Below are positions 1 through 64,000 of a DNA stretch of 64,000 bases, piece by piece. The first letter of the stretch is position 1, and each line of letters begins with the position of its first letter. The DNA lies in contig NZ_CP069812.1 in assembly GCF_016894385.1 (NCBI RefSeq), positions 1,922,001-1,986,000 on the forward strand. Direction: 5' to 3'. The notes under the pieces are model-generated. The model did not search any database. It saw only the letters and a list, made by a program, of their open reading frames with translations, and was not told the DNA's origin. The DNA comes from Cupriavidus oxalaticus. GTDB taxonomy: Bacteria > Pseudomonadota > Gammaproteobacteria > Burkholderiales > Burkholderiaceae. The position numbers were made by a program, and so were the translations under genes.

Positions 1-107
1 ATGGTCCGCACATGCCTTCTACGTTAACATTATACTCACCAATATTATATCATCAAATATAATGAAATCCGGGAGGCCCGCGTGGCAGTGACTTCAAACG
101 ACGCTGA

Positions 108-127
108 ATTCCCGCCTGCGCGGGAAT
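108..127. repeat. Short GC hairpin of REP-like type
   Basis: ATTCCCGC and GCGGGAAT form a perfect 8-bp stem around a 4-nt loop. A relative with a different loop lies at 40598-40617 between two genes. Such ATTCCCGC hairpins are common dispersed intergenic elements in beta-proteobacteria. Confidence 0.6.
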
Positions 128-226
128 GACAGTAGTACTTGATGCACTAACTGAACGGCATTAACGCCTCAGCTGTACCCATCCTTGCTGCCGATTCGCC
201 CACGGGACCGATCGTGTCTCGCGCGG

Positions 227-240
227 TTGACGTCGATCAA
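227..240 (+). promoter_or_regulatory. FNR/ANR-type box upstream of phaB
   Basis: TTGAC-GTCG-ATCAA matches the FNR consensus TTGAT-N4-ATCAA at 9 of 10 positions. The box centre (233.5) lies about 41 bases upstream of a start point predicted from TATGTT at 262-267. This is class II FNR promoter geometry. An FNR protein with the matching recognition residues is encoded at 7719-8510. Confidence 0.65.
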
Positions 241-334
241 GGGCCAACCTGCACTCGCCGCTATGTTGGAAGCACGCAAGACCGCTTTGCGGCCGGACGC
301 ATATGTACGCAAGGGCAAGACAGGAGCTACGAGG

Positions 335-1084
335 ATGATGGACCACCAACGGATTGCCCTGGTAACGGGAGGTATGGGCGGCCTCGGCGAAGCGATTGCT
401 CAGAGGCTGCTGGCCGATGGCATGCGTGTCGTGGTAACACACTCGCTGCACAACGACCACGTAGCGCAGTGGCTGCAAGCGCAGCGCAACGCGGGTCGCC
501 TGTTCACGGCATTCCCGGTGGACGTGACCGATTTCGCGTCATGTCAGGACTGTGTCTCGCACGTGCGCAGCGAAGTGGGCGAAGTCGACATCCTGATCAA
601 CAACGCCGGCGTGACCCGGGACCGGACCTTGCGCAAGATGGACAAGGCCGACTGGGACTTTGTATTGCGCACAGACCTGGACTCGCTGTTTCATATGACG
701 CGCCCCCTGGTCGATCCCATGATCGCGCGCGGCTGGGGACGCATCGTCAATATCTCATCGGTCAATGCCTCCCGCGGCGCCTTTGGCCAGACCAACTATG
801 CAGCAGCCAAGGCCGGCGTGCATGGTTTCACCAAGGCGCTGGCGCTTGAACTGGCTCGCAAGGGCATCACCGTCAACACGGTTTCACCTGGCTACCTGGA
901 CACCCGGATGGTGACCGCCATGCCCGCGAAGGTCCTGGAGCGCGACGTGCTGCCTGCCATCCCGGTGGGCCGGCTTGGCAAGCCGGCGGAGGTCGCGGCG
1001 TTGATTTCTTACCTCTGCGGCGACGACGGCGCCTTTGTCACCGGCGCCAATTTTGCCATCAACGGCGGACAGCATCTGCAATGA
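335..1084 (+). CDS. phaB: Acetoacetyl-CoA reductase (PhaB family SDR)
   Basis: This 249-residue protein is a classical short-chain dehydrogenase that should reduce acetoacetyl-CoA to (R)-3-hydroxybutyryl-CoA with NADPH in the cytosol, supplying PHA synthase. Seen: the nucleotide-binding TGGMGGLG near the N-terminus, NNAG, the catalytic Ser in NISSVN and the YxxxK pair in NYAAAKAG. The C-terminal ITVNTVSPGY and GGQH segments are typical of PhaB. The start is set at 335 because AGGAG lies 8 bases upstream; an open frame continues back to 185 but has no ribosome site. The length agrees with the usual 246 residues of PhaB. The stop overlaps the phaC start as ATGA, so translation is probably coupled. 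No phaA thiolase is adjacent. Confidence 0.9.
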   Translation: MMDHQRIALVTGGMGGLGEAIAQRLLADGMRVVVTHSLHNDHVAQWLQAQRNAGRLFTAFPVDVTDFASCQDCVSHVRSEVGEVDILINNAGVTRDRTLRKMDKADWDFVLRTDLDSLFHMTRPLVDPMIARGWGRIVNISSVNASRGAFGQTNYAAAKAGVHGFTKALALELARKGITVNTVSPGYLDTRMVTAMPAKVLERDVLPAIPVGRLGKPAEVAALISYLCGDDGAFVTGANFAINGGQHLQ

Positions 1085-2850
1085 AACTCGATGACGGCAT
1101 AGCGCCCGCCAAGGGCCCGGCGATACCGGAGTGCGTGCCCCAGCAGGAACTCCCCGCCCATGTCTGGCTGGACAAGCAGTTTCGCGCGTGCCTGGCGCGC
1201 GCCACAGGCGGGCTGTCGGTGATCTCGGCGAGCATGGCGGGACTTGACTGGGCGCTGCAGTTGGGCATTTCGCCGGCAAAGCTCATGCAGGCGTGGCAGG
1301 TGTGGCTGCGCCAGAGCATCGAAGATTCGCCGCGGCTATTGCCCACGACATCCGAACCGCCGTCTGTCCCGCAGAGCGACCAACGCTTTGCCCACCCGGG
1401 CTGGCGGGACTGGCCCTATCGCTGTTGGCGCGATGCGTTCATGCGCAGCGAGGTCTTCTGGGAGACGCTGACACAGGATATCGATGGCCTGTCGCGCCAC
1501 CATCAGCACATCGTATCCTTCTGCGCGCGGCAATGGCTGGACCTGGCAGCGCCGGGCAATGCCTGGTGGATGAATCCCGAGGTGACCAGTGTCGCTTCAC
1601 GCACGCTCGGCAGCAATTTCTTGCGCGGCTTCCATCACTGGCTGGAGGATATCGGCGAGTGGCTGTCGGAGCTTCCCGCGAGTCCGCCGGCCCGCCCCGT
1701 TCTCGAGTACCTGCCAGGCCGGGACGTCGCGGTGACGCCGGGCAAGGTGGTGTTCCGCAACGCGCTCATCGAGCTGATCGAGTATGCGCCGCTCACCGAC
1801 ACCGTGTGGCGGGAGCCGGTGCTGATCGTGCCGTCCTGGATCATGCGGTACTACATTCTGGACCTGAAACCGGAGGACTCGCTGGTGCGCCACATGGTCG
1901 AGCGTGGCCACACAGTGTTCATGATCTCGTGGAAGAACCCGGACGCGTCCGCCCGCGATTTCGGGTTGAATACCTACCTGGAATCCGGGTTGTTCGCCGC
2001 GCTCGATGCCGTTCTCGCCCGTTGCGATGGTGCCCCGATCCACGCCGCCGGATATTGCCTTGGTGGCACGTTGCTTGCGACAGGCGCCGCAACGCTGGCG
2101 CGCGATGCCGGCGGCGGTCCCCTCGGCAGCCTGACCCTCTTTGCCGCCGAGACGGATTTCCATGACCCGGGCGAGCTGGGGCTGTTTATCGACAAGAGTT
2201 CGCTCGCTACGCTGGATGCCTTGATGTGGAGTCAGGGCTTTCTGGATGGGCCGCAGATGAAGTCCGCGTTCCAGATGCTCAACGCACGGGACCTGATCTG
2301 GTCGCGCGCAATGAGCGAATACCTGCTCGGCCAGCGGTTGCGCGCCAATGACCTGATCTCCTGGAACCGCGACGCCACGCGCTTGCCCTACCGGCTGCAT
2401 TCCGAATGTCTGCACAAACTGTTTCTTGGCAATGAACTGGCCACCGGCAAGCTGTGCGTGGGTGGCCGGCCCGTGGCGCTGTCGGATCTCGACCTGCCGC
2501 TGTTCGTGGTGGGTACGGAGCACGACCACGTCTCGCCCTGGCGCTCGGTATACAAGCTGCACTTGCTGACGCAGGCCGAACTTACCTTCCTGCTGACTTC
2601 GGGCGGCCACAATGCCGGCATTGTGTCGGAGCCAGGGCATCCGCGCCGGCGCTATCGCGTGCATACACGCCACGCTGGTACGCCTTACCTGAGTCCGGAC
2701 CAGTTCCTGTCCCGGTCCACGTACCACGAAGGTTCCTGGTGGCCCGCCTGGCAGCAATGGCTGGCGGCACGCTCGAGCGGGCGTTGCGTGCGTGAACCGT
2801 TGCCATCCGGGAGCCCGGAAGCGCCTGGCACGTATGTACTGGAAGCCTAG
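1081..2850 (+). CDS. phaC: Class I poly(3-hydroxyalkanoate) synthase
   Basis: This 589-residue PHA synthase polymerises (R)-3-hydroxyacyl-CoA on the granule surface. Seen: the PHA synthase N-terminal region (about 50-250) followed by an alpha/beta-hydrolase core. The lipase-like box GYCLGG places the nucleophile at Cys326, with the general-base Asp482 in TEHDHVSPW and His510 in SGGHNAG. Spacing and length are almost identical to the class I enzyme of Cupriavidus. The gene overlaps phaB by 4 bases. With the FNR-type box upstream of phaB, the pair looks like a second, oxygen-responsive PHB operon distinct from a main phaCAB locus. That regulatory reading is inference. Confidence 0.93.
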   Translation: MKLDDGIAPAKGPAIPECVPQQELPAHVWLDKQFRACLARATGGLSVISASMAGLDWALQLGISPAKLMQAWQVWLRQSIEDSPRLLPTTSEPPSVPQSDQRFAHPGWRDWPYRCWRDAFMRSEVFWETLTQDIDGLSRHHQHIVSFCARQWLDLAAPGNAWWMNPEVTSVASRTLGSNFLRGFHHWLEDIGEWLSELPASPPARPVLEYLPGRDVAVTPGKVVFRNALIELIEYAPLTDTVWREPVLIVPSWIMRYYILDLKPEDSLVRHMVERGHTVFMISWKNPDASARDFGLNTYLESGLFAALDAVLARCDGAPIHAAGYCLGGTLLATGAATLARDAGGGPLGSLTLFAAETDFHDPGELGLFIDKSSLATLDALMWSQGFLDGPQMKSAFQMLNARDLIWSRAMSEYLLGQRLRANDLISWNRDATRLPYRLHSECLHKLFLGNELATGKLCVGGRPVALSDLDLPLFVVGTEHDHVSPWRSVYKLHLLTQAELTFLLTSGGHNAGIVSEPGHPRRRYRVHTRHAGTPYLSPDQFLSRSTYHEGSWWPAWQQWLAARSSGRCVREPLPSGSPEAPGTYVLEA

Positions 2851-3170
2851 CCGGCGCTCCCTCGACTACGGGGCGGGGCCGCAACGATACATATCGCCGC
2901 TCGCACACGAATGCAGGCATCGAAGAAGTCCCCGGCACTGAAGCCGGCCGCCAGGGCACGCGCTCGCCAGACGGCGCAGGTACGGCGTTGCACTTCGATA
3001 TACCGCACGCGAAGAGCCGGATCGAACGGAAACATGCCGTCGGTGGCGGGGAATACCGGACGGCGGCGCAGGAACTCGCTCCAGAATCCCTGCGCCAGCA
3101 GGCGTAGCCGGTCCGCCGCTGTCTCCGTCGCTTGAGGCAGGCTTTCCGTAGCGTTCGCTCGCGCAGGCAT
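2847..3170 (-). CDS. Hypothetical protein downstream of a tandem Usp gene
   Basis: A 107-residue frame starts 4 bases after the stop of the upstream universal stress gene and overlaps the phaC 3' end by 4 bases in convergent orientation. I do not recognise the family. The protein has a central aromatic/Arg-rich helix-like part (FWSEFLRRRP) and an Ala-rich C-terminus. No clear ribosome site is present, so it would depend on translational coupling. It is likely real because the position would otherwise be a 320-base gap inside a tight cluster, but support is modest. Confidence 0.45.
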   Translation of the reverse strand: MPARANATESLPQATETAADRLRLLAQGFWSEFLRRRPVFPATDGMFPFDPALRVRYIEVQRRTCAVWRARALAAGFSAGDFFDACIRVRAAICIVAAPPRSRGSAG

Positions 3171-3174
3171 GTTT

Positions 3175-4014
3175 TCAATGCGACATGAGGACCGGTACGG
3201 TCATCGACTGGAGCAGCGTTCTGGTGACGCCGCCCAGCGCGAGTTCCCGGACCCGGCTATGGCCGTAGGCACCCATGACAATCAGGTCGGTATTCCGGTC
3301 GGCGGCGTGGGAGAGCAGCCGTTGCCCGATGTCATGGCCATCCTCGTCCGGATAGCTGCGCAACTGTGCTGTCACGCCATGACGGGCCAGCCACTCGACC
3401 GCATACTGCGGCGGTGACAGCCATGGACCCTTCAGCGCGTGCGACGGCGTCCATGACACCACGTCGATGGTTTCGGCACGCCTGAGGAGCGGCAGCGCGT
3501 CATGGATGGCGCGGGCGGCCTCGCGGCTGCCGTTCCAGGCCACCAGGACAGTCTTGCCGACGCTGGGGAACCAGCCCGCGTAAGGTACCACCAGGACGGG
3601 CCGCCCACATTCAAGCACGATGGATTCCACAAAGGCCGGCTCCGCGTACGCCTCTTCGTCGGTCGGATCACGCTGCCCGAGTATGACGAGGTCGGCCAGA
3701 TGCGCCTCTGCCTGGACGGTCGAGGCCGTGGCCCAGTCGGGAGCGAGCCATTGCGTCGTGATGACGGCCTCGTCGGTGGCATCCATCAGGGCATGACGTG
3801 CCCGTTCGCCAACCTCGTGCTGCCATTCATTGTACGAAGCGAGATAGCGGTCGCCATCGACCAGATAGCGCACGGCGGTGGGATCGGGCTTGCCGACTGC
3901 GAGCAAGCCCACCAGGGTCGACTTGAACTGCACTGCCAGTTGCGTGGCAAGGTGCAGCCGCTGGTACACGCGTCGGCTAGCGTCCAGGTGAACCAGGATC
4001 GTGGCGTAGTCCAT
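3175..4014 (-). CDS. Tandem-domain universal stress protein
   Basis: This 279-residue protein has two Usp folds (about 1-140 and 150-279), like UspE-type proteins. The first begins MDYATILVHLD. The second ends with the ATP-binding signature G-2X-G-9X-G (GAYGHSRVRELALGG) followed by TVPVLMSH. Usp proteins are cytosolic ATP-binding stress and survival factors. Here it sits in a cluster with three other usp genes within 3 kb. Its C-terminus closely resembles that of the tandem Usp at 13968-14828 (GGYGHSRLRELVLGG), so the two are probably paralogues. No FNR box is visible just upstream. Confidence 0.88.
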   Translation of the reverse strand: MDYATILVHLDASRRVYQRLHLATQLAVQFKSTLVGLLAVGKPDPTAVRYLVDGDRYLASYNEWQHEVGERARHALMDATDEAVITTQWLAPDWATASTVQAEAHLADLVILGQRDPTDEEAYAEPAFVESIVLECGRPVLVVPYAGWFPSVGKTVLVAWNGSREAARAIHDALPLLRRAETIDVVSWTPSHALKGPWLSPPQYAVEWLARHGVTAQLRSYPDEDGHDIGQRLLSHAADRNTDLIVMGAYGHSRVRELALGGVTRTLLQSMTVPVLMSH

Positions 4015-4187
4015 GAATCGTCTCCGTCAGACATGCCGTGACAGACTGCCGGCGCCGAACTCCGCATGCATGAAACGGAAGGCGGCCAGCGCGTTGGCGT
4101 CTTGCTCCAATCCCACGACTATGATTGTCTCGTAGGGTCTGCAGGAACCAGCACCTGCTGGCGTCCTTTCTTCCCCGGAGGCAGGAT

Positions 4188-4442
4188 GTGACTGAAACAA
4201 GACGTTCGTACAAAGGGTTTCACTTTGTTCTATGCGTGCCGGACACCGTCGAACCGGGCAAGCCGTGCGGTCACGTGGACCTCACCGCGCCAGACGGTGG
4301 TCTCGGCATTCGCTTTACGCCAGACTGGCCCAACCCGCCCGCCAGCCCGCAACAGGCCGAAGAATGGCTCTTTGCCTATGCGGCAGGCATCGTCGACTGC
4401 GAGCTGGCCGGCGGTTTTGGCATCGACCTGCACTACGACTAG
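4188..4442 (+). CDS. Small hypothetical protein, GTG start
   Basis: An 84-residue protein starting VTETRRSYKG. The GTG at 4188 is chosen because GGAGG lies 6 bases upstream at 4177-4181; an ATG further up at 4125 has no such site. It is soluble, acidic and Pro-rich, with EEWLFAYAAGIVDCELAGGFG near the C-terminus. I do not recognise the family. It runs opposite to the flanking stress genes, and a reverse-strand frame with a lipoprotein-like start overlaps it. Confidence 0.55.
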   Translation: MTETRRSYKGFHFVLCVPDTVEPGKPCGHVDLTAPDGGLGIRFTPDWPNPPASPQQAEEWLFAYAAGIVDCELAGGFGIDLHYD

Positions 4443-4637
4443 GCTTGCGCCGCGGCAGGAAAGCCCACATGCCGGTGCCAGGCCGCCTGGCACTGGCGCC
4501 GCCGCGCGCGGTTTCGGCGGTCGCCAGAAATCCGGCATCGCAGAACAGGCTGCGCAAAGCGCGACCAGCGTGGTGGCCGCAAGCATGCGCCGTACTGGTC
4601 GACCGGCCGGACGAGGGCGTGAAATGCATGGCGTCAT
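4230..4637 (-). CDS. Possible small lipoprotein, overlapping on the opposite strand
   Basis: A 135-residue frame starts 15 bases after the DUF1488 gene. Its N-terminus looks exported: Arg-rich, then a hydrophobic stretch (MLAATTLVALCAAC) with a Cys that could be lipidated, although the residues before it do not fit a strict lipobox. Its distal two thirds lie antisense to the gene at 4188-4442, which has the better ribosome site. The two are unlikely both to be full genes, so this one is kept only as a possibility. Confidence 0.25.
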   Translation of the reverse strand: MTPCISRPRPAGRPVRRMLAATTLVALCAACSAMPDFWRPPKPRAAAPVPGGLAPACGLSCRGASLVVVQVDAKTAGQLAVDDACRIGKEPFFGLLRAGGRVGPVWRKANAETTVWRGEVHVTARLARFDGVRHA

Positions 4638-4652
4638 GGCAAACGCCCTTGA

Positions 4653-4931
4653 TCAGACCGCAAAGCGGAAATGACCGCTGTGCAGCACGATATGCTTCGC
4701 CCCGGTCATCTCGAACAGGGCGCCGGCCACGCGTTCGATGTCCTGGCGGTTGCGGAGGAATGCGGGCACCAGGTCTTCGCTGCGGTAGGAGCGCGCGCCA
4801 AAATGGTCTTCGAGCGCCTCCGCGGTAATCTCATAGGTTGCCGGTGCACCATCCACCTTCACGGGACACTGCAAGCTGGGCCCGGTCGGGCAGTATTCCG
4901 GCACATCGCCGGTGAAGTCGATCTTGTACAT
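4653..4931 (-). CDS. DUF1488 family protein
   Basis: A 92-residue protein starting MYKIDFTGDVPEY. The pattern of a short beta-rich N-terminus, then an ITAEALEDHFGA segment and a helical FLRNRQDIERVAGALFE segment matches the small DUF1488 family, whose function is unknown. It lies 39 bases downstream of the usp gene at 4971-5423 on the same strand. It would therefore be co-transcribed from the promoter carrying the perfect FNR box at 5507-5520. Confidence 0.65.
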   Translation of the reverse strand: MYKIDFTGDVPEYCPTGPSLQCPVKVDGAPATYEITAEALEDHFGARSYRSEDLVPAFLRNRQDIERVAGALFEMTGAKHIVLHSGHFRFAV

Positions 4932-4970
4932 GGCTGAATGGGGGTAAGCCCCTCCTGAATGACCAGTGGC

Positions 4971-5423
4971 CTAAGCCTCCTGGGTGCGGATAAGCAGGAC
5001 AGGCGCGAGCGCCTGTGCGACGACCCCACGCGCAACGCTGCCCATGACCAGGCGCCGGACGCCCCGGCGGCCATGTGTGCCCATGACGATCAGGTCGGCG
5101 CCCCAGCCGTTGGCTTCGGTGGCGATTGTCATGGCAATGTCGCCCTGCACCATCGGCTTGCCCAGCAACCGGGTGGCATGGCGGATATGGCCCGCCGCCA
5201 GCCGGCTGCGCGCGGCGGCGAGTATGCTCTCGCCGGCGGTCGTGAGATCCTCCACCAGTCTCACCGGGTCCAGGCCCGTCACGTCCATGAACGGGCTGCG
5301 GTCATCGACGACGTAGATCACTTCCACTTCGGCGTCGGCGGCGCGGGCAATGACCATGGCCTGATCCAGCGCCAGCTCCGAAGCTGCGCCGCCGTCCATG
5401 GCGACAAGGATGCGTTGATACAT
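4971..5423 (-). CDS. Single-domain universal stress protein
   Basis: A 150-residue UspA-family protein starting MYQRILVAMDGG. ATP-binding signature GTHGRRGVRRLVMGSVA (G-2X-G-9X-GS) and C-terminal APVLLIRT are complete. The ATG at 5423 is preferred over an in-frame start 27 bases upstream because GGAGA precedes it. A perfect FNR palindrome sits 90 bases before the start, with a -10-like TACGCT at the expected distance. Induction at low oxygen is therefore predicted. DUF1488 follows in the same unit. Confidence 0.9.
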   Translation of the reverse strand: MYQRILVAMDGGAASELALDQAMVIARAADAEVEVIYVVDDRSPFMDVTGLDPVRLVEDLTTAGESILAAARSRLAAGHIRHATRLLGKPMVQGDIAMTIATEANGWGADLIVMGTHGRRGVRRLVMGSVARGVVAQALAPVLLIRTQEA

Positions 5424-5506
5424 GGCGCCTTCTCCAGGAATCTCAGGCATCGGCCCTTCTGCCCGTCGGGGTTGATTTCAGCGTAGGACAGCCCACCGTC
5501 TCGCAA

Positions 5507-5520
5507 TTGATGCGCATCAA
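5507..5520 (-). promoter_or_regulatory. Perfect FNR box upstream of usp
   Basis: TTGATGCGCATCAA is a perfect FNR consensus (TTGAT-N4-ATCAA) and fully palindromic. On the reverse strand, TACGCT at 5485-5480 lies at the right distance for a -10, putting the box centre near -41. This is the textbook position for a class II FNR-activated promoter. It should drive the usp gene starting at 5423. Confidence 0.85.
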
Positions 5521-5593
5521 GGCCCTTGCTGCGTGTTCTCGGCCAATGGGCACGCCTTTGCGAGCACGCACCTGGCTTGACAGAACCCGACTG

Positions 5594-6058
5594 TCAGAGT
5601 GCGTCACCATCGGACCGATCGCGCACCAGCAGCACTGGACGAACCGTCCTCGCGACGACATGCTCCGAGACGGAACCCAGTATGGCGCCCCGGACGCCCC
5701 GGTGCCCGTACGTTCCCATCACGATGACGTCCGCGCTCCACTGATCGCCCTGTGCAATGATCGCTTCGGCAATCCTTGCGGGGCTGCCTGACTCCTCGGC
5801 CAGCCGGCTGCTCCAGCGCACGCCGGCAGCACCAAGGCGTCTCCCGGCCTGGGCCAGTACCTGCTTGCCGTAGGCAATGGTATCGGCCATCAGTGCCGGG
5901 CGGTTGAAGTGGGCAATCTCAAGGAAGAAATCGCTGTCGTCGGCGACAAACATGGCGCACACCTCGGCGTGCGTGACCAGCGCCAGTGACACGGCTTGCT
6001 CCAGCGCGAGCAGCGACGAGCGGCTGCCATCAATGGCTAGCAGAATGCGGCGGTACAT
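5594..6058 (-). CDS. Single-domain universal stress protein
   Basis: A 154-residue UspA-family protein starting MYRRILLAIDGS. It carries the complete ATP-binding signature GTYGHRGVRGAILGSVS and ends with RPVLLVRD. The start at 6058 is taken by alignment with the neighbouring Usp (MYQRILVAMDGG); an in-frame ATG at 6130 would add 24 basic residues with no family support. It lies 74 bases downstream of the phosphorylase gene on the same strand and may be read from the fnr-phosphorylase transcript. Confidence 0.88.
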   Translation of the reverse strand: MYRRILLAIDGSRSSLLALEQAVSLALVTHAEVCAMFVADDSDFFLEIAHFNRPALMADTIAYGKQVLAQAGRRLGAAGVRWSSRLAEESGSPARIAEAIIAQGDQWSADVIVMGTYGHRGVRGAILGSVSEHVVARTVRPVLLVRDRSDGDAL

Positions 6059-6132
6059 GGGCAACCTCGGTTCGATGACGGCTTGTTTCCAGCCTTTGCG
6101 GTTGCAGGCTCTTCCAAGCACCAGCCGCAAGG

Positions 6133-7695
6133 CTATTCGATGACAAACGGCACGTGCGCCAGCGCATAGCTGAATGCATAGTCAAGTTCCCCGGACGCCT
6201 GAGCATGCAGCGTGCAGAGCGGCGCGCCGGCATCGACTGCGTCGCCCACCCGGACATGGAGTTCCAGGCCGGCTACCTGCCGACGCGGTGCGCCAGCGAG
6301 CTTCGCTGCGCGTGATACATGGCGATTGTCGATTGCCGCGACGACGCCACTGCGGGTCGCGACCAGGTCGCGTCGGAATACCGCTTGCCCCGGCATTCGA
6401 AGTCCGCCTTGCGCTTCACAAATGGCCTGGAAACGCGCCCATGCGGCACCGTTATCGAGCAGGCGGCCAGCCTGAAGCCGGCCCTGCCCGGCCGGCACCA
6501 CACCACAGAACTCAAGGAGTTCGCCGGCCAGCAACAGTGAGCGCTCGCGCAGCGCGGCAGGCGCCTCGGCCTGGCACTGCAGCACCGCCAGCACGTCAAG
6601 CGCCTCCAGCGCTGGCCCGACGCCGCGCCCGACAGGCTGCGACCCGTCGGTTGGCACGATCCTGAGGTTCAGCCCAAAGGCCTCGGCGACCTTGGTCATG
6701 GTGGCGTGCAGATGCGCAAGCTTGCTTTCCTCGCGGATTTTCGCCGTCTTTCCGACCGGCACATCGATCAGCACATGGGTCGATCCCGCGGCAATCTTCT
6801 TAGACAGGATCGAGGCGACCATCTGCGCATCGCTGTCGATGTCCAGCGCACGCTCCACGCGAATCAGCACGTCGTCGGCAGGACTCAGGCTGAGCGCTCC
6901 GCCCCAGACCAACGCCGCCCCGGCGTGCTCGACCACGCGCCGCATTTGCGCCGCATCCAGGGTCACGCACGTCAGTGCCTCCATCACATCGGCGGTGCCC
7001 GCCGGCGAGGTGATCGCTCGCGAGGACGTCTTCGGCACCAACAAGCCCGCCGCCGCTGCGATGGCAACGACAACGGGCGTGGTGCGGTTTCCCGGCAGTC
7101 CGCCGACACAGTGCTTGTCCGCAACCACGTCGCGGTCCCAGTGCAGCCGCTGTCCGAATTTCACCATGGCACGCGTCAGGTCGACGGTTTCGCGCAGGGT
7201 CATCCGCTCGTTGGCGCATGCGGTGAGGAAAGCCGCGATATGCACATCGGCATACCGGCCGGCACTGACATCGTCGATGATGCTGTCAAGCTGTACGCTA
7301 TCCAGGTGCGAGCCATAGATTTTCGCGCGCAGTGCTCGCACGGACTCCAGCGCCGGCGCATGGCTCACACGGACGACATCGCCGGCGCGTGCCTTCAGTA
7401 TCCGTGACGCACTGAGCGACAGGCTGGCTTCGCCCGCGGCGAGCAATGGCGCGCCCAGCAGCGTCAGGGTGGCAATCAGCGTATTGTCCCCGATCTGTAC
7501 GCGCACGCGCGTCTGAGCGGAGAATCCTTCTGCCCTGCAGACCGCGCAATCCGGATGCATATAGATGACATGTTCCTGCCAGGTATCGATATCGAGCGGC
7601 CGGAACAGCAGCGTCCTGACCTCTCCCTCCAGGTCACCGCCCGCTGCCTCAGCTCGCGGGGCCGGCGCGGCGGGACGCTCGGCGGGCGCATTCAT
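6133..7695 (-). CDS. Thymidine phosphorylase family (AMP phosphorylase-like)
   Basis: This 520-residue enzyme belongs to the long branch of the thymidine/pyrimidine phosphorylase superfamily, related to archaeal AMP phosphorylase. Seen: an extra N-terminal domain (about 30-110), then the catalytic core with [14 protein letters not shown] and [15 protein letters not shown], the phosphate and substrate motifs of the family. Members split nucleosides or nucleotides with phosphate to give (deoxy)ribose-1-phosphate or ribose-1,5-bisphosphate. The exact substrate cannot be told from sequence. The gene lies 23 bases after fnr on the same strand, so nucleotide salvage under oxygen limitation is a reasonable inference. 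Confidence 0.85.
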
Positions 7696-7718
7696 CTCAC
7701 ACCTGGCCAGAGCTGAAG

Positions 7719-8510
7719 CTAGCGCGCGTCCAGCGCATCGAGGTTCAGCAGGTCGAGGGACTTGCCTTGCACGGCTAGCAGGCCTTCTTGCTGGAACTTG
7801 GACAGTGTCCGGCTCACCGTTTCGAGCGTAACCCCGAGGTAGCTGCCAATGTCCTCGCGGGTCATGCGCAGGACAAATGACGTGGCCGAATAGCCGCGCT
7901 CACGATGGCGGGCTGAAATGCTCAGCAGAAAGGTGGCAACGCGCTGCTCGGCGGACATGTTGCCCAACAGCATCATCTGGTTCGCCTCCCTGACGATTTC
8001 AGCACTAAGCATCTTGTGAAATTGCCGCTGCAGCGGCTTGAGCTCCCGGCAAAGGGCTTCCAGCAGGTGATAGGGAATCACACAGACCACGCTGTCCTCC
8101 AGGGCAATGGCATCGGAAGTGTGAGTCTCCTCGCAGATTCCGTCCATGCCGATGGCGTCGCCCGCCATGTAAAAGCCCGAGATATGTTCCTTGCCGCGCT
8201 CGGATGTCACCACGGTCTTGAAGGAGCCGGCCCGCACCGCGTAGAGGCTGCGGAACGGATCGCCGGCGCGGAACAGTTTCTCGCCCTGCCTGACCGTGCG
8301 CCAGCCCTGCATGACACGGTCGAGCTGCTCTACGTCATCCGCTTCCAGGCTTGCGGCCATGCAGATGTGCCGCATCATGCAGTTGGCGCAGCGGGCGCCG
8401 GCGTTTGCTGCGGCAGGCCGGGACGCCGCCACGGGCCGGGGCGGCTCGGGCGAGGCAAACGTGTCGGCCGCATCGCTAGCCGGATTGGCCTTGCCAGGCA
8501 TTCCATACAT
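7719..8510 (-). CDS. fnr: FNR-type oxygen-sensing transcription regulator
   Basis: A 263-residue Crp/Fnr regulator. Cys41, Cys44 and Cys50 (C-x2-C-x5-C) plus Cys143 in VVCVIPY occupy the positions of the [4Fe-4S] ligands of E. coli FNR. It is therefore expected to dimerise and bind DNA only without oxygen. A cNMP-binding-like fold spans about 60-170. The C-terminal helix-turn-helix contains ETVSR, the E-x-x-S-R contact set that reads TTGAT half-sites. The start at 8510 is chosen for the GGAGACGACT ribosome site right before it; earlier in-frame starts at 8528 and 8534 lack one. Three matching boxes lie within 9 kb, so this is the likely local regulator. Confidence 0.92.
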
Positions 8511-8867
8511 AGTCGTCTCCGGCCCCATGGCCACCTTGGTCCCGACCCGCTGTCACCCGTCTGTCGAAGGCTGCATCGGTGTGCGCTGCCCTCTTGTGAC
8601 AGCAAGTATCGGCGGCCACCGCTTTCTCTCCTAGAAGGCTTCGCTGAGTTGTTCGTCAGAATTGGGGGCCATCTTGTCAGGTTTCCCTGACATGGGGCTG
8701 ACCACTTGTCCAGGGACTCACAGGACGAAAGGACACGATGTCGGCATTGGTGCACGAGTGCGGCGGCAAACCTTAGTCGATTTGATGCAAAACAAATCGA
8801 AACGGCCGCCGCTTGCCAAAGTGAAAGCACCCGGCGCGCACCGCGGCCGCTTCTTCAGGAGACGACG
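8511..8867. promoter_or_regulatory. Divergent control region between fnr and hsp20
   Basis: No gene is seen. The stretch holds a 7-bp inverted repeat, TGTCAGG-TTTC-CCTGACA at 8675-8692, without a T-run, and the extended FNR-type dyad at 8777-8800. The first could be an operator for an unknown regulator; the second is described separately. Confidence 0.5.
8777..8800 (+). promoter_or_regulatory. FNR-type dyad upstream of hsp20
   Basis: TCGATTTG and CAAATCGA are perfect 8-bp arms around an 8-base spacer. Inside, TTGAT-GCAA-AACAA (8782-8795) matches the FNR consensus with one mismatch. The centre at 8788.5 would put the start of transcription near 8830, 38 bases before the hsp20 ATG. The -10 there is poor. 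Confidence 0.6.
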
Positions 8868-9290
8868 ATGAGCAACATCCGACGCTATGACCCGTTCTCG
8901 ATCGAACCGCTTGGCGACATGCTGCAAGGCATGTTTCGCAACCTGCGGCTCGGTGCCGAGGCCGAACTGCCCTTCAAGGTCGACGTGACCGAATCCGACG
9001 GCAGCTATGCCATTACCGCCGACTTGCCAGGCGTGAAAAAGGAAGACATCAACGTCAGCGTGGATCGCGGCACGGTCATGATCACCGCCAAGCTCGAAAA
9101 GGCATCCGAGGTCAAGGAAGGGGATCGGGTAATCCGGCAGGAGCGCTACAGCGGTTCCATGCAGCGAGCCTTCACGCTGGACGGCAACATCGACACAAAC
9201 AAGATCGATGCCAGCTTCCAGGACGGTGTGCTGCGTGTCGTGCTACCCAAGAAGGAAGCGTCGCCGCAGCAGCGCGTGACCATCCGCTAA
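8868..9290 (+). CDS. Hsp20/alpha-crystallin small heat shock protein
   Basis: This 140-residue small heat-shock chaperone binds unfolding proteins without ATP. Seen: a short N-terminal arm (MSNIRRYDPFSIEPL), an alpha-crystallin domain from about 40 to 130 containing YAITADLPGVKKEDINVSV, and the GVLRVVLPKKE strand near the end. The start at 8868 has AGGAG 6 bases upstream; the frame is open further upstream but without a ribosome site. It follows the FNR-type dyad and shares the direction of the BON gene behind it. This suggests chaperone induction at low oxygen rather than by heat alone. Confidence 0.93.
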   Translation: MSNIRRYDPFSIEPLGDMLQGMFRNLRLGAEAELPFKVDVTESDGSYAITADLPGVKKEDINVSVDRGTVMITAKLEKASEVKEGDRVIRQERYSGSMQRAFTLDGNIDTNKIDASFQDGVLRVVLPKKEASPQQRVTIR

Positions 9291-9306
9291 CCCGGCGCGA
9301 CAGGAC

Positions 9307-9324
9307 GGCGCCGCTTGCGGCGCC
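9307..9324. repeat. GC hairpin between hsp20 and the BON gene
   Basis: GGCGCCGC and GCGGCGCC pair around a TT loop. There is no following T-run, so it is more likely an mRNA stabiliser or processing hairpin than a terminator. Confidence 0.4.
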
Positions 9325-9345
9325 CGCTTCTTGCAGGGGGACATG

Positions 9346-9993
9346 ATGAAAACCGATCATCAAATTCAGAAGGAAGTGAGCGAAGAGCTCGACTGGGATC
9401 CGTCCATTGACGCGGCGGCCATTGGTGTCGAAGTCAACGAGGGCATCGTCACGCTGAATGGTCATCTGCCCAGCTATGCCGCGAAGCTTGCTGCCGAACG
9501 GGCGGCGGAACGCGTTGCCGGCGTGCGGGCGGTCGTCGTCAAGCTGGACGTGCATCCACCCGGTGCACTCGATGACGAGTCCATTGCCGAGGCGGCCCGG
9601 GATGCGCTGCAATGGCACGTACATGTACCCGCGGATGCGATCATGGTCCGCGTCGAGCGAGGCTGGGTAACGTTGGCCGGCGATGTCGACTGGGGCTATC
9701 AGAAAAAGCTTGCAGAGCGCACGGTGGGCCAACTGCGCGGCGTCATTGGCGTCGTCAACAATATTCGCCTCAATGCCACGGCCGTGCCACCCGACATCGA
9801 AAGACGGATCGAAGAGGCCCTGAAGCGGCACGCCGCACGCGAGGCGCACCATATCACCGTCAAGGTGGAACGGGGCACGGCCACCCTCCAGGGCGAGGTC
9901 GACTCGCTGGCCGACCGTCGTGCGGCCGTCGGCGCGGTGTGGTCTGCGCCCGGCATCTCGGCCGTTATCGACCAACTTGAAACCAGGCGCTGA
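9346..9993 (+). CDS. Triple BON-domain (OsmY-like) protein
   Basis: A 215-residue protein of three consecutive BON domains (about 5-70, 78-145, 150-215). Each carries the pattern of an Ile/Val-rich strand followed by VxLxG (GIVTLNGHLPS, GWVTLAGDVDW, GTATLQGEVDS). BON domains bind phospholipid or membranes and occur in OsmY-type stress proteins. There is no evident signal peptide, so a cytosolic or membrane-peripheral role is likely. ATG at 9346 is preferred because AGGGGG lies 5 bases before it; an ATG at 9343 is too close. It appears co-transcribed with hsp20, 55 bases upstream. Confidence 0.87.
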   Translation: MKTDHQIQKEVSEELDWDPSIDAAAIGVEVNEGIVTLNGHLPSYAAKLAAERAAERVAGVRAVVVKLDVHPPGALDDESIAEAARDALQWHVHVPADAIMVRVERGWVTLAGDVDWGYQKKLAERTVGQLRGVIGVVNNIRLNATAVPPDIERRIEEALKRHAAREAHHITVKVERGTATLQGEVDSLADRRAAVGAVWSAPGISAVIDQLETRR

Positions 9994-10049
9994 CGCACTA
10001 TCCCGGGCGCGCGCAAATCAGACAAGGACACCCTGGATGATGATCCGCC

Positions 10050-12764
10050 ATGACAGTCCGTAACCTCCATGCCCTGTTTCGCCCCCGCTCGGTCGCTTTG
10101 ATCGGCGCGACGATGCGGCCGCTCAGCGTCGGGGCCACCGTACTGGCCAACCTGACCGCGGGCGGCTTCGCCGGCCCGGTTTACCTGGTCAATCCCAAGT
10201 ACGCCACGCTCGCCGGCAGGCCCTGCTACCCGTCTGTCGACGCCCTTCCCGCGCCGCCCGACCTGGCGGTGCTCTGTACGCCCGCTGCCACCATACCCAG
10301 GCTCATCACCGAGCTCGGTGCCGCCGGCACGCGCGCGGCCATCGTGCTGAGCGCCGGCTTCGAGGGACCGGCGGACAGCGCCGCCGGCGCCATGCGTCAG
10401 GCCATCCTGGAAGCGGCGCGGCCCCATCTGCTAAGGATCCTGGGACCGAACTGCGTCGGCCTCGTTGCCTCGGGCATCGGCCTGAACGCGAGCTTCGCGC
10501 CCGGCACGGCCATCCGTGGCAGCCTGGCATTCGCCACGCAGTCCGGCGCGCTGGCCACGGCGGTACTCGACTGGGCACGATCGCGGCAGATCGGCTTTTC
10601 TCACTTCATCTCTCTCGGTGACAGTGCCGACGTGGACGTGGCCGATGTGCTCGACTACCTGGCTAGCGACAGCGCGACGCGCGCCATCCTGCTCTATGTC
10701 GAGGCCATCCGGCATGGTTCGAAGTTCATGTCGGCGGCGCGCGCTGCGGCCCGCAGCAAGCCGGTACTGATCGTCAAGGCCGGGCGCTCGGCGCAGTCAG
10801 CGCGCGCCGCCGCTTCTCATACCGGCGCGCTGGCCGGCGCCGACGGGGTCTATGACGCCGCGATCCGGCGAGCCGGCATGTTACGGATCGATAGCACGGA
10901 GGCGCTGTTCGACGCGGTCGAGATGCTGGCGCGGCTGCACGGCGTGCATGGCACGCGCCTTGCCATCCTGACCAACGGCGGCGGCGCCGGCGTGATGGCG
11001 ACCGACGCGCTCGCGGACGGCGGCGGGATCCTGGCCAGCCTCTCGGACCAGACCTTGGCCAGGCTGGACGACGTGCTTCCCGCCACTTGGCCGCGCGCCA
11101 ATCCGGTCGACATCATCGGCGATGCGCCCGTCGGGCGCTACCAGAAGGCGCACGCCATCCTGTGCGATGCACCGGAGGTCGATGCCGTGCTGATGATCCA
11201 TGCCCCCACGGCCATCGTCCCCGCCACGGAGATTGCTGCCGCGCTTGTCAGTGCGCCGCCCGGCGGCAAGCCGCTGCTGACTGCGTGGCTCGGCGGGGAT
11301 GCGGTGCAACAGGCGCGCCGCTTGTGCCAGCGCGCCGGCTTGCCGACCTTCGAGACACCCGAACAGGCCGTGCGCACATTCCTGCAGGCCTGCGAGTACC
11401 GCGACAACCAGCAGCTATTGATGCGCACCCCGCCTGCCGACGACACGTCGGCGCCAACCGACAAGGTCACAGCGCGTGGGATCGTCGCCGATGCGCTGCG
11501 CAGTGGCAGACGGACGTTGACAGAACCGGAGGCAAAAGAAGCATTGGCAGCCTATGGCATCCCGGTGGTCCCGACCGCAACGGCGGAAAACGTCGACGAC
11601 GCAGTGCGGCAGGCCGCATTGCTGGGCTATCCCGTTGCACTGAAGATCCTTTCCGGCGATATCACACACAAAGCCACCGCCGGAGGCGTGGCATTGGGGC
11701 TGGCCGACGCTGCCGCCGTGCGTAGCGCCGGCAACGCCATGCTCGCGCGGATCCGGCAGGAGCTTCCGGATGCACGGCTGGACGGATTCACCGTCCAGCC
11801 AATGGTCAGCTTCAGCGACAGTTTCGAACTGATCGCCGGTGTCACGACGGATGCCGTGTTCGGGCCGGTGCTGCTGTTCGGCCACGGCGGCGTCAACACC
11901 GAGCATATCCGGGACACCGCCATCGCGCTGCCGCCGCTCGATGCCTTGCTCGCCCAGGACCTGGTCTCGCGTACCCGCGTCGGCCGCCTGCTGCAAGGCT
12001 GGCGGGGGCATCCGGGCATCGATCGGGAGCGCCTGCTCCACGCACTGGTGCAGCTGTCCCGCATGGTGTGCGACATCCCCGAGATCGCCGAACTCGACGT
12101 CAATCCCTTGCTGGCAAGCCCCCATGGCGTGATTGCGCTCGACGCGCGCATCGCCGTGGCCGTTCCGTCCGGCGGAGGACCGCGGCTGTCCATCCAGCCC
12201 TATCCGGAAGCGCTGGAGGAGCGCATCGCGTGCAATGGGCACGACTACCTGATACGTCCGGTGCGGCCGACGGATGAGGCTGCCTACCAGGCCTATTTTC
12301 GTCAGCTCACGCCGGAGGATATCCACGCACGCTACTTCTGTGCGTTCCGCGAGCCCGACCACGACCGACTCGCGCGGCTGACGCAGATCGACTACGCGCG
12401 CGAAATGGTCTTTGTTGCGACGACCACGGATGCTTCGGGCCGGTGCGCGATGCTGGGCGAGGTGCGCGCCATTGCGGACCCGGACAATGTCCAGGCCGAG
12501 TTCGGCATCGCCGTGCGCTCGGATTGCCACGGACAGGGATTGGGAAAGCTGTTGCTCGACAAGATGGTGCGCTATGCACGTGCAAGAGGCATCGGCGCGC
12601 TGGTGGGCGCTACCTTGCCGCACAACGCCGCCATGCTTGGGCTGGCGCGCAGCTGCGGGTTCACCGTCAAAGCCACGCCAGGCAACGAAGGCGTCAGCCT
12701 GCACCTTGCACTGGGGGAAGATGGCTCAAGGCCAGTGCGCCCGGACCTTGTCAGGAAACGCTGA
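10050..12764 (+). CDS. Pat-type protein: ADP-forming acyl-CoA synthetase fused to GNAT acetyltransferase
   Basis: This 904-residue protein has the layout of PatZ/YfiQ lysine acetyltransferases. It has a CoA-binding domain (about 5-130, starting LFRPRSVALIGAT), a succinyl-CoA-ligase-like part (to about 450), an ATP-grasp region (about 480-710, ALKILSGDITHKATAGGV), and a C-terminal GNAT domain (about 730-890) with the acetyl-CoA loop HGQGLGKLLL. PatZ-like enzymes acetylate and silence acetyl-CoA synthetase and other proteins, often in response to energy state. Its place behind usp, hsp20 and BON genes fits metabolic slow-down. It could instead be an acyl-CoA synthetase; the GNAT domain favours Pat. 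Confidence 0.87.
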   Translation: MTVRNLHALFRPRSVALIGATMRPLSVGATVLANLTAGGFAGPVYLVNPKYATLAGRPCYPSVDALPAPPDLAVLCTPAATIPRLITELGAAGTRAAIVLSAGFEGPADSAAGAMRQAILEAARPHLLRILGPNCVGLVASGIGLNASFAPGTAIRGSLAFATQSGALATAVLDWARSRQIGFSHFISLGDSADVDVADVLDYLASDSATRAILLYVEAIRHGSKFMSAARAAARSKPVLIVKAGRSAQSARAAASHTGALAGADGVYDAAIRRAGMLRIDSTEALFDAVEMLARLHGVHGTRLAILTNGGGAGVMATDALADGGGILASLSDQTLARLDDVLPATWPRANPVDIIGDAPVGRYQKAHAILCDAPEVDAVLMIHAPTAIVPATEIAAALVSAPPGGKPLLTAWLGGDAVQQARRLCQRAGLPTFETPEQAVRTFLQACEYRDNQQLLMRTPPADDTSAPTDKVTARGIVADALRSGRRTLTEPEAKEALAAYGIPVVPTATAENVDDAVRQAALLGYPVALKILSGDITHKATAGGVALGLADAAAVRSAGNAMLARIRQELPDARLDGFTVQPMVSFSDSFELIAGVTTDAVFGPVLLFGHGGVNTEHIRDTAIALPPLDALLAQDLVSRTRVGRLLQGWRGHPGIDRERLLHALVQLSRMVCDIPEIAELDVNPLLASPHGVIALDARIAVAVPSGGGPRLSIQPYPEALEERIACNGHDYLIRPVRPTDEAAYQAYFRQLTPEDIHARYFCAFREPDHDRLARLTQIDYAREMVFVATTTDASGRCAMLGEVRAIADPDNVQAEFGIAVRSDCHGQGLGKLLLDKMVRYARARGIGALVGATLPHNAAMLGLARSCGFTVKATPGNEGVSLHLALGEDGSRPVRPDLVRKR

Positions 12765-12842
12765 CATGGCCTTCTCCGGCCCTGACCCCACGTTCAGCCG
12801 TCACCTATTTGCCACTGCGGGGATAAACCAGACACTAGTGTC

Positions 12843-13235
12843 ATGCCCGAGGCCAGTCCAACCCACATCCCTACGCTGTATCTCGTCGAGCCGTCGAATT
12901 CGCTCCGCGGTCGGCAGTTGAGCATGCTTGCCCGCATTGCCGGTATCCGCGTCATCGCGGCCGGCGCCAGCGCCAGCAGCGAGCTGGCTTGCCTCTCGCA
13001 CTACCAGCCCGACATCGTGGTCATCGGCCTGGGCACCGCCAGCACGCGCGCGCTGCACGACGTCAGGGCGATCCGGTCCGCGTTGCCTGGCTGCATCCTG
13101 CTCGTGCTGGTCGATACCCTGGCGCAACCGCTTCGGCGTGCCTGCCTGAAGGCAGGTGGCGATTATTGCTTTGACCGAACCCTGGAGCTGGATGCGATAC
13201 GTACGACGCTGGGACGCCTGGCGCTCGGTGCATGA
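12843..13235 (+). CDS. Receiver-like protein without the phospho-acceptor Asp
   Basis: This 130-residue protein has the alternating beta/alpha pattern of a response-regulator receiver and no output domain. The strand that normally ends in the phosphorylated Asp reads DIVVIGLGTAS, with Gly in place of Asp. The usual C-terminal Lys after the AGADxYxxK-like stretch is also altered (AGGDYCFDRT). It is therefore probably a pseudo-receiver acting by protein contact. It converges on the NarL-type regulator gene and may modulate that system. The start follows 78 bases of non-coding sequence after the Pat gene. Confidence 0.65.
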   Translation: MPEASPTHIPTLYLVEPSNSLRGRQLSMLARIAGIRVIAAGASASSELACLSHYQPDIVVIGLGTASTRALHDVRAIRSALPGCILLVLVDTLAQPLRRACLKAGGDYCFDRTLELDAIRTTLGRLALGA

Positions 13236-13273
13236 CTGCGATGCCCGTCCTGGCCGGCCCCTCCCGGCCCCTC

Positions 13274-13921
13274 CTACAGATCCACGTCTTCATCGAACAA
13301 ATGGTTTCGCATCGCGTAGCGCAATAGCATGGCCTCGTTGGGCATCTGCATTTTTTCCATCAGGCGCATCTTGTATGTGCTGACCGTCTTTGCACTGACG
13401 CACAGAGCCGAGGCAATGGCCGTGATGGACTCACCCATCACGAGCCGCCGGTACACTTCCAGCTCCCGGTCCGATAGCCGCAGGTGAGGCAGGTCATCGG
13501 TCTGGTCCTTGATGCCACTGGCCAGCTTGGCGGCCATGCCCTGGCTGACATAAGTCCCGCCGCGGGCCACCTGTTCGATGGCGGATACCAACTCGGTCGC
13601 CGCGCTCTCCTTGGTCAGGTAGCCAGCCGCCCCCGCCTGGAAGGCTCGTACGATGTATTGCTCTTCGGCGTGCATGGTCAGGACCAGGATGCGCAATGCG
13701 GGCTCATCGGCACGCAACAGCCGGATGAGCTCCAGGCCGCTCCGTCCCGGCATGGACAGGTCCAGCAACAGCACTTGCGGGCGACAGTCCCTTACCATTT
13801 TCGGCACCTGTGAGCCGTCGGCCGCTTCGCCCACAACCTGGAACACGCCGGCACGCTCCAGAATATGCCGTAATCCGTCGCGCACCACGGCGTGGTCATC
13901 CGCAATCATCACGCGTGTCAT
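13274..13921 (-). CDS. NarL/FixJ family response regulator
   Basis: A 215-residue two-domain regulator. The receiver (about 1-120) has the acidic pair in IADDH, the phospho-acceptor Asp in LLLDLSMPG, and Lys in YLTKES. The LuxR-type helix-turn-helix (about 145-210) begins LSDRELEVYRRL and contains CVSAKTVSTYKMRLMEKM. The start at 13921 follows GGGAG; a longer open frame upstream is antisense to the next gene. No partner kinase is in the window. It lies 46 bases downstream of a tandem Usp gene on the same strand, so the two may be co-expressed. Confidence 0.9.
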   Translation of the reverse strand: MTRVMIADDHAVVRDGLRHILERAGVFQVVGEAADGSQVPKMVRDCRPQVLLLDLSMPGRSGLELIRLLRADEPALRILVLTMHAEEQYIVRAFQAGAAGYLTKESAATELVSAIEQVARGGTYVSQGMAAKLASGIKDQTDDLPHLRLSDRELEVYRRLVMGESITAIASALCVSAKTVSTYKMRLMEKMQMPNEAMLLRYAMRNHLFDEDVDL

Positions 13922-13967
13922 GCCTTGTCTCCCAGGTCGCTGGGCCAGTGAACAGTCAAGCCCGGCT

Positions 13968-14828
13968 TCAGTGCGACATGAAGACCGGGAAGGCAGACTG
14001 GCGTAGCAGGCAGCGGGTCGATCCTCCCAGCACAAGCTCGCGCAGGCGCGAGTGGCCATAGCCGCCTGCAACGAGCAGGCCGGCCTGCACGGCGTCGACA
14101 AGCCGCGGCAGCGCCTCATCCGGGTCACCCTGCTCCACGTGCAGGTCAGCCTCGACGCCGTGGCTAGCCAGCCAGGCCACGAGGCGCTGGCCGCTCTCGT
14201 GGCTCGCGTCGCTTTCATGGGTTTCGTGACCCGGCGGCTCACGGCTTTCGTTCACCGTCGCAACCACCAGGACAGACACCGCGGCGGCACGCGCCAGCCA
14301 CGGCATCGCATCCGCTACAGCCCGCGCGGCCGCCCGCGAGCCATTCCACGCTATCGCGACGCGGCCTTCCAGTGTCGGGCCGGCCAGCCCCGGCAACAGC
14401 AGGATGGGCCGTCCGGCTTGCAGCATCACATACTCGGCAACGCCCGACAGTCCGACGGGAACGTCGGTATGTACGGAGGGCGGTCCGGGCAGGATAAGGT
14501 CGGCGAAACGGCCGTGTGTAGCCAGCGCCCAGCCGGCTTCAGCTTCAACCACGACATGCCGCGTTGGAATTGTCGGCGAGACGCGCCCGACCCACTCCCG
14601 CAGCGCCTCATGGTGTCTCGCAGCCAGGCGCTGGAGCTTGTCCCGTGCGAGGGCGGCGTATTGTCCAGCCTCTTCCCCTGCACTGCGAAACGGCTCCAGC
14701 TGCGTCCCGGTTGCGGTGAGTCCGACCACGCTGCCGGCAAATGCCGCGGCAACCTGCGCTGCGCTCTCGACGCGGGCCGCACACGCCGGCCCATCGGTCA
14801 GGTCGACAAGGATCGTCTTGAAATTCAT
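13968..14828 (-). CDS. Tandem-domain universal stress protein
   Basis: A 286-residue protein of two Usp folds, starting MNFKTILVDLTDG. The first half lacks a complete nucleotide signature. The second ends with GGYGHSRLRELVLGGSTR, the G-2X-G-9X-G motif with S/T after it, and FPVFMSH. It is the fifth usp gene in the first 15 kb and closely resembles the one at 3175-4014. It precedes the NarL-type regulator gene, an arrangement suggesting joint stress control. Confidence 0.87.
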   Translation of the reverse strand: MNFKTILVDLTDGPACAARVESAAQVAAAFAGSVVGLTATGTQLEPFRSAGEEAGQYAALARDKLQRLAARHHEALREWVGRVSPTIPTRHVVVEAEAGWALATHGRFADLILPGPPSVHTDVPVGLSGVAEYVMLQAGRPILLLPGLAGPTLEGRVAIAWNGSRAAARAVADAMPWLARAAAVSVLVVATVNESREPPGHETHESDASHESGQRLVAWLASHGVEADLHVEQGDPDEALPRLVDAVQAGLLVAGGYGHSRLRELVLGGSTRCLLRQSAFPVFMSH

Positions 14829-15175
14829 GGTTCAGGCCTGCTGGTTGTGGAGGATCGGCATGTCTTAAGTCACCTGGGCTGATACGACGCGGCCGCCCGT
14901 GGCCATGCCGCTACCAGCAAGGATGATCTTAGGACTACGATCCCGGTTCAGCCAGATCGATTGCTCCCTGCTCTGCACGGCATCGACAGGCGGCAGGCGG
15001 CGGCACATCCGGCACGAATCCGTTTGCTGACAGGGAGTTTCCTGTTATTCCCGGATACAGGCCATAACCTGTTTATCAGTAATACAGGCTACAGCTTGTA
15101 AAAGCATAAAACAGGTTATATCCTGTATGGCAACAGCAAACAACGGTCGACCACACCGGGCCGGCAGCCGCCGAT
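14829..15175. promoter_or_regulatory. Intergenic region with hipBA operator array
   Basis: No gene is seen between the divergent usp and hipB. Bases 14829-15029 hold nothing I can name. The rest carries four 16-bp operators at 15030, 15057, 15084 and 15111, described separately. Bases 15127-15175 would be the hipB leader. Confidence 0.6.
15030..15126 (+). promoter_or_regulatory. Four-site HipB operator array at 27-bp period
   Basis: Four copies of ACAGG-N6-CCTGT begin at 15030, 15057, 15084 and 15111, exactly 27 bases apart. Spacers are GAGTTT, CCATAA, CTACAG and TTATAT; the third copy ends CTTGT (one mismatch). Palindromic operators in series before hipBA are the known mode of HipB autorepression in E. 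coli, although the sequence there differs (TATCC-N8-GGATA). Confidence 0.85.
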
Positions 15176-15556
15176 ATGCACTATTCCATCCAGACACTCA
15201 GCCAGTTGCGGCCGATCCTGCAGGGCTTCCGGAAGTCCAGGGGCCTGACGCAGGCAAATATGGCGGCTTACCTCGGCGTCAGGCAGCAGACCTATGCCGA
15301 ACTGGAAGCCAACCCTGCCGCGGCCAGCGTAGAGCGGCTGTTCAAGGCGCTGCGCGTGCTGGGCGTGGAGATGGTCCTTTCCCCTGCTCCAGATACCGCC
15401 ATGCAGCCGGAACCGGAGCCTCCTTCCGGCTCCGTGACGCCGCCGGAAAAGGATCCGCGCCGGGCTACACAGGAAGAACAGCCGAAAATGCCCGCGAAGC
15501 GCAAGGCAAGCCGCACCGCCCTCGAGACCGGTCAGCCAAAGCGGGAGGACTGGTAG
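15176..15556 (+). CDS. hipB: HipB-like XRE antitoxin/repressor
   Basis: A 126-residue protein with an N-terminal Cro/C1-type helix-turn-helix (about 8-65: QGFRKSRGLTQANMAAYLGVRQQTY) and a long, polar, probably disordered C-terminal tail rich in Pro, Lys and Glu. It should bind the four upstream operators, repress the operon and neutralise HipA. The tail is longer than in E. coli HipB (88 residues). The ATG at 15176 has only a weak ribosome site. The stop is 2 bases before hipA. Confidence 0.85.
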   Translation: MHYSIQTLSQLRPILQGFRKSRGLTQANMAAYLGVRQQTYAELEANPAAASVERLFKALRVLGVEMVLSPAPDTAMQPEPEPPSGSVTPPEKDPRRATQEEQPKMPAKRKASRTALETGQPKREDW

Positions 15557-15558
15557 CC

Positions 15559-16887
15559 ATGACGCGCGGCACGCACGCGAAGCGTCTCGACCTGTGGATG
15601 AACGGCTTGCCGGTGGGTCACTGGGAAACCGCGCCCGCCGGCGACCGGCTGGCCTATCGCGAAGACTGGATTGCCGACCCGCAAGGCCGGCCGCTGTCCT
15701 TGTCATTGCCCTTTACGCCGGGCAACCAGCCACACCGCGGACCGGTAGTCGCCAACTATTTCGACAACCTGCTGCCCGACAGCGATGCCATCAGGCGGCG
15801 CATCGCGGCCCGGTATCAGACCGGCGGGACCGACGCCTTCGCGCTGCTGGCCAGGCTCGGCCGCGACTGCGCCGGCGCCCTGCAGATGCTGCCGCCGCAG
15901 GAAGCGCCGATGGCGTTGAAGCGCGTCCAGGGCCGCCCGCTGTCGGAGACGGAGATCGCCACCCTGCTGCACGAGGCCACGGCCGAGCCCGTGCTCGGGC
16001 TGCGCGAGCCTATCGATGACCTGCGCCTGTCAATTGCCGGCGCACAGGAAAAGACCGCGCTGCTGCGCTGGGACGGGCAATGGCTGTTGCCGCAAGGCAG
16101 TACGCCGACCACGCATATCTTCAAGCTGCCCATGGGACTGGTGGGCAATATGCGCGCCGACATGCGGACCTCGGTGGAAAACGAATGGCTCTGCGCCAGG
16201 ATCGTCGCCGCGTTTGGCCTGCCGGTCGCTGCCTGCGAGATCGCCCGCTTCGGGGATACCAAGGCGCTGGTCGTCGAACGCTTCGACCGCAAGCCCTCGG
16301 CAGACGGTTCCTGGCTGCTGCGCCTGCCGCAGGAAGACATGTGCCAGGCCACCGGGACGTCGGCATTGCAGAAGTACGAGTCGGACGGCGGGCCTGGCAT
16401 CCAGCAGATCGCAGACATCCTCTCGGGCTCGCGCTCGGCGCTGTCCGATCGCCGCAACTTCTTCCTCGCGCAGATCGTCTTCTGGCTGCTCGCGGCCACG
16501 GATGGACATGGCAAGAACTTCAGCATCAGCCACCTGCCGGGCAGCCGATATGAGGCGACGCCGCTGTATGACATCCTGTCGGCGCATCCGATCATCGGCA
16601 AAGGCAAGAACCAGGTGGCGCCGCAACGGGCCCGGCTGGCGATGGCGTTGCACGGCAAGAATTCGCACTACGCCATCCAGGAGATCCAGCGGCGGCACTG
16701 GTTTGCCCAGGGACAGCGCATCGGCTTCTCGCCCGACGATGTCGAGTCGATGCTCGACGAGGTCATGTCGCAGACCAGCCGGGCTATCGACGCCGCCGCT
16801 TCCGCGCTGCCGCCGGAATTCCCCATGGACCTGGCCGATGCGATCTTCGATGGCATGCGCCGGCAGCAGCGGCGCCTGGCCGCCTGA
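15559..16887 (+). CDS. hipA: HipA-family serine/threonine kinase toxin
   Basis: A 442-residue HipA-like kinase; in E. coli HipA phosphorylates glutamyl-tRNA synthetase and causes growth arrest and persistence. Seen: the autophosphorylation loop LSIAGAQEKTALL (Ser159 equivalent to Ser150), the conserved TPTTHIFKLP, catalytic ATDGHGKNFSI (Asp315, Asn320) and metal-binding PLYDILSA (Asp338). All key residues are present, so it should be active. The start at 15559 agrees with the family; the frame is also open back to 15127 but overlaps hipB. Confidence 0.92.
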   Translation: MTRGTHAKRLDLWMNGLPVGHWETAPAGDRLAYREDWIADPQGRPLSLSLPFTPGNQPHRGPVVANYFDNLLPDSDAIRRRIAARYQTGGTDAFALLARLGRDCAGALQMLPPQEAPMALKRVQGRPLSETEIATLLHEATAEPVLGLREPIDDLRLSIAGAQEKTALLRWDGQWLLPQGSTPTTHIFKLPMGLVGNMRADMRTSVENEWLCARIVAAFGLPVAACEIARFGDTKALVVERFDRKPSADGSWLLRLPQEDMCQATGTSALQKYESDGGPGIQQIADILSGSRSALSDRRNFFLAQIVFWLLAATDGHGKNFSISHLPGSRYEATPLYDILSAHPIIGKGKNQVAPQRARLAMALHGKNSHYAIQEIQRRHWFAQGQRIGFSPDDVESMLDEVMSQTSRAIDAAASALPPEFPMDLADAIFDGMRRQQRRLAA

Positions 16888-17011
16888 GACTGGCGCCGGC
16901 TTTCATGGCGGTTGCGCCTCACCACCGCCCTCACCTTGCCACGCCGCCCAAATCTGCCTCTAATAGTCTGAACAGGCGGGTCGGCATGACCCGGGCCGGT
17001 CAGGAGGCGAA

Positions 17012-20000
17012 ATGCGCTGCACGCATTGCGGCTTCGCGAACCTTGCGGGCGCCAACTTCTGCGAGGAGTGCGGGGCAAGGCTTGCCCGCATTTGCCCGCA
17101 ATGCGGCGCAGAAGCCACTCCGGCGGCCAAGTTCTGCCGGGCCTGCGGCGTTTCCCTGGCCGATGCACCCGTGCCGCAGCGCTTGTCGCCCCAATCGCCC
17201 CAATCGCCCCAATCGCCCCAATCGCCTCAATCGCCCCAATCGCCTCAATCGCCCAGGCCACCCGCGACCGCCCCGGTCCATTACACCCCGCCCCATCTCG
17301 CCGAACGCATCCTGGCCGAACAGGCCGCGATGGAAGCCCGCGGCGATGCCGCCGGCGAGCGCAAGACCATCACCGCGCTGTTTGCCGACATGGCCGGCTC
17401 GACCGCGCTGACGCAGGACATGGACCCGGAAGACGCGCGCCGCCTGATCGACCCGGTGGTGACGCTGATGATGGAGGCAGTCCACCATTACGAAGGCTAT
17501 GTCGCCAAGTTCCTCGGCGACGGCATCCTGGCGCTGTTCGGCGCGCCCATCGCGCACGAGGACCACGCCCTGCGTGCGCTGTACGCCGCGCTGCGGATGC
17601 AGGGCGCGATGCATCGCCACAGCGACCGGGTCCGGCTGGAGCAAGGCATCCCGCTGCAGATCCGCATCGGCATCCATACCGGCGAGGTGGTGGTGCGATC
17701 GATCCGCAAGGACGACCTGCATACCGATTACGATCCGGTCGGCCACACCATCCACATTGCCTCGCGCATGGAAGGGATTGCCACCCCGGCATCGATCCTG
17801 GTCAGCGAATCCACGCACAAGCTCGCCGAGGGCTATTTCGAGTTCACGGCGCTGGGCACCACGCATGTCAAGGGCGTGCGCGAACCGCTGGCGGTGTACG
17901 AGGTGGTGGGCCTGGGGGCATTGCGCACGCGCCTGCAGGTGGCGGCGCACCGCGGGCTGGCCCGCTTCGTCGGGCGCCAGCAGGAACTGGAGCACCTGCA
18001 TGAGGCGCTGGAGCACGCCAAGGCGGGCAGCGGGCGCATCGTCGCCGTGGTCGGCGAAGCGGGCGTGGGCAAGTCGCGGCTGTTCCATGAGTTCAAGACC
18101 CGCTCGCAACAGGGCTGCCTGGCGCTGGAGACGTTCTCGGTCTCGCACGGCAAGGCTTTTGCCTACCTGCCGCTGATCGAACTGCTGAAGAACTACTTCC
18201 AGATCACCGCGCAGGACGGCGACCGCGCCTGCCGCGAGAAGGTGACGGGACGGCTGCTGACGCTTGACCGTTCGCTGGAAGATCACCTGCCCTACCTGCT
18301 CTACCTGCTCGGCACCACCGAACCGGGTTCGCCGCTGCCGACCATGGACCCGTCGATCCGGCGCCAGCGCACCTTTGACGCGATCGCCCGCCTGCTGGTG
18401 CGCGAGAGCGTCAACCAGCCGCTGATGCTGATCTTCGAAGACCTGCAATGGCTCGACGGCGAGACCGAGGCCTTCCTCAACATGATGGTCGACCATGTGC
18501 CCGCCGCGCGCATGGTGCTGCTGGTCAACTACCGGCCCGAATACACCCATCGCTGGGAAGCCGGGCCGCATTACTCGCAGCTGCGGCTGCAGCCGCTGGG
18601 CCCGGCCGAGGCGCAGGGCCTGCTGACCGCGCTGCTGGGCGACGACCAGAGCCTGGTGCCGCTGAAGCGGCTGATCCTCGACAAGACCGAAGGCAACCCG
18701 TTCTTCATGGAGGAAGTGGTCCAGACCCTGTCCGAGGAAGGCGCGCTGCTGGGCCAGCCCGGCTGCTACCGCATCGAGCAGGCGCCTGCCCTGCTCCATA
18801 TCCCCACCACGGTCCAGGGGGTGCTCGCCGCGCGTATCGACCGGTTGCCGCTGGCGCAGAAAGAACTGCTGCAGACGCTGGCGATCATCGGCAAGGAATT
18901 CCCGCAGAGCCTGGTGCTGCGGGTGGCCGGGCTGGAGGGTGACAAGCTGCATCCGCTGCTGGCCGACCTGCAGGCTGCGGATTTCATCCATGAACGACCG
19001 GCGTTCCCCGAAGTCGAGTACGCCTTCAAGCACGCGCTGACCCAGGAAGTCGCAGGCAATTCGCTGCTGACCGAACGCCGCAGCGCCTTGCATGAAATCA
19101 CGGCGCGCGCGATCGAGGACTTGTTCCAGGGCCGGCTCAAGGACTATTGCAGCGAGCTGGCCCACCACTACAGCCTCAGCGGCAACGTGCCCAAGGCGGT
19201 CGAGTACCTGCACTGCGCCGGCCAGCAGGCGCTGCAGCGCTCGGCGCAGGTCGAGGCGATCCGGCACCTGAGCACCGCCATCGAGTTGCTCAAGCGCCAG
19301 CCCGATACCGCCGAGCGCGCGCGCCAGGAACTGACGCTGCTGCTGACGCTGGGGCCGGCGCTGATGGCGACGCGGGGGCAGGCGTCGCAGGAAGTCGAGG
19401 CCAACTACCGGCGCGCGCTGGCGCTGTGCGAACAGGGCCGGCAGACGCCCTACGTCTTTTCCGCGCAGCTCGGCCTGTGGGCCTTCTACCAGTTGCGTGC
19501 GCAATACCAGGTGGCGTTGCCGCTGGGCAAGCGGCTGCTCGGCCTGGCGCTGCAGTCGCAGCGCCCCAAGCAACTGGCCGAAGGCCATCGCGTGCTGGGC
19601 GCCACGCTGTTCCGGATGGGCAAGCTCGACGCCGCGCGCTCGCATATGGAGGCCGTGCTCGCCCTGCCCCACCCCGACGCGCAGGCCTATGACTTCCTGA
19701 TGGGCTACGGGCGCGATCCGGCCGTGCACGCGACCAGCACGCTGGGCTGGATCCTGTGGTACCTCGGCTGTCCCGACCATGCCCGCGCGCTGTGCCAGGA
19801 AGCGCTGGTGATGGCGCGCGCGCCCCGATGCCTACAACCTGGCGCTGTGCCTGGTATTTGCCGCGGAAGTGCACCAATGCCGGCGCGAGGCGCAGCTGGC
19901 ACGCGAGTATGCCGAGGCCGCGATCGCAATCTCCGGCGAGCAGGGTTTCCCGATCTACCTGGCGTGGGCCACGGTGGTGCAAGGCTGGGCCATGGCAGAA

Positions 20001-20555
20001 CTGGGAGACGTCGAAAAAGGGATCGCCCGTATCCGCCATGGCCTGGCCGCCTACGAGGCCACCGGCGCGGTGCTCGGCACGCCCAACCTTTTGTCGCTGC
20101 TGGCCTACGCCTGCAACAAGGCCGGACAGACGGACGCCGCGCAGGAAGCGCTGGCGCGAGGGCTGGCGCTGGCCGAAGAGAACGGCGAGCGGCTCGACGA
20201 AGCCACGCTGTGGCGACTGCGCGGCGACATGCTGTGCCGGCTGCAGCCTGACGAACACCAGCAAGCGGAAGCCTGCTTCCGGCAGGCGCTCGACATCGCC
20301 ACCGGGCAAGGCTCCAGACTGCTGGCGCTGCGCGCCGCGCTAAGCCTGGCCAGGCTGTGGCGCGCGCAAGGCAAGACCGGCGTGGCGCGCGAGACGCTGG
20401 CCCGGCACCTTGCGCCGCTGACCGAAGGCAGCGACACCGCCGACCAGCAGGAGGCCGCCGCGCTGCTGGCGGCGCTGGGAGGCGAGGTATCGGGCACTGC
20501 GGGCGGCACCTCCGCCGGCACCCCGGCCGGCACCTCAACCCCTGCGCGCCCATGA
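17012..20555 (+). pseudogene. Zinc-ribbon/class III adenylate cyclase/AAA/TPR regulator, frameshifted
   Basis: A large signalling protein of about 1180 residues if restored. In order: two zinc ribbons (Cys3, 6, 17, 20 and Cys28, 31, 42, 45), a Ser-Pro-Gln tandem linker (59-81), a class III nucleotide cyclase domain (about 115-300, with Asp126 in LFADMAGST and the second metal Asp in KFLGDGILALFG), and an AAA/STAND ATPase (GEAGVGKSR; LMLIFEDLQWLDG). Long TPR-like helices follow. The frame breaks at a CCCC run (19823-19826): the continuation, DAYNLALCLVFAAEV onward, is one base out of phase and runs to 20555. This is either a single-base insertion in the strain or a sequencing error. AGGAGG precedes the start. 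Confidence 0.85.
17186..17254 (+). repeat. 9-bp tandem repeat coding (Ser-Pro-Gln)n
   Basis: Seven 9-base units of tcgccccaa (two with tcgcctcaa) plus a partial unit. They code for the linker between zinc ribbons and cyclase domain. A unit of three codons lets the copy number vary without shifting frame. Confidence 0.9.
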
Positions 20556-21223
20556 CCCCGCTCCAGGCCCGCCAGCTGCAGGACCGCTTCGCTGCCGTGT
20601 GGACGCGCGCGGGCGGCACGCATGCGGGCGACGCCTATGCCGATCTTGCCGGCCGCTATGGCGAGCCGGGCCGCCATTACCACACCCTCGACCATATCCG
20701 CCGCTGCCTGCGTGACCTGGATTGGGCTCGCGGCGCCATCGCCACGGCCGATGCCGATGCGGTGGAACTGGCGCTGTGGTGCCATGACGTGATCTTTGTA
20801 CCTGGCGCGGCCGACAACGAAGCCCGCAGCGCAGGCTGGATCCTGCAATGGGGGACCGGCATCGCCAGGGCCGACCGGATCGCCGCACTGGTGCTGGAAA
20901 CCGTCCACGACGGGATCCCTGCCAGCACAGCGGGCCGCTTCACCGCCGATATCGACCTGGCGGCGCTCGGCTGCAGCCGGACGCGCTTCCGTCATAACGG
21001 CGCCTGCCTGCGCGCCGAGCGCACCGACCTCGACGACCAGGCCTACGACGCAGCCGAGCGCGCCTTCCTGCGCGCGCTGCTGGACAGCCCGCGCATCTAC
21101 CATACCGAGCCGTTCCACGCGCGCTATGAAGCCCGCGCGCGCGCCAACCTGGCGTGGCGGCTGGCGCAGCCGGGCCTTGCTGGCGTCACAGGCGTCACAG
21201 GCGTCACAGGAACTCGCCGCTGA
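20552..21223 (+). CDS. Predicted metal-dependent HD phosphohydrolase
   Basis: A 223-residue HD-superfamily protein. The metal site is visible as HYHTLDH near residue 43 and WCHDVIF near 76, with a later Asp in TADIDLAALG. This is the COG4339 type; substrates are not established. The ATG overlaps the end of the restored cyclase-like gene (ATGA), so the two were probably one operon. Its C-terminus is a GVT repeat encoded by 9-base units, and its last 20 bases overlap the convergent patatin gene. Confidence 0.75.
   Translation: MTPLQARQLQDRFAAVWTRAGGTHAGDAYADLAGRYGEPGRHYHTLDHIRRCLRDLDWARGAIATADADAVELALWCHDVIFVPGAADNEARSAGWILQWGTGIARADRIAALVLETVHDGIPASTAGRFTADIDLAALGCSRTRFRHNGACLRAERTDLDDQAYDAAERAFLRALLDSPRIYHTEPFHARYEARARANLAWRLAQPGLAGVTGVTGVTGTRR
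21182..21211 (+). repeat. Three 9-bp tandem units at the convergent gene ends
   Basis: GGCGTCACA is repeated three times, in frame, at the 3' end of the HD gene and reaching into the patatin gene's last codons on the other strand. Confidence 0.8.
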
Positions 21224-22235
21224 TGTCGATGCTGGAGCGCTGGCCGATGCTGTCGTAGTGCTGCGCCAGCCAGTCCGTGGCCTGCGCCCTGCCCTGGTCG
21301 CGCAGCGCGCACAGGAAGCCCCAGTCGGCGTTGTACTTGGTCGACACGCCAAGCGCAGCCATGGTCTCGTCGGAGCGGATCGAGTGGATCCACATCTCCT
21401 TCATGTCGCGCCCGTCCACCTTGCCCTGCTGGATCAGCGCGGTGACAAAGGCAATGGCGCGCATCTCGCGCATCAGCGATGAGTTGAAGCTGAGCTCGTT
21501 GACGCGGTTGAGGATATCCGCCGCCGAGGTCGGCACGCCGTGGCGCACGATCGGGTTGATATGGACGATGACCACGTCGCGGGTCTGGCAGTGGTAGATC
21601 AGCGGAAAGATCGCCGGGTTGCCGACATAACCGCCGTCCCAGTAATACTGGCCATCGATGCACACCGCCTGGAACAGCGTGGGAACGCAGGCCGACGCCA
21701 GCACGGCATCGATGCTCAGCTCCTCCGGCGGGAAGATGCGAATGCGGCCGGTCTCGATATTGGTGGCGCACAGGTAGAGCCGGATCGGGCAATGCTCGCG
21801 CAGCGCGGCGAAGTCGACTTGCGTGCCGAGCACTTCGCGCAGCGGGTTCAGGTTGTTGGGATTGAACTGGTACGGCGACAGCAGGCGCAGCGCAATGTCG
21901 GCCATGGCATACAGCGGCGAATGGTTCAGCCCCAGGGTATGGCCGGTCTTGAACCACGGCATCCAGCGGAACGGGCTGTAGCGCTGCGCGGAGCTCGAGA
22001 TCGCCAGCCAGAACGCGTGCAAGGCCTCGCGCGCGCCCGCGCTGCCGCCTTGCAGCAGCCCGTAGGCCAGCACCGCGCCGTTCATGGCCCCGGCGCTGGT
22101 GGCGCTGACGCCCTCGATCGCCAGCCTGCCGTCCTCGAGCAGACGGTCGAGCACGCCCCAGGTGAATGCGCCGTGCATGCCGCCGCCCTGCAGGGCAAGC
22201 GACACGGGTTTGCGGTCTGGCTGGTCCGGCTGCAT
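21204..22235 (-). CDS. Patatin-like phospholipase
   Basis: A 343-residue patatin-family lipid acyl hydrolase. Seen: oxyanion loop GGGMHGAFTWG (about 18-28), nucleophile Ser in SATSAGAMNG and catalytic Asp in WDGGYVGNP. The usual G-x-S-x-G has Ala in place of the first Gly. Similar predicted esterases (RssA type) are common in Burkholderiales, and some act in PHB/lipid turnover or membrane repair. No signal peptide is evident. Its last 20 bases overlap the convergent HD gene. Confidence 0.87.
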   Translation of the reverse strand: MQPDQPDRKPVSLALQGGGMHGAFTWGVLDRLLEDGRLAIEGVSATSAGAMNGAVLAYGLLQGGSAGAREALHAFWLAISSSAQRYSPFRWMPWFKTGHTLGLNHSPLYAMADIALRLLSPYQFNPNNLNPLREVLGTQVDFAALREHCPIRLYLCATNIETGRIRIFPPEELSIDAVLASACVPTLFQAVCIDGQYYWDGGYVGNPAIFPLIYHCQTRDVVIVHINPIVRHGVPTSAADILNRVNELSFNSSLMREMRAIAFVTALIQQGKVDGRDMKEMWIHSIRSDETMAALGVSTKYNADWGFLCALRDQGRAQATDWLAQHYDSIGQRSSIDISGEFL

Positions 22236-22403
22236 CCGAGGCTCCCTCCCTGGCGTGCCATGCGGCTGCGCCAGGCTCCGTGCTGCGGGCGGTTATCCGT
22301 ATCCATCCAGTGTAGGGAATAAGCCGTTTGCCGGCAGCCCGGCGCGTGGCCTGGCGGGCGGACCGATGGCGGGCTTGCCGCTTGCGCCAGGCCTGGACAT
22401 CCG

Positions 22404-23258
22404 TCAGGCGCTGGCGGCGGCCATCACGACGTGCGCCTGCATCGGGCCGGAGACGGGGCCGTTGCCATATGCCGCCCGGAACGCCTGGGCGCAAGCGTCG
22501 GTCGCCCGCGCCAGCGCATCGGGACCGCGCCGCTCCAGGTCCGCGCGCAGCGGCGTGCCCTGGCAGTACGCCACCGCCGGGATGCGGGCGGCATCGGCGC
22601 GGCTGGTGGCGGTGACGGTCTCGAACAGCGGCGGCGCGGTAAAGCCGCCGTGCCGCAAGTCCTGCTCGATCGCCGCCTGGCTGTGATAGCCGTGCGGCGT
22701 GCGCGCCATGAAATCCGGCGGCGACCCGGGGAACAGGCGGGCCAGCGCCGCCGTGACATCGCGGGCAAAGGCATTGAATTCGATCCGGTCCCACACGTTG
22801 AACACCAGCGTCCCGCCGGGCACCAGCACGCGGCGCGCTTCGGCGAAGGCGCGGGCCTTGTCCGGGAAGAACATCACGCCGAACTGGCAGGCTACCAGGT
22901 CGAAGCTGGCATCGCCGAACGGCAGCGCCATCGCATCGGCCTCGCGCCAGGTCACGGGGCGCTCTGTGCCTTCGGCCTGGGCCCGCGCCAGCATCGGCGC
23001 ATTGAGGTCGGTGGCGACGATGATCGCGCCGGGCGCGAGCCGGCGCGCCAGCTCGCGCGTGAGCACGCCGGTGCCGGCGGCCAGTTCCAGCACACGGCGC
23101 GGCTGCAGCGCGGCGATGCGCTCGGCGAGGTCGGCGGCATAAGGCGCAAAGATCATGGGCACCATCAGCGACGCATACACGTCGGGGATCGCACCGGCGA
23201 AAAGGTTGTCGGCATTCGGGTAGTCGACACTCGGGCGGCCGGCATTCGGCAAAGCCAT
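22404..23258 (-). CDS. Class I SAM-dependent methyltransferase
   Basis: A 284-residue methyltransferase. The SAM-binding motif I is VLELAAGTGVLTREL (about 55-70), followed by an acidic end of strand 2 (VATDLNAPML) and the post-motif region LPFGDASFDLVACQFGVMFF, which is typical of UbiE/COQ5-like enzymes. The substrate is unknown. It lies 168 bases upstream of the patatin gene on the same strand. Confidence 0.87.
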   Translation of the reverse strand: MALPNAGRPSVDYPNADNLFAGAIPDVYASLMVPMIFAPYAADLAERIAALQPRRVLELAAGTGVLTRELARRLAPGAIIVATDLNAPMLARAQAEGTERPVTWREADAMALPFGDASFDLVACQFGVMFFPDKARAFAEARRVLVPGGTLVFNVWDRIEFNAFARDVTAALARLFPGSPPDFMARTPHGYHSQAAIEQDLRHGGFTAPPLFETVTATSRADAARIPAVAYCQGTPLRADLERRGPDALARATDACAQAFRAAYGNGPVSGPMQAHVVMAAASA

Positions 23259-23366
23259 GGAAATCCCCTTGCCCGGCGCACTGGAAGCCGGGATCGACTC
23301 AGTGGGTGTAGGACACCCGGCCGCGAAAGTAAACCGGCCGGCGCTGCCTGCCGGGGCGCAATGGTG

Positions 23367-23612
23367 TCACGGCCGACCCAGTGCCCGCGCTTCCTTCATC
23401 TGTGCGTTGGCGAATTCGAGCATGCGCAGCACTTCGTCAAATACCGGCAGCGCGTATTCGCGGCCCGGCACGTCCGGCATGCCGGCGCGGTCGGCGGCAA
23501 CGCCGCGGATCAGGTCCTCCAGGAAGCCGGGCTGGCTCGCCTCGGCGCGCTGCAACAGCAGGTGCAGCAGGTATGCGCAGGCGTCAAGGCGCGAAACTTG
23601 CATGGCATTCAT
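23367..23612 (-). CDS. Small hypothetical protein
   Basis: An 81-residue, mostly helical protein starting MNAMQVSRLDACAYLLHLLLQ. I do not recognise the family. It lies 108 bases upstream of the methyltransferase gene on the same strand and is divergent from the DUF72 gene. The reverse strand before the start has GGGGGAAAG, a plausible ribosome site. Confidence 0.55.
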   Translation of the reverse strand: MNAMQVSRLDACAYLLHLLLQRAEASQPGFLEDLIRGVAADRAGMPDVPGREYALPVFDEVLRMLEFANAQMKEARALGRP

Positions 23613-23700
23613 GGAACTTTCCCCCTGTCATGTCGGGCACGGCGCGCACCGCGCGTGGTGCGCGCCATTGAAAAAATACAGGGCACACGCGGACAAGGCA

Positions 23701-24570
23701 ATGATCCGGATCGGCATCTCGGGCTGGCGCTACGACGGGTGGCGCGGCGTGTTCTATCCCAAGGGGCTGGCGCAGCGGCGCGAGCTGGAGTTCGCCTCGC
23801 GCGCGGTCGATTCGATCGAGATCAACGGCTCCCACTATGCGCTGCAGACGCTGCGCAGCTATCGCGCGTGGTACGAGGCCACGCCCGAGGATTTTGTCTT
23901 CAGCGTCAAGGGATCGCGCTACCTGACGCATATGCTGCGCGTCCGCGACGACAAGGCGCGCCCGGCCATGGCCAACTTCCTGGCATCCGGCGTGCTGGCG
24001 CTGGAGGAAAAGCTGGGTCCGATGCTGTGGCAGTTCCCCCCGAACTTTGCCTTCGATCCGGAGCGGATGGCGCGCTTCCTCGCCCTGCTGCCGCACAACA
24101 CCCACAGCGCGCGCGAACTGGCGCGCGAACACGACAGCCGGGTCAAGCAGCCCTGGTGCGAGACGCGGCGCCGGCGCCCGATCCGGCACGCGGTGGAAAT
24201 CCGGCACGACAGCTTCTGCACGCCCGAATTCCCGGCGCTGCTGCGGCGCCATCGCGTCGCGCTGGTGATCTCCGACGCCGTCGCCGACTGGCCCTACGCA
24301 GAAGACATCACCAGCAATTTCCTCTACCTGCGGCTGCATGGCAGCCAGACGCTGTACGGCGGCAGCTACTCCGACAAGGCGCTGCACCGCTGGGCCGACC
24401 GGCTGGACAGATGGGCCAGCGGCCACGAACCGGCCGATGCGCAGCGGATCTCGCCCAGGCGCCCGCGCAAGGCCGCCCACCGCGACGTCTACTGCTATTT
24501 CGACAACGACCAGAAGGTCAAGGCGCCGTTCGATGCGCAGCGCCTGATGCGCCTGCTGCAAAAGGCCTGA
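23701..24570 (+). CDS. DUF72 (YecE-like) protein
   Basis: A 289-residue protein of the DUF72 TIM-barrel family. Seen: the N-terminal IRIGISGWRYDGWRGVFYP, then VDSIEINGSHYAL and the WQFPPNF segment. The C-terminus has YLRLHG and the final CYFDND signature. The biochemical role of DUF72 is not established. ATG at 23701 fits the family start; the longer upstream frame is antisense to the small gene. Confidence 0.88.
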   Translation: MIRIGISGWRYDGWRGVFYPKGLAQRRELEFASRAVDSIEINGSHYALQTLRSYRAWYEATPEDFVFSVKGSRYLTHMLRVRDDKARPAMANFLASGVLALEEKLGPMLWQFPPNFAFDPERMARFLALLPHNTHSARELAREHDSRVKQPWCETRRRRPIRHAVEIRHDSFCTPEFPALLRRHRVALVISDAVADWPYAEDITSNFLYLRLHGSQTLYGGSYSDKALHRWADRLDRWASGHEPADAQRISPRRPRKAAHRDVYCYFDNDQKVKAPFDAQRLMRLLQKA

Positions 24571-24608
24571 GCGGCCCTGGAAGGTGGCAGGCGCGCCGCC
24601 GTGTACAG

Positions 24609-25508
24609 CTACTCCCGCATCCTCTCTGCCATGAACGCCCGCAGCATCTCCATCGCGGGCGTCTCAGTCCGTCCCAGCAAGGTGATCAGCGCGAACTGCG
24701 CGCTGGTGTGCAGTGGCGGCGTCAATGCCAGCTCCACCAGTTCCCCGCTTGCCATGGGCTCGCGCGCGGCAGAGATGATGCCGAGGAACACCGCATCGGT
24801 GATGCGGGCTGCTTCCACCAGGCTGGCAATCTCCTCGCAGCGCAGCGTGACCATCTGGTCGGGATGGGCGCGTGGCCCGAAGTGGGCGATCAGGATGCGC
24901 GCCACCTCGTCCGACAGTGGGCTGGAAGCGATCGGATAGGCCAGCAGATCGTCGAAGCTCACGCGGCGCAGCTTGCACAACGGATGGCCGCTGCGGCAGA
25001 TGAAGCCGGCGCGCAGATCCGGCAGCCGCTCCACACGCAGGTCGGGGCCCGGCACTAGCGAGCGCAGGTCGATGACCACGCCGTCAAGCGCGCGGGCGCG
25101 CAACTGCTGAAGCTGCAGATTGGTCGCGCCGCGAGAAATAGTCAGCCTTACCCTGGGATGGTGCTTGGCCATATGGACCAGCAACGGCGTCATCAGCATG
25201 GCGCCCGGCCCGGATCCCATGCCGATGCGCAGCGTGCCCGCCTGGCCGGCCTGCAACTCCAGCGCGCTCTGCCTGAGCTCGCCGGCCTCGAAGGCGATGC
25301 GCCGAGCCCTTTCCAGCGCCAGCTGCCCGAACGGTGTCAGTTCGTTGCGCTTGCCGATACGGTCCACCAGCGGCATGCCCAGTTCCGCTTCCAGCGCCTG
25401 GATGCTGCGGCTGAGTGCCGGCTGTGTCAGATGCAGCCGCGCGGCGGCCCGGCTGAACGAGCCCGTCTCCGCCAGCGCGATCAGGTGCTTGAGCTGTATC
25501 AGGTTCAT
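24609..25508 (-). CDS. LysR-family transcription regulator
   Basis: A 299-residue LysR regulator. The N-terminal winged helix is MNLIQLKHLIALAETGSFSRAAARLHLTQPALSRSIQALE. A periplasmic-binding-like effector domain spans about 90-290. The start at 25508 has GGAGGGG upstream. It is divergent from the Bug receptor and M20 hydrolase genes and probably controls them in response to the imported or hydrolysed compound. The 144-base divergent gap contains an AT-rich core (25530-25560) suitable for LysR binding. Confidence 0.9.
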   Translation of the reverse strand: MNLIQLKHLIALAETGSFSRAAARLHLTQPALSRSIQALEAELGMPLVDRIGKRNELTPFGQLALERARRIAFEAGELRQSALELQAGQAGTLRIGMGSGPGAMLMTPLLVHMAKHHPRVRLTISRGATNLQLQQLRARALDGVVIDLRSLVPGPDLRVERLPDLRAGFICRSGHPLCKLRRVSFDDLLAYPIASSPLSDEVARILIAHFGPRAHPDQMVTLRCEEIASLVEAARITDAVFLGIISAAREPMASGELVELALTPPLHTSAQFALITLLGRTETPAMEMLRAFMAERMRE

Positions 25509-25652
25509 CGCCGCCCCTCCATGCAATTTTGTAATGATAATGAGAAAAATGATGCATTGGACATCCGGTTCTCGCCTTCCTAACATTGCTGCGAGCCGCG
25601 CGTCCCGCCGGGGCAACAAGACAGACGCGGCACCCATGCTCAGGAGACGACG

Positions 25653-26696
25653 ATGTACCTCACCCAATGCCTGCGCCGCTCGCTGGCGAAACTGCCTGGC
25701 GGCCTGCTCGCCGCCATGCTGGCCGGCCCGCTCTGTGCCGGCGCGGCCGGCGCAACCGCAATCACGGGGGCGAACGGGGCGGCCACCGCCTATCCTGCCA
25801 AGCCGATCGCACTGATGGTGCCCTATCCCGCCGGCGGCGCCTCAGACGCCATCGCCCGTGTGCTGAGCCAGCCCATCGGCAAGCAGCTCGGCCAGACCGT
25901 GCTGGTGGAGAACCTGGGCGGCGTCAGCGGCGCCATCGGCGCGCAGAAGGTGCTGTCGGCGCCGGGCGACGGCTACCATCTGTTCCAGGGTTCTCCCAAC
26001 GAAGTGATCCTGTCCCCGCTGGCCAATGCCGCGGTCAAGCTGCAGGCGGAGGACTTCCAGCTGGTGCAGCCGATTTCCACCGCGGTGCTGGCACTGATCG
26101 CACGCAAGGACCTGGAAGCCAACTCCGCGGACGAACTGATCGCCCTGGCACGCAGCCGCAAGGACAAGCCGCTGTCTTACGGGAGCGTGGGAGTGGGCTC
26201 GCTGTACCACATCCTGGCCGAGCACATGCAGCAACTCACCGGCACCAGGATGACCCACGTCCCCTACAAAGGCGCAGCGCCGCTGGTGCAGGACCTCGGC
26301 GGCGGCCAGCTCGACTTCGCCATCGTGCCGTTCAACGCCGCGCTCGGCGCGATGGCCCAGCAGGGACGGCTGAAGCTGCTCGCCACCGCGGGTGCCACCC
26401 GGGCGCCGCTGCTGCCAAATGTGCCCACCATCAGCGAAGGCAAGCTGCTGAAGAACTTCGCCTTCACGATCTGGACCGGCTTCATGGTGAAGAAGGGAAC
26501 CCCGCCCGAGGTGATGCAGCGCCTGAACCTGGCGCTCGGCAATGTGCTCAAGGATCCCGCCGTGCGCGCCGGGCTGGAAGCCCAGATGCAGATCGTGGCC
26601 ACGCCGATGACGCTGCAGGAGGCGGCCCGTTTCTATGAAGGCGAGACGGCACGCTACCGCGGCCTGGCCAAGGCCATCGGACTGCAGCCGCAATGA
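25653..26696 (+). CDS. Bug-family tripartite tricarboxylate receptor
   Basis: A 347-residue periplasmic solute receptor of the TctC/Bug family. Seen: an N-terminal export signal (about 1-35), then the family hallmark YPAKPIALMVPYPAGGASDAIAR, GQTVLVENLGG and MTHVPYKGAAP. Bug proteins bind carboxylates or amides for TctAB-type transporters, which are not encoded nearby. AGGAGACGACG precedes the ATG. It is paired with an M20 amidohydrolase, so an N-acyl amino acid or similar amide is a reasonable ligand guess. Confidence 0.9.
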   Translation: MYLTQCLRRSLAKLPGGLLAAMLAGPLCAGAAGATAITGANGAATAYPAKPIALMVPYPAGGASDAIARVLSQPIGKQLGQTVLVENLGGVSGAIGAQKVLSAPGDGYHLFQGSPNEVILSPLANAAVKLQAEDFQLVQPISTAVLALIARKDLEANSADELIALARSRKDKPLSYGSVGVGSLYHILAEHMQQLTGTRMTHVPYKGAAPLVQDLGGGQLDFAIVPFNAALGAMAQQGRLKLLATAGATRAPLLPNVPTISEGKLLKNFAFTIWTGFMVKKGTPPEVMQRLNLALGNVLKDPAVRAGLEAQMQIVATPMTLQEAARFYEGETARYRGLAKAIGLQPQ

Positions 26697-26730
26697 CGCA
26701 ACGCCAACGCATATAGAGAGGGGAAGCCCC

Positions 26731-27906
26731 ATGCACGCCATCCTGGAATCCTTGCGCTCCCGCGCGGACAAGTTCGTTGCCCTGCGCCGCGACATTCACC
26801 AGCATCCGGAACTCGGCTTCCAGGAGCACCGCACCAGCGACGCCGTGGCCGAACGCCTCGCCCAATGGGGCTACGACGTGGAGCGCGGGCTGGGCGGTAC
26901 CGGCGTGGTGGGCAGGCTGCGGCGAGGCAGCGGCAAGCGCCGGCTCGGGCTGCGCGCCGACATGGATGCCCTGCCGATCGGCGAGGCGACCGGCCTGCCC
27001 TACTCCAGCAGCCATGCCGGCGTCATGCATGCTTGCGGGCATGACGGGCACACCGCCATGCTGCTTTGCGCCGCGGAATACCTGGCGCAGGAAGCGCAAT
27101 TCTCCGGCACGCTCAACCTGATTTTCCAGCCAGCCGAGGAAAGCATGGGCGGCGCCGTGCGCATGATCCAGGACGGGCTGTTCGAGAAGTATCCCTGCGA
27201 CGCGGTCTTCGCCATGCACAATATGCCTGGCATGGCGCAGGGCCAGCTGGTGCTGCGCGAGGGTCCCACCATGGCCTCGTCGGACTACGCTACCGTCACG
27301 ATCAGAGGCGTGGGCGGCCACGGCGCGCTGCCGCATCGCGCGGCCGATCCGCTGGTGGCCGCCGCCGGCATCGTGCTGGCATTGCAGACCGTGGTTTCGC
27401 GCAACGTCGACCCGCTACAGATGGCCGTGGTGACGGTCGGCGCCATGCATGCCGGCAAGGCCAACAACGTGATCCCGCAGGAAGCCACGCTCGAAATCAG
27501 CGTGCGGGCGCTCGACCGCGACGTGCGGGCCAATTTGGAGCAGCGTATCAGGGCCCTGGTGCGGGCCCAGGCGGAAAGCTACGGCGTGCGCGCCGAGATC
27601 GATTACCGGCAAGGCTATGCGGTGCTCGTCAACTCTCCGGAAGAGACGAAATTCGCGCGCCAGACCGCCCTCGCCTTGCTTGGGCCGGACAAGGTCGTGC
27701 CGCAAGGCCCGGCGCTGCCCGGCAGCGAGGACTTCGCCTTCATGCTGGAGCGCTGCCCCGGCAGCTATCTGCTGATCGGCAACGGCGACGGCGACAGCGC
27801 AGGCGCCTGCATGGTGCACAACCCCGGCTACGACTTCAACGACGATAACATCGCCATCGGCGCGGCCTACTGGGCGCTGCTGACGCAGCGCTACCTGGTC
27901 GACTGA
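26731..27906 (+). CDS. M20 family amidohydrolase (hippurate hydrolase-like)
   Basis: A 391-residue cytosolic metallo-amidohydrolase of the M20D group, which removes acyl groups from N-acyl amino acids. Seen: DIHQHPELGFQE, RADMDALPI, and the metal-binding MHACGHDGHTAML, EPAEESMGGA-type Glu pair and C-terminal PGSEDFAFM. The start at 26731 follows AGAGGGGAAG. It lies 34 bases after the Bug gene in the same unit and should process what the receptor brings in. Confidence 0.92.
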   Translation: MHAILESLRSRADKFVALRRDIHQHPELGFQEHRTSDAVAERLAQWGYDVERGLGGTGVVGRLRRGSGKRRLGLRADMDALPIGEATGLPYSSSHAGVMHACGHDGHTAMLLCAAEYLAQEAQFSGTLNLIFQPAEESMGGAVRMIQDGLFEKYPCDAVFAMHNMPGMAQGQLVLREGPTMASSDYATVTIRGVGGHGALPHRAADPLVAAAGIVLALQTVVSRNVDPLQMAVVTVGAMHAGKANNVIPQEATLEISVRALDRDVRANLEQRIRALVRAQAESYGVRAEIDYRQGYAVLVNSPEETKFARQTALALLGPDKVVPQGPALPGSEDFAFMLERCPGSYLLIGNGDGDSAGACMVHNPGYDFNDDNIAIGAAYWALLTQRYLVD

Positions 27907-27949
27907 GGCTGCAGATCGCTGTTTCGGCCAAGAACTCATTTCAAGATGC

Positions 27950-28062
27950 AGTCTCGTCACGCTGAAGGATGCGCCAGCGAATGAGGCAACAGGCCAGCTT
28001 GAGGAGAGCTTCACAACGGACGAGGTTAACAGCTTCGCCTTGCGGTTAGCAGTACCCAACTG
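27950..28062 (-). pseudogene. Transposase 3' remnant
   Basis: On the reverse strand a short frame reads LVRCEALLKLACCLIRWRIL and ends LQRDETAS-stop, the style of the C-terminus of an IS4/IS5-group transposase. An in-frame TAA lies about 20 codons before the stop block, and no terminal repeats were found. It is taken as a leftover of an insertion sequence between the amidohydrolase gene and the mrp operon. Exact IS family not determined. Confidence 0.4.
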
Positions 28063-28085
28063 TTCTTTTTGAAACAGGTTCCCAG

Positions 28086-28430
28086 TCAGTCACGGATGCG
28101 CGGCATCCAGCCGCTGCCGCGCGTGCGCGGGTCCACCGGCAGCTGGCGCTGCAGCGCGGCCTTGGACAGCATATGGGCACTGATCGGCGCGGTCAGGAAC
28201 AGGAACGCGGTCACCAGCAGCTCATGCAGGCTGGCATTGCCACGGAAACTGAAATACGCCACCGACGCCAGCACGACGCCACCCACGCCCAGCGTGGTCG
28301 ACTTGGTGGGTCCGTGCAGCCGCATGAAGAAGTCCGGCAGGCGGAACAGCCCGATCGCCCCCACCAGCATGAAGATGCTGCCGGTTACAAGCAGCGCGCA
28401 AACGACGAATTCCGCGACGGGATGCAGCAT
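28086..28430 (-). CDS. mrpG: Mrp/Mnh antiporter subunit G
   Basis: A 114-residue membrane protein with three predicted transmembrane helices. The LVGAIGLFRLPDFFMRLHGPTKSTTLG stretch is the hallmark of MnhG/PhaG. It is the last gene of the cation/proton antiporter operon. The start at 28430 follows TAAGGAG. The frame extends further upstream, but that part overlaps subunit F. Confidence 0.92.
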   Translation of the reverse strand: MLHPVAEFVVCALLVTGSIFMLVGAIGLFRLPDFFMRLHGPTKSTTLGVGGVVLASVAYFSFRGNASLHELLVTAFLFLTAPISAHMLSKAALQRQLPVDPRTRGSGWMPRIRD

Positions 28431-28441
28431 GGCCGGGCTCC

Positions 28442-28714
28442 TTAATATTCGATGATGTCGCCGCGCTGCAGGTACTTGGACAGCGCCACCGTGCCGACGA
28501 AGCCCATCACCGCAATCAGCAGCGCAGCCTCGAAGAACATCGCCGAATCCAGGCTGATGCCCAGCAGCACGATCAATGCGATGGCGTTGATATTGAGCGT
28601 ATCGAGCGCCAGGATGCGGTCCGGCAGGCTGGGCCCGCGCAGCAGCCGCGCAAAGGTCAGCAGGAAGGCCAGTCCGAGGATGGCCAGGCACACCGGTATC
28701 ACGATGGCAAGCAT
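28442..28714 (-). CDS. mrpF: Mrp/Mnh antiporter subunit F
   Basis: A 90-residue protein with three transmembrane helices and the MnhF motif GPSLPDRILALDTLNINAIA. It overlaps subunit E by 16 bases and ends 11 bases before subunit G. It is required for the multisubunit antiporter to assemble. Confidence 0.92.
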   Translation of the reverse strand: MLAIVIPVCLAILGLAFLLTFARLLRGPSLPDRILALDTLNINAIALIVLLGISLDSAMFFEAALLIAVMGFVGTVALSKYLQRGDIIEY

Positions 28715-29202
28715 TGGAAAATCTCCTTCAGCGGGACTTCATAGCGCGACTTGATCCGTTCGACCAGGGCCGCCTCTTCCTCCAGGTCTAGCACGTGCAC
28801 CAGCAGCGCGCGCCGGTCGTCGCTCAGTTCGGCGCACAGCGTGCCGGGGCTCAGCGAGACGATGCTGATCAGCGCGGTGGTGGCCAGTTCGTGCTCCGCG
28901 TCCAGCGGCACCACGATAAAGGCCGGGCGCAGCCGCGCGGTGCGGCCCAGCACCAGGATCGCCACTTGGACATTGGCCATGACGATATCGATCAGCACAT
29001 GGATGCTCAGGCGCAGGATCAGGTCGGGACGCGACAGCCGGAACGCGCCCAGCACCAGCCAGCGGTCGGCCAGGCGGCCGATGGCCCAGCCGAGCAGCGC
29101 GCCCAGCAGCCAGTGGCCGGGCGCGCTGCTGTTGGTCAGCATCAGCCATACCAACAACAGGATCAGGCTGAGCCAGGGATGCGGCAGCAGGCGGTGCAGC
29201 AT
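28699..29202 (-). CDS. mrpE: Mrp/Mnh antiporter subunit E
   Basis: A 167-residue subunit with two N-terminal transmembrane helices and a cytosolic C-terminal domain. It contains the family stretches VANVQVAI-like and ALISIVSLSPGTLCAEL. It begins 3 bases after subunit D ends. Confidence 0.92.
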   Translation of the reverse strand: MLHRLLPHPWLSLILLLVWLMLTNSSAPGHWLLGALLGWAIGRLADRWLVLGAFRLSRPDLILRLSIHVLIDIVMANVQVAILVLGRTARLRPAFIVVPLDAEHELATTALISIVSLSPGTLCAELSDDRRALLVHVLDLEEEAALVERIKSRYEVPLKEIFQCLPS

Positions 29203-29205
29203 GGC

Positions 29206-30744
29206 CTACTCCTTCTGCGCGGGCAACACGGCCCGCATGTAGGCTGCCCGGTCCAGCAACTGCGCGGCGGCGTCCGCCATATATTCGGTGGCTGGCCGCG
29301 CGTACACCGTCAGCGCGACGTTGCCCGCCAGCAGTAGCGCGCAGCAGGCCAGCTTGCGCGGGTCCGGGCGCACGCGGGCGCGCGCGACGGCGGGATGGTT
29401 CTCGTCAAGATGCTCGGCGCCTTCCGGCACCTGCGCCGCCTCATGCGGCAGGCGCCACAGCAGCCGCGTGCCGGTGCGCGACACGGCGATCAGCAGCAGC
29501 AAGCTCGACAGCAGCACCACCGGCCACAGCGCCGGCATCCATGGCACCGGGGTTGCGCGCAGGATCATGGCCTTGCCCAGGAAGCCCGACAGCGGCGGCA
29601 GGCCCACCGCCGACAGCACGCCGACCAGGTACAGCGTCCCGGCCAGCCGCGAGGCCACCGGCACCGCGCCGTCACGCGCAGGATCCGGCTCCAGCGCATC
29701 GGCCAGCAGGAACAGGCCCGCCGTGCACAGCGTGGTGCTCGGCAGGTAGTACAGCGCGGCGGCCCAGCCGGCTTGCGACTGCATCGCCACGCACGCCGAC
29801 AGCAACCCCACCGACGCCACCACCAGGTAGCTTGTCATCGCGCGCAGCGTGCGGGCAGCTACCGCGCCGATGCCGCCGATCGCCAGCGTCACCAGCGCCA
29901 GCGGAAACACCCAGTCATGCAGGAACGGTTCCAGCAAGCCCTGCGCGCCGCCGAACAGCAGCGCGGCACAGCGCAACATGGCGTAGATGCCCACCTTGGT
30001 CATGATGGCGAACAGCGCGGCGACCGGGCCGGTGGCGCTGGCATAGGCGCGCGGCAGCCAGAAATACAGCGGGAACAGCGCCGCCTTGAGCCCGAACACC
30101 AGCATCAGCATGACGCCGGCGGCCACCGCCAGCGGCAGGTCCTGCGCCGGCAGGCCGGCCAGCCGCAGGCCCAGGTGCGCCATGTTAAGGGTGCCGCTGA
30201 GCCCGTACAGCACCCCGATCGCCACCAGGAAGAACGACGACGCCACCAGGTTCAGGATCACGTAATGGAGCCCGGCACCGATGCGTGCGCGGCCGGCGCC
30301 ATGCACCAGCAGCGCGTAGGACGCGATCAGCAGGATCTCGAAGAAGACGAACAGGTTGAACAGGTCGCCGGCCAGGAACGCGCCGTTCAGGCCCATCAAC
30401 TGGAACTGGAACAGGGCGTGGAAATGCCGCCCCTGGCGTGCGGTGCCATCACCTGCCGCGGCAAGCGCCGCGACCGCCAGCACCGCGGTCAGCACCAGCA
30501 TCATGGCGCCGATGCGGTCCAGTTGCAGCACGATGCCGAACGGCGCGGCCCAGTCACCCATCGCATAGACGTCGATGGCGCCCGTTGCCGCATGCTGCAT
30601 CAGCATGACGGCCACCGGCAGCAGCAACAGCGTCGCGACCGCGCACACGGCACGCTGCGCGCGCAGGGCCTGCGCCGGCATCGCCGCCAGCAGTGCGCCG
30701 GCGAACATCGGCAGCAGGATGGGAAGCAGCACGGCGTGGTTCAT
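29206..30744 (-). CDS. mrpD: Mrp/Mnh antiporter subunit D
   Basis: A 512-residue, roughly 14-helix NuoM/NuoN-like subunit that carries protons. Seen: LMGLNGAFLAGDLFNLFVFFEILLIASYALL with the conserved membrane Glu, and GLKAALFPLYFWLPRAYASA with the conserved Lys. Its start overlaps the stop of subunit C (ATGA). Confidence 0.93.
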   Translation of the reverse strand: MNHAVLLPILLPMFAGALLAAMPAQALRAQRAVCAVATLLLLPVAVMLMQHAATGAIDVYAMGDWAAPFGIVLQLDRIGAMMLVLTAVLAVAALAAAGDGTARQGRHFHALFQFQLMGLNGAFLAGDLFNLFVFFEILLIASYALLVHGAGRARIGAGLHYVILNLVASSFFLVAIGVLYGLSGTLNMAHLGLRLAGLPAQDLPLAVAAGVMLMLVFGLKAALFPLYFWLPRAYASATGPVAALFAIMTKVGIYAMLRCAALLFGGAQGLLEPFLHDWVFPLALVTLAIGGIGAVAARTLRAMTSYLVVASVGLLSACVAMQSQAGWAAALYYLPSTTLCTAGLFLLADALEPDPARDGAVPVASRLAGTLYLVGVLSAVGLPPLSGFLGKAMILRATPVPWMPALWPVVLLSSLLLLIAVSRTGTRLLWRLPHEAAQVPEGAEHLDENHPAVARARVRPDPRKLACCALLLAGNVALTVYARPATEYMADAAAQLLDRAAYMRAVLPAQKE

Positions 30745-31123
30745 GGCCGCCGCTCCCGCGATTCATCGTCGCCGTCCGGGTCTGGCAGCGTGGCGCTTTC
30801 CGGCATGCCGACGGCGTCGACATGGTCGCTACCGGCCAGCCCCAGCGAACGCAGCGCCAGCACCACGGCAAACGCCGTCATGCCGAACGCGATCACGATA
30901 GCGGTCAGCACCAGCGCCTGCGGCAGCGGATCGGCATAGCTGGCGCCTGGCACGATCACCGGCGGCTGGCCGATCGACAACCGGCCCATGCCAAGCAGGA
31001 ACAGGCTGACCGCATACGACAGCAGCGTCAGACCCAGCACCACGGTGAAGATGCGCTCGCGCAGCAGCAGGTAGATGCCGCAGGCCGTCAGGATGCCGAT
31101 GGTCACGGCGTAGAGGGCGGCCA

Positions 31124-31124
<1 letters not shown>
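30741..31124 (-). CDS. mrpC: Mrp/Mnh antiporter subunit C
   Basis: A 127-residue NuoK-like subunit with three transmembrane helices (ALYAVTIGILTACGIYLLL; VLGLTLLSYAVSLFLL; AFGMTAFAVVLAL) and a polar C-terminal tail. It overlaps the fused AB subunit by one base (TGATG). Confidence 0.92.
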
Positions 31125-33928
<2,804 letters not shown>

Positions 33929-33938
33929 GGGCGCCGCC

Positions 33939-34382
33939 TCAGGCCTGCGCAGGCGCGCGCGCCTGCGCGGCGCGCGGATTGACGACGATGACCGGCACCG
34001 TGGCCTGTGCCAGCACCGCCGATACCACCGATCCCAGCAGCGCCGCCACGATGGCGCCGCGCCCCTTGGCGCCCAGCATGATCGCATCGGCATCCAGCGT
34101 CTCGGCCAACTGCACCAGTTCGGCCGCGGGATCGCCATGCAGCCAGTGCCGCACCAGCGGCAAGCCGGGCAGCACCGCCTCGGCGGCGGCAAAGGCGCTG
34201 TCGGCCTGGCTGCGGTTCTCGGCATCGAGCGCGGCGCCGGACAGCCCGGGGCTGCCCAGCACCGGCGAGACATGGGCAACATGCACGGACAAGGACCCGG
34301 CCAGCAGCGGGCGGCTGGCCAGGCGGCGGGCGGCGGCAACGCTGTCGGGCGATCCGTCCATCGCGAGTACGACGACTGTCAT
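33939..34382 (-). CDS. Universal stress protein heading the mrp operon
   Basis: A 147-residue Usp-fold protein starting MTVVVLAMDGSPDSVAAARRL. Its signature GAKGRGAIVAALLGSVVSAVL matches G-2X-G-9X-GS, and TVPVIVVNPR closes the fold. It lies 10 bases upstream of mrpA in the same direction, so it is the first gene of the antiporter operon. Usp-domain partners of transporters often sense ATP. A role in tuning the antiporter is inference. Confidence 0.87.
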   Translation of the reverse strand: MTVVVLAMDGSPDSVAAARRLASRPLLAGSLSVHVAHVSPVLGSPGLSGAALDAENRSQADSAFAAAEAVLPGLPLVRHWLHGDPAAELVQLAETLDADAIMLGAKGRGAIVAALLGSVVSAVLAQATVPVIVVNPRAAQARAPAQA

Positions 34383-34651
34383 GGGCAAAGTTCCAAGCTT
34401 AACAAGGCAGCGGGCAGGCGTGCCCCCTACTTTCCGGATTCTGGGGGTATTGCGCAAGTCATGCCTGACCTGTTAGTGACCGCACGAAAGAATTCATCGC
34501 CCTGCATAACATACTGAAGTCCTGAGAATCGCCCCGGCAATCGATACATGCCCGCTATCGCCCGCCAACAAATGAATATTGGACGCGGCGGGCCCGGCTG
34601 CCTTAGCCTTGGCGCCAGCAACTGAACCCGATGCCCCCGGAGACACCGACC

Positions 34652-35449
34652 ATGAGCAACTTCCTCCTCTACGAACAGGACGGCCACATCGTCACGCTGA
34701 CGATGAACGAGCCCGAGCGCCGCAACCCGCTGACCGGCAACACCGCGGTGGCGGAGTTCCTGGCCGCGATCGAGCGCATCCATGCCGACCGCAGCGTGCG
34801 CGCCGTGGTCATCACCGGCGCCGGCACGGCGTTCTCGTCGGGCGGCAACATCAAGGACATGGAACGCCAGGCCTCCGGCCAGGTGCCCGGCATGGAGATC
34901 CGGCAGGACTACCGCTGCGGCATCCAGCGCCTGCCGCTGGCGCTGTTCAACCTGGAAGTGCCGGTGATCGCCGCGGTCAACGGCGCCGCCATGGGCGCGG
35001 GGCTGGACCTGACCTGCATGTGCGATATCCGCATCGCGTCGGAACGCGCGCAGTTTGCCGAGTCGTTCGTCAAGCTGGGCATCATTCCCGGCGATGGCGG
35101 CGCCTGGCTGCTGCCGCGCGTGATCGGGCTGTCGCGAGCCGCCGAGATGACCTTCACCGGCCAGGCGATCGACGCGAAGACCGCGCTGGAATGGAACCTG
35201 GTGTCGCGCGTGGTGGCGCCCGAGGCGCTGCTGCCGACCGCATACGAACTGGCCGGGCGCATCGCCGCCAACCCGCCGCACGCGGTGCGGCTGGCCAAGC
35301 GGCTGATGCGCGAGGCCATGCACACCCGGCTCGACACGCTGCTGGAATTGTCGGCCGGCTTCCAGGCACTGTCGCACCAGACCGCCGACCACCGCGAGGC
35401 GGTGCAGGCGTTCCTGGACAAGCGCACGCCGGTGTTCAGCGGCAACTGA
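34652..35449 (+). CDS. Enoyl-CoA hydratase/isomerase (crotonase) family
   Basis: A 265-residue crotonase-fold enzyme acting on acyl-CoA. Seen: the oxyanion-hole segment VVITGAGTAFSSGGNIKDM and the second CoA-site stretch VIAAVNGAAMGAGLDLTCMCDIRIA. The catalytic region IIPGDGGAWLLPRVIG has Asp where hydratases often have a second Glu. The start at 34652 has GGAG upstream. It stands alone, convergent with the ACBP-fusion gene. Confidence 0.87.
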   Translation: MSNFLLYEQDGHIVTLTMNEPERRNPLTGNTAVAEFLAAIERIHADRSVRAVVITGAGTAFSSGGNIKDMERQASGQVPGMEIRQDYRCGIQRLPLALFNLEVPVIAAVNGAAMGAGLDLTCMCDIRIASERAQFAESFVKLGIIPGDGGAWLLPRVIGLSRAAEMTFTGQAIDAKTALEWNLVSRVVAPEALLPTAYELAGRIAANPPHAVRLAKRLMREAMHTRLDTLLELSAGFQALSHQTADHREAVQAFLDKRTPVFSGN

Positions 35450-35471
35450 TCAAACCGGCGGCCAGCCCGCT

Positions 35472-36959
35472 TCAGGCGGATTGCGTTTCCGCCGCCTTGA
35501 GCTGGTTGACCAGCGCCACATAATCGCGCATGGCCTGCTCGCGCGGCAGGCCGCGCCGGGCGGCCCAGGCGTCGTACTTGGCACGCCCGACCATGTCCAT
35601 CATGCCCGGGCGGTCGCCGCTGACGTCGCCGGCGCTGCCTTGCTTGTAGAGCGCATAGAGCGACAGCAGGGTGTCGTTGTCGGGCGCCTGGCGCAGCGTC
35701 TTCGACAACGCCGCGGCGGCCTCGAAGGCCTGTTCGGCAGGACTTGGGCCCTGCAGCGCCGGCGTGCCGCCGAAGTGCGCATCTTCCAGCGCCACTTCGT
35801 CCGGGAACCACCGCCCCTCCAGCAGCTTGCCGTCGCGCAGCGCAAACGCCAGCACGCCCTGCGAGGCCAGCGTGCCGCTGCGCAAGGTCGCAGGCACCAC
35901 GGCCATGCCGGTGTTGAGCACCGGCGCGCCGAAAGCGGTGAACGCCAGCCCCGCATCCGCCCATTCGCGCAGCCGCGCCAGGCCACGGTCGCCACGGTAG
36001 ACCCCGCTGGTCCGGTTGGCGCCCGGCTGGAACCACGCAAAATCGCCCTTGCCGCGCGCATACAGCGCGGCCAGGTCCCCTTGTTCAAGGTCCGCGCGTG
36101 CCGCCGCCAGCAGCCCGGTCATCTGCTCCGGCGTCATGCGCGCATCGTCGCGCTCCGCACCCGCCATCCCAAGCGACGTGCCCACGCTGGCCTCGAAGAA
36201 TTCCAGCACGTTGCGCGCCACCAGCTCGCGGTCATTGTCGACGCAGACCATGTGGTAGCTGTCTTCCAGCACCAGCATGCGCGCCTGCCCGGCACGCTTG
36301 CCCTGCCCGATCTGCTCGACCAGGAAGTTGGCCGAGCGCAGGCTGGTCAGCTCGTCCAGCCGCGCGTGGACCACCAGCGTGGGGCAGGCAATGCGCTGCA
36401 GCCCCTTGCGCACATAGCCGCGCAAGCGGTCCACTTCGCGGATGCACGCCAGTGGCACCCACTGGTAGTGGAAGTTCTCGCCGCGCGCGAACTTGGCCTT
36501 GACGATCTCGCGCAGCTGCTCGTTCCTGATGCCGAACGGCTCTTCCTCTTCCACCTTCATCCGGTTGGGGACGCCAGGGATCCGGTACAGCAGCGGGCGC
36601 AGGCCGCGATACCACGGCGTGGCCCAGCCGTCGATATAGACCGGCGGCGCCAGCGCCACCAGCCGGCCCTTGGTGTGCTGCTCGCGCTTGACCGTCTCCA
36701 CCGCCAGCAGCGCGCCCATGCACATGCCCATCACGTGCAGCGTTTCATGCTGGTCGATGATCTCGCGGTATTTGGCGCGCACCGCTTCGAGCCAGTCCTC
36801 GGCGCGCACGCCGCACAGGTCTTCGGGCTGCGTGCCGTGCCCCGGCAGCGTCAGCGAGTGCGTGACGAAGCCGGCGCGCTTGAGCCGCTTGTGCATCGAG
36901 CCCAGGTCATACTGCGTGCCGCCCAGGCCATGGATCAGGAACACGCCGGGGTCAGGCAT
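35472..36959 (-). CDS. Alpha/beta hydrolase with Cys nucleophile, NTF2-like and acyl-CoA-binding domains
   Basis: A 495-residue three-part protein. Residues 1-260 are an alpha/beta hydrolase (VFLIHGLGGTQYDL) with the nucleophile elbow GMCMG, so Cys80 replaces the usual Ser; Asp202 (HARLDELTS) and His236 (DSYHMVCV) complete a triad. Residues about 275-400 look like an NTF2/SnoaL-type domain. Residues 408-489 are an acyl-CoA-binding protein domain with LLSLYALYKQ, GDRPGMMDMVGRAKYDAWA and EQAMRDYVALV. Cys nucleophiles in this fold occur in PHA synthases. This suggests an acyl-CoA acyltransferase, depolymerase or thioesterase; the substrate is unknown. Its start overlaps the MASE1-PAS gene by 8 bases. 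Confidence 0.87.
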   Translation of the reverse strand: MPDPGVFLIHGLGGTQYDLGSMHKRLKRAGFVTHSLTLPGHGTQPEDLCGVRAEDWLEAVRAKYREIIDQHETLHVMGMCMGALLAVETVKREQHTKGRLVALAPPVYIDGWATPWYRGLRPLLYRIPGVPNRMKVEEEEPFGIRNEQLREIVKAKFARGENFHYQWVPLACIREVDRLRGYVRKGLQRIACPTLVVHARLDELTSLRSANFLVEQIGQGKRAGQARMLVLEDSYHMVCVDNDRELVARNVLEFFEASVGTSLGMAGAERDDARMTPEQMTGLLAAARADLEQGDLAALYARGKGDFAWFQPGANRTSGVYRGDRGLARLREWADAGLAFTAFGAPVLNTGMAVVPATLRSGTLASQGVLAFALRDGKLLEGRWFPDEVALEDAHFGGTPALQGPSPAEQAFEAAAALSKTLRQAPDNDTLLSLYALYKQGSAGDVSGDRPGMMDMVGRAKYDAWAARRGLPREQAMRDYVALVNQLKAAETQSA

Positions 36960-38232
36960 GCGCGGGCTCCGCGCCGGCGCGGCGCAGCAGTGCCGCCACC
37001 TGCTCCACCTTGCCGTCCGCGCCGCGGATGCCGGCCAGCCGCTCATGCACGCGCAGCCGGCCGCTGCCCGGCAGCGTCACGGCGTATTCCTGCACGCTGT
37101 CGGGCGCATCGCCGCGCGCCACGGCAGACCAGGTGGCCTGCACCAGCCCGCGGTCGGTGGCGTCGATGCGGTCCAGCCATTCGTCGACACTGTTGACGTC
37201 GCGGATCGTGTCGCCGAGCAACGCCGCCGCGCCCTCGCTCCATGTAGCACGGCCGGTGACCGCGTCATACTCCACGCTGGCCACGCCCACCGCCTGCAGC
37301 GTGCGCGCATAGCGCAGGCGCCAGGCACGCGCTTCCTCCAGCGCGGTGCGGCGGCCCTCGGACAAGGCGCGGCCGAGCAGCATCACCAGCGCCCAGACAA
37401 TGACAAAGCCCTGCACCTCGACCACCGCCTCGCCCGGAAAGCCTTCGATGACGTTGAACGGTCCCGCGCCGGCCGCGGTGCGGTGGATGATCAGCAGGCA
37501 GCCCGCCAGCGTGGCGATGGCGCCGCCGCGCGGCCCCCACAGCAGCGCGGTGGCCAGCAGCAGCGGCATCGGCACGTACGCAAGCGTGGGCGCGAGGCCG
37601 CCGAAGCGCTGCGCGGCGTTGTCAGAAAACACCGCCAACACCGCCACGATAAAGACCACGAAGGCCAGCCCGCCGGCCGCGAACTGCTGCATCGGCATGC
37701 CGCCCGAGCGCCGCACGCGGAAGCCGCGGAATGCCACCGCCAGCGGCCCGACCAGCAGCAGCCCGGCCGCGGTGGAGAAGGCCCAGGCGCGCCATTCGAC
37801 CGGCAGGTCCAGGCCCGGCCGCTGCCAGCGCCACAGCTCGACCGCCAGCGAGGCGCCCAGCGCCGAGCCGGCCAGCGCCCCCGCGATCAGCAGCGTGGCG
37901 CCCGGCGGGCTTTGCGGGTCGCGGCGGCCATAGGTGGCGATCCAGCCGGCGGTGCCCAGGCTGATGACCTCGATCAGGCCGAAGGCGACCGCGCCGCGCA
38001 GCGGCAGGCCGTGCGTGGCCATGCCCCACCCCGCCAGGGCCAGCCCGGCGCCGGCCAGCACCGCCGGCCATGACCAGCGCGCACAGACCAGCAGCGCGGC
38101 AAAGGTGACGCCGCTGCCGAGCCAGACCGGCACCGCCTCGGTCGACGCCTGCGCCAGCGAGCGCGACACCACGCCGGCGGCAAGGACCAGCACGGCGACG
38201 ATGGCCGCCAGGCGTATCTGCTGCATTGGCAT
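36952..38232 (-). CDS. MASE1 membrane sensor with PAS domain
   Basis: A 426-residue protein with about 8-9 transmembrane helices forming a MASE1-type sensor (about 1-280), followed by a linker helix and a PAS domain (about 310-410: YARTLQAVGVASVEYDAVTGRATWSEG). No kinase, GGDEF, EAL or other output domain follows; it ends GAEPAHA. It therefore probably signals by protein contact or is a truncated relative of MASE1 kinases. It overlaps the hydrolase-ACBP gene by 8 bases, so both products are made together and may work together. Confidence 0.78.
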   Translation of the reverse strand: MPMQQIRLAAIVAVLVLAAGVVSRSLAQASTEAVPVWLGSGVTFAALLVCARWSWPAVLAGAGLALAGWGMATHGLPLRGAVAFGLIEVISLGTAGWIATYGRRDPQSPPGATLLIAGALAGSALGASLAVELWRWQRPGLDLPVEWRAWAFSTAAGLLLVGPLAVAFRGFRVRRSGGMPMQQFAAGGLAFVVFIVAVLAVFSDNAAQRFGGLAPTLAYVPMPLLLATALLWGPRGGAIATLAGCLLIIHRTAAGAGPFNVIEGFPGEAVVEVQGFVIVWALVMLLGRALSEGRRTALEEARAWRLRYARTLQAVGVASVEYDAVTGRATWSEGAAALLGDTIRDVNSVDEWLDRIDATDRGLVQATWSAVARGDAPDSVQEYAVTLPGSGRLRVHERLAGIRGADGKVEQVAALLRRAGAEPAHA

Positions 38233-38346
38233 ACCCCCAGGAGGCTGTTCTTGACGGGTTCCCGATGTCCTGTTTGTGACTCAGGATAGTCGCCAGCCCG
38301 CCGGGGGCCAAGGTAAGTCACCCGGCCAGGCCTGGGCTCCTGCGCG

Positions 38347-39162
38347 TCAGCCGGACACGCCGAGTGCTCCCTCCACGTTGCGCACCAGGCTGACCAGCCG
38401 CGGGCCGATGTCTTCCTCGACCTGCTTGCTCTGCGGGCTGAACACCGGCACCGACGCAGCAAAGATCCACGCCTCGCCATCGCGCCGCGCGCGCATCGGC
38501 ACGGCAATGGACTCCACCTCGCGATGCAGGTCGCGATGGCCGCGGCAGAAGCCGTGCTCCTGCAGGTCGCGTGCGGCATCGGCCAGGCGCTGCTGCAGCC
38601 AGTCGGCGCGCGCGGGATCGGCGGCGCGCAGCTGGGCGAGATACGCCTCGCGCTCGGACTCCGGCATCAGCAACAGGTAGCCGCGGCCCGAACCGGTACG
38701 CGAGATCGATACCCGGGTGCCGACCTCGGGCCGGAATACATGGCTGCCCACCCCTTGGGCGATCTCGACGTAGGTCATGGCGTGGCCGGTGCCGACGATC
38801 AGTTCGACCTGTCCGGCGATATGGTCGGCCAGCTCCTGCATGGCCGGCCGCGCCAGCTGGCGCACCGTCATCCGCGCCAGCGCGGGCGCGGCCAGGTTGA
38901 CCAGCCCGACCCCCGGCACATAGCGCGACAGGCGCTCCGAATAGCGCAGCAGGCCCAGCTCGCACAGGGTGTCGAGCAGGCGGAACAGCGTCGGCTTGGC
39001 CAGCCCGGTGCGCTCCATCAGCTCGCGGCTGCTCAGCTCCTGCACCGTCGGCGAGAAGCAGTTGAGGATCGAAACGCCCCGCGCCAGCGCGCTGACAAGG
39101 CGCGACTCGCCATCGGCATCGGCGGGCGGCGGGATCAGGGAGGCGTGTGCTTCATTCGTCAT
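38347..39162 (-). CDS. IclR-family transcription regulator
   Basis: A 271-residue IclR regulator. The winged helix (about 25-85) contains LSSRELMERTGLAKPTLFRLLDTLCELGLL. The effector domain (about 100-265) has VGSHVFRPEVGTRVSISRTGSGRGYLLL and SVPVFSPQSKQVEEDIGPRL. The start at 39162 follows GAAGG; an open frame to 39294 lacks a ribosome site. It is divergent from the thiolase operon and probably controls it via the repeated motifs between them. Confidence 0.92.
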   Translation of the reverse strand: MTNEAHASLIPPPADADGESRLVSALARGVSILNCFSPTVQELSSRELMERTGLAKPTLFRLLDTLCELGLLRYSERLSRYVPGVGLVNLAAPALARMTVRQLARPAMQELADHIAGQVELIVGTGHAMTYVEIAQGVGSHVFRPEVGTRVSISRTGSGRGYLLLMPESEREAYLAQLRAADPARADWLQQRLADAARDLQEHGFCRGHRDLHREVESIAVPMRARRDGEAWIFAASVPVFSPQSKQVEEDIGPRLVSLVRNVEGALGVSG

Positions 39163-39389
39163 AACCGGGCCTTCGTCTGGATTTTTTTGATACCAGCGTC
39201 TCAAAACCCGGATGTTGCCCTTCGTTGAATCCGAAGTCAAACGTGGGATTTTGAGTTTACATCGCGAATTTCCGACGCGAGAATCCCGATTCATCGTATT
39301 GGACGATCACTTTCTGAAACTGACGTCTCAATATCCCGACTCCACGCCTCATCCACGACTCGCAACCGCTCTGCATCAGGAGACACCCC
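39163..39389. promoter_or_regulatory. Divergent iclR/thiolase operator region with four related motifs
   Basis: The motif CTCAAAATCCC occurs in four variants: about 39198-39212, 39243-39255 (inverted), 39277-39289 and 39323-39339. An imperfect dyad TTTTGA-N10-TCAAAA covers 39185-39206 around the iclR promoter. Such repeats between divergent genes are typical IclR targets. Confidence 0.6.
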
Positions 39390-40568
39390 ATGCAACAAGC
39401 CGTCATCGTCGACGCCATCCGCAGCCCGATGGGCCGCTCCAAGCCGGGATCGGCCTTCACCGAGCTGCATGCCACCGAACTGCTGGCGCAGGTGCTCAAG
39501 GGCCTGGTCGAACGCAACCAGCTCGACCCCGGCCTGGTCGACGACGTCATCACCGGTTGCGTGACGCAGGCCGGCGAGCAGTCCGCCGGGCCGGGCCGCG
39601 TGGCCTGGCTGGCAGCGGGCTTCCCCGACCATGTTCCCGCCACCACCATCGACCGCAAGTGCGGCTCTAGCCAGCAGGCGGTGCACTTTGCCGCGCAGGG
39701 CATCATGGCCGGCGCCTATGACATCGTCATCGCCTGCGGCATCGAGTCGATGAGCCGCGTGCCGATGGGCTCGGCCCGCATCGGCCAGAACCCGTACGGC
39801 CCGTCGATGGAAGCGCGCTACGCGCCGGGGCTGGTGTCGCAGGGCGTTGCGGCGGAGCTGGTCGCGGCGAAGTATGAGCTGTCGCGCCAGGACATGGACA
39901 GCTACTCGGCCCGCTCGCACGAGCTGGCCGCCGCGGCGCGCGAAAGCGGCGCCTTCCGCCGCGAGATCCTGCCGATCAGCACACCCAACGGCGTGGTGGA
40001 GCATGACGAAACCATCCGCCCCGGCACGTCGGTGGAAAAGCTGGGGACGCTGCAGGCCTCGTTCCGCAACGACGAACTGAGCGAGCGCTTTCCGCAGATC
40101 GGCTGGAACGTCACCGCCGGCAATGCCTCGCAGATCAGTGACGGCGCCTCGGCCATGCTGCTGATGAGCGAAGCCATGGCGCAGCGCCTGGGCCTGAAGC
40201 CGCGCGCGCGCTTTGTCGCCTTCGACGTCTGCGGCGACGATCCGGTGATGATGCTGACCGCCCCGATCGCGGCCAGCCAGCGCGCCATCAGGAAGAGCGG
40301 CCTGGCGCTGGACCAGATCGACCACTACGAAATCAATGAAGCCTTCGCCTGCGTGCCGCTGGCCTGGCAGAAGGCGCTGGGCGCCGACCCGGCGCGCCTG
40401 AACCCGCGCGGCGGCGCGATCGCGCTGGGGCATCCGCTGGGTGCGTCGGGCGTGCGCCTGATGACCACCATGCTGCATGCGCTGGAAGACAGCGGCCAGC
40501 GCTACGGCCTGCAGTCGATGTGCGAGGCCGGCGGCATGGCCAACGCCACCATCATCGAGCGCCTGTAA
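39390..40568 (+). CDS. Acetyl-CoA C-acyltransferase (thiolase)
   Basis: A 392-residue thiolase. Active-site Cys in DRKCGSSQQA (near 92), His in NEAFACVPLAW and GGAIALGHPLGASG, and a second Cys in SMCEAGGMAN are all present. It cleaves 3-ketoacyl-CoA in beta-oxidation-type catabolism. AGGAGACACC precedes the ATG. First gene of a four-gene operon with SDR, hydratase and Bug receptor under IclR control. Confidence 0.92.
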   Translation: MQQAVIVDAIRSPMGRSKPGSAFTELHATELLAQVLKGLVERNQLDPGLVDDVITGCVTQAGEQSAGPGRVAWLAAGFPDHVPATTIDRKCGSSQQAVHFAAQGIMAGAYDIVIACGIESMSRVPMGSARIGQNPYGPSMEARYAPGLVSQGVAAELVAAKYELSRQDMDSYSARSHELAAAARESGAFRREILPISTPNGVVEHDETIRPGTSVEKLGTLQASFRNDELSERFPQIGWNVTAGNASQISDGASAMLLMSEAMAQRLGLKPRARFVAFDVCGDDPVMMLTAPIAASQRAIRKSGLALDQIDHYEINEAFACVPLAWQKALGADPARLNPRGGAIALGHPLGASGVRLMTTMLHALEDSGQRYGLQSMCEAGGMANATIIERL

Positions 40569-40597
40569 ACACCCGCATCCGCATCAACACCTGCGTC

Positions 40598-40617
40598 GTT
40601 CCCGCGAAGGCGGGAAC
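40598..40617. repeat. REP-like hairpin between thiolase and SDR genes
   Basis: GTTCCCGC-GAAG-GCGGGAAC is a perfect 8-bp stem with a 4-base loop. It belongs to the same dispersed class as 108-127 and may stabilise the upstream mRNA. Confidence 0.65.
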
Positions 40618-40644
40618 CCAGCGACTTTCTTCTAGGAGACACCC

Positions 40645-41409
40645 ATGAAACTCGAAAACATGTCCGCCGTCGTCACCGGCGGTGCTTCCGGCCTGGGCCT
40701 GGCCTGCACGCGCCGCCTGGTGGAGCGCGGCGTCGGCGTGGTCATCGCCGACCTGAACGAAGAGCGCGGCAACGCGGTGGTGGACGAGTTCGGCGGCAAG
40801 GTCCGCTTCGTCAAGGCCGACGTCACCGACACCGACCAGATGAACGCCGTCTACGACGCCGCCGAGGCCATCGCCCCGCTGCGCGCGCTGATCCACTGCG
40901 CCGGCCTGGGCGCGGCGGTGCGCGTGGTCGAGAAGGACGGCTCGCCGGGCTCGCTGGAAAAGTACGAGTCGGTGGTGCGCATCAACCTGATCGGCACCTT
41001 CAACGCGCTGCGCCTGGGCGCCGCGCGCATGGCCAAAAACGAAATGGTCGACGGCGAGCGCGGCGCCTGCGTGCTGACCGCCTCGGTGGCGGCCTACGAA
41101 GGCCAGATCGGCCAGATCCCGTACAGCTCGGCCAAGGCCGGCATCGTCGGCATGACGCTGGTGGCCGCGCGCGACCTGGCGCAGCGCGCCATCCGCGTGT
41201 GCACCATCGCCCCGGGGCTGTTCGACACGCCGCTGCTGGCGAAGCTGCCGGAGAACGTGCGCACCTCGCTGGGCGCCATGGTGCCGCACCCGGCGCGCCT
41301 GGGCGCACCGGACGAGTACGCCTCGACCGCGCTGCACATCCTGGAGAACCCGATGCTCAACGGCGAGACCATCCGCCTGGACGGCGCCATCCGCATGGCC
41401 CCGCGCTGA
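40645..41409 (+). CDS. SDR oxidoreductase (3-hydroxyacyl-CoA dehydrogenase type 2-like)
   Basis: A 254-residue short-chain dehydrogenase. Seen: TGGASGLG near 12, VIADLNE (Asp in strand 2, so NAD is likely), the VRINLIGTFNAL helix, catalytic TASVAAYEGQ and YSSAKAG. The order and length resemble 17-beta-HSD10/3-hydroxyacyl-CoA dehydrogenase type 2. It would oxidise the 3-hydroxyacyl-CoA feeding the adjacent thiolase. TAGGAGACACC precedes the start. Confidence 0.88.
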   Translation: MKLENMSAVVTGGASGLGLACTRRLVERGVGVVIADLNEERGNAVVDEFGGKVRFVKADVTDTDQMNAVYDAAEAIAPLRALIHCAGLGAAVRVVEKDGSPGSLEKYESVVRINLIGTFNALRLGAARMAKNEMVDGERGACVLTASVAAYEGQIGQIPYSSAKAGIVGMTLVAARDLAQRAIRVCTIAPGLFDTPLLAKLPENVRTSLGAMVPHPARLGAPDEYASTALHILENPMLNGETIRLDGAIRMAPR

Positions 41410-41465
41410 GCGCCATCGATCCACATCCAGCACTCCCCAATGGCCTTCTTGACCAGGACACCTGC

Positions 41466-42230
41466 ATGAGCGACACGCTGCAACTAGAGACCCGCGGCAA
41501 TACGCTGCTGATCACCATGAACCGGCCCCAGGCGCGCAACGCCATGGATTTCGAGACGGCGACCGCGCTGGCCGCTGCGATCGACCAGCTGGAAAGCCGT
41601 GACGACCTCGCCGTCGCCATCCTGACCGGCGCCGGCGGCACCTTCTGTTCCGGCATGGACCTGAAGGGCTTCCTGGAGGGCAAGCGCCCGAGCCTGCCCG
41701 GCCGTGGCTTCGGCGGGCTGACCGAGAAGCCGCCGCGCAAGGTGCTGATCGCCGCGGTGGAAGGCTATGCGCTGGCCGGCGGCTTCGAGCTGGCGCTGGC
41801 CTGCGACCTGATCGTCTCGTCGAAGGCGGCAAAGTTCGGCCTGCCGGAAGTCAAGCGCGGGCTGGTCGCCGGTGCCGGCGGCCTGATGCGCCTGCCGCGC
41901 CGCGTGCCGTACCACATCGCCATGGAATATGCGCTGACCGGCAATATGCTCGGTGCCGAGCAGGCGCATGCCTACGGCCTGATCAACCGCCTGACCGAAC
42001 CGGGCGAAGCGCTGCAGGGCGCGCTGGCGCTGGCCGACGAGATCGGCGCCAACGGCCCGCTGGCGGTGGCGGTCAGCAAGCAGATCGTGGCCGATTCGGC
42101 GGACTGGAGCAACGAGGAGATGTTCGAGCGCCAGCGCCCGCTGATGGCGCCGGTGTTCACCTCGGCCGATGCGCGCGAAGGCGCCGCGGCCTTTGCGGAA
42201 AAGCGCAAGCCGGTGTGGACCGGCAAGTAA
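41466..42230 (+). CDS. Enoyl-CoA hydratase (crotonase)
   Basis: A 254-residue crotonase-fold enzyme. Oxyanion-hole segments are AILTGAGGTFCSGMDLKGF and VEGYALAGGFELALACDLIV; the region FGLPEVKRGLVAGAGGLMRLPR has Glu at the first catalytic position. With the thiolase and SDR it forms a hydrate-oxidise-cleave series. No acyl-CoA dehydrogenase or CoA ligase is next to it, so these must come from elsewhere. Confidence 0.9.
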   Translation: MSDTLQLETRGNTLLITMNRPQARNAMDFETATALAAAIDQLESRDDLAVAILTGAGGTFCSGMDLKGFLEGKRPSLPGRGFGGLTEKPPRKVLIAAVEGYALAGGFELALACDLIVSSKAAKFGLPEVKRGLVAGAGGLMRLPRRVPYHIAMEYALTGNMLGAEQAHAYGLINRLTEPGEALQGALALADEIGANGPLAVAVSKQIVADSADWSNEEMFERQRPLMAPVFTSADAREGAAAFAEKRKPVWTGK

Positions 42231-42271
42231 TGCGCAGGCAAGCAATACCGTAGTCACGCTTTTTCGCCTGG

Positions 42272-42296
42272 ACGGCCGGCCGCAAGCCGGCCGTTT
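42272..42296 (+). terminator. Hairpin after the hydratase gene
   Basis: ACGGCCGGC-CGCAA-GCCGGCCGT followed by TT. The stem is strong but the T-run is very short. Probably partial termination or mRNA end protection before the Bug gene. Confidence 0.4.
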
Positions 42297-42340
42297 GCAC
42301 ATGGCACCGCAGCCCAGACATCACAACATGGAGGAGACCC

Positions 42341-43378
42341 ATGAACACCAAGCTGCCGCAATCGCTGTGCCCTTCCTTTTCCCTTTCCCTTTCCCCTTCC
42401 CTTTCCCGTCCCCTTTCCCTTTGCGCCAGCCTGCTGGCCGTCACCGCCGCCACGCTGCCGACAGCCGCGCACGCCGCCCCCGCCTGGCCCGACAAGCCGA
42501 TCACCATCATCGTCCCCGGCGCGCCCGGCGGCACCACCGACATCCCGACCCGCCTGGTCGCGCAGAAGCTGTCGGCCATCCTCGGCCAGCCCGTGGTGGT
42601 CGACAACAAGCCCGGCAGCGGCGGCATCATCGGCACACAGGCTTTGCTGCGCGCGGCACCTGACGGCTACACGCTGGTGGTCGGCAACACCGGCTCGCAT
42701 GCCATCAACTACAGCGCCTACAAGCAGCTGGCCTATCAGCCGCAGGACTTCATGCCGCTGACCGACATGATTTCCTTCCCCAACGTGCTGGTGGTCAATG
42801 CGCAGGCGCCGGTGCGCAGCGTGGCCGAGCTGGTCGCGCAGCTGAAGCAGTCGCCGGGCAAGTATTCGTATGCCTCGGCGGGCATCGGCCAGACCACGCA
42901 CCTGACCGCCGAGCTGTTCCGGCTGCGCACCGCCACCGAGGTGCTGCACGTGCCCTACAAGGGCTCGACGCCGGCCACCACCTCGGTGCTTGCCGGCGAA
43001 ACCACCTTCATGTTCGACAACCTGACGCAGGCGCTGCCGCACATCCGCGCCGGCAAGCTGCGAGCGCTGGCGGTGACCAGCGCCGAGCGGCTGCCGTCGC
43101 TGCCGGACGTGCCGACCATGGAGCAGGCCGGCGTGAAGGATTTCGTGGTGATGGGCTGGCTCGGCGTGTTCGCGTCCGCGAAGACGCCGCCCGCCGTCGC
43201 CGCCATCCTGCAGGACGCCCTGTCCCGGGCCATGCGCGATCCCGACGTGGTGGCGAAATTCCGCGACATGGGCGGCATCCCCGGCGGCGAACCTCAGCCC
43301 CGCTTCGCCGCGCTGGTCAACGGCGACATCAGGCGCTGGGGCGACACCATCCGCGCATCCAGGGTCAGCCTGGACTAG
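42341..43378 (+). CDS. Bug-family tripartite tricarboxylate receptor
   Basis: A 345-residue periplasmic receptor. The export signal (about 1-45) is odd: its h-region reads as repeats of Ser-Phe/Leu-Ser-Leu, coded by CCCTTT-like hexamers. The mature part starts APAWPDKPITIIVPGAPGG and has VVVDNKPGSGG and LHVPYKGSTP. The likely ligand is the carboxylate degraded by the three enzymes encoded upstream. No transporter membrane subunits are nearby. A GC hairpin (43388-43418) follows the gene. Confidence 0.9.
   Translation: MNTKLPQSLCPSFSLSLSPSLSRPLSLCASLLAVTAATLPTAAHAAPAWPDKPITIIVPGAPGGTTDIPTRLVAQKLSAILGQPVVVDNKPGSGGIIGTQALLRAAPDGYTLVVGNTGSHAINYSAYKQLAYQPQDFMPLTDMISFPNVLVVNAQAPVRSVAELVAQLKQSPGKYSYASAGIGQTTHLTAELFRLRTATEVLHVPYKGSTPATTSVLAGETTFMFDNLTQALPHIRAGKLRALAVTSAERLPSLPDVPTMEQAGVKDFVVMGWLGVFASAKTPPAVAAILQDALSRAMRDPDVVAKFRDMGGIPGGEPQPRFAALVNGDIRRWGDTIRASRVSLD
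42369..42422 (+). repeat. CCCTTT-type hexamer repeat in the signal-peptide codons
   Basis: About eight imperfect CCCTTT or CCCCTTCC-type hexamers in frame. They code alternating Ser, Leu, Phe and Pro in the signal h-region. Hexamer changes alter the signal length by two residues without shifting frame. Confidence 0.7.
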
Positions 43379-43387
43379 CGCGGCGCC

Positions 43388-43418
43388 GGGCCGCCTTCGG
43401 CAAAGCGGAAGGCGGCCC
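43388..43418 (+). terminator. Hairpin after the Bug receptor gene
   Basis: An 11-bp perfect stem (GGGCCGCCTTC / GAAGGCGGCCC) around a 9-base loop, without a clear T-run. It ends the IclR-controlled operon just before a promoter for the MFS gene. Confidence 0.5.
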
Positions 43419-43432
43419 GGCCCAAAGCCAAA

Positions 43433-43461
43433 TTGACACGGTACAGGCTGCCGCTTACTCT
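43433..43461 (+). promoter_or_regulatory. Sigma-70-type promoter for the MFS gene
   Basis: TTGACA at 43433-43438, a 17-base spacer, then TACTCT at 43456-43461. Spacing is optimal and the -35 is perfect. It lies about 94 bases before the MFS start. Confidence 0.65.
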
Positions 43462-43554
43462 CGGCCTACCCTGCGGTATATTCAGCGCATGCTTAACATG
43501 CCAGGCGCCGCCGCGGGCACATAACGACAACGACAATCCCGCGAGACGACCACC

Positions 43555-44799
43555 GTGCCTGCCCCCACCACGCCTTCCCGCCTGGACAGCCTCCGTCCGG
43601 CCCTGCCGATCCTGCTTGGCGCCTCCGTGATGCTCAGCCTGGCCATGGGCCTGCGCCAGAGCCTGGGCATCTTCATGCCGCCGCTGACGCGGGACATCGG
43701 CATCTCGGTCTCCGACTTCACCGTGGCCATCGCCGTGCAGAACCTCGCCTGGGGCCTGCTGCAGCCGCTGGCGGGCGCATGGGCCACGCGGATCGGCTTC
43801 CGGCCGCTGATGCTGGCCGGCTCGCTGTCGTATGTGGCCGGGCTGGTGCTGCTGGCGACCGCGCAAGGCATGATCGGCGTCACGCTGGGCGCGGGGGTGG
43901 CGATCGGCGCTTCGATGGCCTGCACCGGCAGCGCGCTGGCGATGGCGGTGGCGGCACGGCCAGTGCCGGCGGCGCTGCGCAGCACGGTGCTGGGGCTGGT
44001 GTCGGGGGCCGGCTCGCTCGGGGCGCTGCTGGCGGCGCCGATCGGGCAGATGGTGACGCAGACCTACGGCTGGCGCGCCGGGCTGGCCGCGTTCGTGCTG
44101 CTGGCGCTGGTGATGCTGCCGGCGGCCTGGATGGCGGGGCGCGTGGACAAGCTGCCGTTGCCCGCATTCGTCGGCGCCGACCAGAGCAATGCGCGGCAGG
44201 CGCTGGGCACGGCGCTGCGGCACGCGCCGTTCATCGTCATGGCGCTGGCGTATTTCGTCTGCGGCATGCAGCTGGTCTTCCTGACCACGCACCTGCCGTC
44301 GTACCTGGATGTCTGCGGCATGGACCCGATGCTCAGCGCGCAGGCGCTGGGCGTGATCGGCGGCTTCAACGTGCTCGGCAGCATCTTCTTCGGCTGGGCC
44401 GGCGGGCGCTTCAACAAGCTGATGCTGCTGGGCGGCATCTATACCGTGCGCTCGCTGGCGCTGACCTGGTATTTCTCGTCCGCGCCCACGCCGGGCAGCA
44501 CGCTGGTGTTCGCTGCGGTGATGGGCTTCCTGTGGCTGGGCGTGGCGCCGCTGGTTTCGGGCTGGATCGCCGAGACCTTCGGCCTGCGCTGGCAGGCGAT
44601 GCTGGGCGGCGTGGCCTTCTTCAGCCACCAGATCGGCAGCTTTACCGGCGCCTTCGGCGGCGGGATGGTCTATGACGCGCTGGGGTCGTACACCGTAGCC
44701 TGGCAGGCGGGCGTGGCAATGGGGCTGGCGGCCGGGCTCGCGCAGATCGCGTTTGCGGTGGCGACGCAGCGCCGGCCACCGCTGATGGCAACGTCCTGA
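43555..44799 (+). CDS. MFS transporter
   Basis: A 414-residue, about 12-helix major facilitator. Seen: the first helix [33 protein letters not shown], the loop 2-3 region [14 protein letters not shown], and a C-terminal half starting [19 protein letters not shown]. The pattern resembles the oxalate/formate or monocarboxylate branch; substrate unknown. Start is GTG at 43555. A perfect terminator follows the stop. Confidence 0.87.
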
Positions 44800-44823
44800 C
44801 GGCGCCGCGCCATGTCAGAATCG

Positions 44824-44849
44824 GGGGTTCCGCATGGAACCCCTTTTTT
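44824..44849 (+). terminator. Intrinsic terminator after the MFS gene
   Basis: GGGGTTCC-GCAT-GGAACCCC followed by six T. A textbook rho-independent terminator. Confidence 0.92.
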
Positions 44850-44870
44850 CATTTCCGCTTCTTCCATACC

Positions 44871-45203
44871 TTGGACCTGCTTCGCATCGCCCTGCTCTTC
44901 GCCGTGACCGCCGTTGCCGAAATCGTCGGCTGCTACCTTCCCTGGCTGGTGCTGCGCCAGGGCAAGAGCGCGCTGTTGCTGCTGCCCGCCGCCGTCTCGC
45001 TGGGCCTGTTCGCCTGGCTGCTGACGCTGCATCCCGCCGCCGCGGGGCGCACCTACGCCGCTTATGGCGGCATGTATATTGCCGTGGCGCTGCTGTGGCT
45101 GCGCTTCGTCGATGGCCTGGCGCTGACGCGCTGGGACGTGGCCGGCGCCACCATTGCGCTGGCCGGCATGGCCGTGATCGCGCTGCAGCCGGCGGCGCGC
45201 TGA
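44871..45203 (+). CDS. ynfA: YnfA family (UPF0060) inner-membrane protein
   Basis: A 110-residue protein with four transmembrane helices. [29 protein letters not shown] and [16 protein letters not shown] are the family signature. YnfA is a small drug-resistance-type exporter of unsettled substrate. Translation appears to begin at TTG (44871); no ATG or clear ribosome site is available in frame, and the family start agrees. It follows the terminator by 21 bases. Confidence 0.88.
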
Positions 45204-45224
45204 TGTTGCGCTGATGCCGCGCGG

Positions 45225-46391
45225 TCAGTGCCAGGCGCTGCCGACCTGGATGTAGAACGCGTTCTGCCCCTTGCTGTGGGCCACGTCGATGCCCATCGAC
45301 AGGCCCAGCTTGCGCGCGATCATGTAGCGAAAGCCCGCCCCCACGCTATACACGTTGGCCGCATCGGAAAAATCATGCCAGCGCCCGTATGCCTTGCCCG
45401 CGCCGGTGAAGCCCAGCACCGCCCAGCGCGGCGTGACGTCCCAGCGCAGCTCCACTTCCGCCATCACCGCGTTGCGGTCCTGGTAGCGCCCCTTCTGCAC
45501 GCCGCGCAGGTCGATATAGGGCTGGGCGTAGAACGGCACATCGCCGCTGGAAAAGCGCGTATCGCCCCGCAGCCCCAGGATCAGCGTGCGCGCCAGCGGC
45601 AGCCAGGTAAAGGCGCGCGCGTTGTACATGTCGAAGGATTGCGTACTGCCGAAGCCGCTGCGCGCGAACTGGGCTTCCAGCTCGGCGTAGATGCCGCGGT
45701 TCGGGTAGAAGATGTTGTCGCGCGAGTCGTAGTCGATCACCAGCCCGGCCTTGCCGATGCGCTGGTCGTGCTCCACGCTGCCCAGCTCGGCGGCATTGCC
45801 GAACTTGAAATTGGTCCGGGAATCGAAATACACGTAGCGCGGGCCGATGTACCAGCGCGTATCGGCAACCCGGACCAGCAACTGCTGCACCAGGAAAAAG
45901 CCCTGCAACTGGTAGGCGCGTGGCTGGTTCTGGATCCCGTAGTAGTCCAGGTTGGCATTGACCTTGGCGACCGCGCCCAGGTAGCGGTAGCGATCGCCGC
46001 CCCAGGTGTGGAAATGCGCCAGCCCCGCGCCCCAGGTGCCGTTCTCCGTATAGGCGCCGCCGACGCCGGTGATATTGGGCGGGGCAGGCCCCCTGCCGCC
46101 TGCGCGGGCGGCGGCATCGGCCATCGACTCCGACAGGAACATCAGGCCAAGCCCGGCGCCGTAGCCCACGGCGGGCTCGGTGATGATGGTCGGCACCGGC
46201 AGCGCGCCCTTGTGGTTGAGCATGAAGTCGCTCATGTCGAGCTTGCCGTCCTCCGGATCGAAGAACGACAATTTTTTGGGGGCGGCGGCCTCGGGCGCGG
46301 GTTCGGACTGTGCGAGTGCCGCCGGGCACCATGCCAGAACCATCGCGGCGATGACGCCGGCACAGGTAGTCCTTGCGCTGGGGCCTGCCAT
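45225..46391 (-). CDS. Outer-membrane surface antigen (BamA/Omp85-like barrel)
   Basis: A 388-residue secreted barrel protein. An export signal (about 1-28, ending LAQS) is followed by a short periplasmic part and a C-terminal beta barrel. Seen: PTIITEPAVGYGAGLGLMF, alternating strands with YYGIQNQ, IDYDSRDNIFYPNRGIYAELEA (the Omp85 family motif region) and a final strand ending QVGSAWH. It lacks POTRA domains and is shorter than BamA; such bacterial surface antigens are of unknown role. No strong ribosome site was found. Confidence 0.82.
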   Translation of the reverse strand: MAGPSARTTCAGVIAAMVLAWCPAALAQSEPAPEAAAPKKLSFFDPEDGKLDMSDFMLNHKGALPVPTIITEPAVGYGAGLGLMFLSESMADAAARAGGRGPAPPNITGVGGAYTENGTWGAGLAHFHTWGGDRYRYLGAVAKVNANLDYYGIQNQPRAYQLQGFFLVQQLLVRVADTRWYIGPRYVYFDSRTNFKFGNAAELGSVEHDQRIGKAGLVIDYDSRDNIFYPNRGIYAELEAQFARSGFGSTQSFDMYNARAFTWLPLARTLILGLRGDTRFSSGDVPFYAQPYIDLRGVQKGRYQDRNAVMAEVELRWDVTPRWAVLGFTGAGKAYGRWHDFSDAANVYSVGAGFRYMIARKLGLSMGIDVAHSKGQNAFYIQVGSAWH

Positions 46392-46654
46392 CAGTGCGCC
46401 GCCGCGACGGCGAACAGGAAGTAGTGAACTTGCATGGCTTCGGTCAGTGGGTGCGATGGATGCCGGCCCGCTGCCCGGCCGTACCGGCCAAACAAATTTA
46501 GCGGCATCGGCGCATCGATGGCGAGCGCCGCGTCATGAAGATTTTTTGGTGGCGTATTAAGCAGATTGCCCATCGGCGCATCAAGGGGAACTGGGTGATG
46601 ATGCTCGACCGGGTAATCGTCGCGCTGTGTCCCCTGCAGGAGTTGCGATCCCAA
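46391..46654 (-). CDS. Doubtful small frame upstream of the outer-membrane protein gene
   Basis: An 87-residue frame whose stop overlaps the next start as TGATG. The sequence (VEHHHPVPLDAPMG; NLLNTPPKNLHDAAL) has no family I recognise and no ribosome site. Kept because the end overlap is suggestive of coupling, but it could be chance. Confidence 0.25.
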   Translation of the reverse strand: MGSQLLQGTQRDDYPVEHHHPVPLDAPMGNLLNTPPKNLHDAALAIDAPMPLNLFGRYGRAAGRHPSHPLTEAMQVHYFLFAVAAAH

Positions 46655-46827
46655 GAAGAGGATCCGCTATGAAGCAAGCTCTCTACTTGCGTCGCCACGC
46701 TTTCGGGACGCTCGGATGCGCCAACACCGACGCTATGCCCCATTGCTCGGTTTTCGCGAGCAAAATGTGCCGCATGATGACTAGGATTTATCCGAAAATA
46801 CTTCTCGATCGGCAAATGTTGCACTAA
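46392..46827. other. Low-GC intergenic region
   Basis: Apart from the doubtful reverse frame at 46391-46654, no gene is supported. A short plus-strand frame (46627-46827) has no ribosome site or recognisable features. The base composition is visibly poorer in GC than the flanks. Confidence 0.4.
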
Positions 46828-47148
46828 TTGACACTTGAAAAGCACCTTCTGCGGATAACATGCCTTCGCTCCGCAGAAGGTGCTTTGTGCGTATCACGGG
46901 TGCCCTGCGGTAATCCCCTTCCACTTGCTTCGGAAGAATTCTTAGCCTTCCTGGTCGGCGTACCAAGTTGGCCGTTCCTTGTCGTGTTGTTCGCTGTGAA
47001 TGTTGGCATTCTGCTCCTGGATGACACCGCCACCCTCAAGTGGACCAAACGCTGTGGTTTCAGCAAGGCGTCGACCAGCGAGAAGTACAGCAGCCTGGAC
47101 GCGGAATCCTTTGAGTTCGTGCAACTGGGTCTCCAGGACTCGAAGTAA
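46828..47148 (+). CDS. Possible small membrane protein or gene remnant
   Basis: A 106-residue frame opening at TTG inside the inverted repeat, so its start is unsure. One clear transmembrane stretch (FLVVLFAVNVGILLL) is followed by a polar tail ending GLQDSK. The stop is 8 bases before the DUF6708-like gene, with its ribosome site in between. It could be a truncated partner of that gene. Confidence 0.4.
   Translation: MTLEKHLLRITCLRSAEGALCVSRVPCGNPLPLASEEFLAFLVGVPSWPFLVVLFAVNVGILLLDDTATLKWTKRCGFSKASTSEKYSSLDAESFEFVQLGLQDSK
46839..46886. repeat. 17-bp perfect inverted repeat, 14-base spacer
   Basis: AAAGCACCTTCTGCGGA at 46839-46855 is repeated inverted at 46870-46886. It could be a strong hairpin or two facing ends of a lost mobile element. 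It marks the left side of the low-GC island. Confidence 0.85.
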
Positions 47149-47156
47149 GGGGGGCG

Positions 47157-48269
47157 ATGAAATTCCCGACCATAGATGAGCGCACACCGTTCTATTTTAG
47201 GCAGACAGGCAAGCCGCTGGGGAAGTGGGAGCTGGACCACCGGTTGTCCATTATCCGCCCCGCCATTGAGGAGGCCATGGAGTACGGCAACGTCTATCGA
47301 ATCGATTCGACTTGCCTGGAGATCACCGATGAATCGCAAGCGCGGATGCAGAACGTGGGGATGCTCTGGATCATCTGCTCGTTTGCGACGATCTTTATGT
47401 TGCTCGGAACAGTATTCTTTGCTTCCGCCCCATTCCGAGAAGCTGCGGAGGTGATGGCTCGTAAAGGCAACTGGGCAGGCGTGATTCTTGGCGCAACCGT
47501 CGGGATAATGGGAACTGGTTTCTTTGGCTTGTTGACCTTCGATCCGATGCGCCGGAACATGTTCACGCTGAAGCGACGCCCGATTCGGCTGAACCGCAAG
47601 ACGCGCCGTATCTATGCCATCCGCACCAAGGAACCCGGAGGCATCTGGGAAGTCCCTTGGAGCGAAGACGAGTTCTTCTGTGTCGGCCATCGGCGCATGG
47701 GGGGACTCTCGCGCGCCTATGACATGTACGACATCCGCCATTATCAACTTGACGGGGATGGCAACGTCGTGCGGGCCTTCGTGCTCGGCCAGTTCACACT
47801 GACGCTGGAAGCGGCTTACGCGCAATGGGAGTACTACCGGCGCTACATGCAGGATGGGCCGTCCAAACTTCCGGAGCCCTATCGTTTCTGGGCTCCACGG
47901 GAAACGTTTTGGGAAGGCTACAAGATTTGTCGGGGCGGGAAATTCTCCGGCGCTTTCTGGGCCCTGAGCGACTTCATATTCTTTCCGTTCGCCCTGCTCG
48001 ATGCCTTCGCCCGTTGGCTCGTGCTGGCTACCTGCAGCGACCCCGTGTGGCCGCCCGAAATCGAAGCCGCTTGCAAGCCCACCCCTTACGATCCGTATGC
48101 GCGTCCCTACGCTGATGACTACATCGGCGTGCCAAGTGGGCCTGATGCGAAGCCATCGCGCGAAGATCTGAAAAGGATGTGGGAGCAGGAGCCGCGGCGC
48201 AGGCGCGAAGGCGCATTGATCCGCGCCGAGGCAGAGGCCCTATTACATCAGGACAGCATTGGAGCTTAA
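47157..48269 (+). CDS. DUF6708-like membrane protein
   Basis: A 370-residue protein with two transmembrane helices in the first third (VGMLWIICSFATIFMLLGTVFFA; WAGVILGATVGIMGTGFFGLL). A conserved-looking soluble part follows: RRIYAIRTKEPGGIWEVPWSEDEFF, YDIRHYQLDGDGNVVRAFVLG and PEPYRFWAPRETFWEGYKICRGG. The layout fits DUF6708 proteins, which in Burkholderiales occur in accessory islands, often near type VI secretion effectors. No T6SS gene is present here, so a link is inference. AGGGGGG precedes the ATG. Confidence 0.65.
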   Translation: MKFPTIDERTPFYFRQTGKPLGKWELDHRLSIIRPAIEEAMEYGNVYRIDSTCLEITDESQARMQNVGMLWIICSFATIFMLLGTVFFASAPFREAAEVMARKGNWAGVILGATVGIMGTGFFGLLTFDPMRRNMFTLKRRPIRLNRKTRRIYAIRTKEPGGIWEVPWSEDEFFCVGHRRMGGLSRAYDMYDIRHYQLDGDGNVVRAFVLGQFTLTLEAAYAQWEYYRRYMQDGPSKLPEPYRFWAPRETFWEGYKICRGGKFSGAFWALSDFIFFPFALLDAFARWLVLATCSDPVWPPEIEAACKPTPYDPYARPYADDYIGVPSGPDAKPSREDLKRMWEQEPRRRREGALIRAEAEALLHQDSIGA

Positions 48270-48270
48270 T

Positions 48271-48588
48271 ATGACTGTCAAGAACGCTCGCTTTCGAAGC
48301 AGGCTGCGCGGTACGTCATCGCAAAGACCTGATTCGGCAGCAAACGGAGGCTACGGTATGACGACCATACTGACGCCGCCTCGCCTTTATTGCGTGCGTC
48401 TCACGGACCGGTTGCCCAACGGCAAGTGAAGTGCGCGCCTACCGGCGATGCAATGGGAAGGTGAAATCATGCAGACGGGCTACCTTTCACCGCTCGATGC
48501 CATGCTGCACTCGTCGCGGCGCGGCAAAGCGTCGTCAAGCACGCACATGCATGTTCCCCTCGACCAGCTTGCCCCCGGGTTGGCTTAG
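48271..48588 (+). pseudogene. Small coding remnant with an in-frame stop
   Basis: The frame starts ATG 2 bases after the DUF6708-like stop, reads MTVKNARFRSRLRGTSSQ and TTILTPPRLYCVRLTDRLPNGK, hits TGA at 48427, then stays open as SARLPAMQWEGEIMQTGYLS to a TAG at 48586. GGAGG at 48346-48350 precedes an internal ATG at 48358. It looks like a small partner gene broken by one stop. I do not recognise the family. Confidence 0.3.
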
Positions 48589-48882
48589 GCTAGCCGCGCG
48601 GATGGTTTTGCTCGTGTCAAGGTCATCTGCGGCTTCTGCGCGAAAGATGAACATCTGGTTATGGGGCCGCACTGCCAGATCCGCTTATTCGACACCGGAA
48701 TAAGGTGCAGCGTTTTCATAACCAAAACGCTTATGATAGGAAATGGGCCTTATCTTGGCAGACCCCATCAAGGCGGGATCACGCACGAATGCGGCCTGCA
48801 CCCCGAACGGGGGATGTGCAGCCGCTGCCAGGCAATTAGGATAAATACCGAGCGGTCCTCTAGCGGATCCTCAGGCCTTTGC
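48589..48882. other. Gene-free stretch in the accessory island
   Basis: Only short overlapping frames without ribosome sites are present. Composition is mixed and less GC-rich. No repeat or RNA gene is recognised before the terminator at 48883. Confidence 0.4.
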
Positions 48883-48907
48883 GGCCCGCGTCCGCGCGGG
48901 CCTTTTT
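48883..48907 (+). terminator. Intrinsic terminator at the island end
   Basis: GGCCCGCG-TCCG-CGCGGGCC followed by five T. It lies 290 bases past the last coding frame on this strand, so it may end a longer transcript or a small RNA. Confidence 0.85.
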
Positions 48908-48992
48908 CTATTTGGGCCGGCAGCCGCACGCGGCGCAGGTAAGAAGCGCCCGCGGTTGTAAATCTGCCTGCCAGGCTGCCTGCCGCCGGCAC

Positions 48993-49973
48993 TCAGCGAG
49001 CGTGGCGGCGCCAATGCCACAGCGCGAGGCCCGCCAGCCCGGCCGCCACCGCCACGCCGGCAATCCGAAACTGACGCATCCGTTCCGGCGAAGTCCAGCC
49101 GCCCTGGACATCCATGTGCCCCAGCGAGGCATGGAACAGGTTGCCGTCGGAGACCGGTATCTCGTGCGCACCGCTGAAATGCCGATGCAGGATACGGCCG
49201 TACGCCTGCTGCAGCAGGCCCGGCGCCAGCAGGTTGGCAATCCGCGCCAGCCTTGCGACAACGCCTACCGTCACGGCCTGCGAGGTGGGCGCCGCCACCG
49301 CACGCAGCACCGCACGCGCGACCGCGCCGGCATCGACCAGCGGCCGCGGCGGGCGCAGTGCCTTGCCGGTGTAGTTGGCACTGTGGCGCATCCCAGGCGT
49401 GTCGGCGGTGGCCGGGAAGATGTCGCAGATGCGGATCTGCGGATAGTCGACCAGCTCGGCACGCAACGCCTCCGAAAAGCCGCGCAGCCCGAACTTGCTC
49501 GCCGTATACGACACGCCATATGGCGACGGCGCCCATGCGCCCAGCGACACGATATTGACCAGCACGCCCTTGCGCGCCGCCTTGAAGAACGGCAGCACCG
49601 CGTGCGCGCCGTGCAGGTAGCCCAGCAGGTTGATGCGGACCACCTGCTCGTGCGCGGCCACCGGCGTTTCGTCGAACAGGCCCACGGCGCCGACACCGGC
49701 ATTGTTGACCCAGACATCGATGCCACCATCGCCGAACTCCGCCGCACGCTCGGCCAGCCGGTGCATGGCCGCCGGCTGCGTGACGTCGCCCGGCACGGCC
49801 AGTGCCCGCGCGCCCAGCTCGCGGCACGCCGCGGCGGCGCGCGCCAGCGGTGCCTCGCCGCGCGCGCACAGCACCACGCGCGCCCGGGCGCGTGCGAAGG
49901 CCAGCGCGGTGGCCAGTCCGATGCCGCTCGAAGCGCCGGTGATGACAACGGTAAGCGGTCGGGTCGGGGGCAT
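48993..49973 (-). CDS. SDR oxidoreductase with C-terminal membrane anchor
   Basis: A 326-residue short-chain dehydrogenase. Seen: TGASSGIG (about 13-20), NNAG, catalytic Ser in IVSLGAWAPS and YTASKFG. The last 35 residues form a hydrophobic helix (IAGVAVAAGLAGLALW) followed by a basic end, so it is probably membrane-attached. The substrate is unknown. It is divergent from the hypothetical gene at 50135. Confidence 0.88.
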   Translation of the reverse strand: MPPTRPLTVVITGASSGIGLATALAFARARARVVLCARGEAPLARAAAACRELGARALAVPGDVTQPAAMHRLAERAAEFGDGGIDVWVNNAGVGAVGLFDETPVAAHEQVVRINLLGYLHGAHAVLPFFKAARKGVLVNIVSLGAWAPSPYGVSYTASKFGLRGFSEALRAELVDYPQIRICDIFPATADTPGMRHSANYTGKALRPPRPLVDAGAVARAVLRAVAAPTSQAVTVGVVARLARIANLLAPGLLQQAYGRILHRHFSGAHEIPVSDGNLFHASLGHMDVQGGWTSPERMRQFRIAGVAVAAGLAGLALWHWRRHAR

Positions 49974-50134
49974 GGTGGACCTCTTGCAGTGTTAACGGCT
50001 TATTCCTGACGGGCCAGCAGGTTCCGTTCCAGCGCCGCGCCGCTGGAATGCAACTTGCCTGTCTGCCATCCAGACGGACCGTGCGGCCGGCATGCCGCCC
50101 CGCCCTGCCTGGAACCTGCACAAGGAGCCCTGCC

Positions 50135-50623
50135 ATGACCTCGACTGAACAGGAAATCCTGGTGTGCGGCCCGGAAAACGGCCGCTGGCACCTCGAAATG
50201 CGCATCGGTAACGGCGCACCGGAGCGGCTCGCCGGCGAGTTCGATTCGCCCGACATGGCCATCGCGGGCGCCCAACAGGTCTATCCGTCGATTCCGGTAC
50301 ACGTGACCGATATCTCCGGCGCGCCGGCACCCTCGGCCCCCGCGCATGAAGGATCGCTGACCGACTACCACTACGGCGGCCACAGCGTGACCCGGGACGA
50401 GAAGCTGACCGGCCGCGCGCATCCGTCGAGCGACACCTCGCAGCCTCCGCCGGGCCCGCATCCCTACCAGGCCACCGATCTCGGCAACCTGCCGGCGGGC
50501 ACGCCGCGCCACGGCATGTACGGGGTCGCTTCCACCCCGGCCGAGGCCGCCAAGGCCGATGAGGCCGACCGCAAGGACGAGGCGGCGCGGCGCCATACCG
50601 GTTCGCGCGACGCGGAAGACTAG
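50135..50623 (+). CDS. Hypothetical hydrophilic protein
   Basis: A 162-residue protein starting [18 protein letters not shown]. The first 75 residues look folded; the rest is Pro-, His- and charge-rich and probably disordered ([30 protein letters not shown]). I do not recognise the family. AAGGAG precedes the ATG. It ends 71 bases before purT, which has its own -10-like TACAAT. Confidence 0.65.
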
Positions 50624-50694
50624 GCGCGGCGGCGCCACGGCAGGCGGCAGCACGTACAATCCTGGTTTTCCCTTCGCCCCGCCGCCTTGCCGCC

Positions 50695-51900
50695 ATGACC
50701 ACCCTCGGAACGCCCCTTTCCCCTTCTGCCACCAAAGTGATGCTGCTCGGCTCCGGCGAGCTGGGCAAGGAAGTGCTGATCGCACTGCAGCGCCTGGGCG
50801 TCGAGACCATCGCCGTCGACCGCTATGACAATGCGCCGGGCCAGCAGGTGGCCCACCACGCGCGCACCATTGCCATGAGCGACCCGGACCAGCTCAGGGC
50901 GCTGATCGAGGCCGAGAAGCCTCACCTGGTGGTGCCCGAGATCGAAGCCATCGCCACCCCCATGCTGGAAACGCTGGAAGCCGCCGGCACCGTGCGCGTG
51001 ATCCCCACCGCCCGCGCCGCGCGCCTGACCATGGACCGCGAAGGCATCCGCCGCCTGGCGGCGGAATCGCTGGGCGTGCCGACCAGCCCGTACAAGTTCT
51101 GCGATTCGCTGGCAGAACTGCAGGCCGCCATCGATGGCGGCATCGGCTATCCGTGCGTGGTCAAGCCGGTGATGAGCAGTTCCGGCAAGGGCCAGAGCAA
51201 GATCGACGGCCCCGAAGGCGTCCAGGCCGCCTGGGACTACGCCATGGCCGGCGGCCGCGTCAGCCACGGCCGCGTGATCGTGGAAGGCTTTATCGATTTC
51301 GACTATGAAATCACGCTGCTGACCGTGCGCGCCATCGGCGCCAGCGGCCAGGTCGAGACGCAGTTCTGCGCACCGATCGGCCACGTGCAGGTCAGCGGCG
51401 ACTATGTCGAAAGCTGGCAGCCGCAGCCGATGCACCCGGCCGCGCTGCAGAAGGCCCAGCAGATTGCGCAGGCGGTCACCGCCGACCTGGGCGGCACGGG
51501 CCTCTTCGGCGTGGAACTGTTCGTCAAGGGCGAGCAGGTCTGGTTCAGCGAAGTCAGCCCGCGCCCGCACGACACCGGCATGGTGACCATGGCCACGCAG
51601 CACCAGAACGAGTTCGAGCTGCATGCGCGCGCCATCCTCGGGCTGCCGGTCGACACCTCGCTGCGCAGCCCCGGCGCCAGCGCGGTGATCTACGGCGGCG
51701 TGGACGCGCAGGGCGTGGTGTTCGACGGTGTCGAACAGGCGCTGGGCGTGCCGCAGACCGAGGTGCGGCTGTTCGGCAAGCCCGAGAGCTTCGTCAAGCG
51801 CCGCATGGGCGTGGCGCTCGCCTATGCGGACGATATCGACACCGCACGCACCCGCGCCAAGGAAGCCGCCAGCCGCGTGCGTCCGCGCGCGGTGGGCTGA
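50695..51900 (+). CDS. purT: Formate-dependent phosphoribosylglycinamide formyltransferase
   Basis: A 401-residue ATP-grasp enzyme that makes formyl-GAR from GAR, formate and ATP in purine synthesis. Seen: [29 protein letters not shown] at the N-terminus, VVPEIEAI, the ATP-grasp [15 protein letters not shown], and [14 protein letters not shown]. All are strongly conserved in PurT. Length matches the family (about 390-400). A -10-like TACAAT lies at 50655-50660. Confidence 0.95.
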
Positions 51901-51921
51901 TAGCTGAAGGAGCGGCAGGCC

Positions 51922-53247
51922 TCAGAGCACGTGGCTGCCCGCCGCGGCGTGGCCGTGCGGGTGTGGCGCGGCAACCTGTGCCGCAGCCTGCGCCGCGGCC
52001 AGCACCGGCGCCATGCGCACGCCGCTCAGGTCGGCGCCGGACGGGGCCTGGTACAGCCGCAGGCCCAGTTCGGGCAGGATCGCCAGCAGGTGGTCGAATA
52101 CATCGCCCTGGATGCGCTCGTAGTCCATCCACGCCGTCAGCGCGGTGAAGCAATAGATCTCCACCGGGATGCCCTGCGAATCGGGCTCCATCATGCGCAC
52201 GTTCAGCAGCAGGTCGTGGTGGATCTCGGGATGCGCCTTCAGGTAGGCAATGCCATAGGCGCGGAAGGTGCCGATATTGGTCAGCCGGCGGCGGTTCACC
52301 GGGTCATTGCCCGCGGCGATCAGCATCCGGTTGGCCTCGTCGACCTTGGCCTGCTTCTCCGCCAGATAATCGTGCAGCAGCTGGAAGCGCATCAGCGCAT
52401 GCACCTCGTCGTCTTCGAGGAAGCGCACGCTGCTCGCATCGAGGCGCAGCGTCCGCTTGATGCGGCGCGCGCCTGATTCGAACATCTGCCGGTAGTTGCG
52501 GTAGCTCTCCGAGAACAGCTTGTAGGTCGGCACCGTGGTCACGGTGTTGTCCCAGTTCTGCACCTTGACCGTATGCAGCGCGATGTCCTTGACATAGCCA
52601 TCGGCGTTGCATTGCGGCATCTCGATCCAGTCGCCGATGCGCAGCATGTCGTTCGAGGTCAGCTGTGTGCTGGCCACCAGCGACAGCAGCGTGTCCTTGA
52701 ACACCAGCAGCAGCACCGCCGACAACGCGCCCAGGCCGGACAGCATCCACAGCGGCGAGCGGTCGATCAGGATCGACAGCACCAGCACCGCGCACACCAG
52801 CCCCAGCCCGAGCCGCCCCACCTGGATATAGCCCTTGATCGAGCGGGTCTGCGCGCGCCGGCTGCTGGCATAAACGTCCTGCCACGCGCCCAGCACGCCG
52901 CCCAGCATCAGGAAGAAGCAGACCCACAGGCTGGAATGGGCCAGGCGCTCCACCAGCAGGGCGTAGCGGCCCATGTGCGGCACCTCGCCGATGCCGACGG
53001 TGATCACCGCGAAGCCCACCGCGTAGCCGAAACGCCGGTATGCGCGATGGCGCGTGAGCGCCTTGCTCCAGGGCGCCTTGCCCCAGACCGTCAGCACGCG
53101 ATGGGCAATGCGCGACATCACATGGCCGAACAGCCATTGCGCGAGCACCGCGATCAGCACCAGCACCACCAGGTACAGCGTGATCTGCGCCCAGGGATGG
53201 GCCGGAATACGTTGCTGGAACAGCTCCAGCAGGGCATCGAAACTCAT
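51922..53247 (-). CDS. MscS-like mechanosensitive channel (YbdG type)
   Basis: A 441-residue inner-membrane channel with about five N-terminal helices and an MscS core. Seen: the pore-lining-like helix ALSAVLLLVFKDTLLSLVASTQLTSNDMLRIGDWIEMP and the beta domain DGYVKDIALHTVKVQNWDNTVTTVPTYKLFSE. The C-terminal extension with a His-rich end (PHPHGHAAAGSH) is unlike E. coli YbdG. It protects against osmotic downshift. The gene ends 22 bases from purT in convergent orientation. Confidence 0.87.
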   Translation of the reverse strand: MSFDALLELFQQRIPAHPWAQITLYLVVLVLIAVLAQWLFGHVMSRIAHRVLTVWGKAPWSKALTRHRAYRRFGYAVGFAVITVGIGEVPHMGRYALLVERLAHSSLWVCFFLMLGGVLGAWQDVYASSRRAQTRSIKGYIQVGRLGLGLVCAVLVLSILIDRSPLWMLSGLGALSAVLLLVFKDTLLSLVASTQLTSNDMLRIGDWIEMPQCNADGYVKDIALHTVKVQNWDNTVTTVPTYKLFSESYRNYRQMFESGARRIKRTLRLDASSVRFLEDDEVHALMRFQLLHDYLAEKQAKVDEANRMLIAAGNDPVNRRRLTNIGTFRAYGIAYLKAHPEIHHDLLLNVRMMEPDSQGIPVEIYCFTALTAWMDYERIQGDVFDHLLAILPELGLRLYQAPSGADLSGVRMAPVLAAAQAAAQVAAPHPHGHAAAGSHVL

Positions 53248-53449
53248 AAGGGGGCGACGTCAAGCCAGTGATTCGGCCAGATAGTGTACAAAAGGTGCGC
53301 GCTCCCTTCGTAAATTTGCGGCCTTTGCCTCGCATGCTGCCGCAAGGCCGCACTGAGCAGGAAGATGCTCGCCAGTGCGGCCCCGATCCCCAGCACCGTC
53401 GGCCCCGGCGAAGCTCAGCGCATCGCCGTGGTTGAAGCCGGCACCGCCA

Positions 53450-54673
53450 CTATGAAGCATTTGTATTCGTGTACATCGCCATCAACTGCTCATCCGTGTA
53501 GCCCCAGTCAGCGGCATTCTCAAATGCCACCACCGTTTCCTCGCTGTGCCGCAGGTCAACCAGCTCGGTCGGCAACGGTTTCGACTGCGACACCGAAAAG
53601 AACACCATCACCAGCGGCCGCAGCGGATCGGCGTCGTTTTGCCCGCAGACCACTGCCAGCCGGTTCGAACGCAGCCGCAGCACGGTGCCGAGCGGATAGA
53701 TGCCAACCGTTCCGGTGAAAGCCTTGAACACACGCCGGTCGAACAGCGTGTCGACGCGTACGGCCATGTACTCCATGGCGCGGGCGGGAGACCATTGCTG
53801 GTGGCCGGGACGCGCCGAGGTCAGCGAATCATAGGCATCGCAGATCGCCGCAATCCTGGCGTGGATGCTGAGCTCGCGGCCGACCAGGCCGAAGGGATAG
53901 CCGCGCCCGTCCACGCGCTCGTGGTGGTGAACGCAGACATCGAGCGGGATGTTGGAAACCAGCCGCGCCTCGTTGAGGATGCGGTAGCCCGCCGACGGAT
54001 GGCGGCGGTAGCTTTCCTCTTCTTCGGGGGTGCGCGCGGTGGCCTTGTGCTGCACGGACTCGGGCAGCGTCAGCTTGCCGATGTCGTGCACCAGGCCGGC
54101 GAGGCCGAGTTCGCGCACCTCGTCGTCCGGCAGGCCCAGCGTGCGCCCGACCGCGATCATCAGCGCGCAGACGGCGAAGGCATGCAGGTAGTTGTAGTCG
54201 TCACGCGCCTTGAGCCGCGCCAGCGCCAGCAGCGCCTGCCCGTGGCGGGACAGGGAGCGCGAGGCGGCGTCGACCAGCGGCAGCGCGCGCTCGACCTCCA
54301 GCGCGCGGCCCATGCGGATGTCGGCGAACATGGAACCGACCACGGCCTTGCCGGACTGGAGCAACTCGCGAGCGCGGCCGAGCTCGGCTTCGAGCGACGC
54401 GACCGGCTGCGAGCCCGCAGGCTCATGCGGCTGTGGCGCGGGCTCCGCCACGGGCGCCGGCGGCGCCTCGGGCACGCCTGCTGGCGGCAGGTTGCGGCCC
54501 TTGAGAATATCGATCCAGACTTCGCGGACGCCCGCGGACTGGATCTGCCGGATCTGGTCTTCGTGGCTGACCAGAAACTTTGCCCGCCAGAACGGGTGGC
54601 TGATCCACGGCCCGCCCAGCCTGGCGACAAACATCCCGACCTGCAATTGTTCCGACCCGATTCGTCTCAGCAT
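53450..54673 (-). CDS. HD-GYP c-di-GMP phosphodiesterase
   Basis: A 407-residue protein with an N-terminal DUF3391-type region (about 1-110) and an HD-GYP domain (about 160-350). Seen: HAFAVCALM, VHDIGKLTLPE, and HHERVDGRGYPFGL, the GYP signature. It should hydrolyse c-di-GMP and favour the motile state. The start at 54673 follows GGGGGA. No receiver is attached, so input is unclear. The 202 bases between it and the channel gene hold nothing I recognise. Confidence 0.9.
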   Translation of the reverse strand: MLRRIGSEQLQVGMFVARLGGPWISHPFWRAKFLVSHEDQIRQIQSAGVREVWIDILKGRNLPPAGVPEAPPAPVAEPAPQPHEPAGSQPVASLEAELGRARELLQSGKAVVGSMFADIRMGRALEVERALPLVDAASRSLSRHGQALLALARLKARDDYNYLHAFAVCALMIAVGRTLGLPDDEVRELGLAGLVHDIGKLTLPESVQHKATARTPEEEESYRRHPSAGYRILNEARLVSNIPLDVCVHHHERVDGRGYPFGLVGRELSIHARIAAICDAYDSLTSARPGHQQWSPARAMEYMAVRVDTLFDRRVFKAFTGTVGIYPLGTVLRLRSNRLAVVCGQNDADPLRPLVMVFFSVSQSKPLPTELVDLRHSEETVVAFENAADWGYTDEQLMAMYTNTNAS

Positions 54674-54899
54674 GAGATGTCCCCCGGACGTTGGTTTTCT
54701 TCTTGCCGGAATGACTATCGGCAAGCCGGCGCCAGACTTGAGGGCTGGTTTTGCCTGCCGGAGCCGCGCCGGCCGCCCTTGTCAAGGGGCGGCCAAATGC
54801 CCGGACGGCGTCGTCAGGCATTCCGGGCGGGCCCGGCGGCGGCGCTACAATGGCGCGCCCAGTGCTTACCAGACGCCAGCCAGTCGCACCCGTTCAACC

Positions 54900-55193
54900 A
54901 TGTCCGGAACGTACACGCTAGTCGGCATCGCCCGTGCCAAGTCCCATCGCCGCGAGGCGCTGGTGTCCCAGCTCACCACCCTGCAAACGCGCGGGCTGAA
55001 GGAGCCCGGCTGCCTGGACTACCACGTCGGGCAGGATGCCGAGGATGCGCGGGTCTTCGTGATCTACATGGTCTGGGACTCGAAAGGCGCGCTGGAATCG
55101 CACCTGAACCGGCCGTACATGCGCGATTTCCATGCGTCGCGGCAGGAATTCGTCGAGGGCGATTTCAGTTTCCGCTGGCTGAACGCCGCCTGA
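54900..55193 (+). CDS. Antibiotic biosynthesis monooxygenase-like protein (ABM/YgiN)
   Basis: A 97-residue dimeric alpha/beta-barrel type protein. Seen: YTLVGIARAKSHRREALVSQL, GCLDYHVGQDAEDARVFVIYMVWDSKGALESHL and a final FSFRWL strand. Such proteins oxidise quinols or act as sensors; the function is not settled. The start at 54900 gives the family length. Confidence 0.82.
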   Translation: MSGTYTLVGIARAKSHRREALVSQLTTLQTRGLKEPGCLDYHVGQDAEDARVFVIYMVWDSKGALESHLNRPYMRDFHASRQEFVEGDFSFRWLNAA

Positions 55194-55359
55194 CGGCGCC
55201 TCATACCCCCTGTCGCGTCTTGCGCCCAGGGCGCCAGGCGTCAGGCACGCCACTTCCACGCGGCCCGTGCGGCCACCTCCCCCGCTTGTCATTCCCGCTG
55301 CCCCGGTCTATCAATCAGATTGACCCTCATCCAGGGCCGCGGCCCGGCAGGAGTGCATC

Positions 55360-56361
55360 ATGGAAGTCAGGGACGGATTTGCCGGCACCATTGGCCACAC
55401 CCCGCTGATCCGGCTGGCGGGGCTGAGCGCCGAGACCGGCTGCGATATCTACGGCAAGGCTGAATTCCTGAACCCGGGCGGCTCGGTCAAGGACCGCGCC
55501 GCGCTCTACATCATCCGCGACGCCGAGCGCCGCGGGCTGCTGAAGCCCGGCGGGACCGTGATCGAAGGCACTGCGGGCAACACCGGCATTGGCCTGGCCC
55601 ACCTGTGCGCGGCGCGCGGCTACCGCTGCATCGTGGTGATCCCGGATACGCAGTCGCCGGAGAAGATGGAACGGCTGCGCATGCTGGGCGCGGAGGTGCG
55701 CCCCGTTCCCGCCAAGCCCTATGCCGATCCCGGCAACTACCAGAAGATCGCCGGCCGCCTGGCCGAGGAAACCGACAATGCAATCTGGGCCAACCAGTTC
55801 GACAACCTCGCCAACCGGCAGGCCCACTACGAAACCACCGGCCCGGAGATCTGGCACGCCACGGCGGGCCGCATCGATGCCTTCACCTGCGCCACCGGCA
55901 CCGGCGGGTCGCTGGCGGGCATCGCGCGCTGCCTGAAGGAGCACAAGCCGGCCGTGCGCATCGTGCTGGCCGATCCGCACGGCAGCGGGCTGTACCACTA
56001 CGTGAAGCACCGCGAGGTGAAGGCCGAGGGCAGCTCGATCACCGAGGGCATCGGCTCGAGCCGCGTCACCGCCAACCTGCAGGACACGCCGATCGACGAT
56101 GCGGTGCGGATCGACGACCAGACCTGCGTCGACATGGTCTACCGGATGCTGCGCGAAGAAGGGCTGTTCCTGGGCGGCTCGTCAGGCATCAATGTCGGCG
56201 CCGCCGTGGCGCTGGCCCGCGAGATGGGGCCGGGCCATACCATCGTGACACTGCTGTGCGATCGCGGCGACCTGTACATGGGCCGGCTGTTCAACGAGGC
56301 GTGGCTCGCCGGCAAGGGCTTGCAGCCGATTCCGTTCCGGCGCGTCGGGCCGGGGGTATAG
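55360..56361 (+). CDS. Cysteine synthase-like PLP enzyme
   Basis: A 333-residue fold-type II PLP enzyme. Seen: IGHTPLIRLAGLS at the start, catalytic Lys in NPGGSVKDRAA, substrate loop EGTAGNTGIGLAHL, the phosphate loop ATGTGGSLAGI and C-terminal CDRGDLYMGRLFNEAW. It should make cysteine from O-acetylserine and sulfide, though the TAGNTG loop and end also fit related cystathionine beta-synthase-like or C-S-lyase activity. It converges on prpR. Confidence 0.87.
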   Translation: MEVRDGFAGTIGHTPLIRLAGLSAETGCDIYGKAEFLNPGGSVKDRAALYIIRDAERRGLLKPGGTVIEGTAGNTGIGLAHLCAARGYRCIVVIPDTQSPEKMERLRMLGAEVRPVPAKPYADPGNYQKIAGRLAEETDNAIWANQFDNLANRQAHYETTGPEIWHATAGRIDAFTCATGTGGSLAGIARCLKEHKPAVRIVLADPHGSGLYHYVKHREVKAEGSSITEGIGSSRVTANLQDTPIDDAVRIDDQTCVDMVYRMLREEGLFLGGSSGINVGAAVALAREMGPGHTIVTLLCDRGDLYMGRLFNEAWLAGKGLQPIPFRRVGPGV

Positions 56362-56387
56362 GAACGACCAGCGGGCACGGCCGGCGG

Positions 56388-58376
56388 CTACGCCGCCTTC
56401 AGCCGCCGCCACAGCGTGGTCGGGCTGATGCCCAGCACATGGCACGCGGCGGTCCGGTCGCCGCCGCATTCGGCCAGCACGCGGCGGATATGCTCGACTT
56501 CGCTCGATTGCTTGACGCGCGCCAGCGAGTGGCCGGGCTTGCCCGCCTGCGCGGTGCGTGCGGCGGCTGCGGCGGCGGGTTGAGCCGGCGCCTGCGCCAT
56601 GGCCATCGCACCGTCGCTAGCGAACAGCTCCGGCACGGCAGCCTGCAGCTCGCGCAGCAGCGCATCGGCCTCCAGCTTGCGGCCGGCCACCAGCACCGCG
56701 ATGCGCTCGGTGACATTCTCCAGCTCGCGGATATTGCCCGGCCACGCATAGCGCGCCAGCCGCGAGCGCGCCGCTGCCGGCAGCCGCTGCGGGCGCTCGG
56801 TGCCCAGGCGTTCCTGCGCGCGGCGGTACAGCAGCTCGGCGAGTTCGGACAGGTCTTCGGCGCGCTCGCGCAGCGGCGGCATTTCAATGCGCAGGATATT
56901 GAGGCGGTAGTACAGGTCCTGGCGGAAGGAGCCGTCGCGCACCATCGCGGGCAGGTCGCGGTGGGTGGCGGCGATCACGCGCACGTTGACGGGCACGGCG
57001 TCGAGGCCGCCGATCGGCAGCACCTGTTTTTCCTGCAGCACGCGCAGCAGGCGGGTCTGCAGCGTCGGCGGCATGTCGCCCACCTCGTCAAGGAACAGCG
57101 TGCCGTTGTGCGCCGACTCGAACAGGCCGGCCTTGCCGCCGCGGCGCGCGCCGGTGAAGGCGCCCTCTTCGTAGCCAAACAGCTCGCTTTCCAGCAGCGC
57201 TTCCGGAAACGCGGCGCAGTTGACCGCCACGAACGGGAAGGCGCGGCGCGGGCTGGCGTCGTGCATGCCCTGTGCCAGCACTTCCTTGCCGGTGCCGCTC
57301 TCGCCGCCGATCAGCACGGTGGAATCGACCACGGCGTAGCGCCGCGCCAGCGTGCGCAGTTCGGTCATCACCGCGGAGGTGCCGGCCAGGTCGTCGAGGC
57401 TGTAGCGCACGCCCGCGGGCCGGGCGCGGCTGCGCGAGCGCAGGTTGCGGTCGACGCGCTGGATCGCGCTGGCGTCCTGGATGGTCAGCACCGCGCCGGT
57501 GGTGCCCGCGTCGCTGGCGATCGGGATGCGGTTGACCACCACCATCTTGTCGCCGAGCTTGTGGATCGCCTCCAGTTCCTTGTCGCCGCTCTGCATCACG
57601 CCTTCGAGCGACAGGTTGGGCGCCAGCGTCTGCAGCTTGCGGCCCACCGCGGCCGCGGCGGAGGTGCCGAGGAAACGCTCCATGGCAGGGTTGAACGACT
57701 GGATCCGCCCTTCCGCGTCGACGGCCGCCACGCCCTCGTTCAGGTGCGCCAGGATGGCGTTGACATAGTCGCGCCGGGTGGATTCGATGCGGCGCAGCCG
57801 TGCGGCCTCGATCGCGTCTTCCAGCGCCATGCGCACCGAATTGCCCGAATACAGGAACACGCCGGTCAAACCGTAGCGATCGGCCAGGTCCGTGACCAGC
57901 CCGGGGCCGACCACGACCTGGATGCCCTCCTGCTTGAGCGCCTTGACCCGCGCCACGGCATCGTCCTCGGTCAGGTAGGTATAGGCCGGGACCGCCAGCG
58001 AGAATGCCCGCACGAATTCATCGACCTCGGCATACGTGGAGGCATGCGTGACCAGCGCAACCTTGGGCGAGATGCGGCGCGCGGTGGCGAGCGCGCTCAT
58101 GACGTCGAAGCCCGTCACCTTGACCAGCACGACCGGCACGTCGACGTGCTGCCGCAGGTAGGCGCCGTTGGAGCCGCCGGCGACCACCACGTCGAGCCGG
58201 CCTTCGCGCACTTCACGCGATACGGCGCTGGCGGCCGCTTCGAAGCCCTTGCCGACGATACGGAATTCCGCGCGTGCGGCATAGGACGGAATCAGGTCGG
58301 CAAAGGCACGCGCCAGGCGGCTGATACCGATGGCCCAGATGCGCGGGCGCGCGGGCGTGGAGGCGGGAGGACTCAT
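56388..58376 (-). CDS. prpR: Sigma-54-dependent activator of propionate catabolism
   Basis: A 662-residue regulator. The N-terminal PrpR sensor (about 10-190) is followed by a PAS (about 205-310), an AAA+ domain (about 335-560) with Walker A GESGTGKE and the sigma-54 contact loop GAFTGA, and a C-terminal Fis-type helix (CHVLGISPTTLWRRLK). In relatives it binds 2-methylcitrate and activates the prp operon. It is divergent from prpB with a sigma-54 promoter between. Start at 58376; a frame to 58439 lacks a ribosome site. Confidence 0.94.
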   Translation of the reverse strand: MSPPASTPARPRIWAIGISRLARAFADLIPSYAARAEFRIVGKGFEAAASAVSREVREGRLDVVVAGGSNGAYLRQHVDVPVVLVKVTGFDVMSALATARRISPKVALVTHASTYAEVDEFVRAFSLAVPAYTYLTEDDAVARVKALKQEGIQVVVGPGLVTDLADRYGLTGVFLYSGNSVRMALEDAIEAARLRRIESTRRDYVNAILAHLNEGVAAVDAEGRIQSFNPAMERFLGTSAAAAVGRKLQTLAPNLSLEGVMQSGDKELEAIHKLGDKMVVVNRIPIASDAGTTGAVLTIQDASAIQRVDRNLRSRSRARPAGVRYSLDDLAGTSAVMTELRTLARRYAVVDSTVLIGGESGTGKEVLAQGMHDASPRRAFPFVAVNCAAFPEALLESELFGYEEGAFTGARRGGKAGLFESAHNGTLFLDEVGDMPPTLQTRLLRVLQEKQVLPIGGLDAVPVNVRVIAATHRDLPAMVRDGSFRQDLYYRLNILRIEMPPLRERAEDLSELAELLYRRAQERLGTERPQRLPAAARSRLARYAWPGNIRELENVTERIAVLVAGRKLEADALLRELQAAVPELFASDGAMAMAQAPAQPAAAAAARTAQAGKPGHSLARVKQSSEVEHIRRVLAECGGDRTAACHVLGISPTTLWRRLKAA

Positions 58377-58467
58377 GGTGCGGTGCGGTGTGGGGAACGG
58401 GTGAAACCCCGCCGGAACAGGCGTACAGTGCTGGCACATTGTCCGTCATGCCAGCCCCGATTTCAAC

Positions 58468-58501
58468 TTTGAATTCACGATTTGCGAAGGTGAAATTCAA
58501 A
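58468..58501. promoter_or_regulatory. Inverted repeat, probable PrpR upstream activating site
   Basis: TTTGAATTCAC at 58468-58478 and GTGAAATTCAAA at 58490-58501 are near-perfect inverted arms 11 bases apart, about 130 bases upstream of the sigma-54 promoter. Position and symmetry fit a PrpR enhancer site. Confidence 0.7.
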
Positions 58502-58605
58502 TGTGCTGAAATGATGACATCTGGCATCGGGGAAAATTTACCCTGGTGCCCGCCAGCCCAGCTATGACAAGGCTTTCCGGGTTTTTGCCGACGCCCGCAC
58601 AAGGG

Positions 58606-58622
58606 CTGGCACGGCCCTTGCG
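58606..58622 (+). promoter_or_regulatory. Sigma-54 (-24/-12) promoter for prpB
   Basis: CTGGCACGGCCCTTGCG matches the consensus YTGGCACG-N4-TTGC, with GG at -24 and GC at -12. Transcription should start near 58633, 38 bases before the prpB ATG. Confidence 0.93.
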
Positions 58623-58670
58623 CTTATGGCTCCGTCTTGTTCACCTCAACGCAAACGCCAAGCAAACGCC

Positions 58671-59579
58671 ATGACCTACTCCGCTTCCGACCTCGCGCGC
58701 TCCGCAGGCGCCCGTTTCCGCCAGGCGCTTGCCGAAGAGCATCCGCTTCAGGTGGTCGGCGCCATCAACGCCAACCACGCCCTGCTGGCCAAGCGCGCCG
58801 GCTACCGGGCCATCTACTTGTCCGGCGGCGGTGTCGCGGCCGGCTCGCTGGGCCTGCCCGACCTGGGCATCTCCAACCTGGACGACGTCCTGACCGATGT
58901 CCGCCGCATCACCGACGTGTGCGACACGCCGCTGCTGGTGGACGTCGACACCGGCTTCGGCGCCTCGGCCTTCAACGTGGCCCGCACCACCAAGTCGCTG
59001 ATCAAGTTCGGCGCCGCGGCCATGCATATCGAGGACCAGGTCGGCGCCAAGCGCTGCGGCCATCGTCCCAACAAGGAAATCGTCACCCAGGGTGAAATGG
59101 TCGACCGCATCAAGGCCGCCGTCGACGCCCGCACCGACGAGAACTTCGTCATCATGGCCCGCACCGACGCGCTGGCCGTGGAAGGCCTGGACAGCGCCAT
59201 CGAGCGCGCCGTGGCCTGCGTGGAAGCCGGCGCCGACGCCATCTTCCCGGAAGCCATGACCGACCTGGCCATGTATCGCAAGTTCGTCGACGCGGTGAAG
59301 GTGCCGGTGCTGGCCAACATCACCGAATTCGGCGCCACGCCGCTGTTCACCACGGAAGAACTGGGCAGCGCCGGCGTATCGATGGTGCTGTACCCGCTGT
59401 CCGCCTTCCGCGCCATGAACAAGGCCGCGGAGAATGTCTACGCAGCCATCCGCCGCGACGGCACGCAGAAGAACGTGGTCGATACCATGCAGACCCGCTC
59501 GGAGCTCTACGAGAGCATCGGCTACCATGACTTCGAGCAGAAGCTCGACGCCCTGTTCGCACAAGGCAAGGGCAAGTAA
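58671..59579 (+). CDS. prpB: 2-Methylisocitrate lyase
   Basis: A 302-residue enzyme that splits 2-methylisocitrate to pyruvate and succinate. Seen: [19 protein letters not shown] and the family catalytic loop [11 protein letters not shown], with [20 protein letters not shown] downstream. The start at 58671 is taken because an earlier in-frame ATG (58626) lies at or before the predicted transcription start. First gene of the methylcitrate operon. Confidence 0.95.
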
Positions 59580-59679
59580 GACACCATAGAGGCAGGCGCG
59601 GCCGGGCCGGGTATATTCCCTCCCGGCCGTTCGCCTGACAAAGACAGGCAACACCAGGCATCACACCAAGGAGACCCAG

Positions 59680-60837
59680 ATGTCCGAAGCGCAACCGCTC
59701 GTCACTCCCAAGCCCAAGAAATCCGTCGCGCTGTCCGGCGTCACCGCCGGCAATACCGCACTGTGCACCGTCGGCCGTACCGGCAACGACCTGCACTACC
59801 GCGGCTATGACATCCTCGATATCGCCGAGACCTGCGAGTTCGAAGAAATCGCCCACCTGCTGGTGCACGGCAAGCTGCCGACCAAGTCCGAACTGGCCGC
59901 CTACAAGGCCAAGCTGAAGTCGCTGCGCGGCCTGCCCGCCAACGTCAAGGCCGCGCTGGAATGGGTCCCCGCCAGCGCCCACCCGATGGACGTGATGCGC
60001 ACCGGCGTATCGGTGCTGGGCACCGTGCTGCCGGAAAAGGACGACCACAACACCCCGGGCGCGCGCGACATTGCCGACCGCCTGATGGCCAGCCTGGGTT
60101 CGATGCTGCTGTACTGGTACCACTACAGCCACAATGGCAAGCGTATCGAGGTGGAAACCGACGATGACTCCATCGGCGGCCACTTCCTGCACCTGCTGCA
60201 CGGCGAGAAGCCGTCGGCACTGTGGGAAAGCGCCATGAACACGTCGCTCAACCTGTACGCCGAGCACGAGTTCAACGCCTCGACCTTCACCGCCCGCGTG
60301 ATCGCCGGCACGGGTTCGGACATGTACTCGTCGATCGCCGGCGCGATCGGTGCGCTGCGCGGCCCGAAGCACGGCGGTGCCAACGAAGTCGCGTTCGAGA
60401 TCCAGAAGCGCTACGACAACGCGGACGAGGCCCAGGCCGACATCACCCGCCGCGTCGAGAACAAGGAAGTCGTGATCGGCTTTGGCCACCCGGTGTACAC
60501 CATCAGCGACCCGCGCAACCAGGTGATCAAGGAAGTGGCGAAGAAGCTGTCGAAGGATGCCGGCTCGATGAAGATGTTCGACATCGCCGAGCGCCTGGAA
60601 ACCGTGATGTGGGACATCAAGAAGATGTTCCCGAACCTGGACTGGTTCAGCGCGGTGAGCTACCACATGATGGGTGTGCCGACGGCGATGTTCACGCCGC
60701 TGTTCGTGATCGCGCGCACTTCCGGCTGGGCCGCGCACATCATCGAGCAACGCATCGACAACAAGATCATCCGCCCGAGCGCCAACTACACCGGCCCGGA
60801 GAACCTGGAGTTCGTGCCGATCAAGGATCGCAAGTAA
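59680..60837 (+). CDS. prpC: 2-Methylcitrate synthase
   Basis: A 385-residue citrate synthase-fold enzyme that condenses propionyl-CoA with oxaloacetate. Seen: [16 protein letters not shown], catalytic His in GPKHGGANE and [15 protein letters not shown], and a C-terminal [20 protein letters not shown] precedes the start; 100 bases separate it from prpB. Confidence 0.95.
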
Positions 60838-60890
60838 GACCGGCTGCCGGTTTGCCCTGGGTCGGGATGCATTGATCCGGGCCTGAGGGC

Positions 60891-60945
60891 AAAGGGGGTA
60901 GTTGGTCGCCATCATCGAACGATGGGGGACCACTACCCCTTTTTC
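60891..60945 (+). terminator. Terminator-like hairpin between prpC and acnD
   Basis: GGGGTAGTTGGTC (60895-60907) pairs with GGACCACTACCCC (60927-60939) with one bulge; CATCG/CGATG extends the stem near the loop. Five T follow. This would stop or weaken transcription 26 bases before the acnD ATG. TATATA lies just after and could serve a weak promoter. Confidence 0.7.
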
Positions 60946-60970
60946 ATACCTATATAGATTTCCCTACACC

Positions 60971-63583
60971 ATGAATTCTGCAAACCGCAAACCGCTACCG
61001 GGCACCAAGCTGGATTACTTCGACGCGCGCGCCGCGGTTGAGGCCATCCAGCCGGGTGCCTACGACAAGCTGCCGTACACGTCGCGCGTGCTGGCAGAAA
61101 ACCTGGTGCGCCGCTGCGAGCCCGCCACGCTGGCGGATTCGCTCAAGCAGCTGATCGAGCGCAAGCGCGATCTCGATTTCCCGTGGTTCCCCGCGCGCGT
61201 GGTCTGCCACGACATCCTGGGCCAGACCGCGCTGGTGGACCTGGCCGGCCTGCGCGACGCCATTGCCGACCAGGGCGGTGACCCCGCCAAGGTCAACCCG
61301 GTGGTGCCCGTGCAGTTGATCGTCGACCACTCGCTGGCGGTGGAATGCGGTGGTTTCGACCCGCAGGCGTTCGAGAAGAACCGCGCCATCGAAGACCGCC
61401 GCAACGAAGACCGTTTCCATTTCATCGACTGGACCAAGAAGGCGTTCAAGAACGTCGACGTGATCCCGCCGGGCAACGGCATCATGCACCAGATCAACCT
61501 GGAGAAGATGTCGCCGGTGATCCACGCTGACAATGGCGTGGCCTACCCCGATACCTGCGTCGGCACCGACAGCCACACCCCGCACGTGGATGCGCTGGGC
61601 GTGATCGCCATCGGCGTGGGCGGCCTGGAAGCCGAGAACGTGATGCTCGGCCGCGCCTCGTGGATGCGCCTGCCGGACATCGTCGGCGTCGAGCTGACCG
61701 GCAAGCGCCAGCCCGGCATCACCGCCACCGACATCGTGCTGGCCCTGACCGAATTCCTGCGCAAGGAAAAAGTGGTCGGCGCCTACCTGGAGTTCCGCGG
61801 CGAAGGTGCGTCGAGCCTGACGCTCGGCGACCGCGCCACCATCTCCAACATGGCACCGGAATACGGCGCCACCGCGGCGATGTTCTTTATCGACGAGCAG
61901 ACCATCGAATACCTGCGCCTGACCGGCCGCACGGATGAGCAGCTCAAGCTGGTCGAGACCTATGCCAAGGCCGCTGGCCTGTGGGCAGACTCGCTGCAGA
62001 ATGCCGAATACGAGCGCGTGCTGAAGTTCGATCTGTCGAGCGTGGTGCGCAACATGGCCGGCCCGTCCAACCCGCACAAGCGCCTGCCAACCTCCGCGCT
62101 GGCCGAGCGCGGCATCGCCGTGGACCTGGACAAGGCCCGCGCGCAGGAAGCCGAAGGCCTGATGCCCGATGGCGCCGTGATCATCGCCGCCATCACCAGC
62201 TGCACCAACACCAGCAACCCGCGCAACGTGATCGCCGCCGCGCTGCTGGCACGCAACGCCAACGCGCGCGGCCTGACGCGCAAGCCGTGGGTCAAGTCGT
62301 CGCTGGCGCCTGGCTCCAAGGCGGTCGAGCTGTACCTGGAAGAAGCCAACCTGCTGCCTGACCTGGAGAAGCTCGGCTTCGGCATCGTCGCCTTTGCCTG
62401 CACCACCTGCAACGGCATGTCCGGCGCGCTCGACCCGAAGATCCAGCAGGAAATCATCGACCGCGACCTGTATGCCACCGCGGTGCTGTCCGGCAACCGC
62501 AACTTCGACGGCCGCATCCACCCGTACGCCAAGCAGGCCTTCCTGGCCTCGCCGCCGCTGGTGGTCGCCTACGCCATCGCCGGCACCATCCGCTTCGATA
62601 TCGAGAAGGATGTGCTGGGCACCGACCCCGACGGCAAGCCGGTCTACCTGAAGGACATCTGGCCGACCGACGAAGAGATCGACGCGATCGTCAGGCAGAG
62701 CGTGAAGCCGGAGCAGTTCCGCAAGGTCTACGAGCCGATGTTCGCGCTGACCGCGGAAACCGGCGAAAGCGCGGAGCCGCTGTACGACTGGCGCCCGCAG
62801 AGCACCTATATCCGCCGCCCGCCATACTGGGAAGGCGCGCTGGCCGGCGAGCGCACGCTGCAGGGCCTGCGTCCGCTGGCGGTGCTGGGCGACAATATCA
62901 CCACCGACCACCTGTCGCCGTCCAACGCGATCCTGCTGAACAGCGCGGCTGGCGAGTACCTGGCCAAGATGGGCCTGCCGGAAGAGGACTTCAACTCGTA
63001 CGCCACCCACCGCGGCGACCACCTGACCGCGCAGCGCGCCACCTTCGCCAACCCGACGCTGATCAATGAGATGGCCGTGGTCGATGGCCAGGTCAAGAAG
63101 GGTTCGCTGGCGCGCATCGAGCCGGAAGGCAAGGTCGTGCGCATGTGGGAAGCGATCGAGACCTACATGGACCGCAAGCAGCCGCTGATCATCGTCGCCG
63201 GCGCGGACTATGGCCAGGGCTCGTCGCGCGACTGGGCCGCCAAGGGTGTGCGCCTGGCCGGCGTGGAAGTGATCGTTGCCGAGGGCTTCGAGCGCATCCA
63301 CCGCACCAACCTGATCGGCATGGGCGTGCTGCCGCTGGAGTTCAAGCCGGGCGTGAACCGCCTGACGCTGGGGCTGGACGGCACCGAGACCTATGACGTG
63401 ATCGGCGAGCGCCAGCCGCGTGCGACGCTGACGCTGGTGGTGCATCGCAAGAATGGCGAGCGCGTGGAAGTGCCGGTGACTTGCCGTCTCGACAGCGACG
63501 AGGAAGTGTCGATCTACGAGGCCGGCGGCGTGCTGCAGCGGTTTGCGCAGGACTTTCTGGAGTCGAACAAGGCGGCGGCTTAG
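60971..63583 (+). CDS. acnD: 2-Methylcitrate dehydratase, Fe/S-dependent (AcnD)
   Basis: An 870-residue aconitase-family enzyme that dehydrates 2-methylcitrate. Iron-sulfur Cys residues are seen in TSCTNTSNPRN and ACTTCNGMSG. The C-terminal swivel domain has GADYGQGSSRDWAAKG. It takes the place of PrpD and needs PrpF to give the right isomer. The start at 60971 follows the prpC/acnD hairpin. Length agrees with AcnD (about 865). Confidence 0.94.
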   Translation: MNSANRKPLPGTKLDYFDARAAVEAIQPGAYDKLPYTSRVLAENLVRRCEPATLADSLKQLIERKRDLDFPWFPARVVCHDILGQTALVDLAGLRDAIADQGGDPAKVNPVVPVQLIVDHSLAVECGGFDPQAFEKNRAIEDRRNEDRFHFIDWTKKAFKNVDVIPPGNGIMHQINLEKMSPVIHADNGVAYPDTCVGTDSHTPHVDALGVIAIGVGGLEAENVMLGRASWMRLPDIVGVELTGKRQPGITATDIVLALTEFLRKEKVVGAYLEFRGEGASSLTLGDRATISNMAPEYGATAAMFFIDEQTIEYLRLTGRTDEQLKLVETYAKAAGLWADSLQNAEYERVLKFDLSSVVRNMAGPSNPHKRLPTSALAERGIAVDLDKARAQEAEGLMPDGAVIIAAITSCTNTSNPRNVIAAALLARNANARGLTRKPWVKSSLAPGSKAVELYLEEANLLPDLEKLGFGIVAFACTTCNGMSGALDPKIQQEIIDRDLYATAVLSGNRNFDGRIHPYAKQAFLASPPLVVAYAIAGTIRFDIEKDVLGTDPDGKPVYLKDIWPTDEEIDAIVRQSVKPEQFRKVYEPMFALTAETGESAEPLYDWRPQSTYIRRPPYWEGALAGERTLQGLRPLAVLGDNITTDHLSPSNAILLNSAAGEYLAKMGLPEEDFNSYATHRGDHLTAQRATFANPTLINEMAVVDGQVKKGSLARIEPEGKVVRMWEAIETYMDRKQPLIIVAGADYGQGSSRDWAAKGVRLAGVEVIVAEGFERIHRTNLIGMGVLPLEFKPGVNRLTLGLDGTETYDVIGERQPRATLTLVVHRKNGERVEVPVTCRLDSDEEVSIYEAGGVLQRFAQDFLESNKAAA

Positions 63584-63613
63584 GACCGCAGCGTAACTGG
63601 TTGCCGAGTGTTT

Positions 63614-63742
63614 GCTCCCCTCTCCCGCGCGCGGGAGAGGGGCCGGGGGTGAGGGGCAGCGCGTGCAGTACCCAGGCGCATCACTTCGTGGGGGCTCCCA
63701 CCCTCACCCCCACCCCTCTCCCACTTCGCGGGAGAGGGGAGC
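63614..63742. repeat. Nested GC-rich inverted repeat between acnD and prpF
   Basis: A 26-base perfect palindrome (63617-63642, CCCCTCTCCCGCG and its complement) is followed 70 bases later by a second hairpin (63713-63739) with the same arms and an ACTTCGC loop. The outer GCTCCCC/GGGGAGC ends also pair. It is a dispersed repeat of Burkholderiales genomes, here inside an operon. Confidence 0.85.
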
Positions 63743-63804
63743 CTCCGCCAAGGGTGTCGGCTCAATCGGCTTCTTTCGCATACCTAACCACGACATTCAT
63801 TCCC

Positions 63805-64000
63805 ATGGCCCACGTACCCCAGATCAAGATCCCCGCCACCTACATCCGTGGCGGCACCAGCAAGGGCGTGTTCTTCCGCCTGCAAGACCTGCCCGAGACC
63901 GCCCAAGTCCCCGGCCCCGCCCGCGACGCGCTGCTGATGCGCGTGATCGGCAGCCCCGACCCGTACGGCAAGCAGATCGACGGCATGGGCGGCGCCACCT
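63805..64000 (+). CDS. prpF: AcnD-accessory protein PrpF, cut by window end
   Basis: The first 65 residues are seen (MAHVPQIKIPATYIRGGTSK). The start IPATYIRGGTSKGVFF and GSPDPYGKQIDGMGGAT match PrpF, an isomerase that works with AcnD in the methylcitrate cycle. The gene continues past 64000. It is separated from acnD by the GC repeat. Confidence 0.92.
   Translation, partial: MAHVPQIKIPATYIRGGTSKGVFFRLQDLPETAQVPGPARDALLMRVIGSPDPYGKQIDGMGGAT

What the first reader, a model, noticed from the sequence alone, without database searches (positions are those of the whole stretch)
35472..36959. New domain arrangement: Cys-type alpha/beta hydrolase + NTF2-like + acyl-CoA-binding
The hydrolase elbow is G-M-C-M-G with a full Cys80-Asp202-His236 set, and the same chain carries an intact ACBP domain. 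The ACBP part could hand acyl-CoA to the Cys, as in PHA synthases. This suggests an undescribed acyl-CoA transferase, thioesterase or PHA-related enzyme.
Basis: partly seen in the sequence, partly recalled or inferred. Interest (0 to 1): 0.8.

Follow-up and report, generated by a model that had tools for sequence, protein, structure and literature searches.

The report
Cysteine acyl-thioester hydrolase with membrane sensor
A bacterial enzyme that probably cuts or moves fatty-acyl groups carries its own acyl-CoA holder and, in most genomes examined, is encoded together with a membrane protein that looks like a sensor; I found no description of this pairing, and it could be a lipid-sensing switch.

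Summary
The minus-strand ORF 36959..35472 (495 aa) has a GMCMG elbow with Cys80-Asp202-His236, an ACBP end and a middle that relatives identify as NTF2/SnoaL-like. Cys80 is the rule: 121 of 121 aligned homologues, query included, and 80 of 80 loci from named records.

The fusion is only half of the unit. A MASE1-PAS membrane protein with no output domain is encoded directly upstream in 76 of 80 loci, mostly overlapping the hydrolase start (57 of 83). NTF2 and ACBP come and go on the tree; Cys hydrolase plus MASE1-PAS is the constant. Of 25 more distant hydrolases, 16 sit beside an acyl carrier protein, with a ketoacyl synthase nearby.

Best reading: a Cys enzyme attacking acyl-phosphopantetheine thioesters, here fed by its own ACBP domain and coupled to a membrane PAS partner. 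Activity, substrate and PAS contact are inferred, not shown. A PHA role is possible but weakly supported. At the threshold used, the family was found only in the window's order. Closest precedents: RsbQ-RsbP and ACBP-enzyme fusions.

The parts
35472..36959 (-). Cys alpha/beta hydrolase - NTF2-like - ACBP fusion protein, 495 aa
36174..36959 (-). alpha/beta-hydrolase domain (aa 1-262); nearest solved relatives are monoacylglycerol lipase, LipS and Est30
36720..36722 (-). codon of the putative nucleophile Cys80 (G-M-C-M-G)
36354..36356 (-). codon of Asp202
36252..36254 (-). codon of His236
35754..36152 (-). NTF2/SnoaL-like domain (about aa 270-402)
   Evidence: SnoaL_2 in relatives; weak 3g8z match
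35508..35735 (-). acyl-CoA-binding (ACBP) domain, aa 409-484; ligand residues Y435, K439, K461, Y480
36952..38232 (-). MASE1-PAS membrane protein, 426 aa, no output domain; conserved upstream partner gene
   Evidence: Pfam; homologues; adjacency; length; model
37357..38211 (-). MASE1 transmembrane domain (aa 8-292)
   Evidence: E 3.9e-39
36973..37287 (-). PAS domain (aa 316-420)
36952..36959 (-). 8-base overlap of the MASE1-PAS stop and the hydrolase start (likely translational coupling)

Best explanation
The gene encodes a cytoplasmic enzyme whose Cys80 attacks the thioester of an acyl-phosphopantetheine donor. In this clade the donor is probably an acyl-CoA held by the fused ACBP domain. The acyl group would pass to the Cys and then to water or an acceptor, making the protein an acyl-CoA thioesterase or acyltransferase. 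It works as a pair with the co-translated membrane protein MASE1-PAS, which would recruit or regulate it, or read its activity or product through the PAS domain. Shown by sequence: triad conservation, intact ACBP ligand residues, a conserved gene pair with mostly overlapping ends, lack of an output domain, and an acyl carrier protein gene beside distant relatives. Inferred: the thioester substrate, acyl transfer to Cys, cytoplasmic location, contact with PAS, and any sensing role.
For: Cys at the nucleophile place in 121/121, 80/80 and 27/28 and 21/24. ACBP ligand residues invariant in 121/121; K439, K461 and Y480 in 34/34 fused ACBPs outside Achromobacter, Y435 in 31/34. MASE1-PAS upstream on the same strand in 76/80 named loci, one of them (L083) a broken remnant, and in 20/20 of L034-L053. 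In an evenly drawn sample of 200 genomes of the order, 4 genomes have the close hydrolase (418 bits or more) and all 4 have a MASE1 match directly beside a hydrolase (in G065 beside a second, contig-cut copy); two of the 4 (G000, the window's own, and G042) had given rows to the models. The hydrolase ATG overlaps the MASE1 stop in 57 of 83 loci (-4 in 32, -8 in 14), and no MASE1 partner has more than 39 residues beyond the model end. ACP gene just downstream in 16 of 25 more distant loci; ACP and ketoacyl-synthase identities confirmed by Pfam in two loci.
Against: No activity is known to me for any member. The nearest solved relatives are ester hydrolases with Ser. ACBP is absent from many MASE1-paired hydrolases, and its lysine K461 is lost in 7 of 7 Achromobacter copies, so acyl-CoA delivery cannot be essential to the pair everywhere. 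4 of 80 named loci lack MASE1. 4 of 25 distant loci have Ser instead of Cys: L062 and L161, L166, L168; two of these (L062, L166) also have the ACP and ketoacyl-synthase clusters, so the carrier link is not tied to Cys. 9 of the 25 have no ACP just downstream by the profile. The ACBP and NTF2 parts of the fold model are of moderate or low confidence.
Confidence: 0.5

Rival explanations
1. RsbQ-type sensory module: the hydrolase makes or frees a small hydrophobic ligand, or itself touches the PAS domain, and the MASE1-PAS protein passes the signal to separate signalling proteins. The chemistry serves signalling only.
For: Adjacent hydrolase and PAS genes as in RsbQ-RsbP (PMC3183031, abstract and passages). 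PAS fold in the partner. MASE1 is the constant partner while ACBP is not. In L055 and L056 PAS-only genes lie upstream of hydrolase-only copies. In L073, which lacks MASE1, a PAS-GGDEF gene lies upstream on the other strand.
Against: The partner has no kinase, cyclase or phosphatase domain. Gene order is reversed compared with RsbQ-RsbP. An ACBP domain with kept ligand residues suggests bulk acyl-CoA handling.
Confidence: 0.25
2. PHA-related enzyme: a PHA synthase-like, depolymerase or oligomer hydrolase acting on 3-hydroxyacyl-CoA or granules.
For: Cys-Asp-His triad and G-X-C-X-G elbow like PHA synthases (recalled). PhaC_N genes in 41 of 41 bearer genomes tested against 136 of 200 in the order. 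A PHA synthase lies in the same window at 1081-2850.
Against: No PhaC_N or depolymerase family hit at E <= 0.1. No pha gene came up among the neighbour clusters that I looked at, but that survey was partial. The 41/41 is confounded by taxonomy and genome size. I know of no PHA role of MASE1-PAS proteins.
Confidence: 0.12
3. Cys variant of a lysophospholipase or monoacylglycerol lipase that works in membrane lipid turnover with the neighbouring patatin phospholipase, the ACBP catching acyl-CoA made from freed fatty acids.
For: Nearest solved structures are lipases and esterases, among them monoacylglycerol lipases. A patatin-POTRA-barrel gene is near the unit in 39 of 82 MASE1-paired loci, in three arrangements (domains confirmed for one).
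Against: The patatin is near only 5 of 39 full three-domain MASE1 loci and was not seen beside the window's gene. Catalytic Cys is unusual for ester lipases (general knowledge).
Confidence: 0.13

Closest known systems
RsbQ-RsbP (alpha/beta hydrolase + PAS bipartite sensing module; PMC3183031, abstract and passages read)
   Same: alpha/beta hydrolase gene adjacent to a PAS-protein gene; two-gene unit seen in many species
   Different: Cys (not Ser, recalled for RsbQ) nucleophile; PAS tethered to MASE1 membrane domain; no output domain; hydrolase gene downstream rather than upstream; optional NTF2 and ACBP domains
Monoacylglycerol lipase / Est30 / LipS (Hydrolase_4)
   Same: hydrolase fold and positions of the triad
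   Different: Cys instead of Ser; fused NTF2 and ACBP; MASE1-PAS partner
PHA synthase PhaC (recalled features; PF07167)
   Same: Cys-Asp-His triad in an alpha/beta hydrolase; acyl-CoA donor proposed
   Different: no PhaC_N match; own ACBP; different neighbours
ACBD2/ECI2 (ACBP fused to an enoyl-CoA isomerase; PMC7057175, passages read)
   Same: acyl-CoA-binding domain fused to an enzyme, proposed to exchange acyl-CoA with it
   Different: eukaryotic; ACBP is N-terminal to a crotonase-type enzyme (recalled); no membrane partner gene
Hydrolase-ACP-ketoacyl synthase clusters in other genomes of the order (seen here: L060, L061, L146, L147, L149, L150, L152-L160, L167)
   Same: same hydrolase family, with Cys, beside a phosphopantetheine carrier
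   Different: no MASE1, NTF2 or ACBP matched there; carrier is ACP rather than ACBP

Membership tests
ACBP (PF00887) | ACBP domain above the family cut-off | tested here: met
   90.9 bits against cut-off 28.3
ACBP (PF00887) | Acyl-CoA ligand residues (Y28, K32, K54, Y73 type) | tested here: met
   Y435, K439, K461, Y480 invariant in 121/121, mapped by the alignment; residue roles as listed in PMC7057175 (passage)
Serine hydrolase of the monoacylglycerol lipase / Est30 type | Fold | tested here: met
   phmmer 3.6e-18 to 5xks; Foldseek 4fbl_A E 1.4e-14, TMt 0.84
Serine hydrolase of the monoacylglycerol lipase / Est30 type | Ser nucleophile in G-X-S-X-G | tested here: not met
   Cys in 121/121 and 80/80
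PHA synthase (PhaC) | PhaC_N domain or equivalent family match | tested here: not met
   no hit at E <= 0.1 in Pfam or NCBIfam
PHA synthase (PhaC) | Cys-Asp-His triad in a G-X-C-X-G elbow | tested here: met
PHA synthase (PhaC) | Polymerisation of 3-hydroxyacyl-CoA | not testable with these tools
   needs assay
RsbQ-PAS bipartite module | Hydrolase gene adjacent to a PAS gene | tested here: met
RsbQ-PAS bipartite module | PAS joined to phosphatase, kinase or cyclase output domain | tested here: not met
   no output domain in the partner; at most 39 residues beyond the model end in 83/83
RsbQ-PAS bipartite module | Hydrolase encoded immediately upstream of PAS | tested here: not met
   hydrolase is downstream of MASE1-PAS
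NTF2/SnoaL-like domain | Match to a SnoaL/NTF2 family | tested here: inconclusive
   no Pfam hit in the window protein; SnoaL_2 over cut-off in 3 of 4 relatives scanned
MASE1 sensor proteins (PF05231) | MASE1 domain over the cut-off | tested here: met
   135 bits against cut-off 29.8

The most novel reading that the evidence does not exclude
An undescribed membrane-linked acyl-thioester sensing system: an output-less MASE1-PAS receptor paired with a dedicated cysteine acyl-thioesterase, which in distant relatives is partnered by an acyl carrier protein and in this clade has taken up ACBP as carrier, so that the pair reports the acyl-CoA state of the cell.
Probability: 0.3. Interest if true: 0.82.

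Novelty: new variant of a known kind. Interest (0 to 1): 0.62.

Why it matters
[quoted passage not shown] this is a bacterial one with a catalytic partner domain, seen in many genera of one order. The conserved pair gives an output-less MASE1-PAS protein a concrete candidate partner, and the ACP and ACBP partners make the substrate class (acyl-pantetheine thioesters) directly testable. If it senses acyl-CoA, it would be a regulator of lipid or storage metabolism in Betaproteobacteria, all 41 tested bearers of which encode a PHA synthase-like gene.

Tried and rejected
Member of the PHA synthase or depolymerase families: rejected as a family assignment. Ser in most orthologues: rejected. The local beta-oxidation neighbours (ECH, thiolase, SDR, IclR) as the functional partners: set aside, because among the 29 loci most or all of them are kept only in the five closest (L034, L035, L036, L053, L059), and apart from a thiolase relative in L044 none was found in the other 24. 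Fusion of MASE1-PAS and hydrolase in one chain: not seen among the 72 MASE1 homologues (length-limited search), whose listed Pfam domains are MASE1 and PAS only; in L083 remnants of both genes meet, but in different frames. VIA-align showed only PAS matches for the MASE1-PAS model, and the membrane part was barely tested; the Foldseek list was led by PAS chains too. The search for the R. eutropha granule proteins B1632 and A0225 (recalled from the literature, not seen) gave nothing relevant in the listings, so I could not check whether one of them is this protein. Literature searches for a bacterial ACBP-hydrolase fusion or a MASE1-hydrolase operon listed no paper that by title or abstract start describes one; of those lists I opened only PMC7057175 (passages). 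The library holds open-licence papers only. The viral fold library, metagenome collection and Rfam were not searched.

Full report
CHECK. The ORF at 36959..35472 (-) is 495 aa. Pfam gives an alpha/beta hydrolase (5-248) and ACBP (409-484, E 5.9e-26). The middle is NTF2/SnoaL-like by relatives: SnoaL_2 over the cut-off in 3 of 4 scanned, with a weak match to a cystatin-like fold in the query itself. The start codon is supported by homologue starts and by the overlap with the upstream gene.

CYSTEINE. In 121 aligned proteins (query plus the 120 listed of 703 homologues at E <= 1e-5) Cys80 and His236 are present in 121 and Asp202 in 120, with one gap. In 80 loci from named records (the best 80 of 145 relatives; some are metagenome-assembled) the elbow is GMCMG 62, GMCLG 17, AMCLG 1 (L139), with Asp and His in 80. 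In 28 further loci from the genus and order (L034-L062 without L059), 27 have Cys and 1 Ser; some of these are the same genes as named loci. In 26 more loci of the order, 24 have a hydrolase: 21 Cys, 3 Ser.

ACBP. Y435, K439, K461 and Y480 are invariant. Aligned to a solved ACBP they correspond to Y28, K32, K54 and Y73, which a review lists (numbered one higher) as acyl-CoA-binding residues (PMC7057175, passages). Among fused ACBPs of the fetched loci, 34 of 34 outside Achromobacter keep K439, K461 and Y480, and 31 of 34 keep Y435. In 7 of 7 Achromobacter copies K461 is Glu or Asp, and K439 is kept in only 1, while Y480 stays in 7; those copies keep the triad and the MASE1 neighbour. ACBP function is thus a lineage feature, not the core.

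OTHER NEIGHBOURS. A patatin-POTRA-Omp85 protein (Pfam on one example, L135; the rest by BLAST clustering) is near 39 of 82 MASE1-paired loci, plus L140, which lacks MASE1. Of these 40, 33 are convergent downstream, 4 same-strand downstream, 3 upstream; one of the 33 (L136) is 3.3 kb away. It is rare near the full three-domain form (5 of 39 HNA_MASE loci, window left out) and was not seen beside the window gene. The window genome holds 9 patatin matches, one of them in the window at about 21.6-22.2 kb.

DISTANT RELATIVES. Of 25 more distant hydrolase loci (L060-L062, and L143-L168 without L162-L165; 21 Cys, 4 Ser), 16, all Cys, have an acyl carrier protein just downstream by the profile; 9 do not. 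BLAST clusters over 29 loci give a ketoacyl synthase in 18 and an ACP in 16. The 16 loci are all among the 18 with a ketoacyl synthase; the Ser loci L062 and L166 also belong to both clusters, so the carrier link is not tied to Cys. Pfam confirms ACP and ketoacyl synthase in L157 and L158, where the genes overlap or nearly touch. On a quick ML tree of 118 hydrolase domains (15 rows left out), the ACP group lies apart from the MASE1 clade: 99 SH-aLRT for the 96-row branch that holds the 83 MASE1 loci and 13 loci labelled as having neither partner. The partner label needs 8 changes, the ACBP label 7. Long branches meet near the base, so the order of events there is unsure and I claim no direction as shown. 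Some NTF2 domains were missed by the HMM: 5 of 32 loci labelled hydrolase-only with MASE1 have a 148-157 aa C-terminal extension.

DISTRIBUTION. At E <= 1e-65 the hydrolase model hits 1 of 321 class genomes (the window's own) and 4 of 349 phylum genomes (all in the same order). The samples are broad but thin, and weaker relatives elsewhere are not excluded.

MECHANISM. Conserved Cys triad, fused acyl-CoA carrier here, acyl carrier protein beside distant relatives: the common denominator is an acyl-phosphopantetheine thioester, which a Cys nucleophile can attack by thioester exchange (as known for PHA synthases; general knowledge). The conserved, probably co-translated MASE1-PAS protein points to membrane recruitment or signalling. 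For RsbQ-RsbP, contact of an alpha/beta hydrolase with a PAS domain has been reported (PMC3183031, abstract and passages). Here the PAS protein has no output, so either the hydrolase is the output, or the signal goes to another protein.

PHA READING. PhaC_N is found in 41 of 41 bearer genomes that I picked and in 136 of 200 of the order. This is compatible with a link but confounded by kinship and genome size. The window has a PHA synthase gene about 33 kb away. No family-level relation was found.

NOVELTY. I found no report of the fusion or the gene pair (listings, open-licence library). Automatic names such as 'carboxylesterase' and 'acyl-CoA-binding protein' exist. I file it as a new variant of a known kind: hydrolase-PAS pair and acyl-CoA-binding enzyme fusion.

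Noticed in passing
window 1081-2850 (+), with 185-1084 (+): PHA synthase gene (589 aa, GYCLGG elbow; PhaC_N hit at G000:C2:1923378) behind an SDR reductase that looks PhaB-like.
   Followed up: partly
window 21204-22235 (-): Patatin-like protein, 343 aa.
   Followed up: no
L157:3965-6248; also L060, L061, L146, L147, L149, L150, L152-L156, L158-L160, L167: Cys hydrolase next to an acyl carrier protein, with a ketoacyl synthase in the locus, in other genomes of the order; product unknown.
   Followed up: partly
L055:7292-7804 and L056:7836-8345 (-): Small PAS-only proteins upstream of hydrolase-only copies; in L056 a CoA-transferase III and a TPP enzyme lie further upstream.
   Followed up: partly
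L073:3456-4376 (-): A three-domain locus without MASE1 has a PAS-GGDEF gene upstream on the other strand.
   Followed up: no
L059 (G025): Decayed copy of the unit: MASE1 and the hydrolase domain are missing, NTF2 is truncated and ACBP is split over two frames, in otherwise conserved surroundings.
   Followed up: no
L083:4650-6272 (Polaromonas sp. OV174): Remnants of MASE1 and of a hydrolase lacking its first 65 residues meet in different frames, with NTF2 and ACBP kept.
   Followed up: no
L090, L092-L095, L097, L098 (Achromobacter): Fused ACBP domains that have lost the ligand lysine K461 (7 of 7) and mostly K439 although triad and MASE1 partner are kept.
   Followed up: yes
L135:5802-8153 (-) and 46 other loci: Patatin-POTRA-Omp85 protein near the MASE1/hydrolase pair in three arrangements.
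   Followed up: partly
G000:C2:2146367-2146648: A second, small stand-alone ACBP gene in the same genome (138 aa frame).
   Followed up: no
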